From a virus, in IMG/VR virus record IMGVR_UViG_3300023106_000022, positions 1 to 37,792 of that record: DNA of 37,792 bases; one strand, given 5' to 3'. The position numbers and the translations under genes are program-made. The notes beneath the pieces were generated by a model, which worked only from the letters and a program-made list of their open reading frames with translations, did not search any database and had not been told where the DNA came from. Shown here piece after piece: positions 1-37,792 of the stretch (positions are counted from its first letter, which is position 1; every line of letters begins with the position of its first letter).

Positions 1-167
1 GGTAATGAATAGTAAGGATACTCAGGTTGGTATGCAATACCTATTGCGCCTCCGAAATTTTTATACCAACATGCATCATCCCGCAATTCATTCTTTTCCT
101 TGCTCCATCCTAAAAACTTTGCGATAGACTCGTTACGCTCCTTAACTGATATTTTTCTGTCCAACAT
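1..167 (-). CDS. Phage hypothetical protein, cut by window edge
   Basis: An open frame starts with ATG at 167 and runs off the left edge, giving 55 complete residues. The N-terminus is a charged helix (ISVKERNESIAKFLGW) followed by an aromatic-rich stretch with IGIAYQPEYPYYSLP. From memory this resembles a common uncharacterised protein of Bacteroidota phages, in which an 'LP' segment is followed by a His/Trp-rich motif; the missing C-terminus would decide it. It lies 31 nt downstream of the zinc-ribbon gene and is the last gene of the left transcription unit visible here. Function unknown. Confidence 0.7.
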   Translation of the reverse strand, partial: MLDRKISVKERNESIAKFLGWSKEKNELRDDACWYKNFGGAIGIAYQPEYPYYSL

Positions 168-198
168 TTTTTTATTTTTTAAATTGAGTTAATTGGTT

Positions 199-906
199 TT
201 ATTTATTGAGTGATTGAAGGTATTCATTTACCTTGCCTACAAGGTTGTTATAATGATCGCCCCATGTTTTAAAAATTTGAATAGATTCCCACATTGCATC
301 ACTCAACTGCTGTTCTGTAAATTTCTTCTCTCCCTCCTGTACATCAGGCTTTGCATCTGCTACAGGGTGTTGTGACTTGGTTATTTCTTCACCATATTTT
401 TCCATCGCCTCTATGACACGTTTCCATACTTTACTGGTTAATTCACGACAAGCATCACCGCCAAACTCATCAAAGCATTCGTCTAATATAGTGGCTGCAT
501 TCGGCTCTAACTTAGCTATTGGCTTTTGTTGTTCTTCACTCTCTCCATCTGTAGAAGGCTGCGGAGTAGCTTGTGTGAACCAATATGCTATAGCACTGTC
601 AAGCCTTATCCAACCTTCTCCTATTTTATAGCGAGCCGCACCCTTTGAATTATCTCTGTGTATTACCATATACGCTCCGTTTCTCTTTGGATCTTCTGAG
701 TAAGGGTGTTTTATATATAATTCAGGATTAAGCAAATCTTCTATTGTTGGCTTTTCTTCCTGCTGTACAGTACTTTCCTCTTTAGGAATATCTCCACCGA
801 GTTCTCTCGGTTCCTGCTGCATTGAAATGTAATCTATCTCGTTACAGTTTACGCATCCATGTTCAAATATTCGTGACCCGCAATCGGGGCAAGTTTTATA
901 TGCCAT
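199..906 (-). CDS. Zinc-ribbon N-terminal hypothetical protein
   Basis: A 235-residue acidic protein. Residues 6-21 hold a CxxC...CxxC pair (CPDCG then CVNCNE) that should bind one zinc ion. A Glu/Gln-rich low-complexity linker follows (about 29-52), then a segment with aromatic residues (60-110), a second low-complexity linker and a helical C-terminal half ending in NEYLQSLNK. No catalytic motif is visible. The zinc ribbon suggests nucleic-acid or protein binding, but the target is unknown. It starts with ATG at 906. The 80 nt upstream contain no gene and only a weak GCGG/CCGC hairpin. It belongs to the cluster of unknown genes downstream of the lysis cassette. Confidence 0.8.
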   Translation of the reverse strand: MAYKTCPDCGSRIFEHGCVNCNEIDYISMQQEPRELGGDIPKEESTVQQEEKPTIEDLLNPELYIKHPYSEDPKRNGAYMVIHRDNSKGAARYKIGEGWIRLDSAIAYWFTQATPQPSTDGESEEQQKPIAKLEPNAATILDECFDEFGGDACRELTSKVWKRVIEAMEKYGEEITKSQHPVADAKPDVQEGEKKFTEQQLSDAMWESIQIFKTWGDHYNNLVGKVNEYLQSLNK

Positions 907-986
907 TGTTAAGTTGTTTTAGGTTGAGCGATGTTTAATTCTATTGCGGTTTTCTTCCGCTAAGGTTGCGGTGTCCCGGTTAGTTG

Positions 987-1358
987 TTATGGTACAAGTT
1001 TTATTTTTGAATCTATGAAATATGGCTCGTTGGAAAATATTTCATTAATCTTTTTTACTACTTCTGATACATCAATCTTTTTAAGATTGGTATAAACCTC
1101 ATTCGTATTATCGCAACCTGTTTGATCTTCATACTCTTGTGCATATTGGTCTGCTATCAATTCTTTCAAACTTTCTTCATTAACTAAATAATAGTTCGGT
1201 TTAATATCGGCAAGTGTTAAATCTTCACTTTCAAAATCTTCTTTCGTCAAGTCATTTATTTTTTCTAAAAATTGCCAACCATGCCGAGGATGAAAAAATT
1301 GAGTATATCCTTTTGATAACGCTGCATCCACGGTTAGCGTTTTTTGTTCTTTGCTCAT
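987..1358 (-). CDS. Hypothetical phage protein
   Basis: A 123-residue acidic protein without membrane segments or signal peptide. It has an N-terminal segment with HPRHGWQFLEK and then a mainly helical, Asp/Glu-rich body. I do not recognise a family. It starts with ATG at 1358, 10 nt after the stop of the upstream gene, so it probably shares the transcript that starts near 2577. Coding status rests on the clean length, the tight packing with both neighbours and the absence of a competing frame. Confidence 0.75.
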   Translation of the reverse strand: MSKEQKTLTVDAALSKGYTQFFHPRHGWQFLEKINDLTKEDFESEDLTLADIKPNYYLVNEESLKELIADQYAQEYEDQTGCDNTNEVYTNLKKIDVSEVVKKINEIFSNEPYFIDSKIKLVP

Positions 1359-1368
1359 GTTAATATTT

Positions 1369-1794
1369 TTATTTAAGTTTTAGAATTACATGATTATCTC
1401 CTCTTATTCCGTTTGCTTTTAGAAGGGAGCGGAGGGATTCAAGGGCTGTAGTTGTTGCGGAGAATGATTTTGTATTACTATAATCAATAAAACAATATTC
1501 ACCTTCTGCAAAAGGATATTCGTGAGCATCCACCATCCCCGCTGCCTGTTCTTCTGTTATATCCTTCAATGTGTTTACGTACTCCCATTCACCGGGAGGA
1601 AGTGTTTTAGTATAATCTTTCCACGGTTGTTTAAATGAAAAGGGGATAGGTATAAGTGGCAGAAACATTGTAATAGCATATTTCTTTTTACTCCTGTTGT
1701 TCATATCTCCAGGAGCTAAAAGATGTATTTTATAAGCCCCTTCCGGTACTTCCACCACAAGTATAGTTGCTGATTCTGTGCTTATTTGTTGCAT
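1369..1794 (-). CDS. Hypothetical phage protein
   Basis: A 141-residue protein. The N-terminal half is beta-like (VVEVPEGAYKIHLL, then a Pro-rich FLPLIPIPFSF stretch). The C-terminal part ends in a helix with SLRSLLKANGIRGDNHVILKLK. That ending recalls small uncharacterised phage proteins with a 'sLLka.Gi....wLIL' tail, which is a memory-based impression. It starts with ATG at 1794, 5 nt after the upstream gene. No enzymatic motif, signal peptide or membrane helix. Part of the left-hand accessory unit. Confidence 0.75.
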   Translation of the reverse strand: MQQISTESATILVVEVPEGAYKIHLLAPGDMNNRSKKKYAITMFLPLIPIPFSFKQPWKDYTKTLPPGEWEYVNTLKDITEEQAAGMVDAHEYPFAEGEYCFIDYSNTKSFSATTTALESLRSLLKANGIRGDNHVILKLK

Positions 1795-1799
1795 GACTT

Positions 1800-2225
1800 T
1801 TAATTAAGTAGTAACTGATCGTTATTGGAAATGGACTGATAAAGCGTTTCTCCTGTTTTTATAACCGCATATGGTAAAAATATCTCAGCCATAGAAGCTA
1901 AGTCTGATTCTATGAATGCCATTTGCGCTTCTATCCATACCTTTATAATTCGCCATCCTGTACGCAAAGCTTGTTCTTCATTACACATTGACCGAGGTAC
2001 ACTTTTTTGCCTTTGCATAGCCTTTAAAACACCCTTAAAATTACACGGTAAAGCAAAGGCTTGCATCCTATCATTCCAATCAATACAGAAGGTTATGGCA
2101 GATGGTAAACGGTTCTCATCATTATCAACAATTATTTTAGTAGCCCCATGCTTTGATAATAATTGCTGTATTTCTGAAATCGTTTTATAGCTATCAATCT
2201 TCGTTGTATAATTTAGTATTGCCAT
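1800..2225 (-). CDS. Conserved phage protein of unknown function
   Basis: A 141-residue protein that I recognise as a widespread type in phages and viral metagenomes. Its N-terminus has the KIDSYKTISEIQQLLSKHGA pattern, followed by a strand-rich middle. The hallmark is RTGWRIIKVWIEAQMAFIES with a downstream FLPYAVIKTGETLYQ. No biochemical role is known to me. It starts with ATG at 2225, directly abutting the stop of the upstream gene, so translation is probably coupled. The W-R-I-I-K-x-W-I-E-A-Q helix is the best handle for a profile search. Confidence 0.82.
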   Translation of the reverse strand: MAILNYTTKIDSYKTISEIQQLLSKHGATKIIVDNDENRLPSAITFCIDWNDRMQAFALPCNFKGVLKAMQRQKSVPRSMCNEEQALRTGWRIIKVWIEAQMAFIESDLASMAEIFLPYAVIKTGETLYQSISNNDQLLLN

Positions 2226-2552
2226 TTATATTTTATTAAAAACAGAACTTGGAAATATTGTGTCTATATATTTATACTGAATATCATTCTTTAAGAAATA
2301 ATACAACCAAATTAAATTGCATTCCGGGGAAACAGCAAATGTATTATCTACTTTTATTTTACCGGTGAGGGCATCATAATATGTAATGCTTATCCATTTA
2401 TCATTTTTTGAAAACTTAATATGTAAACACTCTCCGCTATAATTATTACAATTAGAATGCTTGTCAAGACCATTCACTTGTTTTTGCAAACTGCCGAAAG
2501 ATATTTTTTCCTGAGGATTTATATTTACTTTGTAGTTCATACCTAAAAACAT
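2226..2552 (-). CDS. Hypothetical protein, first gene of left operon
   Basis: A 108-residue, cytosolic-looking protein with mixed strands and helices and no recognised motif. ATG at 2552 is used here; a second ATG at 2540 is also possible. It is the first gene after the late-operon terminator. About 25 nt separate it from the expected transcription start of the promoter at 2582-2611, so it probably opens a separate transcription unit that covers all genes to the left edge. Its stop abuts the next start. Confidence 0.72.
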   Translation of the reverse strand: MFLGMNYKVNINPQEKISFGSLQKQVNGLDKHSNCNNYSGECLHIKFSKNDKWISITYYDALTGKIKVDNTFAVSPECNLIWLYYFLKNDIQYKYIDTIFPSSVFNKI

Positions 2553-2574
2553 TTATCCCTGCTCATAGAGTGTG

Positions 2575-2693
2575 GCGAAATCAAAATTATAAATTATCCG
2601 GAACGGACAAAAGATAAAATAGATAACACTCTACTTGCAGGAATTATTTAAAATAAGATTTGTTGTAATTGACATTATAATTTTGATTTTCGC
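2575..2693. repeat. Near-perfect 18/19-bp inverted repeat, 82-bp centre
   Basis: The left arm 2575-2592 (GCGAAATCAAAATTATAA) is the reverse complement of the right arm 2675-2693, except for one extra A in the right arm. The 82-bp centre is AT-rich and gene-free. Each arm contains TAATTTTG pointing outward: minus strand at 2589-2582 and plus strand at 2678-2685. Only the minus-strand copy has a well-spaced TTTG upstream. The layout could be a dyad operator, a divergent promoter pair or an invertible promoter segment; the sequence alone does not decide. Confidence 0.7.
2582..2611 (-). promoter_or_regulatory. Bacteroidota-type promoter for the left operon
   Basis: Read on the minus strand, TTTG (2611-2608) is followed by an 18-nt spacer and TAATTTTG (2589-2582). 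This matches the Bacteroidota housekeeping promoter (TTTG or TTG near -33, TAnnTTTG near -7), with the spacer one base short of the usual 19. The expected start site near 2577 leaves about 25 nt before the ATG at 2552. The -7 box is part of the left arm of the inverted repeat at 2575-2693. Confidence 0.65.
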
Positions 2694-2742
2694 TACGCTA
2701 AGGTAAGAACATTTTAGATACTGCCAAATTTATTTTTGAAAT

Positions 2743-2768
2743 AAAAAAAGCACACCCTAAAGTGCGCT
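2743..2768 (-). terminator. Rho-independent terminator of the late operon
   Basis: On the minus strand AGCGCAC (2768-2762) pairs with GTGTGCT (2755-2749) around the loop TTTAGG, with one G-U pair. A run of seven T follows in a T-rich stretch. It sits 25 nt after the stop of the holin-like gene, so it closes the transcript that carries the tail, fibre and lysis genes. The next promoter lies about 130 nt further left. Confidence 0.85.
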
Positions 2769-2792
2769 TAACCAAAACATGAAAAACTTATT

Positions 2793-3089
2793 TTACCAAT
2801 CCTGAGCGCCACCGCCTTGCGCTACTTTTGGCGCTGTATAATTTGTTGTTACTGTACCGCCGGCATTCTCTACTGTTTTAACGGCTGCAGCAGTACTGTT
2901 TGTAAGAAGGTTTTTAATAAGGTAGCCTATGAATGTACCTATGGCTGTGATCGCTATTTGTTTCCAAACTATAGGCGGATTTTGAAGGGCCTGCTGCACT
3001 GCCACAAGGGTAGGCACAATGACAGCTAATATTGCTCCCTTTAAAAAGTCTGATCCTTTAAGTTGCAGGAAATCTGATTTTAAACTCAT
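2793..3089 (-). CDS. Holin-like two-helix membrane protein
   Basis: A 98-residue protein with two predicted membrane helices, roughly residues 16-35 (LKGAILAVIVPTLVAVQQAL) and 42-62 (WKQIAITAIGTFIGYLIKNLL). They are joined by a short loop with Pro and Trp and followed by a hydrophilic Gly/Ala/Thr-rich tail. Size, topology and position as the last gene before the late terminator fit a class II holin, which would form inner-membrane lesions at the end of infection. It lies just downstream of a spanin-like pair. Holins are too diverse for certainty without a profile match. Confidence 0.65.
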   Translation of the reverse strand: MSLKSDFLQLKGSDFLKGAILAVIVPTLVAVQQALQNPPIVWKQIAITAIGTFIGYLIKNLLTNSTAAAVKTVENAGGTVTTNYTAPKVAQGGGAQDW

Positions 3090-3099
3090 AATATTAATT

Positions 3100-3513
3100 T
3101 TAAGGTTTTTTACTTATTTCTTTTGCCTTACCAAAGATATTGATTTTGTAGTAAACGGTATCTATCCTTACTTCCTGAACTGCGTAATCATTGGCATATT
3201 CGGGTTTAGTAATTATTACCGGGTTGGATGCAACTTCTTTGTAAAAGGTATTTTCTTTTTTAAGTTTGGAAAGCACATACTTTAAACTGTCATTCTCCTG
3301 GGTGATGCGCTTCATTGCCGCTAACGTTAGCTTAGTATTATGCACTATCGGGCTGTCAAGGGATATAGCCTCCCTTAATTTAGTTTGGGTAGCCTGCTTA
3401 ATACCGGCATTTATCTGCTGCTTTATATAATCTTCCCCTTTGGGTGCCTGATCCTTTGTACCTGCTAAAACACAGGTGAAAATACCTAACAAAAAGTAGA
3501 ATGTCGGTTTCAT
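3100..3513 (-). CDS. Exported coiled-coil protein, possible outer spanin
   Basis: A 137-residue protein with an N-terminal hydrophobic signal (KPTFYFLLGIFTCVLAG) and a cysteine at residue 14 that could be a relaxed lipobox, although its sequence is not a textbook one. A coiled-coil body follows (about 70-95, MKRITQENDSLKYVLSKLKK) and then a strand-rich tail. Its ATG overlaps the stop of the preceding coiled-coil membrane gene in an ATGA. Paired, overlapping genes of this kind next to a holin are typical of Rz/Rz1-like spanins, which disrupt the outer membrane in Gram-negative lysis. The assignment is by architecture only. Confidence 0.5.
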   Translation of the reverse strand: MKPTFYFLLGIFTCVLAGTKDQAPKGEDYIKQQINAGIKQATQTKLREAISLDSPIVHNTKLTLAAMKRITQENDSLKYVLSKLKKENTFYKEVASNPVIITKPEYANDYAVQEVRIDTVYYKINIFGKAKEISKKP

Positions 3514-3806
3514 TTTATTTTTAATATTTTTTTTGCACTGTCCTGTATCTCTAACCTTCTTTCTCTTTGCTCAACTGACCTTACTGCTGCGTCATACTTT
3601 TCTGTGTTACATTCTTTTAATTCAAATTGAGCCTGCTCCTTTTGAGATCGCTCATATATTATCGTCAATTCCTGTGCCTTATTTTTCTGATAGTATACAA
3701 TTCCTACCGTAGATGACAAAGCGGTAATTACAGCAAGAGCAAACATTATTGAAATTCGCTGCCACGGGCTTTTTATTCCTTGCGTCCATGCTGTTGTATC
3801 TGCCAT
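3510..3806 (-). CDS. Single-TM coiled-coil protein, possible inner spanin
   Basis: A 98-residue protein with one membrane helix at about residues 18-38 (ISIMFALAVITALSSTVGIVYY). A long charged coiled-coil tail of about 60 residues follows (KAQELTIIYERSQKEQAQF onward). The short N-terminus followed by a TM anchor and periplasmic coiled coil is the shape of an Rz-type inner-membrane spanin. Its stop overlaps the next start by ATGA, and the next protein looks exported. No sequence family is recognised, so the role rests on shape and position inside the lysis cassette. Confidence 0.5.
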   Translation of the reverse strand: MADTTAWTQGIKSPWQRISIMFALAVITALSSTVGIVYYQKNKAQELTIIYERSQKEQAQFELKECNTEKYDAAVRSVEQRERRLEIQDSAKKILKIK

Positions 3807-3809
3807 TCC

Positions 3810-4292
3810 TCATAACTGTAGGTTTGCCTGCCGTTTTCTGTATACTGTTAAATACCAAAGTATTGCGCTTACTATGCCTACCATAATAAAATTAAGTGAA
3901 TAAAAGTCTGTTTTAAAATTATAGAACCATAAGCATAGATCAAAGATAGTCCATGCTAAAAATTCATAACAAAAAAGAAGCATCCATTTATCTTTCCAAA
4001 ATCCTAAAATGAATATTATTGCCGCTATTGCCCACTTAATTTCTTCTGATATTTTTTTGATGTTCCATTTCATTTCCCAAAAGTAAATCCCGTTAGGGTG
4101 CGATTCGTCTATGGGGTTAATATGAATCCAACAGGTTTTATAATTACTAAAATACCCGTTCTCCCATAGCCGCCATGATTCACCGATAAGATAAATGAGG
4201 TACATAAGAATGACAGCAGAAGCCTGCCTTTTGTTATCTGTCAGAAACTTTATAGATTTCCTTACAGATAGCGCCATCATACCACATATCAT
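3810..4292 (-). CDS. Polytopic membrane protein
   Basis: A protein of 160 residues from the ATG at 4292. A TTG at 4310 would overlap the upstream stop and add six residues. About four membrane helices are visible, including SAVILMYLIYLIGESW, AIAAIIFILGFW, LLFCYEFLAWTIFDLCLWFY and FIMVGIVSAILWYLTVY. The loop between the first two is polar with several Trp, His and Pro residues. It lies between a small protein next to the fibre genes and the spanin-like pair, so a role in lysis timing, holin control or superinfection exclusion is possible. No family is recognised. Confidence 0.65.
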   Translation of the reverse strand: MICGMMALSVRKSIKFLTDNKRQASAVILMYLIYLIGESWRLWENGYFSNYKTCWIHINPIDESHPNGIYFWEMKWNIKKISEEIKWAIAAIIFILGFWKDKWMLLFCYEFLAWTIFDLCLWFYNFKTDFYSLNFIMVGIVSAILWYLTVYRKRQANLQL

Positions 4293-4306
4293 TAACCATG
4301 AGGTTC

Positions 4307-4528
4307 TCAAGATACTTCCGGATCTGCACCATGAGGATTGCCACTTGCAAAAGCGGAATCAACTGCCCCGATAGCTGTTATTGTGCTTGGTACGTTTGCT
4401 TCAGGAATACGCAATGCAGCACTTCTTGTATGCGTGTAAGTAACTGCTGTACCATTCCATGTAAGCACCATGCTTGGTTCATCCTTTGCATCTGTAGGAA
4501 GAGAAACCACAATTATTTTATCTGCCAT
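4307..4528 (-). CDS. Small hypothetical protein downstream of fibres
   Basis: A 73-residue, strand-rich protein with MVLTWNGTAVTYTHTRSAALR in its first half and a Ser/Ala-rich end (DSAFASGNPHGADPEVS). It has no signal peptide or membrane helix. It sits 34 nt after the fibre gene and just before the membrane cassette. Composition is like small virion accessory or fibre-tip proteins, but that is only an impression. Start is ATG at 4528. Confidence 0.6.
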   Translation of the reverse strand: MADKIIVVSLPTDAKDEPSMVLTWNGTAVTYTHTRSAALRIPEANVPSTITAIGAVDSAFASGNPHGADPEVS

Positions 4529-4561
4529 CTTATTTAGTTTGTGCCTTACGGCGGTTAAAAG

Positions 4562-5986
4562 TTAATATGTTATCTCAAGTTGTTTAGTGGTCGGGGCGGT
4601 AACAGTAACATTCGTTGCGTTAATTCTGTATAGCCTGCACAATGCGTTTGCGGGAATCTCACCGCTGAGTTCCTGATCTTGATTTCCTGTAAGTGTTACT
4701 GCCAAAGAAAATACATTTGAAACGCTGCCGCACGTTATCCACGTAGTACCGCCGTCAGTGCTGTAATCTAACTGAACATATCCGTTGGATGTTGTCAATG
4801 TAAGAGCAAATGCGAAATTAATCGTGTAATGAGCACGTGCGTTCTTTGTAGAACTTATTGTGAATGTATTATTGCTTCCTGTAGTGGATAGTAAACGTGA
4901 GGGTGCTGTGTTGAATGAAGGCGCTGCCGCTGTATATTGAGGCACATTTAAAACCCCTGTTGAATTGTTGTACGTAGCAGCGCCGGATGTACCGGTAGTT
5001 GTAATAGAAATGGCTGTCCGTGCCGTACTTGTACCATCCGTTATTCCGTAGCCGCTCAAAGTTGTGGGCTTGCCGGTAACTGATGCAAATGTTTGTGCCG
5101 GTACGCTTGTTAAGAATCCCGAAGGATTTCCCGAAAGCGGGTAAGCATCAGAAATTCCATATCCCAAAAGTGTAGTAGGCTTTCCTGTTAATGAAGCAAA
5201 AGATTGAGCAGGAACACTGCTTATATATCCGTTTGGATTTGTAGCGTTGTAAGGCGTATAGCCCAATGCTGTAGTAACTTGTCCGCTTGATATGCTTGTT
5301 AAATACCCTACATCATTTGTCCATTGTGAAATATTACCGGACTTATTTGTAAGTGTATTTGTTGAAGAAGGCGTGAGGTAGGTTCCTGCGGGTTGATATG
5401 TTGACGCAGCGGTGCTACTCAAAAGATACCCTGCGGTAGCATGATTACCCCAACCATATGCAGTGTTCCAATTTGATATATTCGTGCCTGTTATTCCACT
5501 TGCTACAGATGCAGTAAATACGGGATCTATTTCTGTGGTTACGGGCGTACCTCCTAAAGCTGTTGCTATAGATCCTGCGGTCAGCGCTGCCGTAAACATT
5601 GCTGCAAAAGCCGCCGTCCTCATTTTAGTATCTAATGTGTCAGGCAAACCGAGTACTGTTGTCATTGGCACTACAATCTCCCTCATAGGAGTAGATTTTA
5701 AACGTCCGTTAGGCATCTTCCAAAGCATTGCACCGGTAGGATTACCGCCCGCCGTATCAATACCGCTTAATACAAACTCAGGAGCGATAAATTCCACTTT
5801 TGTAGAATCGCTGACACGACCTACTACTTTTAAGGTTACATTGTTTCTGAACTCTCCGCTACGCATCACATTGTTTACTACATAAGAAATACCTTGCGCA
5901 AAGGTTTCTTTAGCACCGAATAATGCAAATATTGCTGCAATACATTTCACGGTAATTTTCAGCATCTTAATTAACAGGTGTATCAT
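4562..5986 (-). CDS. Repetitive tail-fibre protein with signal peptide
   Basis: A 474-residue protein with a fibre-type centre. Residues 152-187 carry the phage-fibre pattern TEIDPVF ... NWNTAYGWGNHATAGYL. Residues 215-229 have the NKSGNISQWTNDVGYLT type, and two copies of a 25-residue unit (SVPAQ-FAS-TGKPTTL-GYGI) lie at 257-281 and 294-318. These are trimeric-fibre hallmarks. The C-terminal 120 residues are beta-rich and may be the receptor-binding tip. The N-terminus looks like a Sec signal ending AKETFAQ, best formed if the ATG at 5965 is used instead of 5986. A signal peptide on a virion fibre is odd; two neighbours share it. Confidence 0.85.
   Translation of the reverse strand: MIHLLIKMLKITVKCIAAIFALFGAKETFAQGISYVVNNVMRSGEFRNNVTLKVVGRVSDSTKVEFIAPEFVLSGIDTAGGNPTGAMLWKMPNGRLKSTPMREIVVPMTTVLGLPDTLDTKMRTAAFAAMFTAALTAGSIATALGGTPVTTEIDPVFTASVASGITGTNISNWNTAYGWGNHATAGYLLSSTAASTYQPAGTYLTPSSTNTLTNKSGNISQWTNDVGYLTSISSGQVTTALGYTPYNATNPNGYISSVPAQSFASLTGKPTTLLGYGISDAYPLSGNPSGFLTSVPAQTFASVTGKPTTLSGYGITDGTSTARTAISITTTGTSGAATYNNSTGVLNVPQYTAAAPSFNTAPSRLLSTTGSNNTFTISSTKNARAHYTINFAFALTLTTSNGYVQLDYSTDGGTTWITCGSVSNVFSLAVTLTGNQDQELSGEIPANALCRLYRINATNVTVTAPTTKQLEITY
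5033..5218. repeat. Tandem fibre repeat within the fibre gene
   Basis: Two in-frame copies of a 25-codon unit, at about 5218-5144 and 5107-5033, encode SVPAQ(S/T)FAS(L/V)TGKPTTL(L/S)GYGI(S/T)D. They are separated by 12 codons. The units are typical of phage fibre shafts and could change in number by recombination. Confidence 0.8.
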
Positions 5987-6004
5987 TGGTTTGTTTTTAA
6001 ACTT

Positions 6005-7756
6005 TTATTGTATAACATCCCATCTTTCATTTCCCTCATCATACTTCAACTTATAGGAATAATCTACATTTCCGAATGCGCCTAACGACACTTCAGTTTC
6101 ATAATTACCCGTATTCTTATTCATAATTCCTCCATGTCCATAGGCTATTTTAATATTAGAGGTGTTACCGGAACCTCTGTAAATTGTTATTTCTCTCCTA
6201 TCTACTGTCCCGGTAAGCGTAATAGTATAATCTGCGCCACCGTTTTGCGCCGGGATAACTACATCATCATCTCCTAAAGTGTAAGCGGCTGATACAGGTG
6301 TATTGTTTCTTACTACTCTTCTTGTTTCATTAAAAGAACGCTGAATGAATGCGTTTGAAGTTGAATTTCCTGAGAAGTCCTGATCGCTCCACACCCCTAC
6401 AGATGCAGGATCATTTGCCGTTAATTTAATACTATTAGCATTCCCTAATTCCACCTGTGTTCTATAAGACCCTCTTTGATTTCTCAATATCAAACTTTGT
6501 TCATCATCATCCTCACTTAAATATCTATAATTATCAGCATCTCCATTCAGATTACCTGAATATATAAATCTTGTGCTTGTGTTGGATTTTAGTTCTATAT
6601 CTCCCGTTACAGGTCCGCTTGTTCCATCTGTACCCGTAATAGGTATGTATGCACCGCCGGCTGCTGCCTGCCATGTAGCATTACCCGAAGCATCGGATGT
6701 GAGGACTTTGCCGGAGGCTTGATTTCCGTCTGTGTATTTTAAAGTGCCAAGTAAATCAAGAGTTGCTGTAGCCGTTCTTTGCCCTACTGCTAAACCTCCG
6801 GGAGTGTTAAAATAAGTTGTCCCGCTTGCACGTATAGCAGCCTGTGAGCTATCATTCCGGGGATCGCCACCATTTTTAGGCGCAAGAAAATAAAGATCTC
6901 CATTGGCTTTTTGAGCCATGTAAGTATATTGGGTTGTATGACCGCCATTTGTCCAAAACTTCAACCATCTGTTTTTTATGCGACTGTCTTTGCTTAACCA
7001 ACCAACCATTGCAGAATCATAATTTGCATATCTTTCTTCCGCCATTGGGTAGCCCCCTGAGATATCTTTACCGTAAATGAAATGTCGGTAGGCCCAATCT
7101 ATATTACTTGTAGAGTTACTCCACGTACGCATAATAGGCGTCACATATCCGGCTGTATTGCTATAATTCTGTAAGCTCCATCCGTTACGGCCGTAAGGCG
7201 TTTTTGTACTTATCGCAAGTCCCTGTCCGTTCTCATTTCCCCAAGACTTATCTACAATAATATTCATTGCGGCATAATCCTGTTCTAACGCATCGTCTCC
7301 AGCCATTTTTGAATGCACTGTATCAGCGCCTACCCAAACCTTATCTTTTGCAATTGTGGTTGTCTGAGTTGGTGTACCTTGAGCAAACCAAAGAGCCTTA
7401 TTATTTAAATTAGCCTTCCTGTTACCTGTAAATGATGCCGAGGTGCTGTAAATTGAAGTATCTATATTACCAAAGGCTCCTGATGAAACTAACATCCATT
7501 TAGTTCTTGCGGTGTTCCTGTACCAATAAGCATCAGGAGTAATAGTGTGAATTAAAGCTCCTGAATACGCTTTATTGTATTGTGTATTTGCTGCAGCCGT
7601 GTCTACTACGTCAATAGGAATAAAATTCGTTTTAATAGCACCGGGAGCAGGAATCAGCGTGCCAGAAGAACCCTGATGTGATCCTAATACAGGATATTGA
7701 GCCATTGAGGTAAGGCCCGATACAATGAATGAAATTAAAAATATTATTTTTCTCAT
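6005..7756 (-). CDS. Fibre or spike protein with signal peptide
   Basis: A 583-residue protein from the ATG at 7756; a TTG two codons upstream is possible. Residues 1-20 are a clear Sec signal (RKIIFLISFIVSGLTSMAQ). The mature N-terminal part has Tyr/Trp-rich beta segments. Near the middle, the motif LDLLGTLKYTDGNQASGKVLTSDASG is the adhesin/fibre linker pattern often seen in Bacteroidota surface proteins and phage fibres. The C-terminal third is beta-rich (YTLGDDDVVIPAQNGGADYTI) and ends in DEGNERWDVIQ. Its place between other fibre genes supports a receptor-binding role. The signal peptide argues for export, which is unusual for a virion protein. Confidence 0.8.
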   Translation of the reverse strand: MRKIIFLISFIVSGLTSMAQYPVLGSHQGSSGTLIPAPGAIKTNFIPIDVVDTAAANTQYNKAYSGALIHTITPDAYWYRNTARTKWMLVSSGAFGNIDTSIYSTSASFTGNRKANLNNKALWFAQGTPTQTTTIAKDKVWVGADTVHSKMAGDDALEQDYAAMNIIVDKSWGNENGQGLAISTKTPYGRNGWSLQNYSNTAGYVTPIMRTWSNSTSNIDWAYRHFIYGKDISGGYPMAEERYANYDSAMVGWLSKDSRIKNRWLKFWTNGGHTTQYTYMAQKANGDLYFLAPKNGGDPRNDSSQAAIRASGTTYFNTPGGLAVGQRTATATLDLLGTLKYTDGNQASGKVLTSDASGNATWQAAAGGAYIPITGTDGTSGPVTGDIELKSNTSTRFIYSGNLNGDADNYRYLSEDDDEQSLILRNQRGSYRTQVELGNANSIKLTANDPASVGVWSDQDFSGNSTSNAFIQRSFNETRRVVRNNTPVSAAYTLGDDDVVIPAQNGGADYTITLTGTVDRREITIYRGSGNTSNIKIAYGHGGIMNKNTGNYETEVSLGAFGNVDYSYKLKYDEGNERWDVIQ

Positions 7757-7773
7757 GATCAATTCTTTAAGTG

Positions 7774-8016
7774 TTATTTTATAGGGCTAAGGAAGATGAT
7801 TAATTTGCTGTTTTCAAGCCACTTGTATGGTCTTGTAATTGTTCCGGATAATGGGTTATGGATAAAATCGGGATTGGGCTCAAGACCATTTTCGTTTAAA
7901 TTATCTACCTCGAGTTTATGTACTACCACATTTTTTAATGCATTGTTTTGAAATGTGCTGCTGTCTACTATAGGTGAATCATGTGTAGTACCTACGGTAA
8001 ATTGTAATGTTGTCAT
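7774..8016 (-). CDS. Small hypothetical protein in fibre module
   Basis: An 80-residue protein with a strand-rich N-terminus (TTLQFTVGTTHDSPIV). Its C-terminus, YKWLENSKLIIFLSPIK, resembles the last strands of phage fibre accessory proteins. No signal peptide, in contrast to both neighbours. It sits 17 nt before the next gene and 61 nt after the previous one, inside the adhesion module. It may be an accessory or chaperone of the fibre; no family is recognised. Confidence 0.6.
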   Translation of the reverse strand: MTTLQFTVGTTHDSPIVDSSTFQNNALKNVVVHKLEVDNLNENGLEPNPDFIHNPLSGTITRPYKWLENSKLIIFLSPIK

Positions 8017-8077
8017 TGTGTTAAAATATTTAGGTTAAAAAAGCAAAAATAAACAGATCAACCCACTTTTATAAGGT

Positions 8078-8626
8078 CTAAAAAGTCTCAATTTTAACAT
8101 ATTCCCCTGATTGAAGACCAACATTTAAAATAATATTGTTTGAAACAACATCTTTTTGATAATATATAGATCCGTCCCCGGGGTTTATTCCCGGCACTAT
8201 TTGAAACCCTCTTATCACACTTACTCTTTTATTGGAAAAAGCGACCGATGAAATTGTATCGCTGCCGGCATAAATTCCTGTTACTGTTTGCATAGTTCCG
8301 GTAACTACAGGAGCCGCACCCCCTACAAATCCTTCTACCCTCACCTCTGTTACACCTGCTCCTGCTGCCACATTGGACCATGCTTTAGTAGAAGGGTTAT
8401 ATACATACATCACTGCTGCGCATGAATCAAAATATACTGCTGCCTGTTTAAGGTCAGTGCCTCTTAACACTGCAGAGCCGCAGCCGGTAGGAAAAAATAA
8501 AGTGCTATCTATCGCAATACGATATTGGCGATTCCCGTAAGAAGTGTTATTTCTTATCCAACCTCCCTGAGCAAAAGAGGATTGGCATATTGCAAGTACT
8601 ATTAAGAAAGATAGTATTTTTTTCAT
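8078..8626 (-). CDS. Exported fibre-like protein
   Basis: A 182-residue protein with a textbook Sec signal at residues 1-19 (KKILSFLIVLAICQSSFAQ). A Gly/Val/Thr-rich beta protein follows. The sequence AVMYVYNPSTKAWSNVAAGAG is the type of strand-turn seen in fibre and adhesin stalks, and the protein ends in LQSGEYVKIETF. It lies 9 nt downstream of the collar-type fibre gene. Probably part of the adhesion apparatus or an exported surface protein; the signal peptide makes both plausible. Confidence 0.7.
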   Translation of the reverse strand: MKKILSFLIVLAICQSSFAQGGWIRNNTSYGNRQYRIAIDSTLFFPTGCGSAVLRGTDLKQAAVYFDSCAAVMYVYNPSTKAWSNVAAGAGVTEVRVEGFVGGAAPVVTGTMQTVTGIYAGSDTISSVAFSNKRVSVIRGFQIVPGINPGDGSIYYQKDVVSNNIILNVGLQSGEYVKIETF

Positions 8627-8635
8627 TTTTCAAAT

Positions 8636-10024
8636 TTAACATCTTATTAAACAATATGCACCGATATTATCAACTATATTTTTACTCCCTGCACGTTGCA
8701 AGGGAACCCCTGTAGCGCCATCCCTCAACCCGTCTGTAAGATCCAAACCTGCCTGATAAACAGCTGCAGAACCACCGATATAACCTGTACCGCCAGGAGT
8801 ATTAGAAGTTGAGTGTGGCGTTGCGTGTGCATGGCTTATTGTGCTTTCAATTTCAAGGCTTCCGATAAGGCGAATTGAACCATCTACCCCTTTAAGCATT
8901 TGATTTGTCAGCAATGGCAGGCGAAAAGTAGTGCTGCCATCACCTGTACTAAAACACCCTTTTTTAGTGTAATATGTAATACCATCCCTTATAACAGTGG
9001 TAGAGTTCCAAGCCGTATCACTTACCACTACCCCTGCATCTAAGGTTTGAATAAAGCTCCATAAACGCGGATAATCTGCACGATTTTTTTCCCTTCCATC
9101 CATCAGCAGGGTATTTAATTCACTCTGAAAATAATTGTAAAGCACCTCTCCTACTGCTTTTGCGCCAAAAAGATCATTATCTATGTACAGTTTTCCAAAA
9201 GCTTTGTAGCACCGTAGTACCTCGCCTTGCCCCAACACTATTTTTGACTTATTTCCTGTATAATAAAACACATCCCCCGCTGTGGCAGCTATTGAAGCGT
9301 TTTTATGATTGCCGCCGTTTGAATAAATATAGAACCATGAAAAATCAGGCATGCCCGAAACAGGCGGCAGTACCGTATTTATTGAAGTCGTAGCAGATTG
9401 AAGTATTAAAGCCGTTCCTATATCCGCATTGGTGAACACTTCATCAGCTGTAACGATCCTCGCAGATGAAAATGTAGGCGATGGTGCGCCGGGAGCCAAA
9501 GGAACTGCCTGGGGAATGAAAAATATATTAAATTTCTCGTTTGGCTGAAAGTTATCTCCTGCCTGTATCAGGGTAAAACCGTCTGTGTCTTTATGATAAA
9601 CAGGGTTTGTAGTAGGCGCAAAATCGGGTGTTATCGTACCTGATCCCACCCTTTCAATCCAATAATCCCAACCCGCTAAAGTAGGATCTACATAAGATGT
9701 GGCACCGCTTACCAAGCCCGGCGTAATATCCGCTTCCAGGTACTCAGGCAGGCGTACCAAAATGCTGAATGCATTGACAGCCTGGCTAAATGAGTTGCGC
9801 ACCACCCCGGTAGCGGTCCCGTTCGCCGATTCCCACAGCTTTATTATGTAAATATGGCCCGAGATGCAATTAAAAGTAAAAGATATTTGTAACGGGTTGC
9901 CGTACGGTTTTGCCGGTGTAACTGTTTCAAGCAATACTGTAGGCGCTGATGCATCATACAGCGCAAATGCAAAGAAATTAGCAGGGTTTTGTAGTGTGGT
10001 CTGTGATGATACGCTGATGTACAT
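8636..10024 (-). CDS. Tail fibre protein with collar-type C-terminus
   Basis: A 462-residue protein. Residues 98-172 form a beta domain with ER(V)GSGT ... GFTLIQAGDNFQPNEKF. A related domain is found in the head-tail connector at 20545-21405. The C-terminal part (about 315-462) has the order of a tail-collar domain: a DGRE-KNRADYPRLW segment, then GCFSTGDGSTTFRLPLL, then His/Asn-rich SHAHATPHSTSN, ending NIGAYCLIRC. Collar domains sit on short fibres or baseplate-distal fibres and often bind metal through these His residues. Its ATG lies one base after the stop of the large tail protein, so it is probably co-assembled at the tail tip. Confidence 0.8.
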   Translation of the reverse strand: MYISVSSQTTLQNPANFFAFALYDASAPTVLLETVTPAKPYGNPLQISFTFNCISGHIYIIKLWESANGTATGVVRNSFSQAVNAFSILVRLPEYLEADITPGLVSGATSYVDPTLAGWDYWIERVGSGTITPDFAPTTNPVYHKDTDGFTLIQAGDNFQPNEKFNIFFIPQAVPLAPGAPSPTFSSARIVTADEVFTNADIGTALILQSATTSINTVLPPVSGMPDFSWFYIYSNGGNHKNASIAATAGDVFYYTGNKSKIVLGQGEVLRCYKAFGKLYIDNDLFGAKAVGEVLYNYFQSELNTLLMDGREKNRADYPRLWSFIQTLDAGVVVSDTAWNSTTVIRDGITYYTKKGCFSTGDGSTTFRLPLLTNQMLKGVDGSIRLIGSLEIESTISHAHATPHSTSNTPGGTGYIGGSAAVYQAGLDLTDGLRDGATGVPLQRAGSKNIVDNIGAYCLIRC

Positions 10025-10025
10025 T

Positions 10026-13000
10026 TTAATTATTTATAGTGATTTCTATTAAATCAGTATCAGTAGTGCCGCTTGCATTTGTAACATTCGGTCCGAAAGA
10101 CTGAGGGTTTACAGATACGATCAATGAATTATCAAGATCGATGCCCGCTGCCGTTACGCTTATACCATCTACATTTCTTGATGGTCTTATTTCTATCTTT
10201 TGCAGTTTTTTAGGCGCACCTTTGGTAAATACCGTTTCCCATTCAGCTCCTTCATTCAAGCTGAAGCCTTCGCCGTCCACTTTAGTTTCATCCATCAACA
10301 ATGCCCGCATTATTTTTTTAGTAACGTAATCCGGCACACCCTCATCACCGAAAATAAAAAGGTCTGTTACTTCATACGTGATTGCATTCAATACGGAAAG
10401 ATCTGCAGGCTGATTGGTGTAAAATCTTCCCGTGTATTTTTGCCGGAATAAATTATCATAGCCGCCACGCACCCGCATAACGCCCGTAAATGGTGTTACA
10501 CCATCAAAGACCATCGCCTGAGTATTAAATGAGTTTCTGAACTCAAATAGAACCGTATCTTCCCAATTCTGCTCTACACTCAGGCATTCACTTATAAGCA
10601 GATCGCCTACTGTAGTGCTGCTTATTACGATGTAATGGCACCCTGCATCCCACCCGGTTGTATCAATATCATACTGCCATAAAATATACGGATTTATAAC
10701 GGCAGGACTTGATATTGTGTTAAGATTCTGCGGCCCTGCATAGACGGTTCCATCTGATTTGTAAACCGTATAAAATATAGGGTCAATCTCCCTTGTAAAA
10801 AATTGAAGTGTAATAGGATCTCCAATCTGTACCGGTTGATGATAGCCGCCTTTTTGAAACCATCTTTGCAATTGCTCTGAAAATAAAAAACTGTTGCGGT
10901 TATAAGTATGGTATTTCGGATCAAGCACCCTTTTGAAAGGCACAAACTGAACGGCGGAGCTTTGGGAAACAAATATCGAAGTCGGTGCCATTTCAGGTTG
11001 TTTGAATGATGTTATGTTTGCAAATATATTTAAATCTGTTTTAGGAGATAAAAGTAATTTCCATTGCTGCGTTTCATTAAGGGCAGGTTTTTGGCTTACT
11101 TCTAACGGAAACCCGTAAATATCATTGCCCATGAAAGTAAGCTGCACATGAGCATTTATTGCGGCACTCAGCAACTCCGCAAACATGGAGTTAACCTTTA
11201 CGCTAAATTCTATCTCAATAGGGTAAAAGATGCGTTGCGCATCCAAAATAGTTTCATCGCTGTCCTCTGTTATGGTTACGCCGTTTAACGATCTGCTCAG
11301 GTACTTATTTTTACTTAAAGTCTGAAATATCATGTTTCCTGTAACCTGATCCATGAAGCAGGACCGCCAATACTTTTTCCATCTTTTATAAGCCGTTTTT
11401 GGCGTAACATCCTCAATATTATAAGGAGCGCCGGCTATATCAGAACGTACAATCCCCGCGGCATTTGTAGCAATATTGGGAATGCCTGAAAGGCTATCGT
11501 ATTGTACCCTCTTTAAATTGTAAGCCTTTATGTAATCCGATGTAAATGTAACATCTGATGAGCTCAGCGATACAAACAAATTTATATTTGTGGAAGAAAC
11601 CACAAAAAATACAATATCCCCTAATTGATAATTTCGTGAAAAGGAAGGTGCATTTGAATTAAAAGTATTTAAAGCTACTGATCCGGGGACCGTGATCGCG
11701 GTAGTTACTACGCCGTTATAAAATACCTCTGCAATAAAAGGCTGTACGCTGCCCCGCACGCTGCCCTGAATATTAAGATCAAACTTAAATCCGGTATTCG
11801 GCACCAATGAGTTAAAAGTAAAATACTGAAAGCCATACTGCACTTTTGAAACGCCTACGGTGTAAGGTTGACTTGTAGGCAGTACATTCGGCAAGGAGAG
11901 CAATTTCTGAAATGTGCCCGGCAATACAGGAATATTTACCCCCGACATATTCACATAAGAACCGATTGTAAGCGTTGCGGTGTTAATATTAGCCTCTGCG
12001 CTTATTGTAGTGCTCATTGCTATCCATATAACAGATTCAAAGGCAAATGCCTCTGTAAAGTTCTGATTGATAGAAATAGGCGTATTTACCCCGGTAACGA
12101 TTATTGTTTGCGTGAATATTACCACGCCATTATGCACAACCTTAAAAGTAATGCTGTCAGGCGGCGTACCTGGTGGCTTATTAACCTCATTTACTATGCC
12201 GTTAATATTTATATTACATACCTCGGTTGCGGCATACCCGGGCAAACTAAAAACAAATATCGCAGTATCAATATTACTATCGAAATATTCTCCTTCCTGA
12301 TAAAGCTGCACCATTTTTTGATATGGCACACCCGGCTGCAGGTTTACATTGGTATTTACAGGGTTGAAAGGGTCAGTAATAACTGATCGGTAATGTGCAG
12401 CAAAATAATCGTAAATAAAAACGCTTCTGTCTGTATTTAGACCAAAAAGGCTGTTATCGCTGTCATTGCGCGTGGTACTTGTTGGGGAAGCGCCTATGTT
12501 AGACCTTAATTTCTCTATACCGTATGAATCCCAACGCGTTTTACTTATTTTTTCAATTTTTTTCTCAAAAGATATTACCGGAGCTTTCATTTCAAGCGTG
12601 GTATTATATTCGTACTTACCCGCTTTCTGATCATATGTTTGCGGCGCATACCCTATGGCAATATCAGAGAAAAGATACTCCTGCGCAAATCTCCATTTAA
12701 GGTTATTTACCTCTCCCACATTAAACGAAACAGTGCTTGAATCAAAAACATCTTCAAACCGCTCTATAAATACCGTCTCCCCGGAGCCATTATGCCCAAT
12801 ACCAAGAGCGGCGCAAAGCGGAACGCTAAGGTCTTCAAAAAGTTCTTTTAATGTTTTTTTAATAACGGGGCCGAAAGATGTTTGTCCTACATCATTTGAA
12901 TAATAATATCGCTGATACGTAGGGTCGCCGCTTGCCCTGATTGCATCGCCTGATGCAAAAGAGAAGTTCAAAAAGTCTGTAAGCAATTGACTTGTTGCCT

Positions 13001-14129
13001 GATAATTAAATACCTGACCGGTAGTAGAGGACTGGCGGCATATTTCCGCAATCATCAGTTTAAAAAGATCTAATCCGGATACGCCCCACGTACGGGTACT
13101 CCTAAATTTACTCTTAAAATTCAATGAGAAATTTCCTGCAATTATTTCATGGCTGTCACTTGCATCTACAGAGGTCATTTGATAAACCAAAAAAAGCTTT
13201 TCGTATGGCTGTAAAACTATTTCTGCTTCAAAATCAAACCGTGTGTCCTGCGTTATTTCAGTGAGAGGGATAAGAATAACATTGCTTCCCGGGTTCTGTG
13301 TTCTGTAATATAATTGAAATTTTACAGTTATTGCAGTATTTGGGTCGTTATCATTAAGATCGCGATTACCAACTATAATACTGCCTTTTAATTTAACCCT
13401 GATCGTTTCAATAGAATAAATATCATACTCGCTGCTTGATAATATCAGTAGATCATTAGGCACCTCACTACCTACCGGAGTGCCGCGCACAATACCATAA
13501 TTATCGCCTTCATTATTAATGAATGAAGCCCCAAGCCAATGCGCAACAGGCGTAAAGCCTTTGGATGGCGTTATTTGATAGTAAAACGTATCTTCCACCA
13601 AAAGTCCATCCGTATTTACTTTTATGTTCTCGGGTATTGATCCGTCACATGGAATTTCTAAAACGGTGTTCTCGTAAGATTTCAAAAGCTGACCGATGCC
13701 GCCTTCCTGAAGGTTTACCGTAACCGTTTCCAATACCGTAACATCAACTTTACTCAGGTCAAGATTGCCTTTATAATATAATTTATATTCAGGATCGCCC
13801 GCTTGCGGATTGGAGTTATATTTAAAAACAGCAAGCGTTAATCTTACCTCTGTTCCTACTGTTGAAGTAATGAGATTTTTAATTATGTAAGCTCCGTCGC
13901 CCACAAAATCTATCGGTGTGGAAAAAGATCTGTTTAATCCGTGATAAGTAGAATTTCTGACAAATGAAAGTTGGGTATCAAGCCAATTGCCTGGTGAATC
14001 CTGTAATGACAAATCCATAGTCCCGGAGGTGATCGGGGAAGTTAATACGATTCCCGCTGCATTTCTATAATAAGCCCTCCCGGTGGGAGTATCAAGCAGA
14101 AAGAATAAAAATGTTTTCCGTGGAACCAT
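10026..14129 (-). CDS. Large tail-tip or baseplate protein
   Basis: A 1,367-residue protein, the longest in the window, directly after the tape measure gene. It is almost all beta, with no signal peptide, TM or coiled coil. Its N-terminal 200 residues look like a distal-tail or hub domain (TPTGRAYYRNAAGIVLTSPI ... LSFVRNSTYHGLNRSF). Near residues 420-470 a KKTLKELFEDL ... ALGIGHNGSGETVFIERFED segment recalls hub proteins. Large proteins in this slot form the tail tip, organise fibres and contact the cell surface. The exact fold (gpJ-like or otherwise) cannot be read by eye. Confidence 0.75.
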   Translation of the reverse strand: MVPRKTFLFFLLDTPTGRAYYRNAAGIVLTSPITSGTMDLSLQDSPGNWLDTQLSFVRNSTYHGLNRSFSTPIDFVGDGAYIIKNLITSTVGTEVRLTLAVFKYNSNPQAGDPEYKLYYKGNLDLSKVDVTVLETVTVNLQEGGIGQLLKSYENTVLEIPCDGSIPENIKVNTDGLLVEDTFYYQITPSKGFTPVAHWLGASFINNEGDNYGIVRGTPVGSEVPNDLLILSSSEYDIYSIETIRVKLKGSIIVGNRDLNDNDPNTAITVKFQLYYRTQNPGSNVILIPLTEITQDTRFDFEAEIVLQPYEKLFLVYQMTSVDASDSHEIIAGNFSLNFKSKFRSTRTWGVSGLDLFKLMIAEICRQSSTTGQVFNYQATSQLLTDFLNFSFASGDAIRASGDPTYQRYYYSNDVGQTSFGPVIKKTLKELFEDLSVPLCAALGIGHNGSGETVFIERFEDVFDSSTVSFNVGEVNNLKWRFAQEYLFSDIAIGYAPQTYDQKAGKYEYNTTLEMKAPVISFEKKIEKISKTRWDSYGIEKLRSNIGASPTSTTRNDSDNSLFGLNTDRSVFIYDYFAAHYRSVITDPFNPVNTNVNLQPGVPYQKMVQLYQEGEYFDSNIDTAIFVFSLPGYAATEVCNININGIVNEVNKPPGTPPDSITFKVVHNGVVIFTQTIIVTGVNTPISINQNFTEAFAFESVIWIAMSTTISAEANINTATLTIGSYVNMSGVNIPVLPGTFQKLLSLPNVLPTSQPYTVGVSKVQYGFQYFTFNSLVPNTGFKFDLNIQGSVRGSVQPFIAEVFYNGVVTTAITVPGSVALNTFNSNAPSFSRNYQLGDIVFFVVSSTNINLFVSLSSSDVTFTSDYIKAYNLKRVQYDSLSGIPNIATNAAGIVRSDIAGAPYNIEDVTPKTAYKRWKKYWRSCFMDQVTGNMIFQTLSKNKYLSRSLNGVTITEDSDETILDAQRIFYPIEIEFSVKVNSMFAELLSAAINAHVQLTFMGNDIYGFPLEVSQKPALNETQQWKLLLSPKTDLNIFANITSFKQPEMAPTSIFVSQSSAVQFVPFKRVLDPKYHTYNRNSFLFSEQLQRWFQKGGYHQPVQIGDPITLQFFTREIDPIFYTVYKSDGTVYAGPQNLNTISSPAVINPYILWQYDIDTTGWDAGCHYIVISSTTVGDLLISECLSVEQNWEDTVLFEFRNSFNTQAMVFDGVTPFTGVMRVRGGYDNLFRQKYTGRFYTNQPADLSVLNAITYEVTDLFIFGDEGVPDYVTKKIMRALLMDETKVDGEGFSLNEGAEWETVFTKGAPKKLQKIEIRPSRNVDGISVTAAGIDLDNSLIVSVNPQSFGPNVTNASGTTDTDLIEITINN

Positions 14130-14153
14130 ACAAAGACAAATATACTACATTAC

Positions 14154-17100
14154 TCAATTCTTAAAATTCTTATCTACATAAGCTCCCCACATTCCATTCA
14201 CCGTTACATTCACATTCGGCATGCGCTGCTTTTTAAATACGTTCTGCGTGGCCCTGTTACCGCTTTCTATCGTATCAATGAGGTCATGCAATAACCTGTC
14301 ATTATTCTTAGCTGCTGCCGCCTGATCTGCCATCTGTAAAACACCCGCCGTTGATGTTATCATGGAACTATAAAGCGCATTGTTAATGGTGTCAGATAAT
14401 GGCGTTACACGGGACCCTTTCGGCAAATTATTAAGCAATAGAGGCCCTGCCGTTATATAAGACCGCCCGCCTTTTTCCTGTACCAATTCGGGCTGATAGC
14501 CGGATGTGGTCTTTTTTTCCCCTACCCACGCCGGACCCCCGGGTGCATTATCTGTTCCTTCTCCGAATGTTGGTATAGGTGCTGCAATAGCCGCGGCAAG
14601 TTCCGCAGCCCCGGTAATTCCTGCTAAAATAGCGCTTGCTGTTCTTGTCAGTGGATCACCGGTTGTTAGCGCATGAATGACTGCCAAAGCCGTTTCAGTG
14701 ATAATTCGGCTTATATTAATAGCCTTATCCAGCTTTGCCTGCTTTATTTTAAGCGCTTGCTCCTGATTGGCAATTTGCTCTTTTTTAGCCTGCTGCGAGG
14801 CTTGTATCTGAGTGATCTGCGCCGCTTTCTCCTGCTCTGAAAGCGTAGAATTTTTTATATTTTCTATTTCAGCGGCAGAATTTTCATCAAGCATGCGCCT
14901 TTCTTCCTCTAATTGGTCAATTCTCTTTTGGTAATAATTATCAGCAAGTTTTTGAGCCAAAGAGAAGAACGTCTCTACTGCTTTTAATTCAATTTGGTAG
15001 TAAATATCTTTTAATGCCTGATTGTCTTTCTCATCTGCCTGCTGCTCTTCTAAGCCCAATTTATTTAACGCGGTTTGGTTTTGCTTAATACGTAATGCCG
15101 AGGCTTTTTTGGCTTCTATTGTAGATTTGCCTGATTCAACTATAGCACGGTCCGCAGATAAGGCATTTTCAATAGTTGCACGCTGTGTTTCCCTTTCAAG
15201 TTTTTCAGCTTGTTTGGCAAAGTCCTTTTTATTTTTCAGTGACTTATAAAGGCTCAATTCCTCCTGAGATAAACGTAAATTGTCTGCTGCTTCTGCTTCA
15301 GTAAGTTGTGCCATTTGACTGCTGACAAACACTTCGCTGATTTCTTTGCGTGCCTTTTCCTGCAATGATTTCAACTTTGCATTATGATCCTGTTCTAAAG
15401 CAAACATTTCATCTAAAGTCATTATACGGGTAGCCTTATCGTATTCAAACTGCCTGTTGATCAGATTTGTTTCTTCTGTGTAGTATTCAGTGAATGCAGC
15501 AAGCCGCTGATCATAAGAATATGAATCTGATTTGGTTATTTCATCGTAATATTCCTGATGAACAGAAACAATGCTTTTATTTGTTTCAAGTTCCGCAGTC
15601 AGGCGGCGCTTACGATACTCTTCCTGAACATTGAATATTGAACCCTGCAGATCCTTTTCTATTTTTAAACGATCTGCGGCGGCTTTAGATATTGCCAGCT
15701 TAGCTTCTGTGGTCAGGCTTCCATCTTCATTTCTATTCGCCGGGTTATCTGTAATCTTTTTTAAATCCGCATCAATTATTTTTTTTCGTTGGTCTGCCGT
15801 TGACCTTAATGCTGCGATTCTTTCTTGTTCAAAATTCCTGTCATCAGCAAGTATGCGTTCATTGGCATCAATTATCTTTTGTGCTTTTTGCTTTGCTGTT
15901 TCCGTTGATAACTCTAAAGCCTGCTGTGCATAATAAGCCTCCAGCTCTGCCTGCTTTATTAAAAAGTCTTTCTGTGTGGAAAAGTTGTTTAAATTAATAG
16001 CTTTTTGATCTTCAGCGGCTTTAGCTGACCTTTTCGCTTTCTTTTCAAGCAAATCAACTGTAGTAGTAAGATCAGGAACTAAATCTTTATCTGCTATTTG
16101 AAAAACACCTTTGCTTGTTTCAAAACCTGCATTTGGGTTGGTCTTTCTTTCTTTTAAAATATCATTCAACTGCTGAGCTGCTGTATTATACTCAATGGCA
16201 TCAACGAGCGCAGCGTTTTGTAATTCTGCCTGCTGTCCGAATCCGCCTGTTTCAATGAATTGTTGATTTGCTGCCAAAGCTCTTTTGCTTGCTATGTCTA
16301 TTTCCGTTTTTAAAATATCGGCACGGCTTTTACCTAACGCCTGCGCAAGCTGTACTTCCTTTTCTAAGCGATCAATATTATTTATAGCTTCCCCGTTTGC
16401 AGCATTCAAGTCCTTTTGAACTTCTACCAAACGTTGCGTAGCTTCTGCAAGTTCTTCAGTTTGCTTCTTAACTTCTAATTCTGTCTTACCGTAGGATAAC
16501 AAAGCACTCACACCTGCAATGATTGGCTCTGTAAGTAATCCGATAACTCCCGCAAGACCAAGTCCCGGAATGATATATGCAATTTTACGTAAGCCGCTGA
16601 ATAAGTTGCCGGCGGCGGAAGATATTTTATTTAAGCCATTACTTACACCTGCAGGAGAGGCATCAGCACCACCCGCACCCGGGTAATTACCAACATTCAA
16701 ACGATTACGGTTTCCTGCTTCCTTTTCAAGATCCTTTACCTGTTGAGATAACCCGCTAACGACACCGCCAAGCCTTTGCCCCTGCGGAGTAGCACGTTCT
16801 GAAGCACTAAGGCGATCGTAAGCCAAAGTAAGGCGGGTGAGCGCTAAGCGCCTCTGCTCTATAGAACCTTTTTCGGCAAGCTCTTCACGCACTGTAGCCT
16901 TCAGTTCTGCGCGGGCTTCGGTTTCTAATTGCTTACGTAAAGCCTGCTGTTTGAGCATTTCTTCGCCGGTAAGCTTTATTTGCGCCTGCTCATCTTTTTT
17001 AGCCTTAGCTGTTGTTCCCACACTTACAAAATATTCTTCCTCCGCCTTATTGCGGGCAGCCTCAGCGGATTGATTTTTTTCTAACTGTAAACGCTCCTCA

Positions 17101-17447
17101 GCCAAAGCGCTATTCTTTAAACGCTGCGCATTCACAGCATCTAATGATGCTTGTTTGTCGCTTTGCGCCGCTGCTTTCCTCTCTGCTGCCATTTTTCGCT
17201 GCTCAAGAGCATAAGCCGCTGTTTCCCTTTTTAAATTCGCCGTTTCAAGAGCCGCTTTTTTTATTTCCAAAGATGCTGCTGCACTTTGTTGCTTCAATTC
17301 TGAGAAACCGCCGCCGCTGCCTGGCACAATTTTTAAGCCATCCAAACGCTTTGCGCTCGCTATCACCTCATCAAAACCTTTAATAATGACCATTTTGGAC
17401 GCCTCAAACCGGGTTTCATCAAACGAAACTTCTTGTATATTAGCCAT
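14154..17447 (-). CDS. Tail tape measure protein
   Basis: A 1,097-residue protein. The first 250 residues are Ala/Lys/Glu/Gln-rich coiled coil. A Gly-rich hydrophobic stretch at about 280-320 (IAYIIPGLGLAGVIGLL) is the typical membrane-active segment. Long coiled coils follow to about residue 930. The C-terminus has the common tape-measure block GPAWVGEKK ... PELVQEKGG ... LPKGSRVTP. The protein sets tail length and is ejected before DNA. By the usual 0.15 nm per residue, a tail of about 165 nm is expected, so siphovirus-like. It overlaps the previous gene by one base (TAATG). Confidence 0.95.
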   Translation of the reverse strand: MANIQEVSFDETRFEASKMVIIKGFDEVIASAKRLDGLKIVPGSGGGFSELKQQSAAASLEIKKAALETANLKRETAAYALEQRKMAAERKAAAQSDKQASLDAVNAQRLKNSALAEERLQLEKNQSAEAARNKAEEEYFVSVGTTAKAKKDEQAQIKLTGEEMLKQQALRKQLETEARAELKATVREELAEKGSIEQRRLALTRLTLAYDRLSASERATPQGQRLGGVVSGLSQQVKDLEKEAGNRNRLNVGNYPGAGGADASPAGVSNGLNKISSAAGNLFSGLRKIAYIIPGLGLAGVIGLLTEPIIAGVSALLSYGKTELEVKKQTEELAEATQRLVEVQKDLNAANGEAINNIDRLEKEVQLAQALGKSRADILKTEIDIASKRALAANQQFIETGGFGQQAELQNAALVDAIEYNTAAQQLNDILKERKTNPNAGFETSKGVFQIADKDLVPDLTTTVDLLEKKAKRSAKAAEDQKAINLNNFSTQKDFLIKQAELEAYYAQQALELSTETAKQKAQKIIDANERILADDRNFEQERIAALRSTADQRKKIIDADLKKITDNPANRNEDGSLTTEAKLAISKAAADRLKIEKDLQGSIFNVQEEYRKRRLTAELETNKSIVSVHQEYYDEITKSDSYSYDQRLAAFTEYYTEETNLINRQFEYDKATRIMTLDEMFALEQDHNAKLKSLQEKARKEISEVFVSSQMAQLTEAEAADNLRLSQEELSLYKSLKNKKDFAKQAEKLERETQRATIENALSADRAIVESGKSTIEAKKASALRIKQNQTALNKLGLEEQQADEKDNQALKDIYYQIELKAVETFFSLAQKLADNYYQKRIDQLEEERRMLDENSAAEIENIKNSTLSEQEKAAQITQIQASQQAKKEQIANQEQALKIKQAKLDKAINISRIITETALAVIHALTTGDPLTRTASAILAGITGAAELAAAIAAPIPTFGEGTDNAPGGPAWVGEKKTTSGYQPELVQEKGGRSYITAGPLLLNNLPKGSRVTPLSDTINNALYSSMITSTAGVLQMADQAAAAKNNDRLLHDLIDTIESGNRATQNVFKKQRMPNVNVTVNGMWGAYVDKNFKN

Positions 17448-18016
17448 TATGCAGCTTTTTTATTATTTACGTGTTCGCATTCCTCAATATAATCCCTGAT
17501 CATTATACATACGCTTTCCATATCGTCCTTTTCCCTGTCAATTTTTACTTTTTCTGATATGCGATTAAGCAACCGTATAAAATCATGCCGTGCATTACGA
17601 TCTTCCTTTACAACACCTGATTCATCTATTAAAGCAAGGTCTTTCTCTAATTTTTCCAACTCAGCAACCTGTCTTTGTTCTTTTGCATGAATGCGGCGCA
17701 ACTGCACATCTAAATCAGTTGAAGGCCATACAATCCTATGCCCGTATTTTTTCACCATGCTATACGCAGGCTCGTAAGGTTCGCCAAAAGAATTAAAGCT
17801 ATGCGTTTGAATCTCTATAAATTTATCTACCGTCCAAAGGCGCGTTTCCAGGTTATAAATTGAAATAAGCAAATTCAATTGCCGGTAATTTGCCATGCCT
17901 GAAAGGTCAATATATTGCGTGTAAAGGTCTTCCCAATTATCAATGTCTTCTTTTTCGCCATTGAACATAGCAAGCATGAATCGTTTAACAGTAATATCGG
18001 CAAGCGTGTAGATCAT
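17447..18016 (-). CDS. Tail protein in the assembly-chaperone slot
   Basis: A 189-residue protein. I start it at the ATG at 18016, which overlaps the upstream stop as ATGA; a longer frame to 18061 would overlap the upstream gene by 49 nt. It is helical and Lys/Glu-rich, with IYTLADITVKRFMLAMFNGE at the N-terminus and NKKAA at the end. Directly before the tape measure gene, phages usually encode tail assembly chaperones that coat the tape measure protein. Location supports this, but no family signature is visible. Confidence 0.6.
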   Translation of the reverse strand: MIYTLADITVKRFMLAMFNGEKEDIDNWEDLYTQYIDLSGMANYRQLNLLISIYNLETRLWTVDKFIEIQTHSFNSFGEPYEPAYSMVKKYGHRIVWPSTDLDVQLRRIHAKEQRQVAELEKLEKDLALIDESGVVKEDRNARHDFIRLLNRISEKVKIDREKDDMESVCIMIRDYIEECEHVNNKKAA

Positions 18017-18198
18017 GCAAAACGTTTCTTTAAAAGTGCGATCGTAACCACTATGGGCCATAACACAGCATATAAAATAAAGGCTGCTATACGAATATTT
18101 CTCGTTTGTGGATTGTGCTTTGAAATATGAGTAAGTATAGATTTTGAAATTATCAAACCAATGATGAGGTAAATAATTGCTATTATTGCTATTATCAT
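18013..18198 (-). CDS. Small two-helix membrane protein in tail module
   Basis: A 61-residue protein with two membrane helices, residues 1-18 (Ile-rich) and about 36-55 (IAAFILYAVLWPIVVTIALL), separated by a basic polar loop and ending KKRFA. Both ends overlap neighbours in ATGA junctions. A membrane protein between tail genes is unexpected. It could be a holin-like protein, an exclusion protein or, if the slippery site at 18198-18204 works, a frameshifted C-terminus of the preceding protein. The tight overlaps argue that it is translated. Confidence 0.6.
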   Translation of the reverse strand: MIIAIIAIIYLIIGLIISKSILTHISKHNPQTRNIRIAAFILYAVLWPIVVTIALLKKRFA

Positions 18199-18641
18199 TT
18201 TAAAATATTTTCAATTTTTTTTACAAATAAAGGGATAACGGTCCCAGTTGCCATTTCTTCTGCCTGATCGGGAGAAAGCCCGTAATTATCCTCCCCTATT
18301 CTATCCACCATTTTCGTAAATGTTTCTAATGGCGAAGTGGTTTTATAGGTTGTCTTCATTACCTGCGTGCGCAGAGATCCGTAAAGCTGCCCGGTGCTAA
18401 AGAATGTTACCCTGTCCGTTTCTGCACCCAATCCAAAGCCGTAAGTTTTCTTCAAATAAACCGTAAGCGCCGCATACTCATCAATCCTTTTGCGCCCGTC
18501 CTTGCCTATGCCTGCTGCTAATTGCTCCTGCTGTAGCTCTGTGATACGTTCTGAGTTATCAGATACAATACGCTGCACTTCCGTTTCCGTATCGAAATTA
18601 CGCAATGCATTTGCCTTTTGCAAAAGATCATCAAGTGCCAT
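18195..18641 (-). CDS. Tail protein downstream of major tail protein
   Basis: A 148-residue protein from the ATG at 18641. A TTG at 18656 would put the start within the terminator hairpin region, so it is rejected. It is helical at the N-terminus (LDDLLQKANALRNFDTETEV). A middle part with LTVYLKKTYGFG and VTFFSTGQLYGSLR follows, then an acidic end (GEDNYGLSPDQAEEMATGTV). Its slot after the major tail protein fits a tail completion or chaperone protein. No known family is recognised. It lies 14 nt after a strong terminator, so it depends on readthrough or an unseen promoter. Confidence 0.65.
   Translation of the reverse strand: MALDDLLQKANALRNFDTETEVQRIVSDNSERITELQQEQLAAGIGKDGRKRIDEYAALTVYLKKTYGFGLGAETDRVTFFSTGQLYGSLRTQVMKTTYKTTSPLETFTKMVDRIGEDNYGLSPDQAEEMATGTVIPLFVKKIENILK
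18198..18204 (-). other. Candidate -1 slippery heptamer T-TTA-AAA
   Basis: The last two sense codons of the 148-residue tail gene read TTA AAA, preceded by T and followed by the stop TGA, giving a perfect X-XXY-YYZ heptamer. A -1 shift would read straight into the ATG of the two-helix membrane protein. Many siphophages use such a shift between the major tail and tape measure genes. Simple ATGA re-initiation explains the layout equally well. Confidence 0.4.
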
Positions 18642-18654
18642 AAGATAAAGATAC

Positions 18655-18686
18655 AAAAAAGCCCCGCTATGATGCGGGGCTTTTTT
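18655..18686. terminator. Strong bidirectional Rho-independent terminator
   Basis: GCCCCGC (18661-18667) pairs with GCGGGGC (18674-18680) around the loop TATGAT. A6 and T6 flank the stem, so either strand ends in a U-run. It lies 16 nt after the stop of the probable major tail protein gene and before the other tail genes. It probably keeps major tail protein mRNA in excess over downstream tail mRNA. Confidence 0.93.
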
Positions 18687-18701
18687 AATGAAATTTATAT
18701 C

Positions 18702-20000
18702 TTACGGAACAAGTACAGTATAAATCGCTCCGGTATCATAGCCTTCTACCCCGTTTGCACGAAGGATGGCAGGCGCAGCAAGTTGAATGGTGTAAGTCCC
18801 TGCACCACCCGTAACTGTTATTGCAATCTTGCCGTTTCCGTTAAGCGCAATAGCTGTAGGCGTTATCACAGTACCGTTCTTTTTAACGATAAAGTTTTCC
18901 AACTGTACAAGGCCCGGGTCAGTTGTCCCCGGGTATGCCGCAATAAGGTCAGTTCCTGCACATTCTGTTTTTACATTTATTGCAAAAACAATCGTACCAT
19001 CAACGCCACCCGTAAATGCCGCTTCCGTTGCTGCAATATCCCCGATGATATTCGCTACAGGCAATACGGTATTTAATGCTGCTCCGAAGGCTGCAGGAAT
19101 AGCATAAGTTACTACGCCCGTTGCTGCCGTTGCAGTGATGCCTCTGAATGCTTTAGCTGTAACCGCTGCCGCAATAGCCGTAGCAAGTTGCGCAGTAGTT
19201 TGTGTTCCTACACGGGTAACAGTACCCGAAACATCGCCTACTCCCGGAATAGTGATTTGAATAGAAGAACCTGCTGCACCTGAAGCAGTGATAGTTGTTG
19301 TGCCGCCTGTCGGAGCCGTGCCGCCGCTTGTAACCGGTGCTACCGCCCCTGTAACGTCTGCATCCAAAAGCCCCTGCAGCCCTAAAACATTCTCATCTTC
19401 GCTTGTAGCAAAAAGAGCGCTGTTCAAAACATACGCATTAGGGCTAAACGAGATCATCAGGTTGTTTTTGAAGCTCGTGGTAAATGTCGCAAGCGTAGGC
19501 GCTAAGCCTTTCAGCATATTGGTTGTGATAAAGCCAAAGGTTTGATCACCGTCCGAATTTATACCATACTTACCAACAAGGATTTGCCCTTTCAGATCAA
19601 TTTCCATAAACCCATTCAGGTTTAAACGCATTAGCTTTTCAGCCAAACAAAGACCGCCTTCAATAGTAATAAATGTACGGTTGTACATCCTGTCCTTTAC
19701 AAATACCTCAGCACCATTCGGCAATGTTTCTATTGTATCACTCCCGCTGCCTTCTGTAATATCATTCACCGGGGCGAAATTACCGAAAATAGGAAATATT
19801 CTTTGGCCCGGTGCCGCATGCACCTGTGCACGTAAAAACTCAGTAAGATTCCCATTATACGGTGCCGCATCAACCTGCTTTTTTGTGAATCTGAAATTGG
19901 TATTACCCAAGATCAAGCCACCTGTTACGCCAAGTTTTTTTGCGCATCCTACCGCTGTATTAACGACTGATTCAGCCGTGTCGCATGGATCGTAAATCAT
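18702..20000 (-). CDS. Probable major tail protein
   Basis: A 432-residue beta-rich protein. The N-terminal 210 residues (LGVTGGLILGNTNFRFTKKQV ... DRMYNRTFITIEGGLCLAEKLMRL) look like the core fold. A Gly/Ala/Thr-rich middle (about 220-330) has VSGTVTRVGTQTTAQLATAI, similar to inserted domains in sheath and tube proteins. The C-terminal 80 residues look Ig-like (NGKIAITVTGGAGTYTIQLA). It follows the connector genes and is followed by a strong terminator, as expected for a protein needed in hundreds of copies. A head decoration role is the main alternative. Confidence 0.65.
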   Translation of the reverse strand: MIYDPCDTAESVVNTAVGCAKKLGVTGGLILGNTNFRFTKKQVDAAPYNGNLTEFLRAQVHAAPGQRIFPIFGNFAPVNDITEGSGSDTIETLPNGAEVFVKDRMYNRTFITIEGGLCLAEKLMRLNLNGFMEIDLKGQILVGKYGINSDGDQTFGFITTNMLKGLAPTLATFTTSFKNNLMISFSPNAYVLNSALFATSEDENVLGLQGLLDADVTGAVAPVTSGGTAPTGGTTTITASGAAGSSIQITIPGVGDVSGTVTRVGTQTTAQLATAIAAAVTAKAFRGITATAATGVVTYAIPAAFGAALNTVLPVANIIGDIAATEAAFTGGVDGTIVFAINVKTECAGTDLIAAYPGTTDPGLVQLENFIVKKNGTVITPTAIALNGNGKIAITVTGGAGTYTIQLAAPAILRANGVEGYDTGAIYTVLVP

Positions 20001-20020
20001 GTTGTTTTATTTTAATTTTT

Positions 20021-20548
20021 TTAACAATTTTGTTGAAAAGTGAGTTTTAAATTCTGCAATTCTATTGCATCCAGGTAATCAGTAAGCGCCTTACCTGCAC
20101 CCTTAGTCCCCCAATAAAGGCGGTCCCATTTAGTACAAACAAGGTTTTTAGGGTCGCTTTCTACAATCATTCCACTTTGGCATAGCATCTTCTTGAATAT
20201 TTCATAAATCGGGTATAATATAGGCTTGAAAGTCATGTCATACCTTTTTTCTGAGGTGTAAACAGCTTCAGTCATGGTGCAGATAATGATCTTTGGAAAA
20301 GTAACTTCACCATAATAACCACCGGAATTACCCAACCTTTCAGGGTAATCGTGAAAAACAAGTATAAGCGGGTATTTCTTAACTGTCGGATCGTATGCCT
20401 GTTCTTTAGTCATTTCAAGCAACCGTGCTTCAGCTTGTTCTTCCGGCTCGTGCATAAACTGTATTGCTGATCCATAAGCAACAGCTGTTTTTTCAACAAC
20501 TTTTGCTAATATATCAGAAATAATTACCGGTTGCGGAATGTGTATCAT
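20021..20548 (-). CDS. Tail terminator or neck protein
   Basis: A 175-residue protein with a helical N-terminus (ISDILAKVVEKTAVAYGSAI) and a strand-rich centre (YPLILVFHDYPERLGNSGGYYGEV ... KIIICTMTEAVYTSEKRYD). A helix follows (KPILYPIYEIFKKML) and then a terminal strand. This pattern, a strand pair and then 'T...R......ilyPiy..f', fits tail completion proteins that cap the tube at the neck. Placed between a connector gene and the probable major tail protein gene, overlapping the former by ATGA. Assignment by fold impression and order only. Confidence 0.6.
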   Translation of the reverse strand: MIHIPQPVIISDILAKVVEKTAVAYGSAIQFMHEPEEQAEARLLEMTKEQAYDPTVKKYPLILVFHDYPERLGNSGGYYGEVTFPKIIICTMTEAVYTSEKRYDMTFKPILYPIYEIFKKMLCQSGMIVESDPKNLVCTKWDRLYWGTKGAGKALTDYLDAIELQNLKLTFQQNC

Positions 20549-21405
20549 AACCCGAGGCTGTTTCTGTACTCAAAGATCTTGTTTCTGTGACAACTGTAAT
20601 TTGTCCAATCCGAATTGTACTCTAAATTAGCTGTGATCAATCCTGAAGGACTGAAAGTAAAATTAAAGTATTCGTTCGGCTGTGTCCCATCAGTCAAAGT
20701 AAAAACCGCTGTTTGCGGGTCCCACGTATAACCCACGTTATCTACAAGCGTTCCCTGTCCGATTCTTTCCGGGTAAATCTCATAGCCTTTAAAGTTGGGC
20801 GCTCCCGCCGTACCTTCAAAGGTAAATGATGTTTGATTTGCACCGAATCCTGTCGTTATGCCTGCCTGAAGTGTTACCGGAGCTCTGTAACCAAGTGGAT
20901 TAGTGTAGTAGTCAACCTGTCCCGAAGTGCCGTAGAAAAAATTCATGTATGTGATAAATCCTTTCAGATAATCTGCCATTTCATTCCATGCATTTACCAT
21001 TTTGAATACAGGAGATGCACTCACAGCATTTTGCGATTTTGTTTTCGCTTCGCCGCCGCTTACGCTATTTGTGCTTTCCTCCTCCTGGTAGCAGTAGTAA
21101 ACAAAATTTGCCAACGGGGACAGTTTTTTATCATTCTGCAGCCCTATCCAATCACAATATTTTCCATCCGATGAAAATACCATTCCTTTTAAAAGCCCAT
21201 AAAAATAACTTGTCTGATCCAGTGGCATGACAGCATACCAAGCAGCAAACTGAGTATATAATGACGGTCCGAGAATCTTATTCAAAAATTCGTATTGGCT
21301 GTCTGTTATAAGCGCAGTTATACGGTTCTGAACGGAACCCGTTTCGGCAATATTAGGAATACTCAGTTTGCCCTTGAAATATGTATAATCTATAAGGTTG
21401 TTCAT
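20545..21405 (-). CDS. Head-tail connector (adaptor) protein
   Basis: A 286-residue protein. The N-terminal 160 residues are helical and rich in aromatics (ITDSQYEFLNKILGPSLYTQF ... YYCYQEEESTNSVSG). This resembles the helical adaptors that dock on the portal. Residues 180-255 are a beta domain with ERIGQGTL ... FTLTDGTQPNEYFNF that matches a domain in the collar-type fibre. The last 30 residues are polar with Tyr and Trp. It follows the capsid genes and precedes the tail-terminator-like gene, the canonical connector slot. Confidence 0.62.
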   Translation of the reverse strand: MNNLIDYTYFKGKLSIPNIAETGSVQNRITALITDSQYEFLNKILGPSLYTQFAAWYAVMPLDQTSYFYGLLKGMVFSSDGKYCDWIGLQNDKKLSPLANFVYYCYQEEESTNSVSGGEAKTKSQNAVSASPVFKMVNAWNEMADYLKGFITYMNFFYGTSGQVDYYTNPLGYRAPVTLQAGITTGFGANQTSFTFEGTAGAPNFKGYEIYPERIGQGTLVDNVGYTWDPQTAVFTLTDGTQPNEYFNFTFSPSGLITANLEYNSDWTNYSCHRNKIFEYRNSLGL

Positions 21406-21800
21406 TACTCTGAGGGAACAATTAGTTTAGCCGCAGATGTTCCTGTAACAGTTGTTGCTCCGGATCGTATAATTCGCCAATAACGGGCTGCGGTGACCTT
21501 ATTCCATATTACAGTATTGGTTGCAGCGTTCGTCATTGTCAGTGTGTCGCTGTTGATGAAATTTGTACCGTTTACCGAATATGAAAGGATTGCCGTTCCT
21601 GCCATTGTTCCCGTTGCACGGGTAAATACCGGCTGAATCGTTACCATGCTATAGCCTTTTAACATAGTATAGTTCATTGTATCTATACTCGTGTTAAGGA
21701 TTGCACCGGTTGGATTGGTAGCCGTGTATTTGAAAGGCGTTTGGGCCTGAGAAGTCGTGAATACCGCTACAAGAGCGATAAGGCATAATATTTTACGCAT
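21405..21800 (-). CDS. Exported beta protein in head module
   Basis: A 131-residue protein from the ATG at 21800. This start overlaps the previous stop by 8 nt and gives a textbook Sec signal (RKILCLIALVAVFTTSQAQ); the longer frame is just Lys/Arg-rich overlap. The mature part is Thr/Ala/Asn-rich beta, with TAILSYSVNGTNFINSDTLT and a W-RIIRSGATTVTGTSAA end, similar to Ig-like or discoidin-like modules. The head module slot would suit a decoration protein, yet the signal peptide predicts export. It overlaps the next gene by one base. Confidence 0.7.
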   Translation of the reverse strand: MRKILCLIALVAVFTTSQAQTPFKYTATNPTGAILNTSIDTMNYTMLKGYSMVTIQPVFTRATGTMAGTAILSYSVNGTNFINSDTLTMTNAATNTVIWNKVTAARYWRIIRSGATTVTGTSAAKLIVPSE

Positions 21801-22035
21801 TTTTCTTTTCCTCCTTTTTAGCTTTTTCCAAAGCCTCTTTTTGTTCTTCAATTAGTTTCTTTTGATCGATCTCTTTCACATGGACTTTTGCCCCCGGTGT
21901 GTTTTTGATCTTTTCCGCAAGCGTTTTATGAATGGCATGCGTTTCCCCTTTTTTGTAAAGTACTTTTCCGTCCTTTACTTTAGTGTAATCCGCATCAAAA
22001 GTTACCATTCTCGCATTATCTAATTTCTTTCCCAT
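21793..22035 (-). CDS. Small basic protein after capsid gene
   Basis: An 80-residue, Lys/Glu-rich protein. A short beta part (MVTFDADYTKVKDGKVLYKKGE) is followed by a long charged helix ending EKAKKEEKKNA. It lies 34 nt downstream of the capsid gene. Small proteins in this slot in other phages are head completion or fibre-like decoration proteins, but no family is recognised. Its stop overlaps the next start by 8 nt. Confidence 0.7.
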   Translation of the reverse strand: MGKKLDNARMVTFDADYTKVKDGKVLYKKGETHAIHKTLAEKIKNTPGAKVHVKEIDQKKLIEEQKEALEKAKKEEKKNA

Positions 22036-22068
22036 TTTTAAAGTGCAAGGCTTCGGCCCTGCTGTCGT

Positions 22069-23538
22069 TTATGGGGCAGGAACGCCCGTAATGTCAGCAA
22101 TAATGTTTGCAAAAGTGTCGTACATAACACTGTTTTCCCTGTTTTCAGGAATGAATGAAAGAAACTCCTGATAGCCACGGAATGAAGTTTTATCCTCACG
22201 GAAATCTTCGCCGTTAAGACCTCTTTCAAATACCATAGGCCCGTATGCGTAAATCTTAAAGCCAAGATCACGACCGATAACCAAAATATTTGTTGAAGGA
22301 ATATCCTCTTCGTCAGCCCAATCTACCATTACACCAGCAATAAACAGTTGGTTCATTGAATTAACATAAACCAGGTTATTGTTAAGCCATTTGCCGTCTG
22401 TTGCTTTAAGGTGCATGATACGGTAGTAAACATCAGAAGAAACGAATACCATTCCTGCTTCTTCTTTGTTATACGCCATGAAAGCGATCGCTGCTATAAT
22501 AGCATCAATATAATTCGGGTTTTCAATCGCATCATCATAACCAGGCGTTGCCGTGTATTGAACTGCATTTGTTTTAAGACCCAAAGGAGCAAGCGCATTC
22601 ACTGCAGGATCATTGTTCAAAAGACCATCATTAATAGCCTCTCTCATTTCATCCATGAAATCTTCACGGATCCAATTCTGCAGGCTCGGAATATCTTTCA
22701 AGAGCTTATCCTCAACCGTACCGAAGATAGCAACCTTTGTTGCATCTACGCGACCCGTTGTAACCCTGAATGATCTTTTAGGTTTTGGTGCACCTGAAGC
22801 AATCCACGCAGCATGACCCGGGTTGCCTGACGGAGATGATGCATTACCAACTTCAATTTTTACCAAGTAAAGCAATGTAGGGACATTGATCGTCTGAATA
22901 TCAAAGTTGTCAAGAATGAGGTTACGTTTTCTTTTTCTTTTGTACAAACGGGGATCAACATAACGGCCCGTGAAAGCTGTTGTATCTGTGTCGTTGCCAC
23001 CTGTGAAAAATACCGCTTCTCCAAATGTTTCAGCCGCTTTGATACTGATCTTAGCCGCTTTGCTTGTTTTTTCTCCGTCAACAAATGTAGCTTCAACAAA
23101 AGCCTTAACTTCTGCTTCGCTTACTACTTGCCCGGCTTTAGGTGCTGCACCGCCGTTTTCTTTCCCTTTCGCTGCTTCTTCTTGTAGCTCGATGATCTGC
23201 TTGTGAATATCAGCATTAGCTTTATTGATTGACTCAATAGCCTTGCTAATATCAGCATCTTTCATTGCTTTAATGTTTTCAGCGAGATCTTTAATTTCTT
23301 TCTGAAGGGTTTCAAATTGCTTTACATCTGCCTTTTCACCCATCAATTTATTAAAGCCTTCTACCTGAATACCTATCTGCTTAATGGCTTCTTCTTCAGA
23401 TAGATCACTTTTTTCTTCCTCACCGCCATCTGATTTGTATGCGGCATTTTGGAAGTTTTTCAATCCCAATCTGCGGCTTGTTAGCTTTGGCGCGTAACTG
23501 ATATGCCGGGAAGGGAATTTTAATGTTCCTTTTGTCAT
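22069..23538 (-). CDS. HK97-fold major capsid protein
   Basis: A 489-residue protein. Residues 1-45 form a basic lead. Residues 45-130 are an acidic coiled coil (EAIKQIGIQVEGFNKLMGE ...) that serves as the delta scaffold domain. From about 170 comes the mature shell protein with E-loop and P-domain features (NILDNF-type start, TGRVDATKVAIFGTVEDKLL) and the spine and A-domain (DGLLNNDPAVNALAPLGL, MVFVSSDVYYRIMHLK, VMVDWADEEDIP). Length is usual for uncleaved HK97-type capsid precursors. The protease gene just upstream would remove the scaffold. The start overlaps the protease stop by ATGA. Confidence 0.93.
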   Translation of the reverse strand: MTKGTLKFPSRHISYAPKLTSRRLGLKNFQNAAYKSDGGEEEKSDLSEEEAIKQIGIQVEGFNKLMGEKADVKQFETLQKEIKDLAENIKAMKDADISKAIESINKANADIHKQIIELQEEAAKGKENGGAAPKAGQVVSEAEVKAFVEATFVDGEKTSKAAKISIKAAETFGEAVFFTGGNDTDTTAFTGRYVDPRLYKRKRKRNLILDNFDIQTINVPTLLYLVKIEVGNASSPSGNPGHAAWIASGAPKPKRSFRVTTGRVDATKVAIFGTVEDKLLKDIPSLQNWIREDFMDEMREAINDGLLNNDPAVNALAPLGLKTNAVQYTATPGYDDAIENPNYIDAIIAAIAFMAYNKEEAGMVFVSSDVYYRIMHLKATDGKWLNNNLVYVNSMNQLFIAGVMVDWADEEDIPSTNILVIGRDLGFKIYAYGPMVFERGLNGEDFREDKTSFRGYQEFLSFIPENRENSVMYDTFANIIADITGVPAP

Positions 23539-24353
23539 TTTACCTTTTTTAAAAGTTCGTTTAATAATTGTTTCCTTTTTTGAGTGGTTACCCGGCTCGA
23601 TGAAGTGGTTTTCCCGGCTTCAGTATTTTGATACTCCAAAACATAATCCGTAGGAGTTATAAAATTGCTTCCTTTTACTACTGCTGATCCTTCAATAATC
23701 TTCGCCTCTGTTACTGCCCAAAAATAACCCCTTGCTTCAGCAGCATCTTTATTTACAACAGGCTGAATATATTTATCCCAATTCTCTTTTTCCTGAGTAT
23801 ATGCAGGGCTGTCACTATTTACACAAAAGTATTCTTTCATGTACTGCATCCTTACACTATGATTCTTTACATACCCTTTTGCGTATTGGTCAAACATATA
23901 CGGATTTCGGTCCTTATAAACAATACTATCAAAAACAAGCGCCTGAGTGGAGCCAGGAAGATCAAAACCTAATTCTTTCCAAGTCATTGTTTTTGTATAG
24001 GCTTTTACCTCATCAGCAATAATGCCTTTAAAAGATAATTCATGTTCCTGACAAAGGAAATGATCCTTACTTTCCTGCAAATTCTTTTTCCATATACCAT
24101 CTATGTGAACGTCTGCGTGACTGTCAAACAGATTTGTAGTGTTAATAATTGAACGCACTTTGAGCATAGTAGCATTTTGGCTGATAGCCTCATCTTTTAT
24201 TGCTGTACCGCGATCATCCACCGCAAAAGAAATATGAGAAAAAGCATCTGCCCTTTTCTGCTCTGACTTTCTTTGAGACGAAATTAAGGACTTGTTTTCT
24301 ACAAGCCATTTTATTTGATCTTCCTTATTTTCAAAGTGTTTTATCTCAATCAT
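23535..24353 (-). CDS. Prohead maturation protease
   Basis: A 272-residue protein. A strand-rich core contains NTTNLFDSHADVHIDGIW, then His104 in CQEHELSFKG, the segment MTWKELGFDLPGS, and Ser166 in YVKNHSVRMQY. His and Ser at this spacing are the likely catalytic pair of the HK97-type (U35-like) prohead protease family. The C-terminal third is Lys/Ser/Thr-rich and ends in a basic helix, consistent with a self-cleaved scaffold-binding tail. It lies between portal and capsid genes, the standard order. It overlaps both a small upstream gene and the capsid gene by ATGA. Confidence 0.85.
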   Translation of the reverse strand: MIEIKHFENKEDQIKWLVENKSLISSQRKSEQKRADAFSHISFAVDDRGTAIKDEAISQNATMLKVRSIINTTNLFDSHADVHIDGIWKKNLQESKDHFLCQEHELSFKGIIADEVKAYTKTMTWKELGFDLPGSTQALVFDSIVYKDRNPYMFDQYAKGYVKNHSVRMQYMKEYFCVNSDSPAYTQEKENWDKYIQPVVNKDAAEARGYFWAVTEAKIIEGSAVVKGSNFITPTDYVLEYQNTEAGKTTSSSRVTTQKRKQLLNELLKKVK

Positions 24354-24487
24354 TTCTTTACATCTTTATTTTTGATGCGATCTTTTATAGCTTCCTTCAT
24401 GCCTTCATCCTTTGTATTTTTGGCAATATCAGCAAGTCTTTTATCAGTTGTTCCCTTGTCCTGCGACTGTGACGGTTGGTTTTGCAT
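24350..24487 (-). CDS. Small hydrophilic protein between portal and protease
   Basis: A 45-residue, highly charged protein (NQPSQSQDKGTTDKRLADI ... DRIKNKDVKK) that bridges the gap between portal and protease genes. Its ATG at 24487 lies within the portal C-terminal codons and its TGA overlaps the protease ATG as ATGA. That junction type is used throughout this genome and supports translation. Predicted to be a single helix. It may be a minor head or scaffold peptide; no family is known. Confidence 0.6.
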   Translation of the reverse strand: MQNQPSQSQDKGTTDKRLADIAKNTKDEGMKEAIKDRIKNKDVKK

Positions 24488-25703
24488 TCTTTGTAGCTTT
24501 AGTAAAATCCGTTTGTAAAAATTTATTTACCTCATCCAAAGGTACATCCTGATCAATTAACAAAGTAAAAGTATCTGCAATACTTTTTTTAACCGTAGCA
24601 CGGTCTTTTTCAAAAACCTGATTAAACGGCAAGTGATCCCATTTTATACAGATCTTTTTCCCCTCATCAATATATCCCCACCTTTTAGCGAAAGGGTGCA
24701 TAAAATCGTCTCCTTTTGGCTGCAAAGTATAACTTACATGGCTTGCCCTTGCTTTTTCCTGATTTTCATATACGCTGCTTTGGTATGCTTCTAAGACGTC
24801 ACGCGGGATATTGAACATATTGCCAATAATGAAATAAGCATCCAGATAAGACTGATCCAATTTTAAGGAAGCAATATCTTCAACGAACCTTTTAATATCG
24901 ATCATGCTTTTTACAGCGTGAACATCCTTATCCCCGTCAATGGTTTTTTCTATACTTTCTTTTTCTGCCTGCCCCATTGGTAGCTGAGTGGGGTTATTGA
25001 AGTCTGATGTACCGGCTACAAGGAATTTACGGGCGTAACGCAGGTTTACATTTGTTCCGTTAAGAGCTTCTTCTGAGTTGGTGATCACCTTGTAAAGTGC
25101 ATCTATGCGGCTTGGAGACTTCCACCAATTTCCGATACTGTTTGTAAGATCAAAGGTATTTATAAGTTTTGAAAGCGCGAATTTGAATACCGTTCCATCC
25201 TCGTAACGGTAAATGATCTCCGTTTTCATCAGTTCATTATACTTCGCATCGCTAAAAATAAACTTATCCCGGTCCTTATCGAGGCTTACGGGCCATTCGA
25301 TCTTATTGGGCTGCAGGAAATACATTTTGTTCTTGGTATTGGTAACAACATCGCTATCAATATAGCAATTTGCAGTACCCATCATGGTCCAAAACATATA
25401 ATCCCAAAGAAATTGCTTCTCTGTCTGCATTAAATTAGGGTTTGCAAACCTATCAAGCGCCGGATCATTTTCTATAATCGCACCGTCCTTATCATAAACA
25501 TAAATTTTGCCAAGTGAAAAGAGATCACACTGCAGGGAAATAACTTTTAAAAGAGCAGGATTTGTGAGTACGGCAAGCAGCTTTTCCTGATCTTTACCGT
25601 AATCGTTGAATACCGGAGACCCAAATAATGAGGACAGCATTTTAAACGGCATAAAGCCGTCCCAATTCTTTTTTCCAAACCAACTAAAGGGATTCCAGTT
25701 CAA
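24444..25703 (-). CDS. Portal protein
   Basis: A 419-residue protein with the N-terminal NWNPFSWFGKK motif of phage portals. A TTG start at 25703 is needed to include it; the first ATG is 17 codons further in, at 25652. The body has the portal order: wing strands (TANCYIDSDVV ... MYFLQPNKIEWP), a long stem helix region (SYLDAYFIIGNMFNIPRDVLEAYQ) and a basic C-terminal tail. The dodecameric ring forms the capsid vertex for DNA entry and tail attachment. It follows terminase and precedes protease and capsid genes, as in HK97-type modules. Confidence 0.85.
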   Translation of the reverse strand: MNWNPFSWFGKKNWDGFMPFKMLSSLFGSPVFNDYGKDQEKLLAVLTNPALLKVISLQCDLFSLGKIYVYDKDGAIIENDPALDRFANPNLMQTEKQFLWDYMFWTMMGTANCYIDSDVVTNTKNKMYFLQPNKIEWPVSLDKDRDKFIFSDAKYNELMKTEIIYRYEDGTVFKFALSKLINTFDLTNSIGNWWKSPSRIDALYKVITNSEEALNGTNVNLRYARKFLVAGTSDFNNPTQLPMGQAEKESIEKTIDGDKDVHAVKSMIDIKRFVEDIASLKLDQSYLDAYFIIGNMFNIPRDVLEAYQSSVYENQEKARASHVSYTLQPKGDDFMHPFAKRWGYIDEGKKICIKWDHLPFNQVFEKDRATVKKSIADTFTLLIDQDVPLDEVNKFLQTDFTKATKNAKPTVTVAGQGNN

Positions 25704-25749
25704 TACTGTTTCGTTTGGACGGCAATATACAAATAAATATTATTAAAAC

Positions 25750-27159
25750 TTATTTTCTTGGTATTATTCCCAGCTTCTGCAGAAGCTGATAGATATATCG
25801 GGTAGGATCTATCAAGTGATTATCTACGTCTTCAGGTTCTTCAAGGACTACACCAAACCGATCTACTTTTCGTGAATAATTCTCCTGCTCATACTTTAAA
25901 TTAGTACTTGATGAGGTAAAGTAAACGCGAATATTATTCAATGAATCTATACCATCAATAATGCTTCCCGGCGGCTTAATGGCTGATACAGCATATTCCC
26001 ACCCTGATTGCCTGAGCGCAAGTACTTTAAGCGGGCGGTTACTGTCACAAGCAATAATTCTATCAAAAGGAATAGCAAGTTTACGGAACATCCACCTTAC
26101 AATCCCTTCTTCAGTTGCATTTATTTGTGCAAGGTCGGTAGGCGTTAGTTTTGCTCTTAGCTCATTTTCACTTGTGTAGTTTCGCTCGTGCAGATACAGC
26201 CCGCCGTCATAATACTTTGCATCCAATATTCCCCACGCATCAACCGCACCCCAATCGCAACCGCTGTAAACAGGAACATCCAACGCATGGTACTTTTCAT
26301 CGGGTATTTCTTCCCATGAAAATATTCTATTGGGTTTTTCAGCTTTTAAGCCTAATCCGTAAACGCTCCATTTAAATTCTGATGCGGATTTCTTATATTC
26401 ATTCTCCAGGCACCGGGATAATTCTTTTATTTGACGGGTGGTAAAAGACAAAGGGTTATTAGTAATGTCGTATGCGCTTACATCCTGCTCATCAATTAGT
26501 TTTAATGTAACAACAGCACACATCTTTACGGGCTGATATGACAGTATTTTTGCCCTCTGTTCAGCGGGGCAAAAGGGATTATCTTTAAATGTTGAGTGAA
26601 TCACTAAGCAACGGGGATCCTTTTCTAAATCATCTGACCAATGCCCTTTTTTTGGATTTAGGTCAAGTATCATAAAATCTGCAGTTCTTTGATCGATTTG
26701 ATCTGCGGTATCTTTACTGATCTTGTAAGGTTCGTTTAACCAAGCTGCATCCTGTGTAAGGCCATGCACTGTTTCTTCATCATCTGTACCGTGAATTTCA
26801 AATGTGCTATCTGTGGAGTAGGTAAATATTGATTCTGTTTTATTGAAGTCCTGATTTTTCTTATAGCGCCCTGTTGTTTTTAGGCGTTTCAAAAAATCAT
26901 TCAGCACAGTTTTTTTACAATCAGTTTTTGTGTCCCGCCAGGCAGTAAGGCGCTTACTCATATTAGAACGGGCGTACAAATCGAAAACGTCTATTATTGA
27001 AAAAGTTTTGGAAGAACGGGAACTGCCACGGTTAAGTATGTAACGATAATATCTGCCTGATCCTTTGCACCATTCGCAGTTTTTATCACTTCCATCGCAG
27101 GTTTCGCATTTACGATGTATGGCTTCCCAATTCTTTTGAAAGACTATTGTAGCTTCCAC
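25750..27159 (-). CDS. terL: Terminase large subunit with zinc-knuckle insert
   Basis: A 469-residue packaging ATPase and nuclease. It starts with GTG at 27159, abutting the small-subunit stop. The Walker A motif is degenerate (G45-SSRSSKT52). Walker B ends at Glu143 (DAAWLNE143), and the coupling motif region is HSTFKDNPF at 188-196. The nuclease domain begins near YSGCDWGAVDAWGILDAKYYDGG in the C-terminal half, with its first Asp in CDWG. Between the N-terminus and Walker A, residues 18-35 hold CxxCxG ... CxxCxGSG, a DnaJ-like zinc knuckle not usual in this family. It pumps DNA into the prohead through the portal. Confidence 0.93.
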   Translation of the reverse strand: MEATIVFQKNWEAIHRKCETCDGSDKNCEWCKGSGRYYRYILNRGSSRSSKTFSIIDVFDLYARSNMSKRLTAWRDTKTDCKKTVLNDFLKRLKTTGRYKKNQDFNKTESIFTYSTDSTFEIHGTDDEETVHGLTQDAAWLNEPYKISKDTADQIDQRTADFMILDLNPKKGHWSDDLEKDPRCLVIHSTFKDNPFCPAEQRAKILSYQPVKMCAVVTLKLIDEQDVSAYDITNNPLSFTTRQIKELSRCLENEYKKSASEFKWSVYGLGLKAEKPNRIFSWEEIPDEKYHALDVPVYSGCDWGAVDAWGILDAKYYDGGLYLHERNYTSENELRAKLTPTDLAQINATEEGIVRWMFRKLAIPFDRIIACDSNRPLKVLALRQSGWEYAVSAIKPPGSIIDGIDSLNNIRVYFTSSSTNLKYEQENYSRKVDRFGVVLEEPEDVDNHLIDPTRYIYQLLQKLGIIPRK

Positions 27160-27729
27160 TTATTCGTCTTCATTTTCAGGCGGGACGATACTTACCTGCA
27201 TAATTTGTTTTACATCATTACCCGCTTTATCAGTTTGGGCCGTAAGCACCGGCGTATAATATCCAAACATTTTATTAAGTTCAGCAAGGGCAGGTATTTT
27301 AGGATTAAATTTAACTTCTACGGTTTCGCCTACCTTTAAACGGTCTTCCCCATGTCCCTCAAATTCTTCTAAAACCTTTATGCCCGCAATAGATCCTGCA
27401 ACATCATCATCAAGATCCCTAACGTTCTTCAATGAGTTATCAACAGTGTAAGCCTTTCTTATATCCAAAAATCCGATCTTAATAAGCTCATTGGCTATTT
27501 GTTCCTTGCTTACGATCACACGCTCTTTAACGGCATCAGACAGGCTTTTAATTAAGGCTTGAACATTTTCATAGGTTAACAGGCGGGAGGCGCAGGAAGT
27601 AGCTGTTTTTGGCGCATACCCGGCTTCTATAGCAGCATGAGTACCATTACCACCGTTATTGAAGTAAGCATACGCAAACAGCTTCTGCTGCTCTGTAGTG
27701 CCATCTGTTGTTTTTGCTCCTTTTGCCAT
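27160..27729 (-). CDS. terS: Terminase small subunit
   Basis: A 189-residue protein from the ATG at 27729; a second ATG is directly upstream at 27732. It contains a Terminase_2-type HTH region: TEQQKLFAYAYFNNGGNGTHAA, then IEAGYAPKTATSCASRLLTYENV. A helical oligomerisation part follows (VSKEQIANELIKIGF), then strands and an acidic end. It recognises the packaging site and recruits the large subunit. A promoter box ends only three bases before the first ATG, so the transcript is probably leaderless. A longer frame reaching into the methyltransferase gene looks like a shadow. Confidence 0.85.
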   Translation of the reverse strand: MAKGAKTTDGTTEQQKLFAYAYFNNGGNGTHAAIEAGYAPKTATSCASRLLTYENVQALIKSLSDAVKERVIVSKEQIANELIKIGFLDIRKAYTVDNSLKNVRDLDDDVAGSIAGIKVLEEFEGHGEDRLKVGETVEVKFNPKIPALAELNKMFGYYTPVLTAQTDKAGNDVKQIMQVSIVPPENEDE

Positions 27730-27734
27730 CATTT

Positions 27735-27765
27735 CAAATTTACGCCCCCTTTCCCGAACGGCAAA
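27735..27765 (-). promoter_or_regulatory. Bacteroidota-type promoter before terminase
   Basis: On the minus strand TTTG (27765-27762, the end of an eight-T run) is followed by exactly 19 nt and TAAATTTG (27742-27735), a full match to TTTG-N19-TAnnTTTG. It lies between the methyltransferase stop and the terminase start, where late structural genes begin. The predicted start of RNA falls on the ATG pair at 27732-27727, so the message would have little or no leader. Confidence 0.7.
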
Positions 27766-27772
27766 AAAAAGT

Positions 27773-28516
27773 TTAGAAGAGTTTCGTTTGTGCGGTGTGG
27801 TTGGCGATGCGCTGCATGGCTTTGTCGAAGTAGTCTTTAGACTGTTCAATACAGATATAATTTCTGTTTTCCATTAGGCAGGCAATAGCTGTAGTTCCTG
27901 AACCACTGCAATTATCCAAAATGGTTTCACCTTCATTGCTGTAAGTTTTGATAAGATACCGGAAAAGATCAACAGGCTTTTGAGTAGGATGTATGGATGA
28001 ATTTTGTGTATCTGTACTAAATTGCTGAATACTTCTTGGATAACGTTCCGTACTTTCATAAGTATAATCCTCATTCATTTGTCCGTAAACTTCTGTTTGC
28101 AATTCTTTGGAACGTGAGCTTTTTTTATTCTTATGCCCGGTTGTTTTTTGCGGGTTGTAGATACATTGGTTTTTATAGAACACACTTATAACTTCATGTA
28201 CACGCATAGGCTGCTTCTTAGCGTTCAAAAATCCTGTTCCCTTTATTTTACCCCAAATAATATCATACTTAAATAGCTTCAAATTGCTCATTCTAAGATG
28301 TGAACTAAATGGCTCTGCTCCAAAAAGGATGATAGCCCCATTATCTTTTATAATTCTTTCGTATTGATTCCATAGCTTTTCAAAAGGTATTATTATATCC
28401 CAAAGGCACTGCGTTGTTCCATATGGCAAATCACAAAGGATCATATCTACGGACTTATCTTGAATAGTAGCCATAACCTGCAGGCACTCTACGTTAATCA
28501 TTTCATTTTTCAGCAT
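27773..28516 (-). CDS. Beta-class DNA methyltransferase (N4-C or N6-A)
   Basis: A 247-residue enzyme of the amino-methyltransferase type. Catalytic motif IV is D29-L-P-Y32-G, HPTQKP is at 176-181, and the SAM-binding motif I is at about 199-210 (ILDNCSGSGTTA). The order IV before I marks the beta class. It transfers a methyl group from SAM to the exocyclic amine of adenine or cytosine; the target site cannot be read. No restriction enzyme partner is nearby, so self-protection from host restriction or a regulatory role is likely. The start is ATG at 28516. Confidence 0.88.
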   Translation of the reverse strand: MLKNEMINVECLQVMATIQDKSVDMILCDLPYGTTQCLWDIIIPFEKLWNQYERIIKDNGAIILFGAEPFSSHLRMSNLKLFKYDIIWGKIKGTGFLNAKKQPMRVHEVISVFYKNQCIYNPQKTTGHKNKKSSRSKELQTEVYGQMNEDYTYESTERYPRSIQQFSTDTQNSSIHPTQKPVDLFRYLIKTYSNEGETILDNCSGSGTTAIACLMENRNYICIEQSKDYFDKAMQRIANHTAQTKLF

Positions 28517-28552
28517 ACAATCATTTTTAGTTTATCCAATATCGCCCTGCCT

Positions 28553-28978
28553 TCAAACCTCTTTAATCTCAATTCCATGCACCTCAAACATTAATTTCCG
28601 TTTTATTATGTAGGTGCTGAGCTTTCGGGTGGCTTCGCTCTTTACGTCCTCAACTACGGGTTTTCCTGTTTCAGCATCTATGTAATAAAAATCTGCCTTG
28701 TAGGTTACTGATCGTTCTTTTTCATTTTTTGGAATAAGCAAGAATACCTTTTGTGTTTCTAAATAACCGATCTTACCTGCTTTCAAAAGGATCTTTAGTT
28801 CTAAGTACCTGTTCCTTTCCTTTTTGGAATCGAATATAATACCGTCTGCTTCGGTCTTTTTGTTCTTATACTTTGCCTTTTTTAGAGCCCGCAATTCTTC
28901 GGGATCCTCAAACAGGTGCTTATTCCTCCCTGCGCAGGCTGAGTTTTTAAGATCTGATATAGTAAATGACTTACGCAT
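28553..28978 (-). CDS. DUF1064 nuclease-like protein
   Basis: A 141-residue protein with the DUF1064 pattern: KYKNKKTEADGIIFDSKKERNRY, then LELKILLKAGKIGYLETQK, then TYKADFYYIDAETGKPVVEDVKS. The spaced E ... D ... E-V-K arrangement is the active-site layout of PD-(D/E)xK nucleases. Phage members of this family are thought to act as junction-resolving or packaging-related nucleases. It sits in the replication module between an HTH protein and a methyltransferase gene, and overlaps the former by 8 nt. Confidence 0.85.
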   Translation of the reverse strand: MRKSFTISDLKNSACAGRNKHLFEDPEELRALKKAKYKNKKTEADGIIFDSKKERNRYLELKILLKAGKIGYLETQKVFLLIPKNEKERSVTYKADFYYIDAETGKPVVEDVKSEATRKLSTYIIKRKLMFEVHGIEIKEV

Positions 28979-29336
28979 TGTTCCACTGTGTGTTTGAATA
29001 AACGGCAGCGGGCCGTACGAAATCCTTGGTTTCCTGTTTCACAGTTATCGCGTTCCGTTTAAGAAAAGTATCGATCACGTTTTCTGCCGCTTTCCTGCTA
29101 CCTAATGCAGCACGGGAACCTTGTATGTAAAATATGCCGGTAGGGTAAATTCGCACATCAAAACCTTTGTAAGTGAAGGATCTTGTTTCAGGTTTTATGC
29201 CACCGAATTTACGGGGCACAAGAACATCTTCCACATCATTCATTGAAATTTTAAGCATGGCGCTTATTTCACGGTACTTTAGCCCTTTTGAACGAAGTTT
29301 TTGAACCTTAGCTGATATTTTAGGGGAATGTATCAT
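28971..29336 (-). CDS. HTH-containing small protein
   Basis: A 121-residue basic protein. Residues 7-37 (SAKVQKLRSKGLKYREISAMLK, then ISMNDVEDVL) look like a sigma-70-region-4 or Hin-type helix-turn-helix. The rest is a strand-rich module with FDVRIYPTGIFYIQGSRAAL and a final helix with KQETKDF. It probably binds DNA, and could act as a transcription or replication accessory protein. Located between the DnaC-like ATPase and the DUF1064 gene. No specific family is recognised. Confidence 0.7.
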   Translation of the reverse strand: MIHSPKISAKVQKLRSKGLKYREISAMLKISMNDVEDVLVPRKFGGIKPETRSFTYKGFDVRIYPTGIFYIQGSRAALGSRKAAENVIDTFLKRNAITVKQETKDFVRPAAVYSNTQWNNA

Positions 29337-29340
29337 TATC

Positions 29341-30264
29341 TTATTTTTGCCCGCGCATGTCTTCGCCTTTCAGGTAAACAATGTTGAACATATCCTTAAT
29401 TCTGCTCCGCACCCGAAACCCGTATTTTTTTTCAATCTCATCAAAAGAAAGGTTTGTACTGATCACAATGTTTGAATAATCGGTTTTATTTAGGTAATAA
29501 AGCTCAATAAAGTCTTTAAGCCAAAATATCTTTGTGCCGTAGTGATTTATAGGCGTTTGCTCGCTTCCTACATCATCCAGGTAAAGTATTTTTTTGAGCA
29601 ATGGTTCAAAAGATCCTTCTTCTTTTACCGATTCTGAAATTTCAATCAATGAATAAATACTGATTGGTTTGTATTCATTATGCTTTAAACACTCGGCTAT
29701 AAATGTCTTACCCAATCCGCTAACGCCTCTTATTAGCAAGCCTTTGCCAAATGAATATTTTAATTCAGTCTCAAAACGGGGGTCTTTGCTCAAAAAATAG
29801 CACCATGTTTTTATTAGGTGTTCAGTATGATCGTTGTAAATAAACTCTTTTCCGTAAATGGACCACGAGGCATTTTTGATAAAAGAATAAAAAGCCGCAG
29901 CTGTCCATTTTTCTTTTAATTCTATGGCTCTTTTCTCATTTTCCTCTTTTTCTTTTATCCTACGGTCTGTTTCCCATAGTTTCCGGTGCTTATTACCGTT
30001 CGCTGTTGCCAATACTTCCTTTTCGTTAATTTCTTTTGACCAATCTTTAGCCGCTATACTTGCTTCAGTCTCTCCTGCAAGCTGCCGGCGCTGCAGCCGA
30101 TTCCATACAAAGTGATCTTTTGCGCGTTTTATGGCGTGTTCGATTGCAGTAGCCTTTTCCTCCTCTGTGAGTATATCTTCAAGGGCGGTCGTCTGCAATA
30201 GTTCTTCCGGGGTTAGTTTCAGTGCCCTTGCCATTGCTGCCTGTATTGATTCCATTTTTTTCAT
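29341..30264 (-). CDS. DnaC-like AAA+ helicase loader
   Basis: A 307-residue protein. The N-terminal 120 residues are charged helices for partner contact. The AAA+ domain has Walker A at 180-187 (GVSGLGKT), Walker B at 226-231 (ILYLDD), sensor 1 Asn271 in NIVISTNLS and arginines at 284-288 (RVRSR) in the arginine-finger region. It matches DnaC/DnaI/IstB-type loaders, which place the replicative helicase on DNA at an origin. No phage helicase was found, so it probably recruits the host DnaB. Its start overlaps the preceding replication gene by 86 nt; a start at 30234 would shorten the overlap. Confidence 0.85.
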   Translation of the reverse strand: MKKMESIQAAMARALKLTPEELLQTTALEDILTEEEKATAIEHAIKRAKDHFVWNRLQRRQLAGETEASIAAKDWSKEINEKEVLATANGNKHRKLWETDRRIKEKEENEKRAIELKEKWTAAAFYSFIKNASWSIYGKEFIYNDHTEHLIKTWCYFLSKDPRFETELKYSFGKGLLIRGVSGLGKTFIAECLKHNEYKPISIYSLIEISESVKEEGSFEPLLKKILYLDDVGSEQTPINHYGTKIFWLKDFIELYYLNKTDYSNIVISTNLSFDEIEKKYGFRVRSRIKDMFNIVYLKGEDMRGQK

Positions 30265-30907
30265 TTTTTAACCAATTTGAAATGTAAGAAGGAACTAAGT
30301 TCCGGAAATTTGTAATAGGGCTTCCCCTTATAAACCACCCTGTACTTTCATTTTTATTATAAAAACTCTCTGCCATTTCCACTGTGCCGCCACTACCTAA
30401 GAAATGCATTTTTACCTCTGAAGCAGATGGTATTTTAGGCTGTCTGAAAAGGTTTGAGTGCTGCAAATCATTTTCTTTTTTTGCGGAACTTTTTTCTTTT
30501 TCTTCTTCTTTTGGATTTTTAGGTGAATTTTCTTTTGGATCAGCGGGCGTATTACTCTCTCTTACAGTATCATTTACATTAACAGTTACATTAGCATTTA
30601 CATTTACAGCTTCGTTTGCTTCGTTTTGCTTCGTTTTGCTTCGCACTTCACCGCTTTTAATACCGCCTAATTTACCTGCAGCTGACCTTCCGCTCTTAGT
30701 TTCACGCCATTTTTCAAGATCACGCTTCATTTGTGCTTTAATCGGCTCAAAGAGTATTTTGGTAATCTTATCAGGTGGTTCGGGGTTCAGGTCGTTTACG
30801 TACCTAAGCATGTGCTTAAATAATACCCCTGCCTCACTATCATCTAAAGCCTCAATAGTACCTATAAGGTCAGCGTAAATAATGAATGATTTTTTACTTT
30901 GTGCCAT
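30179..30907 (-). CDS. DUF6291-like replication initiator protein
   Basis: A 242-residue protein. The N-terminal 65 residues are a compact domain (SFIIYADLIGTIEALDDSEAG ... LFKHMLRYVNDLNP ... ILFEPIKAQMKRDLEKW). I associate this with DUF6291 and phage replication proteins; the name is from memory. A Lys/Arg/Asn-rich linker follows (95-150), and the repeats within it are iteron-like at DNA level. The C-terminal 90 residues hold FYNKNESTGWFIRGSPITNF, as in DnaT/DnaD-type replication proteins. Placed directly before the DnaC-like loader, it is probably the origin-binding protein. Confidence 0.75.
   Translation of the reverse strand: MAQSKKSFIIYADLIGTIEALDDSEAGVLFKHMLRYVNDLNPEPPDKITKILFEPIKAQMKRDLEKWRETKSGRSAAGKLGGIKSGEVRSKTKQNEANEAVNVNANVTVNVNDTVRESNTPADPKENSPKNPKEEEKEKSSAKKENDLQHSNLFRQPKIPSASEVKMHFLGSGGTVEMAESFYNKNESTGWFIRGSPITNFRNLVPSYISNWLKNEKNGINTGSNGKGTETNPGRTIADDRP
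30574..30643. repeat. Iteron-like repeats, candidate replication origin
   Basis: Within the linker of the replication gene lie TTACAT at 30574, 30586 and 30598 and TTACAG at 30604 (spacing 12, 12, 6). GCTTCG follows at 30609, 30618, 30628 and 30638 (spacing 9, 10, 10). Helically phased repeats inside an initiator gene are how several phages, including lambda, encode their origin. Low-complexity coding is the alternative. Confidence 0.5.
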
Positions 30908-31158
30908 TATGAAAAAGGATTATAAGAATACATTTCTTTTTTTGAAATATTGCAGGTAAAAACGGTCTTTTTACTTTCATAATAAATTCCGTCATAATGC
31001 TCCTCAGAACGTATTAAATTTTCACAGAAATTAAAACAAGCGTGTTGGTTATTTGGATTGTATTTGCACCATTTTTCATGCTTAGTCATATCCCCTTTTC
31101 TAAACTGTTTTTTTTTGCAAAAGTCGCAATGAAATACATCCTGTGTAGTTATCTTCAT
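30907..31158 (-). CDS. Small zinc-finger protein
   Basis: An 83-residue protein with C-x2-C-x11-H-x3-C near the N-terminus (CDFCKKKQFRKGDMTKHEKWC). Two further Cys-containing motifs follow (HACFNFCENL and TCNISKKE). It is probably a zinc finger binding DNA or RNA. Its stop overlaps the ATG of the replication initiator by one base. It lies directly after the hairpin at 31171-31242, whose T-rich tail runs to the start codon, so its translation or transcription may be controlled by that structure. Confidence 0.75.
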   Translation of the reverse strand: MKITTQDVFHCDFCKKKQFRKGDMTKHEKWCKYNPNNQHACFNFCENLIRSEEHYDGIYYESKKTVFTCNISKKEMYSYNPFS

Positions 31159-31170
31159 AAAAATAAAAAT

Positions 31171-31242
31171 GCCTTATCGGATGCTTCGTTTAAGAGGGGA
31201 AAGGTTTGCACCGATCCAAGTTTACGAAACGCCCGATAAGGC
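31171..31242. promoter_or_regulatory. Long imperfect hairpin in front of zinc-finger gene
   Basis: GCCTTATCGG (31171-31180) pairs perfectly with CCGATAAGGC (31233-31242). The stem continues inward through a G-U pair, one C-A mismatch and six further pairs, for 18 positions around a 36-nt loop. On the minus strand ATTTTTATTTTT and the ATG at 31158 follow directly. It could be a terminator-attenuator for the early transcript, an RNA control element or an operator. Confidence 0.6.
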
Positions 31243-31325
31243 GCTTTTAAATAATTTTATGTCTTAGCAACGCCTCTTACTTCGTTACTCAATGCAAAAT
31301 AAAACTTTATTCCGAACCTACAAAA

Positions 31326-31508
31326 CTATTTTTCTTTAAGAATATTATTGTCTATTAGCCACATTTTATAAGACAATAGAAGGCCATCAAGGCTTAATAT
31401 GCTATTCCCGTCAGGAGTTTGATATATAAATACCCCGTGCTCATTTTTAGAATATTCTTCCTCTTCTAAAAATTTTCTTTCTGACTTAAACATTTCTTCA
31501 AAATTCAT
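31326..31508 (-). CDS. Small hypothetical protein
   Basis: A 60-residue acidic protein when the ATG at 31508 is used (NFEEMFKSERKFLEEEEYS ... YKMWLIDNNILKEK). An upstream ATG at 31556 would overlap the preceding gene by 38 nt and add 16 residues, so the shorter form is preferred. Mainly helical, with a central GVFIYQTPDGNSILSLDG turn. No family recognised. The 167 nt after it hold the hairpin and no gene. Confidence 0.6.
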   Translation of the reverse strand: MNFEEMFKSERKFLEEEEYSKNEHGVFIYQTPDGNSILSLDGLLLSYKMWLIDNNILKEK

Positions 31509-31518
31509 ATTATTAAAT

Positions 31519-31812
31519 TTAACTTGTTGAGTTTTTATAAATCCATTTACCTTCATTTCTTCCGTGCGGGCCGGTAACGAATAAGCCGGTATTCTCCAAC
31601 AGATCTTTTTTAGTCAGGTTGGTTATTGACCTGCGGATGCTTGTTTTTAAATACTTATGCCCCGCTTTTAAGCAAAGGTCCTCTACCTCTGACGGGCTGA
31701 AAGAACGATTGCAGTTTTTGAAAATCAGTAGTATGGCATCATCCTGCTTTGCCGCTTCCGCTACCGCTTTTTTAAGGTCATTGCCGCTTAGGTGTGTGGT
31801 GTTATGGTACAT
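31519..31812 (-). CDS. Winged-helix DNA-binding protein
   Basis: A 97-residue protein with a winged-helix layout. Helices lie in DDAILLIFKNCNRSFSPSEVEDL; a recognition-type helix is in YLKTSIRRSITNLTKKDLL. A beta wing follows (ENTGLFVTGPHGRNEGKWIYK). Such small wHTH proteins in phage early regions act as transcriptional regulators, often controlling gene expression or host takeover. It sits upstream of the replication genes. No family name can be given. Confidence 0.72.
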   Translation of the reverse strand: MYHNTTHLSGNDLKKAVAEAAKQDDAILLIFKNCNRSFSPSEVEDLCLKAGHKYLKTSIRRSITNLTKKDLLENTGLFVTGPHGRNEGKWIYKNSTS

Positions 31813-31821
31813 GGTTTTATA

Positions 31822-32217
31822 TTATACTAAGTCTTTCGTTATTGGCTCAAAGCGTGATACATCAAACATAAACATAGGGTTAGGTCTGCTTTTAACATTT
31901 AAATACCATTTCCCATTTTTATTGGTCCATTGTGTTACTTCTTCAATATCACCTTTATTAAGCGAACTTTTATCGGTAATTACTTTTACAAACTTTGGAA
32001 GTTCATCATATTTTCTTTCTTCCCACGATTCAAGTTTTTTAAATAAGTGAGGATACTTGTCAATATTAGGTTTATTGGTAGTATGTTTTTTACCATTATT
32101 TTCAAAAGAGAAATAATCTGGCAATTCTTCTGTTAAGGTTATGCCAACCCATAATATATTCCCTGGATAATCCGCTATCACTTTGTATCTCAGTTTCAAA
32201 AGTTCTTCTGTATTCAT
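31822..32217 (-). CDS. Hypothetical early protein
   Basis: A 131-residue, Lys/Glu-rich protein. It has a hydrophobic segment (DYPGNILWVGITLTEEL), a helical part (LESWEERKYDELPKFVKVI) and strand-like C-terminal segments (KNGKWYLNVKSRPNPMFMF). There is no signal peptide or clear motif. Its ATG overlaps the TGA of the 47-residue gene as ATGA, so it is likely translated by coupling. Confidence 0.72.
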   Translation of the reverse strand: MNTEELLKLRYKVIADYPGNILWVGITLTEELPDYFSFENNGKKHTTNKPNIDKYPHLFKKLESWEERKYDELPKFVKVITDKSSLNKGDIEEVTQWTNKNGKWYLNVKSRPNPMFMFDVSRFEPITKDLV

Positions 32218-32357
32218 AATTTAATTTTTACAATTTTATAAACCCACGGGACCGGCTGCATCCTGCAGTAATACTTTTCACCTAAAAATATCTCCCATTC
32301 CTGCTTAGGCTTTACCCAAACTTTAGGCGGATCAGGTATTCGCTTCTTCGTTGCCAT
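32214..32357 (-). CDS. Small basic hypothetical protein
   Basis: A 47-residue basic protein (ATKKRIPDPPKVWVKPKQEW ... RMQPVPWVYKIVKIKL) with many Pro and Trp residues. Its ATG at 32357 lies within the end of the HNH gene and its TGA overlaps the next ATG as ATGA. This fills a gap of about 115 nt that would otherwise be empty. The double overlap is the main evidence that it is real. Function unknown. Confidence 0.62.
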   Translation of the reverse strand: MATKKRIPDPPKVWVKPKQEWEIFLGEKYYCRMQPVPWVYKIVKIKL

Positions 32358-32712
32358 CGGGGATAAATCTACTTTTAGTTAAACCTAATTGATCAGCAAG
32401 CTTCGGGTGATTCTCTTTTGACAAATTACACGCATTGCACGCCCTGCGTAAGTTGGTGCGTTCCAAAAGGTTCTTCGAAGTTCGTTTTTGTATATGATCA
32501 AGCCCTTCCGCGGCACCCGTGCACACTCCCGGTATCTTCATTTCGCACATCTTATTTTCAGAAAGCATTTCCTTTACTATTTTCCTGTACTCCACCTGCA
32601 TCTTCTGCCGCTTATCTGATAAAGGCTTTATATTTACCGGTTTCTTTACGGGAACGGACCGTCGAGATTCCCGCCTTTCGTCTTGCTTATCGCTCCATGA
32701 ATATTTACCCAT
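32332..32712 (-). CDS. HNH-type endonuclease-like protein
   Basis: A 126-residue protein. A basic N-terminal 50 residues precede a zinc-organised HNH fold: Cys56 and Cys64 (CEMKIPGVC), Asp72-His73 (LDHI), Asn87 (ERTNL), Cys92 and Cys95 (ACNAC), and His102 (ENHP). The D-H ... N ... H set supports metal-dependent nuclease activity. It lies in the recombination module near the annealing protein, similar to NinG-like recombination nucleases. A packaging HNH nuclease, usually next to terminase, is less likely from its position. Confidence 0.8.
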   Translation of the reverse strand: MGKYSWSDKQDERRESRRSVPVKKPVNIKPLSDKRQKMQVEYRKIVKEMLSENKMCEMKIPGVCTGAAEGLDHIQKRTSKNLLERTNLRRACNACNLSKENHPKLADQLGLTKSRFIPDGNEEANT

Positions 32713-32923
32713 TTCTGAAATAGTTTTGTAATTGTTTTTTCAAATAATCAGAATCATAAGTAACCGTCATTCCCTTTTTATATTCGCCTTCTGTGTACTC
32801 GTAAACATGTATTTTACCATGTGATGATATAAGTTTCAACTTAGTGCCGTCAGAGGTTATATGAAGGTTATCCGGCGGCTTAAATAGTTCTTCTGAAACA
32901 GATTTTTTAGCTGTACTGCGCAA
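32705..32923 (-). CDS. Hypothetical protein with TTG start
   Basis: A 72-residue protein read from a TTG at 32923; no upstream ATG exists in frame before a stop. It has a basic start (RSTAKKSVSEELFKPP), central strands (TKLKLISSHGKIHVYEY) and a helical end (SDYLKKQLQNYFRNG). It overlaps both the preceding gene (by 19 nt) and the following HNH gene (by 8 nt). No family recognised. The unusual start makes the N-terminus uncertain. Confidence 0.6.
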   Translation of the reverse strand: MRSTAKKSVSEELFKPPDNLHITSDGTKLKLISSHGKIHVYEYTEGEYKKGMTVTYDSDYLKKQLQNYFRNG

Positions 32924-33299
32924 AGGTTCTTTCTGATTTAAGGCTTGAAATAATAGTTCTTATGCAATCTGCGGCATGCACCGCTGTCCTGCTGCATCGC
33001 TCTGCAGTATCGTAAACCTCGCCAATTTCGGCACATTGAGCGTCTACGTAGTCTTTCCCTTGCGAAGCCGAAAAATATCGCTGTGACGCTACCTGTGATG
33101 CCGCCAAACTATTATATGCCTTAACCTTTGCATCCTTATATATTTTATTCCACTCAGCCATTAATGTATTAGCCCGTGCCATATATTGGGTAAGTTCAAT
33201 TAAATATACGTGCAGCGTAGCGCCGTCCTGAGCCATTTGCTTATCAAAGGTTTCTATAGCATATAAATAGCTGTGGAGTTCTTTTAGTATTTCCTTCAT
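32907..33299 (-). CDS. Helical protein next to annealing protein
   Basis: A 130-residue, almost fully helical protein with QYMARANTLMAEWNKIYKD and a conserved-looking middle, GKDYVDAQCAEIGEVYDTAERC, then a Ser/Thr/Ala-rich end. It starts with ATG 2 nt after the annealing-protein stop. Small helical proteins in this slot in other phages accompany the recombinase; I recall the 'KDYVDAQ' type but cannot name a function. Probably an accessory recombination or ssDNA-handling protein. Confidence 0.65.
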   Translation of the reverse strand: MKEILKELHSYLYAIETFDKQMAQDGATLHVYLIELTQYMARANTLMAEWNKIYKDAKVKAYNSLAASQVASQRYFSASQGKDYVDAQCAEIGEVYDTAERCSRTAVHAADCIRTIISSLKSERTFAQYS

Positions 33300-33301
33300 A
33301 A

Positions 33302-33868
33302 TTAAAGTGCTGCTGAAGCCTCGTTTACAAGTTTTTCCTTATCAGATGCCGTAAGTAGATATTTGTTTTCAATTTGAAGTATTGTAACAGTTCCTGATGA
33401 AAGCGATTTTACTGCATCCTGCCATCCTTTATGATTTGGAGTAAAACTTTCCTTTTTTGCCGGTCCGGTTTTATTTTGCGGAGGCTTGCTTGCTGCATTG
33501 CCATCATCATCTTCATCTATATTAAGCCCGAGAATAGCAGATAAAGCGTAGCGCCTTTGGTACGTAATAACCGATCCTTTGCCTTGCGGATCATCTTTAA
33601 TTGGTTTCATTGTATAATCTGCTGAAATATATTCGCCACTTTCAGCATGCATTAAAATTGTTGTAAGACCATATTCCCCATTAGGCAACTGAGAAAATGA
33701 TAGGTCACACTCTGATAACGGAACGGAAACCGCGTCCAGGATATTTGAAAGGCTTGCGTACTTGCTTTTGAAGAACGGGTTAGTAGCATCTTTCTTTACT
33801 GTTTCTACTTTAAGATGGAACATTGCCAATGCTTTAGCTAATTGCCCTATCGTTTCTGATTTTTGCAT
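33302..33868 (-). CDS. erf: ERF-family single-strand annealing protein
   Basis: A 188-residue protein with the ERF signature: NPFFKSKYASLSNILDAV at about 28-45, then GKGSVITYQRRYALSAILGL, then an acidic DEDDDGN end. ERF-type proteins anneal complementary single strands during phage recombination and genome circularisation. The C-terminal 60 residues are basic and less conserved, with a helical end (LLTASDKEKLVNEASAAL). No exonuclease partner is seen nearby. It heads the recombination module upstream of the HNH gene. Confidence 0.9.
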   Translation of the reverse strand: MQKSETIGQLAKALAMFHLKVETVKKDATNPFFKSKYASLSNILDAVSVPLSECDLSFSQLPNGEYGLTTILMHAESGEYISADYTMKPIKDDPQGKGSVITYQRRYALSAILGLNIDEDDDGNAASKPPQNKTGPAKKESFTPNHKGWQDAVKSLSSGTVTILQIENKYLLTASDKEKLVNEASAAL

Positions 33869-33885
33869 TTAAAAAGTTTTTATTA

Positions 33886-34110
33886 TTAAAAATCAATTCC
33901 TTTGCCGGCTAAATACCCTTTTTCAATTTCTGAATCTTTGGCAAGCCGTTGCCTTCTGTCTAATTCCGTTTCAGGAACCACACCTTTATTTAAAAGTATC
34001 TGCTTCTCTTTCCATGCCGGAGGATCTCGTTTTTCTTTGCGTGTCCTCGGCATATAGCTGTCAGGCTCCTGCAGGGAGTATAGGTAGGCATCGCGGGAAG
34101 TGTTACTCAT
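33886..34110 (-). CDS. Small basic hypothetical protein
   Basis: A 74-residue basic protein with NTSRDAYLYSLQEPDSYMP, then RTRKEKRDPPAWKEKQILL and a charged helical end (ELDRRQRLAKDSEIEKGYL). It starts with ATG at 34110, 9 nt after the small TM gene. No domain recognised. The charge and size would suit a nucleic-acid-associated protein, without proof. Confidence 0.65.
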   Translation of the reverse strand: MSNTSRDAYLYSLQEPDSYMPRTRKEKRDPPAWKEKQILLNKGVVPETELDRRQRLAKDSEIEKGYLAGKGIDF

Positions 34111-34119
34111 AGTAAAAAG

Positions 34120-34248
34120 TTATAAATTTAGTGAAAGGCTTATGCATATTCCTATAATAATAAGTAAAATATTTAATAGGCAACCTATACCTTTTCCTAT
34201 TCTCGTATAACCTGTATCGGTTTGTATTTCTATTATTTCTCTTGGCAT
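34120..34248 (-). CDS. Small single-TM protein
   Basis: A 42-residue protein with a polar N-terminus (PREIIEIQTDTGYTRIGKG) and a C-terminal hydrophobic helix (IGCLLNILLIIIGICISL). This is a tail-anchored small membrane protein. It fills an otherwise empty 150-nt gap between the YopX-like gene and a basic protein gene, with an ATG start at 34248 and 9 nt to the next start. Early phage membrane peptides of this type often act in host takeover or exclusion; no family is known. Confidence 0.6.
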   Translation of the reverse strand: MPREIIEIQTDTGYTRIGKGIGCLLNILLIIIGICISLSLNL

Positions 34249-34257
34249 ATTTTATTT

Positions 34258-34605
34258 TTAAGGCATATAATTTTGCATATTATCAATCAATGTCTGTCTT
34301 TGTATGTTATTTGAAAATGATTGGATTCTCCTTCCGGTATTTTCAAGTGCGATTAACCTCCAAGCGTATTCTTTAAAAATAACAACATATAATTCTCTCC
34401 CGTTTGCAGACTTTACAATATCATTTTCATAAATATCATTGTCTATTTTATCTTTTGCTCCTGTAAATTGGCATACTGATCCATTAATTATTAAAATACC
34501 ATCAATATAATAGGCGATATAAGGATGGTGCACAACCTTAATATTCCCATATATCCACTTTTTACCAAAAACAGACAACCCCTTGAATTTAATTTCTCTA
34601 TACAT
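34258..34605 (-). CDS. YopX-family protein
   Basis: A 115-residue protein with the YopX pattern: a YREIKFKGLS start, then WIYGNIKVV, and the central VCQFTGAKDKIDNDIYENDIVK, ending in a helical part. YopX proteins are common in phages and prophages of Gram-positive and Bacteroidota hosts and form oligomeric beta assemblies. Their role is unknown. It overlaps the methyltransferase gene end by 8 nt. Confidence 0.88.
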   Translation of the reverse strand: MYREIKFKGLSVFGKKWIYGNIKVVHHPYIAYYIDGILIINGSVCQFTGAKDKIDNDIYENDIVKSANGRELYVVIFKEYAWRLIALENTGRRIQSFSNNIQRQTLIDNMQNYMP

Positions 34606-35230
34606 TATTAATTATAAAATCTCCCCACTGCCTTGCCATTGCATCTGCAATACCTGAGAATGTTTTTGATCTGCTTCTTGCATTTCCTTGCATAAACCAT
34701 TTAGAGTGCTTGTGCCCCGTCGCAGGATATCTTACAAATTCTCCCTTATCGACAATATCTGTAGGTTTAAGTCGTGGAAGGTTTTTAAGCCAAAGTCCTG
34801 TGGCTTTTTGATGCTTGTGCCCGAATTGCCAAGGCTGTATTATTTGCGTAGGTTTAGGCATCCTGTAAATTTCCTGTGGTATAGGATTTTCTAAGGCAAT
34901 ATAATCGCAGTTGGCATTTCGTATTTTCATAAAGAAGGCCTTGGCCAAAACTCCTTTTTTAGCTCTGGTTATATTTAGTTTTCCTTTCGGATAAAGCCAT
35001 CTTGCCCCCGCTTTACTTAAATAAGTGCATGGAGGGTGCCCTATAATTAAATGCCAAGGCATTTGAATAGCTTCTAAGGCATCTGTTTTAATATGCCATT
35101 CCGGATGTCCGCCGCTGCATGGGATAATATCGCAGGAGAACGCATTAAACCCAAGCGCTCTAAAAGCCTTACATACCGTTTGGCTTTCTTCGCAGGCAAT
35201 AAGAACATTTATTTCTGATGGGTTACGCAT
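34598..35230 (-). CDS. Compact C5-cytosine DNA methyltransferase-like protein
   Basis: A 210-residue protein. The N-terminus VLIACEESQTVCKAFRALG is the SAM-binding motif I region. Motif IV is HPPC68 with the catalytic Cys and YLSKAGARWL after it, and motif VI is ALENP (Glu114). The C-terminus has FSGIADAMARQWG. It would methylate cytosine C5 in DNA. It is much shorter than typical C5 enzymes of over 300 residues, so the target-recognition domain is missing or minimal. Such phage forms are common and can have relaxed specificity. No restriction enzyme is near. Confidence 0.82.
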   Translation of the reverse strand: MRNPSEINVLIACEESQTVCKAFRALGFNAFSCDIIPCSGGHPEWHIKTDALEAIQMPWHLIIGHPPCTYLSKAGARWLYPKGKLNITRAKKGVLAKAFFMKIRNANCDYIALENPIPQEIYRMPKPTQIIQPWQFGHKHQKATGLWLKNLPRLKPTDIVDKGEFVRYPATGHKHSKWFMQGNARSRSKTFSGIADAMARQWGDFIINNV

Positions 35231-35291
35231 GCTCTACCTCCTTTCCTTTATAAACGGCAATCAACTTCAATTTTATAACATACTTACTCAT
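35223..35291 (-). CDS. Possible 22-residue peptide
   Basis: A 22-residue frame (SKYVIKLKLIAVYKGKEVEH) starts in an ATGA overlap with the previous stop and ends 8 nt inside the methyltransferase gene. The arrangement matches other coupled genes here, but the length is too small for confidence. It could be a leader that couples translation to the methyltransferase. Confidence 0.3.
   Translation of the reverse strand: MSKYVIKLKLIAVYKGKEVEHA
35236..35242 (-). promoter_or_regulatory. Strong Shine-Dalgarno site before C5 methyltransferase
   Basis: AGGAGGT lies 5 nt before the ATG at 35230. It is the strongest ribosome site noticed in the window; most genes here have no recognisable one, as is usual in Bacteroidota. 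The methyltransferase may be expressed more strongly, or the gene may have come from a host that relies on Shine-Dalgarno pairing. Confidence 0.6.
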
Positions 35292-35485
35292 GCATGTGCC
35301 ATTTTAAATTTTAAAAATGCTATGCGGCACTTTGTAGTGTAGTATGCCGCTTGAGCAATACCTAACGCCTCTTTGATAAGATCGCTTGCAGGGTTGTAGC
35401 TGTACAGCTTTTTGAGTTGATGAAAGTCATGCGTTACTGCCGGCATTTCTTTTTCGTACTGTTGTAGTAATTCGGGGATATTCAT
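35288..35485 (-). CDS. Small helical hypothetical protein
   Basis: A 65-residue protein from the ATG at 35485 (NIPELLQQYEKEMPAVTHDF ... IAFLKFKMAHA). A longer frame extends upstream through the tRNA-like gene, but this is rejected because that stretch is structural RNA. Mostly helical, with an aromatic KLYSYNPASDLIKEAL segment. It lies 14 nt downstream of the tRNA-like 3' end. Function unknown. Confidence 0.65.
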   Translation of the reverse strand: MNIPELLQQYEKEMPAVTHDFHQLKKLYSYNPASDLIKEALGIAQAAYYTTKCRIAFLKFKMAHA

Positions 35486-35499
35486 TTTGAAAGTTTTAG

Positions 35500-35603
35500 T
35501 GATCGGGGCAGGATTCGAACCTGCAAATGGAAATGCTCTGTTATTCAGTACCATCATATGAATGAAATTGTGCATTGCGTATAACCAATTCCGCCACCCG
35601 ATC
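35500..35603 (-). tRNA. tRNA-like gene with oversized anticodon loop
   Basis: The 5' GATCGGG (35603-35597) pairs with 3' CCCGATC (35507-35501), a perfect acceptor stem. The D arm GCG...CGC with GGTT in the loop and the T arm GCAGG-TTCGAAT-CCTGC are canonical. The start resembles tRNA-Leu. The anticodon region does not fold normally: AATGC and GCATT enclose 35 nt instead of 7. No CCA is encoded. Length about 104 nt. The anticodon cannot be assigned; a CAA triplet lies near the 5' side of the loop. Confidence 0.7.
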
Positions 35604-35607
35604 GGTT

Positions 35608-35745
35608 TTATTTTTTATTTGATTTTATTTTTTCCTTTGCAGCATCATCAAAGAATTTTCCAATATTATTCTCTGTGCCTGCAACTATCTTTGCAACTTT
35701 AGCGTGAGTTTCTTTTGAAACCTTTATTGTCTTTGTTTCTTTCAT
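35608..35745 (-). CDS. Ribbon-helix-helix regulator (Arc-like)
   Basis: A 45-residue protein with the ribbon-helix-helix pattern. A basic beta ribbon (KTIKVSKETHAKVAKI) is followed by a turn and a second helix (IGKFFDDAAKEKI). Such proteins form dimers that bind palindromic operators in the major groove with the ribbon. A perfect 6+2+6 palindrome lies one base upstream of its ATG, which fits autoregulation. It sits between the DnaA-like gene and the tRNA-like gene. An antitoxin is an alternative, but no toxin partner is evident. Confidence 0.72.
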   Translation of the reverse strand: MKETKTIKVSKETHAKVAKIVAGTENNIGKFFDDAAKEKIKSNKK

Positions 35746-35746
35746 A

Positions 35747-35760
35747 GTGTAAAGTTACAC
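35747..35760. promoter_or_regulatory. Palindromic operator candidate
   Basis: GTGTAA-AG-TTACAC is a perfect dyad with 6-bp arms and a 2-bp centre, lying one base before the ATG of the ribbon-helix-helix gene and downstream of a TAnnTTTG box. Binding here would block transcription or translation start of that gene, the usual feedback design for this family. Confidence 0.6.
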
Positions 35761-35776
35761 ATTTCTACCACACTAC

Positions 35777-35784
35777 CAAAATTA
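35777..35784 (-). promoter_or_regulatory. Candidate -7 promoter box
   Basis: TAATTTTG on the minus strand matches TAnnTTTG and lies 32 nt before the ATG of the ribbon-helix-helix gene. No TTTG or TTG is found at 18-21 nt upstream, so it is a half-promoter only and may need an activator. Confidence 0.4.
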
Positions 35785-35819
35785 TTTTTAATTTATTTTC
35801 GACACCCTGTTGCAATACG

Positions 35820-36173
35820 TTACAGATGATCCAAACAATATTTATTCATTTCTTTTTTCAGCGCATTGTAGTTAGCCTTTATGACTTCATCCTGAGTTAT
35901 CAAATTTCTCATCAGCTTAACCGAATGCATTACTGTAGTATGATCCCTACCACCTATACAAAGTCCTATATTTTTAAAAGTATATCCTTGCGCTTTTAAA
36001 TATAGCATCAGCATTTGCCTGGGAATAGTTACTTTCCTTGCTTTACAGGGATTTGTAATTTCCCTTTTTTCTATTTTAAAGTAATTTGCAGTTATAGATA
36101 TAGCCTGATGAATAGGTATTTTATTACCTACATGCCTGACCTCCAAATTGCATATACATGGCTCGCAGTTCAC
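35820..36173 (-). CDS. Stand-alone DnaA domain IV protein
   Basis: A 117-residue protein. The C-terminal two thirds match the DnaA DNA-binding domain: a helix at 50-62 (IPRQMLMLYLKAQG), then FKNIGLCIGGRDHTTVMHSVKLM at 67-88, containing the DnaA signature GGRDHTTV-H. The AAA+ domain is absent. Three cysteines (3, 6, 8) at the N-terminus may bind metal. It should bind DnaA boxes and could steer or titrate the host initiator, or help the phage DnaC-like loader. It starts with GTG at 36173, overlapping the previous stop as GTGA. Confidence 0.88.
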   Translation of the reverse strand: MNCEPCICNLEVRHVGNKIPIHQAISITANYFKIEKREITNPCKARKVTIPRQMLMLYLKAQGYTFKNIGLCIGGRDHTTVMHSVKLMRNLITQDEVIKANYNALKKEMNKYCLDHL

Positions 36174-36370
36174 AACTCAATATTTTCAACTTCTTCCTGA
36201 ACCAACCTGTAGAAGTTAATTAATAAAATAATCTGAGAAGTCAACGCAAGATCCATGAGCCTTTTTGCAGCTACCCTACAGGCTTCTTTACATTCTGACG
36301 GTCGGGCCGTTACCGGCATTGCTTTAAACATATCCTGCGCATATTCGGCAGGGCTCATTGAGTTTTCCAT
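36170..36370 (-). CDS. Small helical hypothetical protein
   Basis: A 66-residue protein with SPAEYAQDMFKAMPVTARPS and a helical core (ECKEACRVAAKRLMDLALTS, then ILLINFYRLVQEEVENIEL). The hydrophobic end helix may be membrane-associated. Overlaps the DnaA-like gene as GTGA, so the two are probably translated together. Small proteins with 'AQ.m.....A...aA....D' are frequent in phage early regions; function unknown. Confidence 0.65.
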   Translation of the reverse strand: MENSMSPAEYAQDMFKAMPVTARPSECKEACRVAAKRLMDLALTSQIILLINFYRLVQEEVENIEL

Positions 36371-36454
36371 TTACTTTTTATATTTTAGGAGTAATAATAT
36401 TATTGTTCTGAGAGATTCTTTCTTTTTCCTGCGTGCTGTTGAGTTGGATGGCAT
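36371..36454 (-). CDS. Possible 27-residue basic peptide
   Basis: A 27-residue frame (PSNSTARRKKKESLRTIILL) with ATG at 36454 and its stop directly before the next ATG. It has a polybasic run and then Leu/Ile residues. It fills the only gap between two genes, but a frame this short can occur by chance. Confidence 0.3.
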   Translation of the reverse strand: MPSNSTARRKKKESLRTIILLLLKYKK

Positions 36455-36457
36455 TGT

Positions 36458-36676
36458 TTATTTATTTAGTTCTTTTATTAGTGCATCGGCTCCTGCAAGA
36501 GCTATACTTGCACACATTTCAATTTCTAACGGAGTGCTATGCATATGGGGTAGTAATTCAGCCATATTTCTTGCTGCTAATTCCTGACGTATGGTAAGAC
36601 CGGTAGCATCTTCTTTAATAGGTGAATTTTCTTTGATCGGCATTACCGGTTCATCTCCTGTTATTTTATTGGTCAT
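36458..36676 (-). CDS. Phage hypothetical protein, TIRQELAARNMAEL type
   Basis: A 72-residue protein. After a Pro/Glu-rich lead, GLTIRQELAARNMAELLPHM and IALAGADALIKELNK form two helices. This resembles a frequent uncharacterised phage protein type ('GltlRdyFAakam ... Ay..ADaml'). No function known. It starts with ATG at 36676, 6 nt downstream of the previous gene. Confidence 0.72.
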   Translation of the reverse strand: MTNKITGDEPVMPIKENSPIKEDATGLTIRQELAARNMAELLPHMHSTPLEIEMCASIALAGADALIKELNK

Positions 36677-36682
36677 GGGGGT

Positions 36683-36949
36683 TTAGTTTTGGAGTGTTAT
36701 TTTTTCAATCTTTGCCATCATATGATCACAAAGACTGCTTTTATCAATCAGCGATAGCATTAAAAAACAATCCCTGCACTCTTTCAACAATTCAAACATT
36801 GTATCTGCATTTACTAAAGCCTTAGAAATAATTAAATCTGTGTCTCTTTCTTCATCAGGAGGGACACGCATACTAAATTTAGAAGGGTCTTTACATAATT
36901 CAGAAAGCGTTTGATGAGCCTTTTCGTTTTGTTCTTTAAATGTATTCAT
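36683..36949 (-). CDS. Hypothetical early protein
   Basis: An 88-residue protein with NTFKEQNEKAHQTLSELCKD, an acidic middle (PPDEERDTDLIISKALVNAD) and a helical end with three Cys residues (ECRDCF, LCD). It could be a helical-bundle protein. No family recognised. The 64 nt before it hold no gene. Confidence 0.65.
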   Translation of the reverse strand: MNTFKEQNEKAHQTLSELCKDPSKFSMRVPPDEERDTDLIISKALVNADTMFELLKECRDCFLMLSLIDKSSLCDHMMAKIEKITLQN

Positions 36950-37013
36950 GTTTTAAGTTTTTATTTTTTGTATTGAGCGGCGTATTCTTCCATAGCGGCA
37001 AGGGTATTACTAT

Positions 37014-37208
37014 TTAATCCTCACTAATTACTACGCATTCTATTTCCGGGCAATCTTCTTTTTCTATGCCATCTGCATAGAATATTATTCCTTGGCTACC
37101 CACAGAACCTGCAAGTCCAAAAGAAAATTCTGTTTGTCTTTCTGCTAAGAAAACATCCATATTATCCGGATATTTTTTAAGTTCCGTTATCATTTGTTTT
37201 ACTGTCAT
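37014..37208 (-). CDS. Small conserved-type phage protein
   Basis: A 64-residue protein with TVKQMITELKKYPDNMDVFL at the N-terminus, a pattern often seen in small phage proteins ('mTv.eLi..L...p.d..V'), and an acidic strand-rich end (CPEIECVVISED). Role unknown. Its start lies inside the end of the zinc-ribbon gene (32 nt overlap). Confidence 0.7.
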   Translation of the reverse strand: MTVKQMITELKKYPDNMDVFLAERQTEFSFGLAGSVGSQGIIFYADGIEKEDCPEIECVVISED

Positions 37209-37341
37209 CTGTCATTTTTTTATTTGTAAAGAAATCATCTAATAGCTTTTTGCATTTTCTACATCTCAATCCTCCTGTGGAATAATCGTAGTATGATTTA
37301 TGATTACAATTTTTTACGGGAGAGGAATTTTTCAATTTCAT
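37177..37341 (-). CDS. Small zinc-ribbon protein
   Basis: A 54-residue protein read from the ATG at 37341. It has a zinc-binding set: Cys12 and His14 (CNH), then Cys27 and Cys30 (CRKC), in the pattern CNHKSYYDYSTGGLRCRKCK. Similar 'CxH....y....yRCxkC' proteins are common in phages. It overlaps the previous gene end by 38 nt and the next gene start by 32 nt. The zinc motif argues strongly that the frame is coding. Possibly a nucleic-acid or ribosome-associated protein. Confidence 0.65.
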   Translation of the reverse strand: MKLKNSSPVKNCNHKSYYDYSTGGLRCRKCKKLLDDFFTNKKMTDDSKTNDNGT

Positions 37342-37786
37342 TATTTATTTCAATCTTTTCGTGTATGCCTTGATTTTCGTAAGTGTCGCTCTCAGTAACA
37401 ACCAATAAAAAATCTCTGAGATCATTAATATCAAAGTACCATCCCTTTTCCGCTGCGCTTGTTTCTTTCCCCTCTACGCTTGTGGGTGGAACTTCTTCAA
37501 GCCATTTTACAATTTGCTCTTTGAATAATATTCTACTTGTAACATGAGACGTTAGATTAAATATTGTTTCATTCCCATCAATGTTGATACAAAAAGATCT
37601 TCCAAATTCAGGTAGCCTTTCAGTGGTATTTACCCATCTATACAGTTTTTGTAATTTAATTGAGTTAACGGGAATGCTTGTCGACGTGAATTGAACTTCT
37701 GCAAGATAATAACCTATCCACGGAATTTTAAGGCCGCCTGACCACCATTCTCCGTTTCTAAAAGAGTGAATACCATCTCTTACCAT
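37304..37786 (-). CDS. DUF551-like hypothetical protein, may be 5'-truncated
   Basis: A protein of 160 residues from an ATG at 37786; the frame stays open to the window edge, so the real start may lie outside. Residues 53-104 resemble DUF551: RWVNTTERLPEFG ... INIDGNETIFNL ... VKWLEEVPP. The N-terminal 50 residues are aromatic and Gly-rich (FRNGEWWSGGLKIPWIGYYL). The C-terminus is an acidic helix. DUF551 proteins occur in many phages; their role is unknown. Confidence 0.62.
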   Translation of the reverse strand: MVRDGIHSFRNGEWWSGGLKIPWIGYYLAEVQFTSTSIPVNSIKLQKLYRWVNTTERLPEFGRSFCINIDGNETIFNLTSHVTSRILFKEQIVKWLEEVPPTSVEGKETSAAEKGWYFDINDLRDFLLVVTESDTYENQGIHEKIEINNEIEKFLSRKKL

Positions 37787-37792
37787 ACCTAT

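Follow-up and report, generated by a model that had tools for sequence, protein, structure and literature searches.

Bacteroidota-type Sec signals on tail-fibre-region proteins of a siphovirus and a possible export of fibres before their attachment at lysis

Fibre-region genes and predicted export signals

The window analysed here comprises 37,792 nucleotides (IMG/VR virus record IMGVR_UViG_3300023106_000022). Three genes of its fibre region, all on the minus strand, encode proteins which we call P1 (4562-5986), P2 (6005-7756) and P3 (8078-8626) and which begin with Sec signals ending in Ala|Gln, the Bacteroidota "Q rule". P1, a tail fibre of 474 amino acids with predicted export, carries a signal of 30 residues, MIHLLIKMLKITVKCIAAIFALFGAKETFA|QG (5897-5986, site TFA|QG), and matches the PHROG tail fibre family phrog_9729 (E=2.2e-16) as well as phrog_31472 (E=1.9e-20). 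Its residues from about 151 to 320 (5027-5536, minus strand) consist of NWNTAYGWGNHA repeats of the LSGYGITD type, common to the tail fibres of cyanophages and others. Such ordinary repeat fibres share the shaft of P1 but differ in their N-terminus: among 68 ORFs for them in IMG/VR contigs, 67 have no signal. The C-terminal head domain of P1 (4562-4954, minus strand) is predicted by AlphaFold to be a TNF/C1q-like jelly roll (pLDDT 81, pTM 0.74), and Foldseek matches this model to the lambda tail tip, the TNF-like lectin PLTL and TNF. The initial annotation had suggested a structural search of the mature parts; for the P1 head, the part covered here, it returned these TNF/C1q-like folds. Both PHROG matches and the modelled head identify P1 as a tail fibre.

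P2 (583 amino acids; signal 7700-7756, MRKIIFLISFIVSGLTSMA|QY, site SMA|QY) is a fibre-like protein with predicted export. An in-frame TTG upstream, at 7762, would add two residues. The initial annotation had described fibre patterns in two of the proteins. For P1 this is substantiated by the PHROG families; P2 does contain the motif GKVLTSDASG but has no significant match in Pfam, PHROG or NCBIfam. P3, a fibre-region protein of 182 amino acids with predicted export (signal 8570-8626, MKKILSFLIVLAICQSSFA|QG, site SFA|QG), has no family match in the same profile searches. Its N-terminal 90 residues, i.e. the signal and the first 70 residues thereafter, align with the start of a 689-amino-acid protein at the same locus of a related phage (G015), and two cysteines are conserved between the two. 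An N-terminal domain common to P2 and P3 was considered and rejected, as the match was limited to P3 and the G015 protein.

The genes of P2 and P3 are placed after tail genes. An ORF of 80 amino acids lies between P3 and P2 (7774-8016). Beyond P3 lie a tail fibre/collar protein (8636-10024; PHROG tail proteins phrog_4849, E=3.8e-13, and phrog_6921) and a large distal tail protein (10026-14129; phrog_15220, virion structural protein, E=9.6e-24), whose homologues lie upstream of the fibre genes in related phages. In none of these three minus-strand genes did our heuristic find a signal. A probable tape measure protein follows (14154-17447, minus strand), assigned by position and length; its homologues occupy the same position in the relatives and its sole family match is to a family of unknown function. 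On the other side of P1, at 2793-3806 on the minus strand, a hydrophobic ORF of 98 amino acids and two ORFs resembling a spanin pair may be the lysis genes, a tentative assignment from hydrophobic N-termini among these ORFs and a weak Rz-like spanin match at 3510-3806 (E=0.089).

Signals were called with our own heuristic, which scores n-region, h-region and c-region. It bears out the initial annotation, which had proposed Sec signals ending in Ala-Gln on P1, P2 and P3, and so does a shuffling control: Q-rule signals occur in 4 of the 52 window genes, whereas shuffling of N-termini gives an expectation of 0.147 per genome and three or more in 0 of 1000 shuffles. The same annotation had spoken of signal prediction on four proteins. 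The fourth signal was found outside the fibre span, beside the head genes, in a minus-strand CDS of 131 amino acids (21405-21800; signal 21744-21800, MRKILCLIALVAVFTTSQA|QT, site SQA|QT). Homologues with Q-rule signals exist in the related phages G010 (syntenic, 30% identity) and G006 (30% identity); the AlphaFold model, made with three sequences, is poor (pLDDT 48). All four signals have a positive n-region, an uncharged hydrophobic h-region, a small-x-small site and Gln at +1. A lipobox with Cys at +1, as in Bacteroidota lipoproteins, is absent, all four ending in a small residue followed by Gln, and each has a small-x-small|Gln site, unlike an uncleaved signal-anchor or SAR protein. By their signal pattern the four proteins are thus predicted substrates of Sec and signal peptidase I of the Bacteroidota Q-rule type. 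No NCBIfam model of the C-terminal type IX sorting domain matched P1-P3, the 21405-21800 protein or five Cellulophaga phage proteins, and no other family pointing to surface display was matched.

Conservation of signals in relatives and through module exchange

Relatives were found via the terminase, with TerL identities of 57-68%. At least one Q-rule signal is present in the fibre region of all seven related IMG/VR phages which had that region in the sequence examined (G002, G003, G005, G010, G011, G012, G015). These signals have diverged in sequence, with their pattern kept. Used as lone queries, P0002, P0003 and P0006 found no relatives among viral contigs.

Among 32 phage proteins that contain the P1 head domain, 29 begin with a signal; the homologues without one are L174, L179 and L196. 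L174 starts at the position where a mature protein of the type found in Pseudomonas phage AF would begin. Where copies of the head domain are 96-98% identical, the N-termini in front of them are unrelated, and each carries a signal of its own; in the pair L189/L190 (98% identity) both signals follow the Q rule. Likewise, the C-termini of phi10:1 gp092 and Nekkels gp53 are 76% identical, whereas their N-termini are unrelated and both bear a signal. Bacteroidota-type copies retain Gln at +1. Homologues from other phages have Gly, Ala, Asp, Leu or Phe in its place, and the signals of the copies in GC-rich contigs and in Pseudomonas phages AF and AH02 lack Gln. AF gp25 and AH02 gp17 resemble P1 in combining a signal peptide, repeats and the same C-terminal head domain, but their sites are AFA|GP and CFA|AP; both are hypothetical proteins, and neither is recorded from virions.

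Signal-bearing proteins in other phages

According to GenBank notes, 11 Q-rule fibre-region proteins were detected by MS/MS in virions of Cellulophaga phages (phi10:1 gp091-094, phi19:1 gp101-103, phi18:3 gp085-087 and phiSM gp08), i.e. 11 of the 66 MS/MS virion proteins scanned; the deposited notes are silent on signal cleavage and compatible with a co-purified periplasmic protein. The fibre/lyase cassettes of phi10:1, phi19:1, phi18:3, Nekkels and Ingeline consist of three to five adjacent fibre-region genes whose products all start with a Sec signal, in almost every case of the Q-rule type, and several of the proteins are recorded in virions. They differ from the genes studied here in that BLAST detects no homology with P2 or P3, and several have pectate-lyase-type domains, to which P1-P3 show no match. 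Signal peptides of the Ingeline and Nekkels lyases have been mentioned without explanation (PMC8776804).

In the stretches scanned of the Bacteroidota phages crAss001, phi14:2, phi4:1, phi38:1, phi12:3, B124-14 and mumin6-4, no signal-bearing fibre was found. This result for many phages and the lack of a signal in L174, L179 and L196 imply that export is not a general need. Porphyromonas gingivalis phages (Nixviridae) carry genes of unknown function whose products have Sec signals of the Bacteroidota type, with Gln at +1, and may alter the outer membrane (PMC10367356); these products are not fibres and have no virion link. Lambda Lom is likewise exported and has its gene among the tail genes (PMC12309495), yet it is an outer-membrane beta-barrel and neither fibre nor virion part. 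We found no paper on Sec-exported fibres in tailed phages, only isolated signal peptides noted in the literature. The filamentous phages offer a parallel in the coat proteins pIII and pVIII, which pass through Sec before they are assembled into the virion. These are, however, anchored in the inner membrane and assembled during extrusion, and the phages are not tailed.

Two motives for export were examined. Exported fibres show no enrichment of the Bacteroidota O-glycosylation motif D[ST][AILMVT] (observed/expected 0.64, versus 0.84 in unsignalled virion proteins), so that this modification is unsupported as a motive. They contain less cysteine rather than more, which argues against disulphides as a general reason; two cysteines are nevertheless kept in P3 and its homologue.

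Export with attachment at lysis and the alternatives

The signals are present, exceed chance, are conserved in relatives and are kept through domain swaps. We favour, with a probability of about 0.55, the reading that distal tail-fibre proteins and one head-region protein of this Bacteroidota-host siphovirus are exported by Sec and joined to virions at lysis. P1-P3 and the 21405-21800 protein would leave the cytoplasm by Sec, and host signal peptidase I would cut after Ala, Ser or Gly to yield an N-terminal Gln. Folding would take place in the periplasm, where P1 would probably form a trimer that bears a TNF-like head. Virions would be built in the cytoplasm and receive the fibres at their tail tips when lysis breaches the inner membrane. 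This sequence of cleavage, folding in the periplasm and attachment, with its timing and location, is a reconstruction, in which P1-P3 are presumed to be virion parts. The Cellulophaga records indicate that signal-bearing fibre-region proteins of this class can end up in virions, and this tips the balance towards export with later attachment and away from display on the host surface. Among the options raised by the initial annotation, export with a virion destination thus gains from the 11 MS/MS records, display on the host found no positive support and a vestigial signal is disfavoured.

The proteins might be exported without being virion parts, as soluble or surface-bound receptor-binding proteins occupying receptors on the infected cell or debris and so blocking other phages or the phage's own progeny. 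Real-looking signals, a predicted TNF/C1q-like head that could bind a receptor, and known exported phage proteins such as Lom and the P. gingivalis phage products fit this reading, which could also apply to AF gp25, AF having a separate tail spike. We nevertheless consider it unlikely. MS/MS-based annotation places the equivalents in four Cellulophaga phages among the virion components, and the type IX sorting domain is unmatched; moreover, a decoy predicts a second, unsignalled head-domain copy, and none was present in the genome pieces searched.

An uncleaved leader, a hydrophobic assembly or membrane-contact segment which resembles a signal by coincidence, would fit both the finding of related proteins in virions and the normal assembly of tailed-phage fibres in the cytoplasm. 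An assembly helix needs no cleavage site, and the Gln +1 site kept across unrelated N-termini in Bacteroidota-type phages, with other residues elsewhere, counts against this, as does the start of L174 at the mature position; we regard such a leader as quite improbable. Capture of host adhesin or surface-protein genes, with a leader now devoid of a role, finds some encouragement in the many secreted proteins with similar repeats in Bacteroidota genomes. It is the account to which we give least credence, because signals are kept while the domains behind them are exchanged and Gln at +1 follows the Bacteroidota-type copies and is missing from the Pseudomonas-phage homologues. Intact signals in all seven relatives speak against it too, and neither P3 nor the head domain had a relative in a limited pattern search of the genome collection.

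Beyond this phage, we tentatively suggest, at slightly less than even odds, that tailed phages include a recurring group whose receptor-binding fibres are made outside the cytoplasm, through Sec export, periplasmic maturation and addition to the virion at lysis only. The signals would be adapted to the phylum of the host, with Gln at +1 in phages of Bacteroidota but not in those of Pseudomonas. In the textbook account, tailed-phage fibres fold and are attached in the cytoplasm. Fibres exported first would represent a second route of fibre assembly, allowing disulphides or other periplasmic modification and tying virion completion to lysis. If this is true, annotators should keep signal-bearing genes of tail modules and not set them aside as contaminating host DNA or as genes of lysogenic conversion. 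The question is directly answerable, since Cellulophaga phages whose virion proteins bear signals are already in culture.

Sec signals in the late genes of the phage

The source record, an IMG/VR virus of 37,792 bases, very likely has a host in the Bacteroidota: the large terminase shares about 40% identity with its counterparts in Flavobacterium Muminvirus phages, and the record's remaining matches among isolates are mostly to phages of Bacteroides, Phocaeicola, Parabacteroides and Flavobacterium. The late genes lie on the minus strand in the order terminase, portal, head, tail, tape measure (14154-17447), large distal tail protein (10026-14129), collar/fibre protein (8636-10024), the P3-P1 region and probable lysis genes. 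A protein of the cyanobacterial Pseudanabaena phage Pan5 aligns with 66% of the distal tail protein at 25% identity, and an N6/N4 DNA methyltransferase gene (27773-28516; Pfam PF01555, E=1.6e-29) adjoins the small terminase.

The initial annotation had assigned Sec leaders ending in Ala-Gln to P1 (4562-5986), P2 (6005-7756) and P3 (8078-8626), and all three are present. Bacteroidota-type Sec signals follow the established Q rule, with predicted cleavage leaving Gln at +1. A heuristic written for the present analysis and applied to every gene of the window placed a fourth such signal within the head-gene cluster, at 21405-21800. Four signals were thus observed versus a mean of 0.147 per genome with shuffled N-termini, and three or more occurred in 0 of 1000 shuffle trials. 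The exported-type protein at 21405-21800 sits outside the fibre cluster; its signal is kept in homologues (30% identity) of two relatives, G010, which has the same gene order, and G006.

Signals in terminase relatives and in the P1 head-domain family

With the window terminase as query, 28 IMG/VR contigs were found (49-69% identical), 11 of which were examined for fibre-region signals. At least one Q-rule gene follows the distal tail genes in all seven relatives whose fibre region lies on the pieces examined; G008, G009, G014 and G006 stand outside this count, their fibre region being off the contig or off the examined piece. The signals (hyphen, predicted cleavage site) are ASA-QT and AEA-QF in G010, SSA-QV and VEA-QT in G015, ASA-QA in G012, IQA-QV in G003 and, read by eye where the heuristic chose another site or was halted by proline, AYG-QT and AHG-QT in G011, LQS-QT in G005 and CFS-QS in G002. 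At the major-capsid position, the G009 gene (L164:3900-5285) has a hydrophobic start, MKRIKQSKYLVMAAMFLVTALLAIFGHA-QE, and the G008 gene (L163:12604-14001) also opens with a hydrophobic stretch; these leaders resemble signals described on capsid proteins of P. gingivalis phages (PMC10367356).

Three relatives and the Pseudomonas phage proteins AF gp25 and AH02 gp17 align with the last 120 residues of P1, and a pattern scan located this head domain (4562-4954) in 29 viral contigs. Among the resulting 32 proteins (window, two Pseudomonas phages, 29 contigs) 29 carry a signal, the exceptions being L174, L179 and L196. The +1 residue is Gln in 22 and another residue in seven, including AF, AH02 and contigs of 63-68% GC. 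Because some contigs are near copies (L177/L180/L181, L184/L185, L192/L193, L194/L195) and three records belong to both sets (G002 = L193, G003 = L184, G005 = L194), independent cases number closer to twenty. The signals of L191, L197, L200, L201 and AH02 were judged by eye, with an internal start chosen; the least certain are those of L187, which has Cys at -1, of L188, whose n-region is long, and of L173, a short protein. Fibre ORFs sharing only the P1 shaft repeats (5027-5536) have a signal in 1 of 68 cases, an unmatched control as these are mostly from other hosts. In a further IMG/VR contig (L077:3761-8747), three Q-rule proteins are encoded consecutively, the last a 1149-aa fibre with GNHA repeats, so that the arrangement seen in the window recurs there.

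Structure prediction gives the P1 head an all-beta fold with fair confidence (pLDDT 81, pTM 0.74). The model is of TNF/C1q-like jelly-roll type; the structures that it matches include the lambda tail tip, a TNF-like bacterial lectin and TNF and, among viral models, a protein of tail-spike type from Erwinia phage phiEa2809. Such a predicted fold would suit a trimeric receptor-binding tip.

Precedents and distribution

For P. gingivalis phages, five Q-rule genes whose function is not known have been reported (PMC10367356); the signal peptides carried by lyases of Cellulophaga phages receive a passing mention (PMC8776804), and phage proteins targeted by diversity-generating retroelements are stated to lack signal peptides (PMC6199706). 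Full-text searches of an open-access collection turned up no description of tailed-phage fibres exported by Sec; because that collection is incomplete, such fibres are likely, not certainly, new. The trait is patchy: no signal-bearing fibre occurs in the stretches scanned from phages that belong to Bacteroides, Flavobacterium, Nonlabens and several lineages of Cellulophaga.

In Maribacter phage Molly_1 (L097:7301-10401), an annotated tail fiber protein opens with a lipoprotein signal (LVGC-S); the protein encoded after it belongs to the OmpA family and has a Q-rule signal, so the two are possibly a surface-display pair. Two Bacteroides/Phocaeicola phages encode, outside their structural genes, small exported-type proteins (about 140 aa) with Gln at +1 and a common GSYRMG/SFRMG-like motif (L084:34527-34949, L086:28117-28524).

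Virion proteins and a proposed route of export

GenBank notes reading 'annotation based on experimental MS/MS proteomics analysis' accompany Cellulophaga phage proteins phi10:1 gp091-094, phi19:1 gp101-103, phi18:3 gp085-087 and phiSM gp08, and all eleven carry a Q-rule signal. Therefore, signal-bearing proteins like P1-P3 are found in virion preparations, leader cleavage there being predicted. These are the only Q-rule signals among the 66 MS/MS-annotated proteins scanned from six phages; phi14:2 and phi4:1 contribute none in 33. The likewise MS/MS-annotated phi19:1 gp104 has an apparent signal with Lys at +1, as does its phi19:3 homologue.

The suggestion that the leaders are vestiges of captured genes is disfavoured. 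Across the head domain L189 and L190 agree at 98% identity, yet the sixty residues that follow their Q-rule signals are unrelated, and L186/L189 (96%) show the same pattern. Among Cellulophaga phage proteins, the C-terminal parts of phi10:1 gp092 and Nekkels gp53 are 76% identical, but their N-termini, each with a signal, are unrelated; in Nekkels gp55 a start of the gp094 type is fused to a lyase part that elsewhere follows a different signal. A leader without use should not outlast such module exchange; judged from these sequences, the signals are probably functional because they are kept while N-terminal and C-terminal parts are exchanged. The +1 residue also tracks host group, being Gln in Bacteroidota-type phages, not in Pseudomonas phages.

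Display of exported fibres on the cell surface would need an additional route, and the proteins scanned gave no match to a type IX sorting domain. If the protein were a secreted decoy, another copy of the head, lacking a signal, would be expected on a virion fibre, but the genome pieces examined contain none. As motives for export, glycosylation and disulphides were tested and neither received general support. The simplest account combines export by Sec with periplasmic folding and attachment at lysis: the fibre protein would leave the cytoplasm through Sec, signal peptidase I would cut the leader, and the fibre would fold in the periplasm and join the tail tip once lysis opens the inner membrane. 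Every step beyond the signal itself is inferred.
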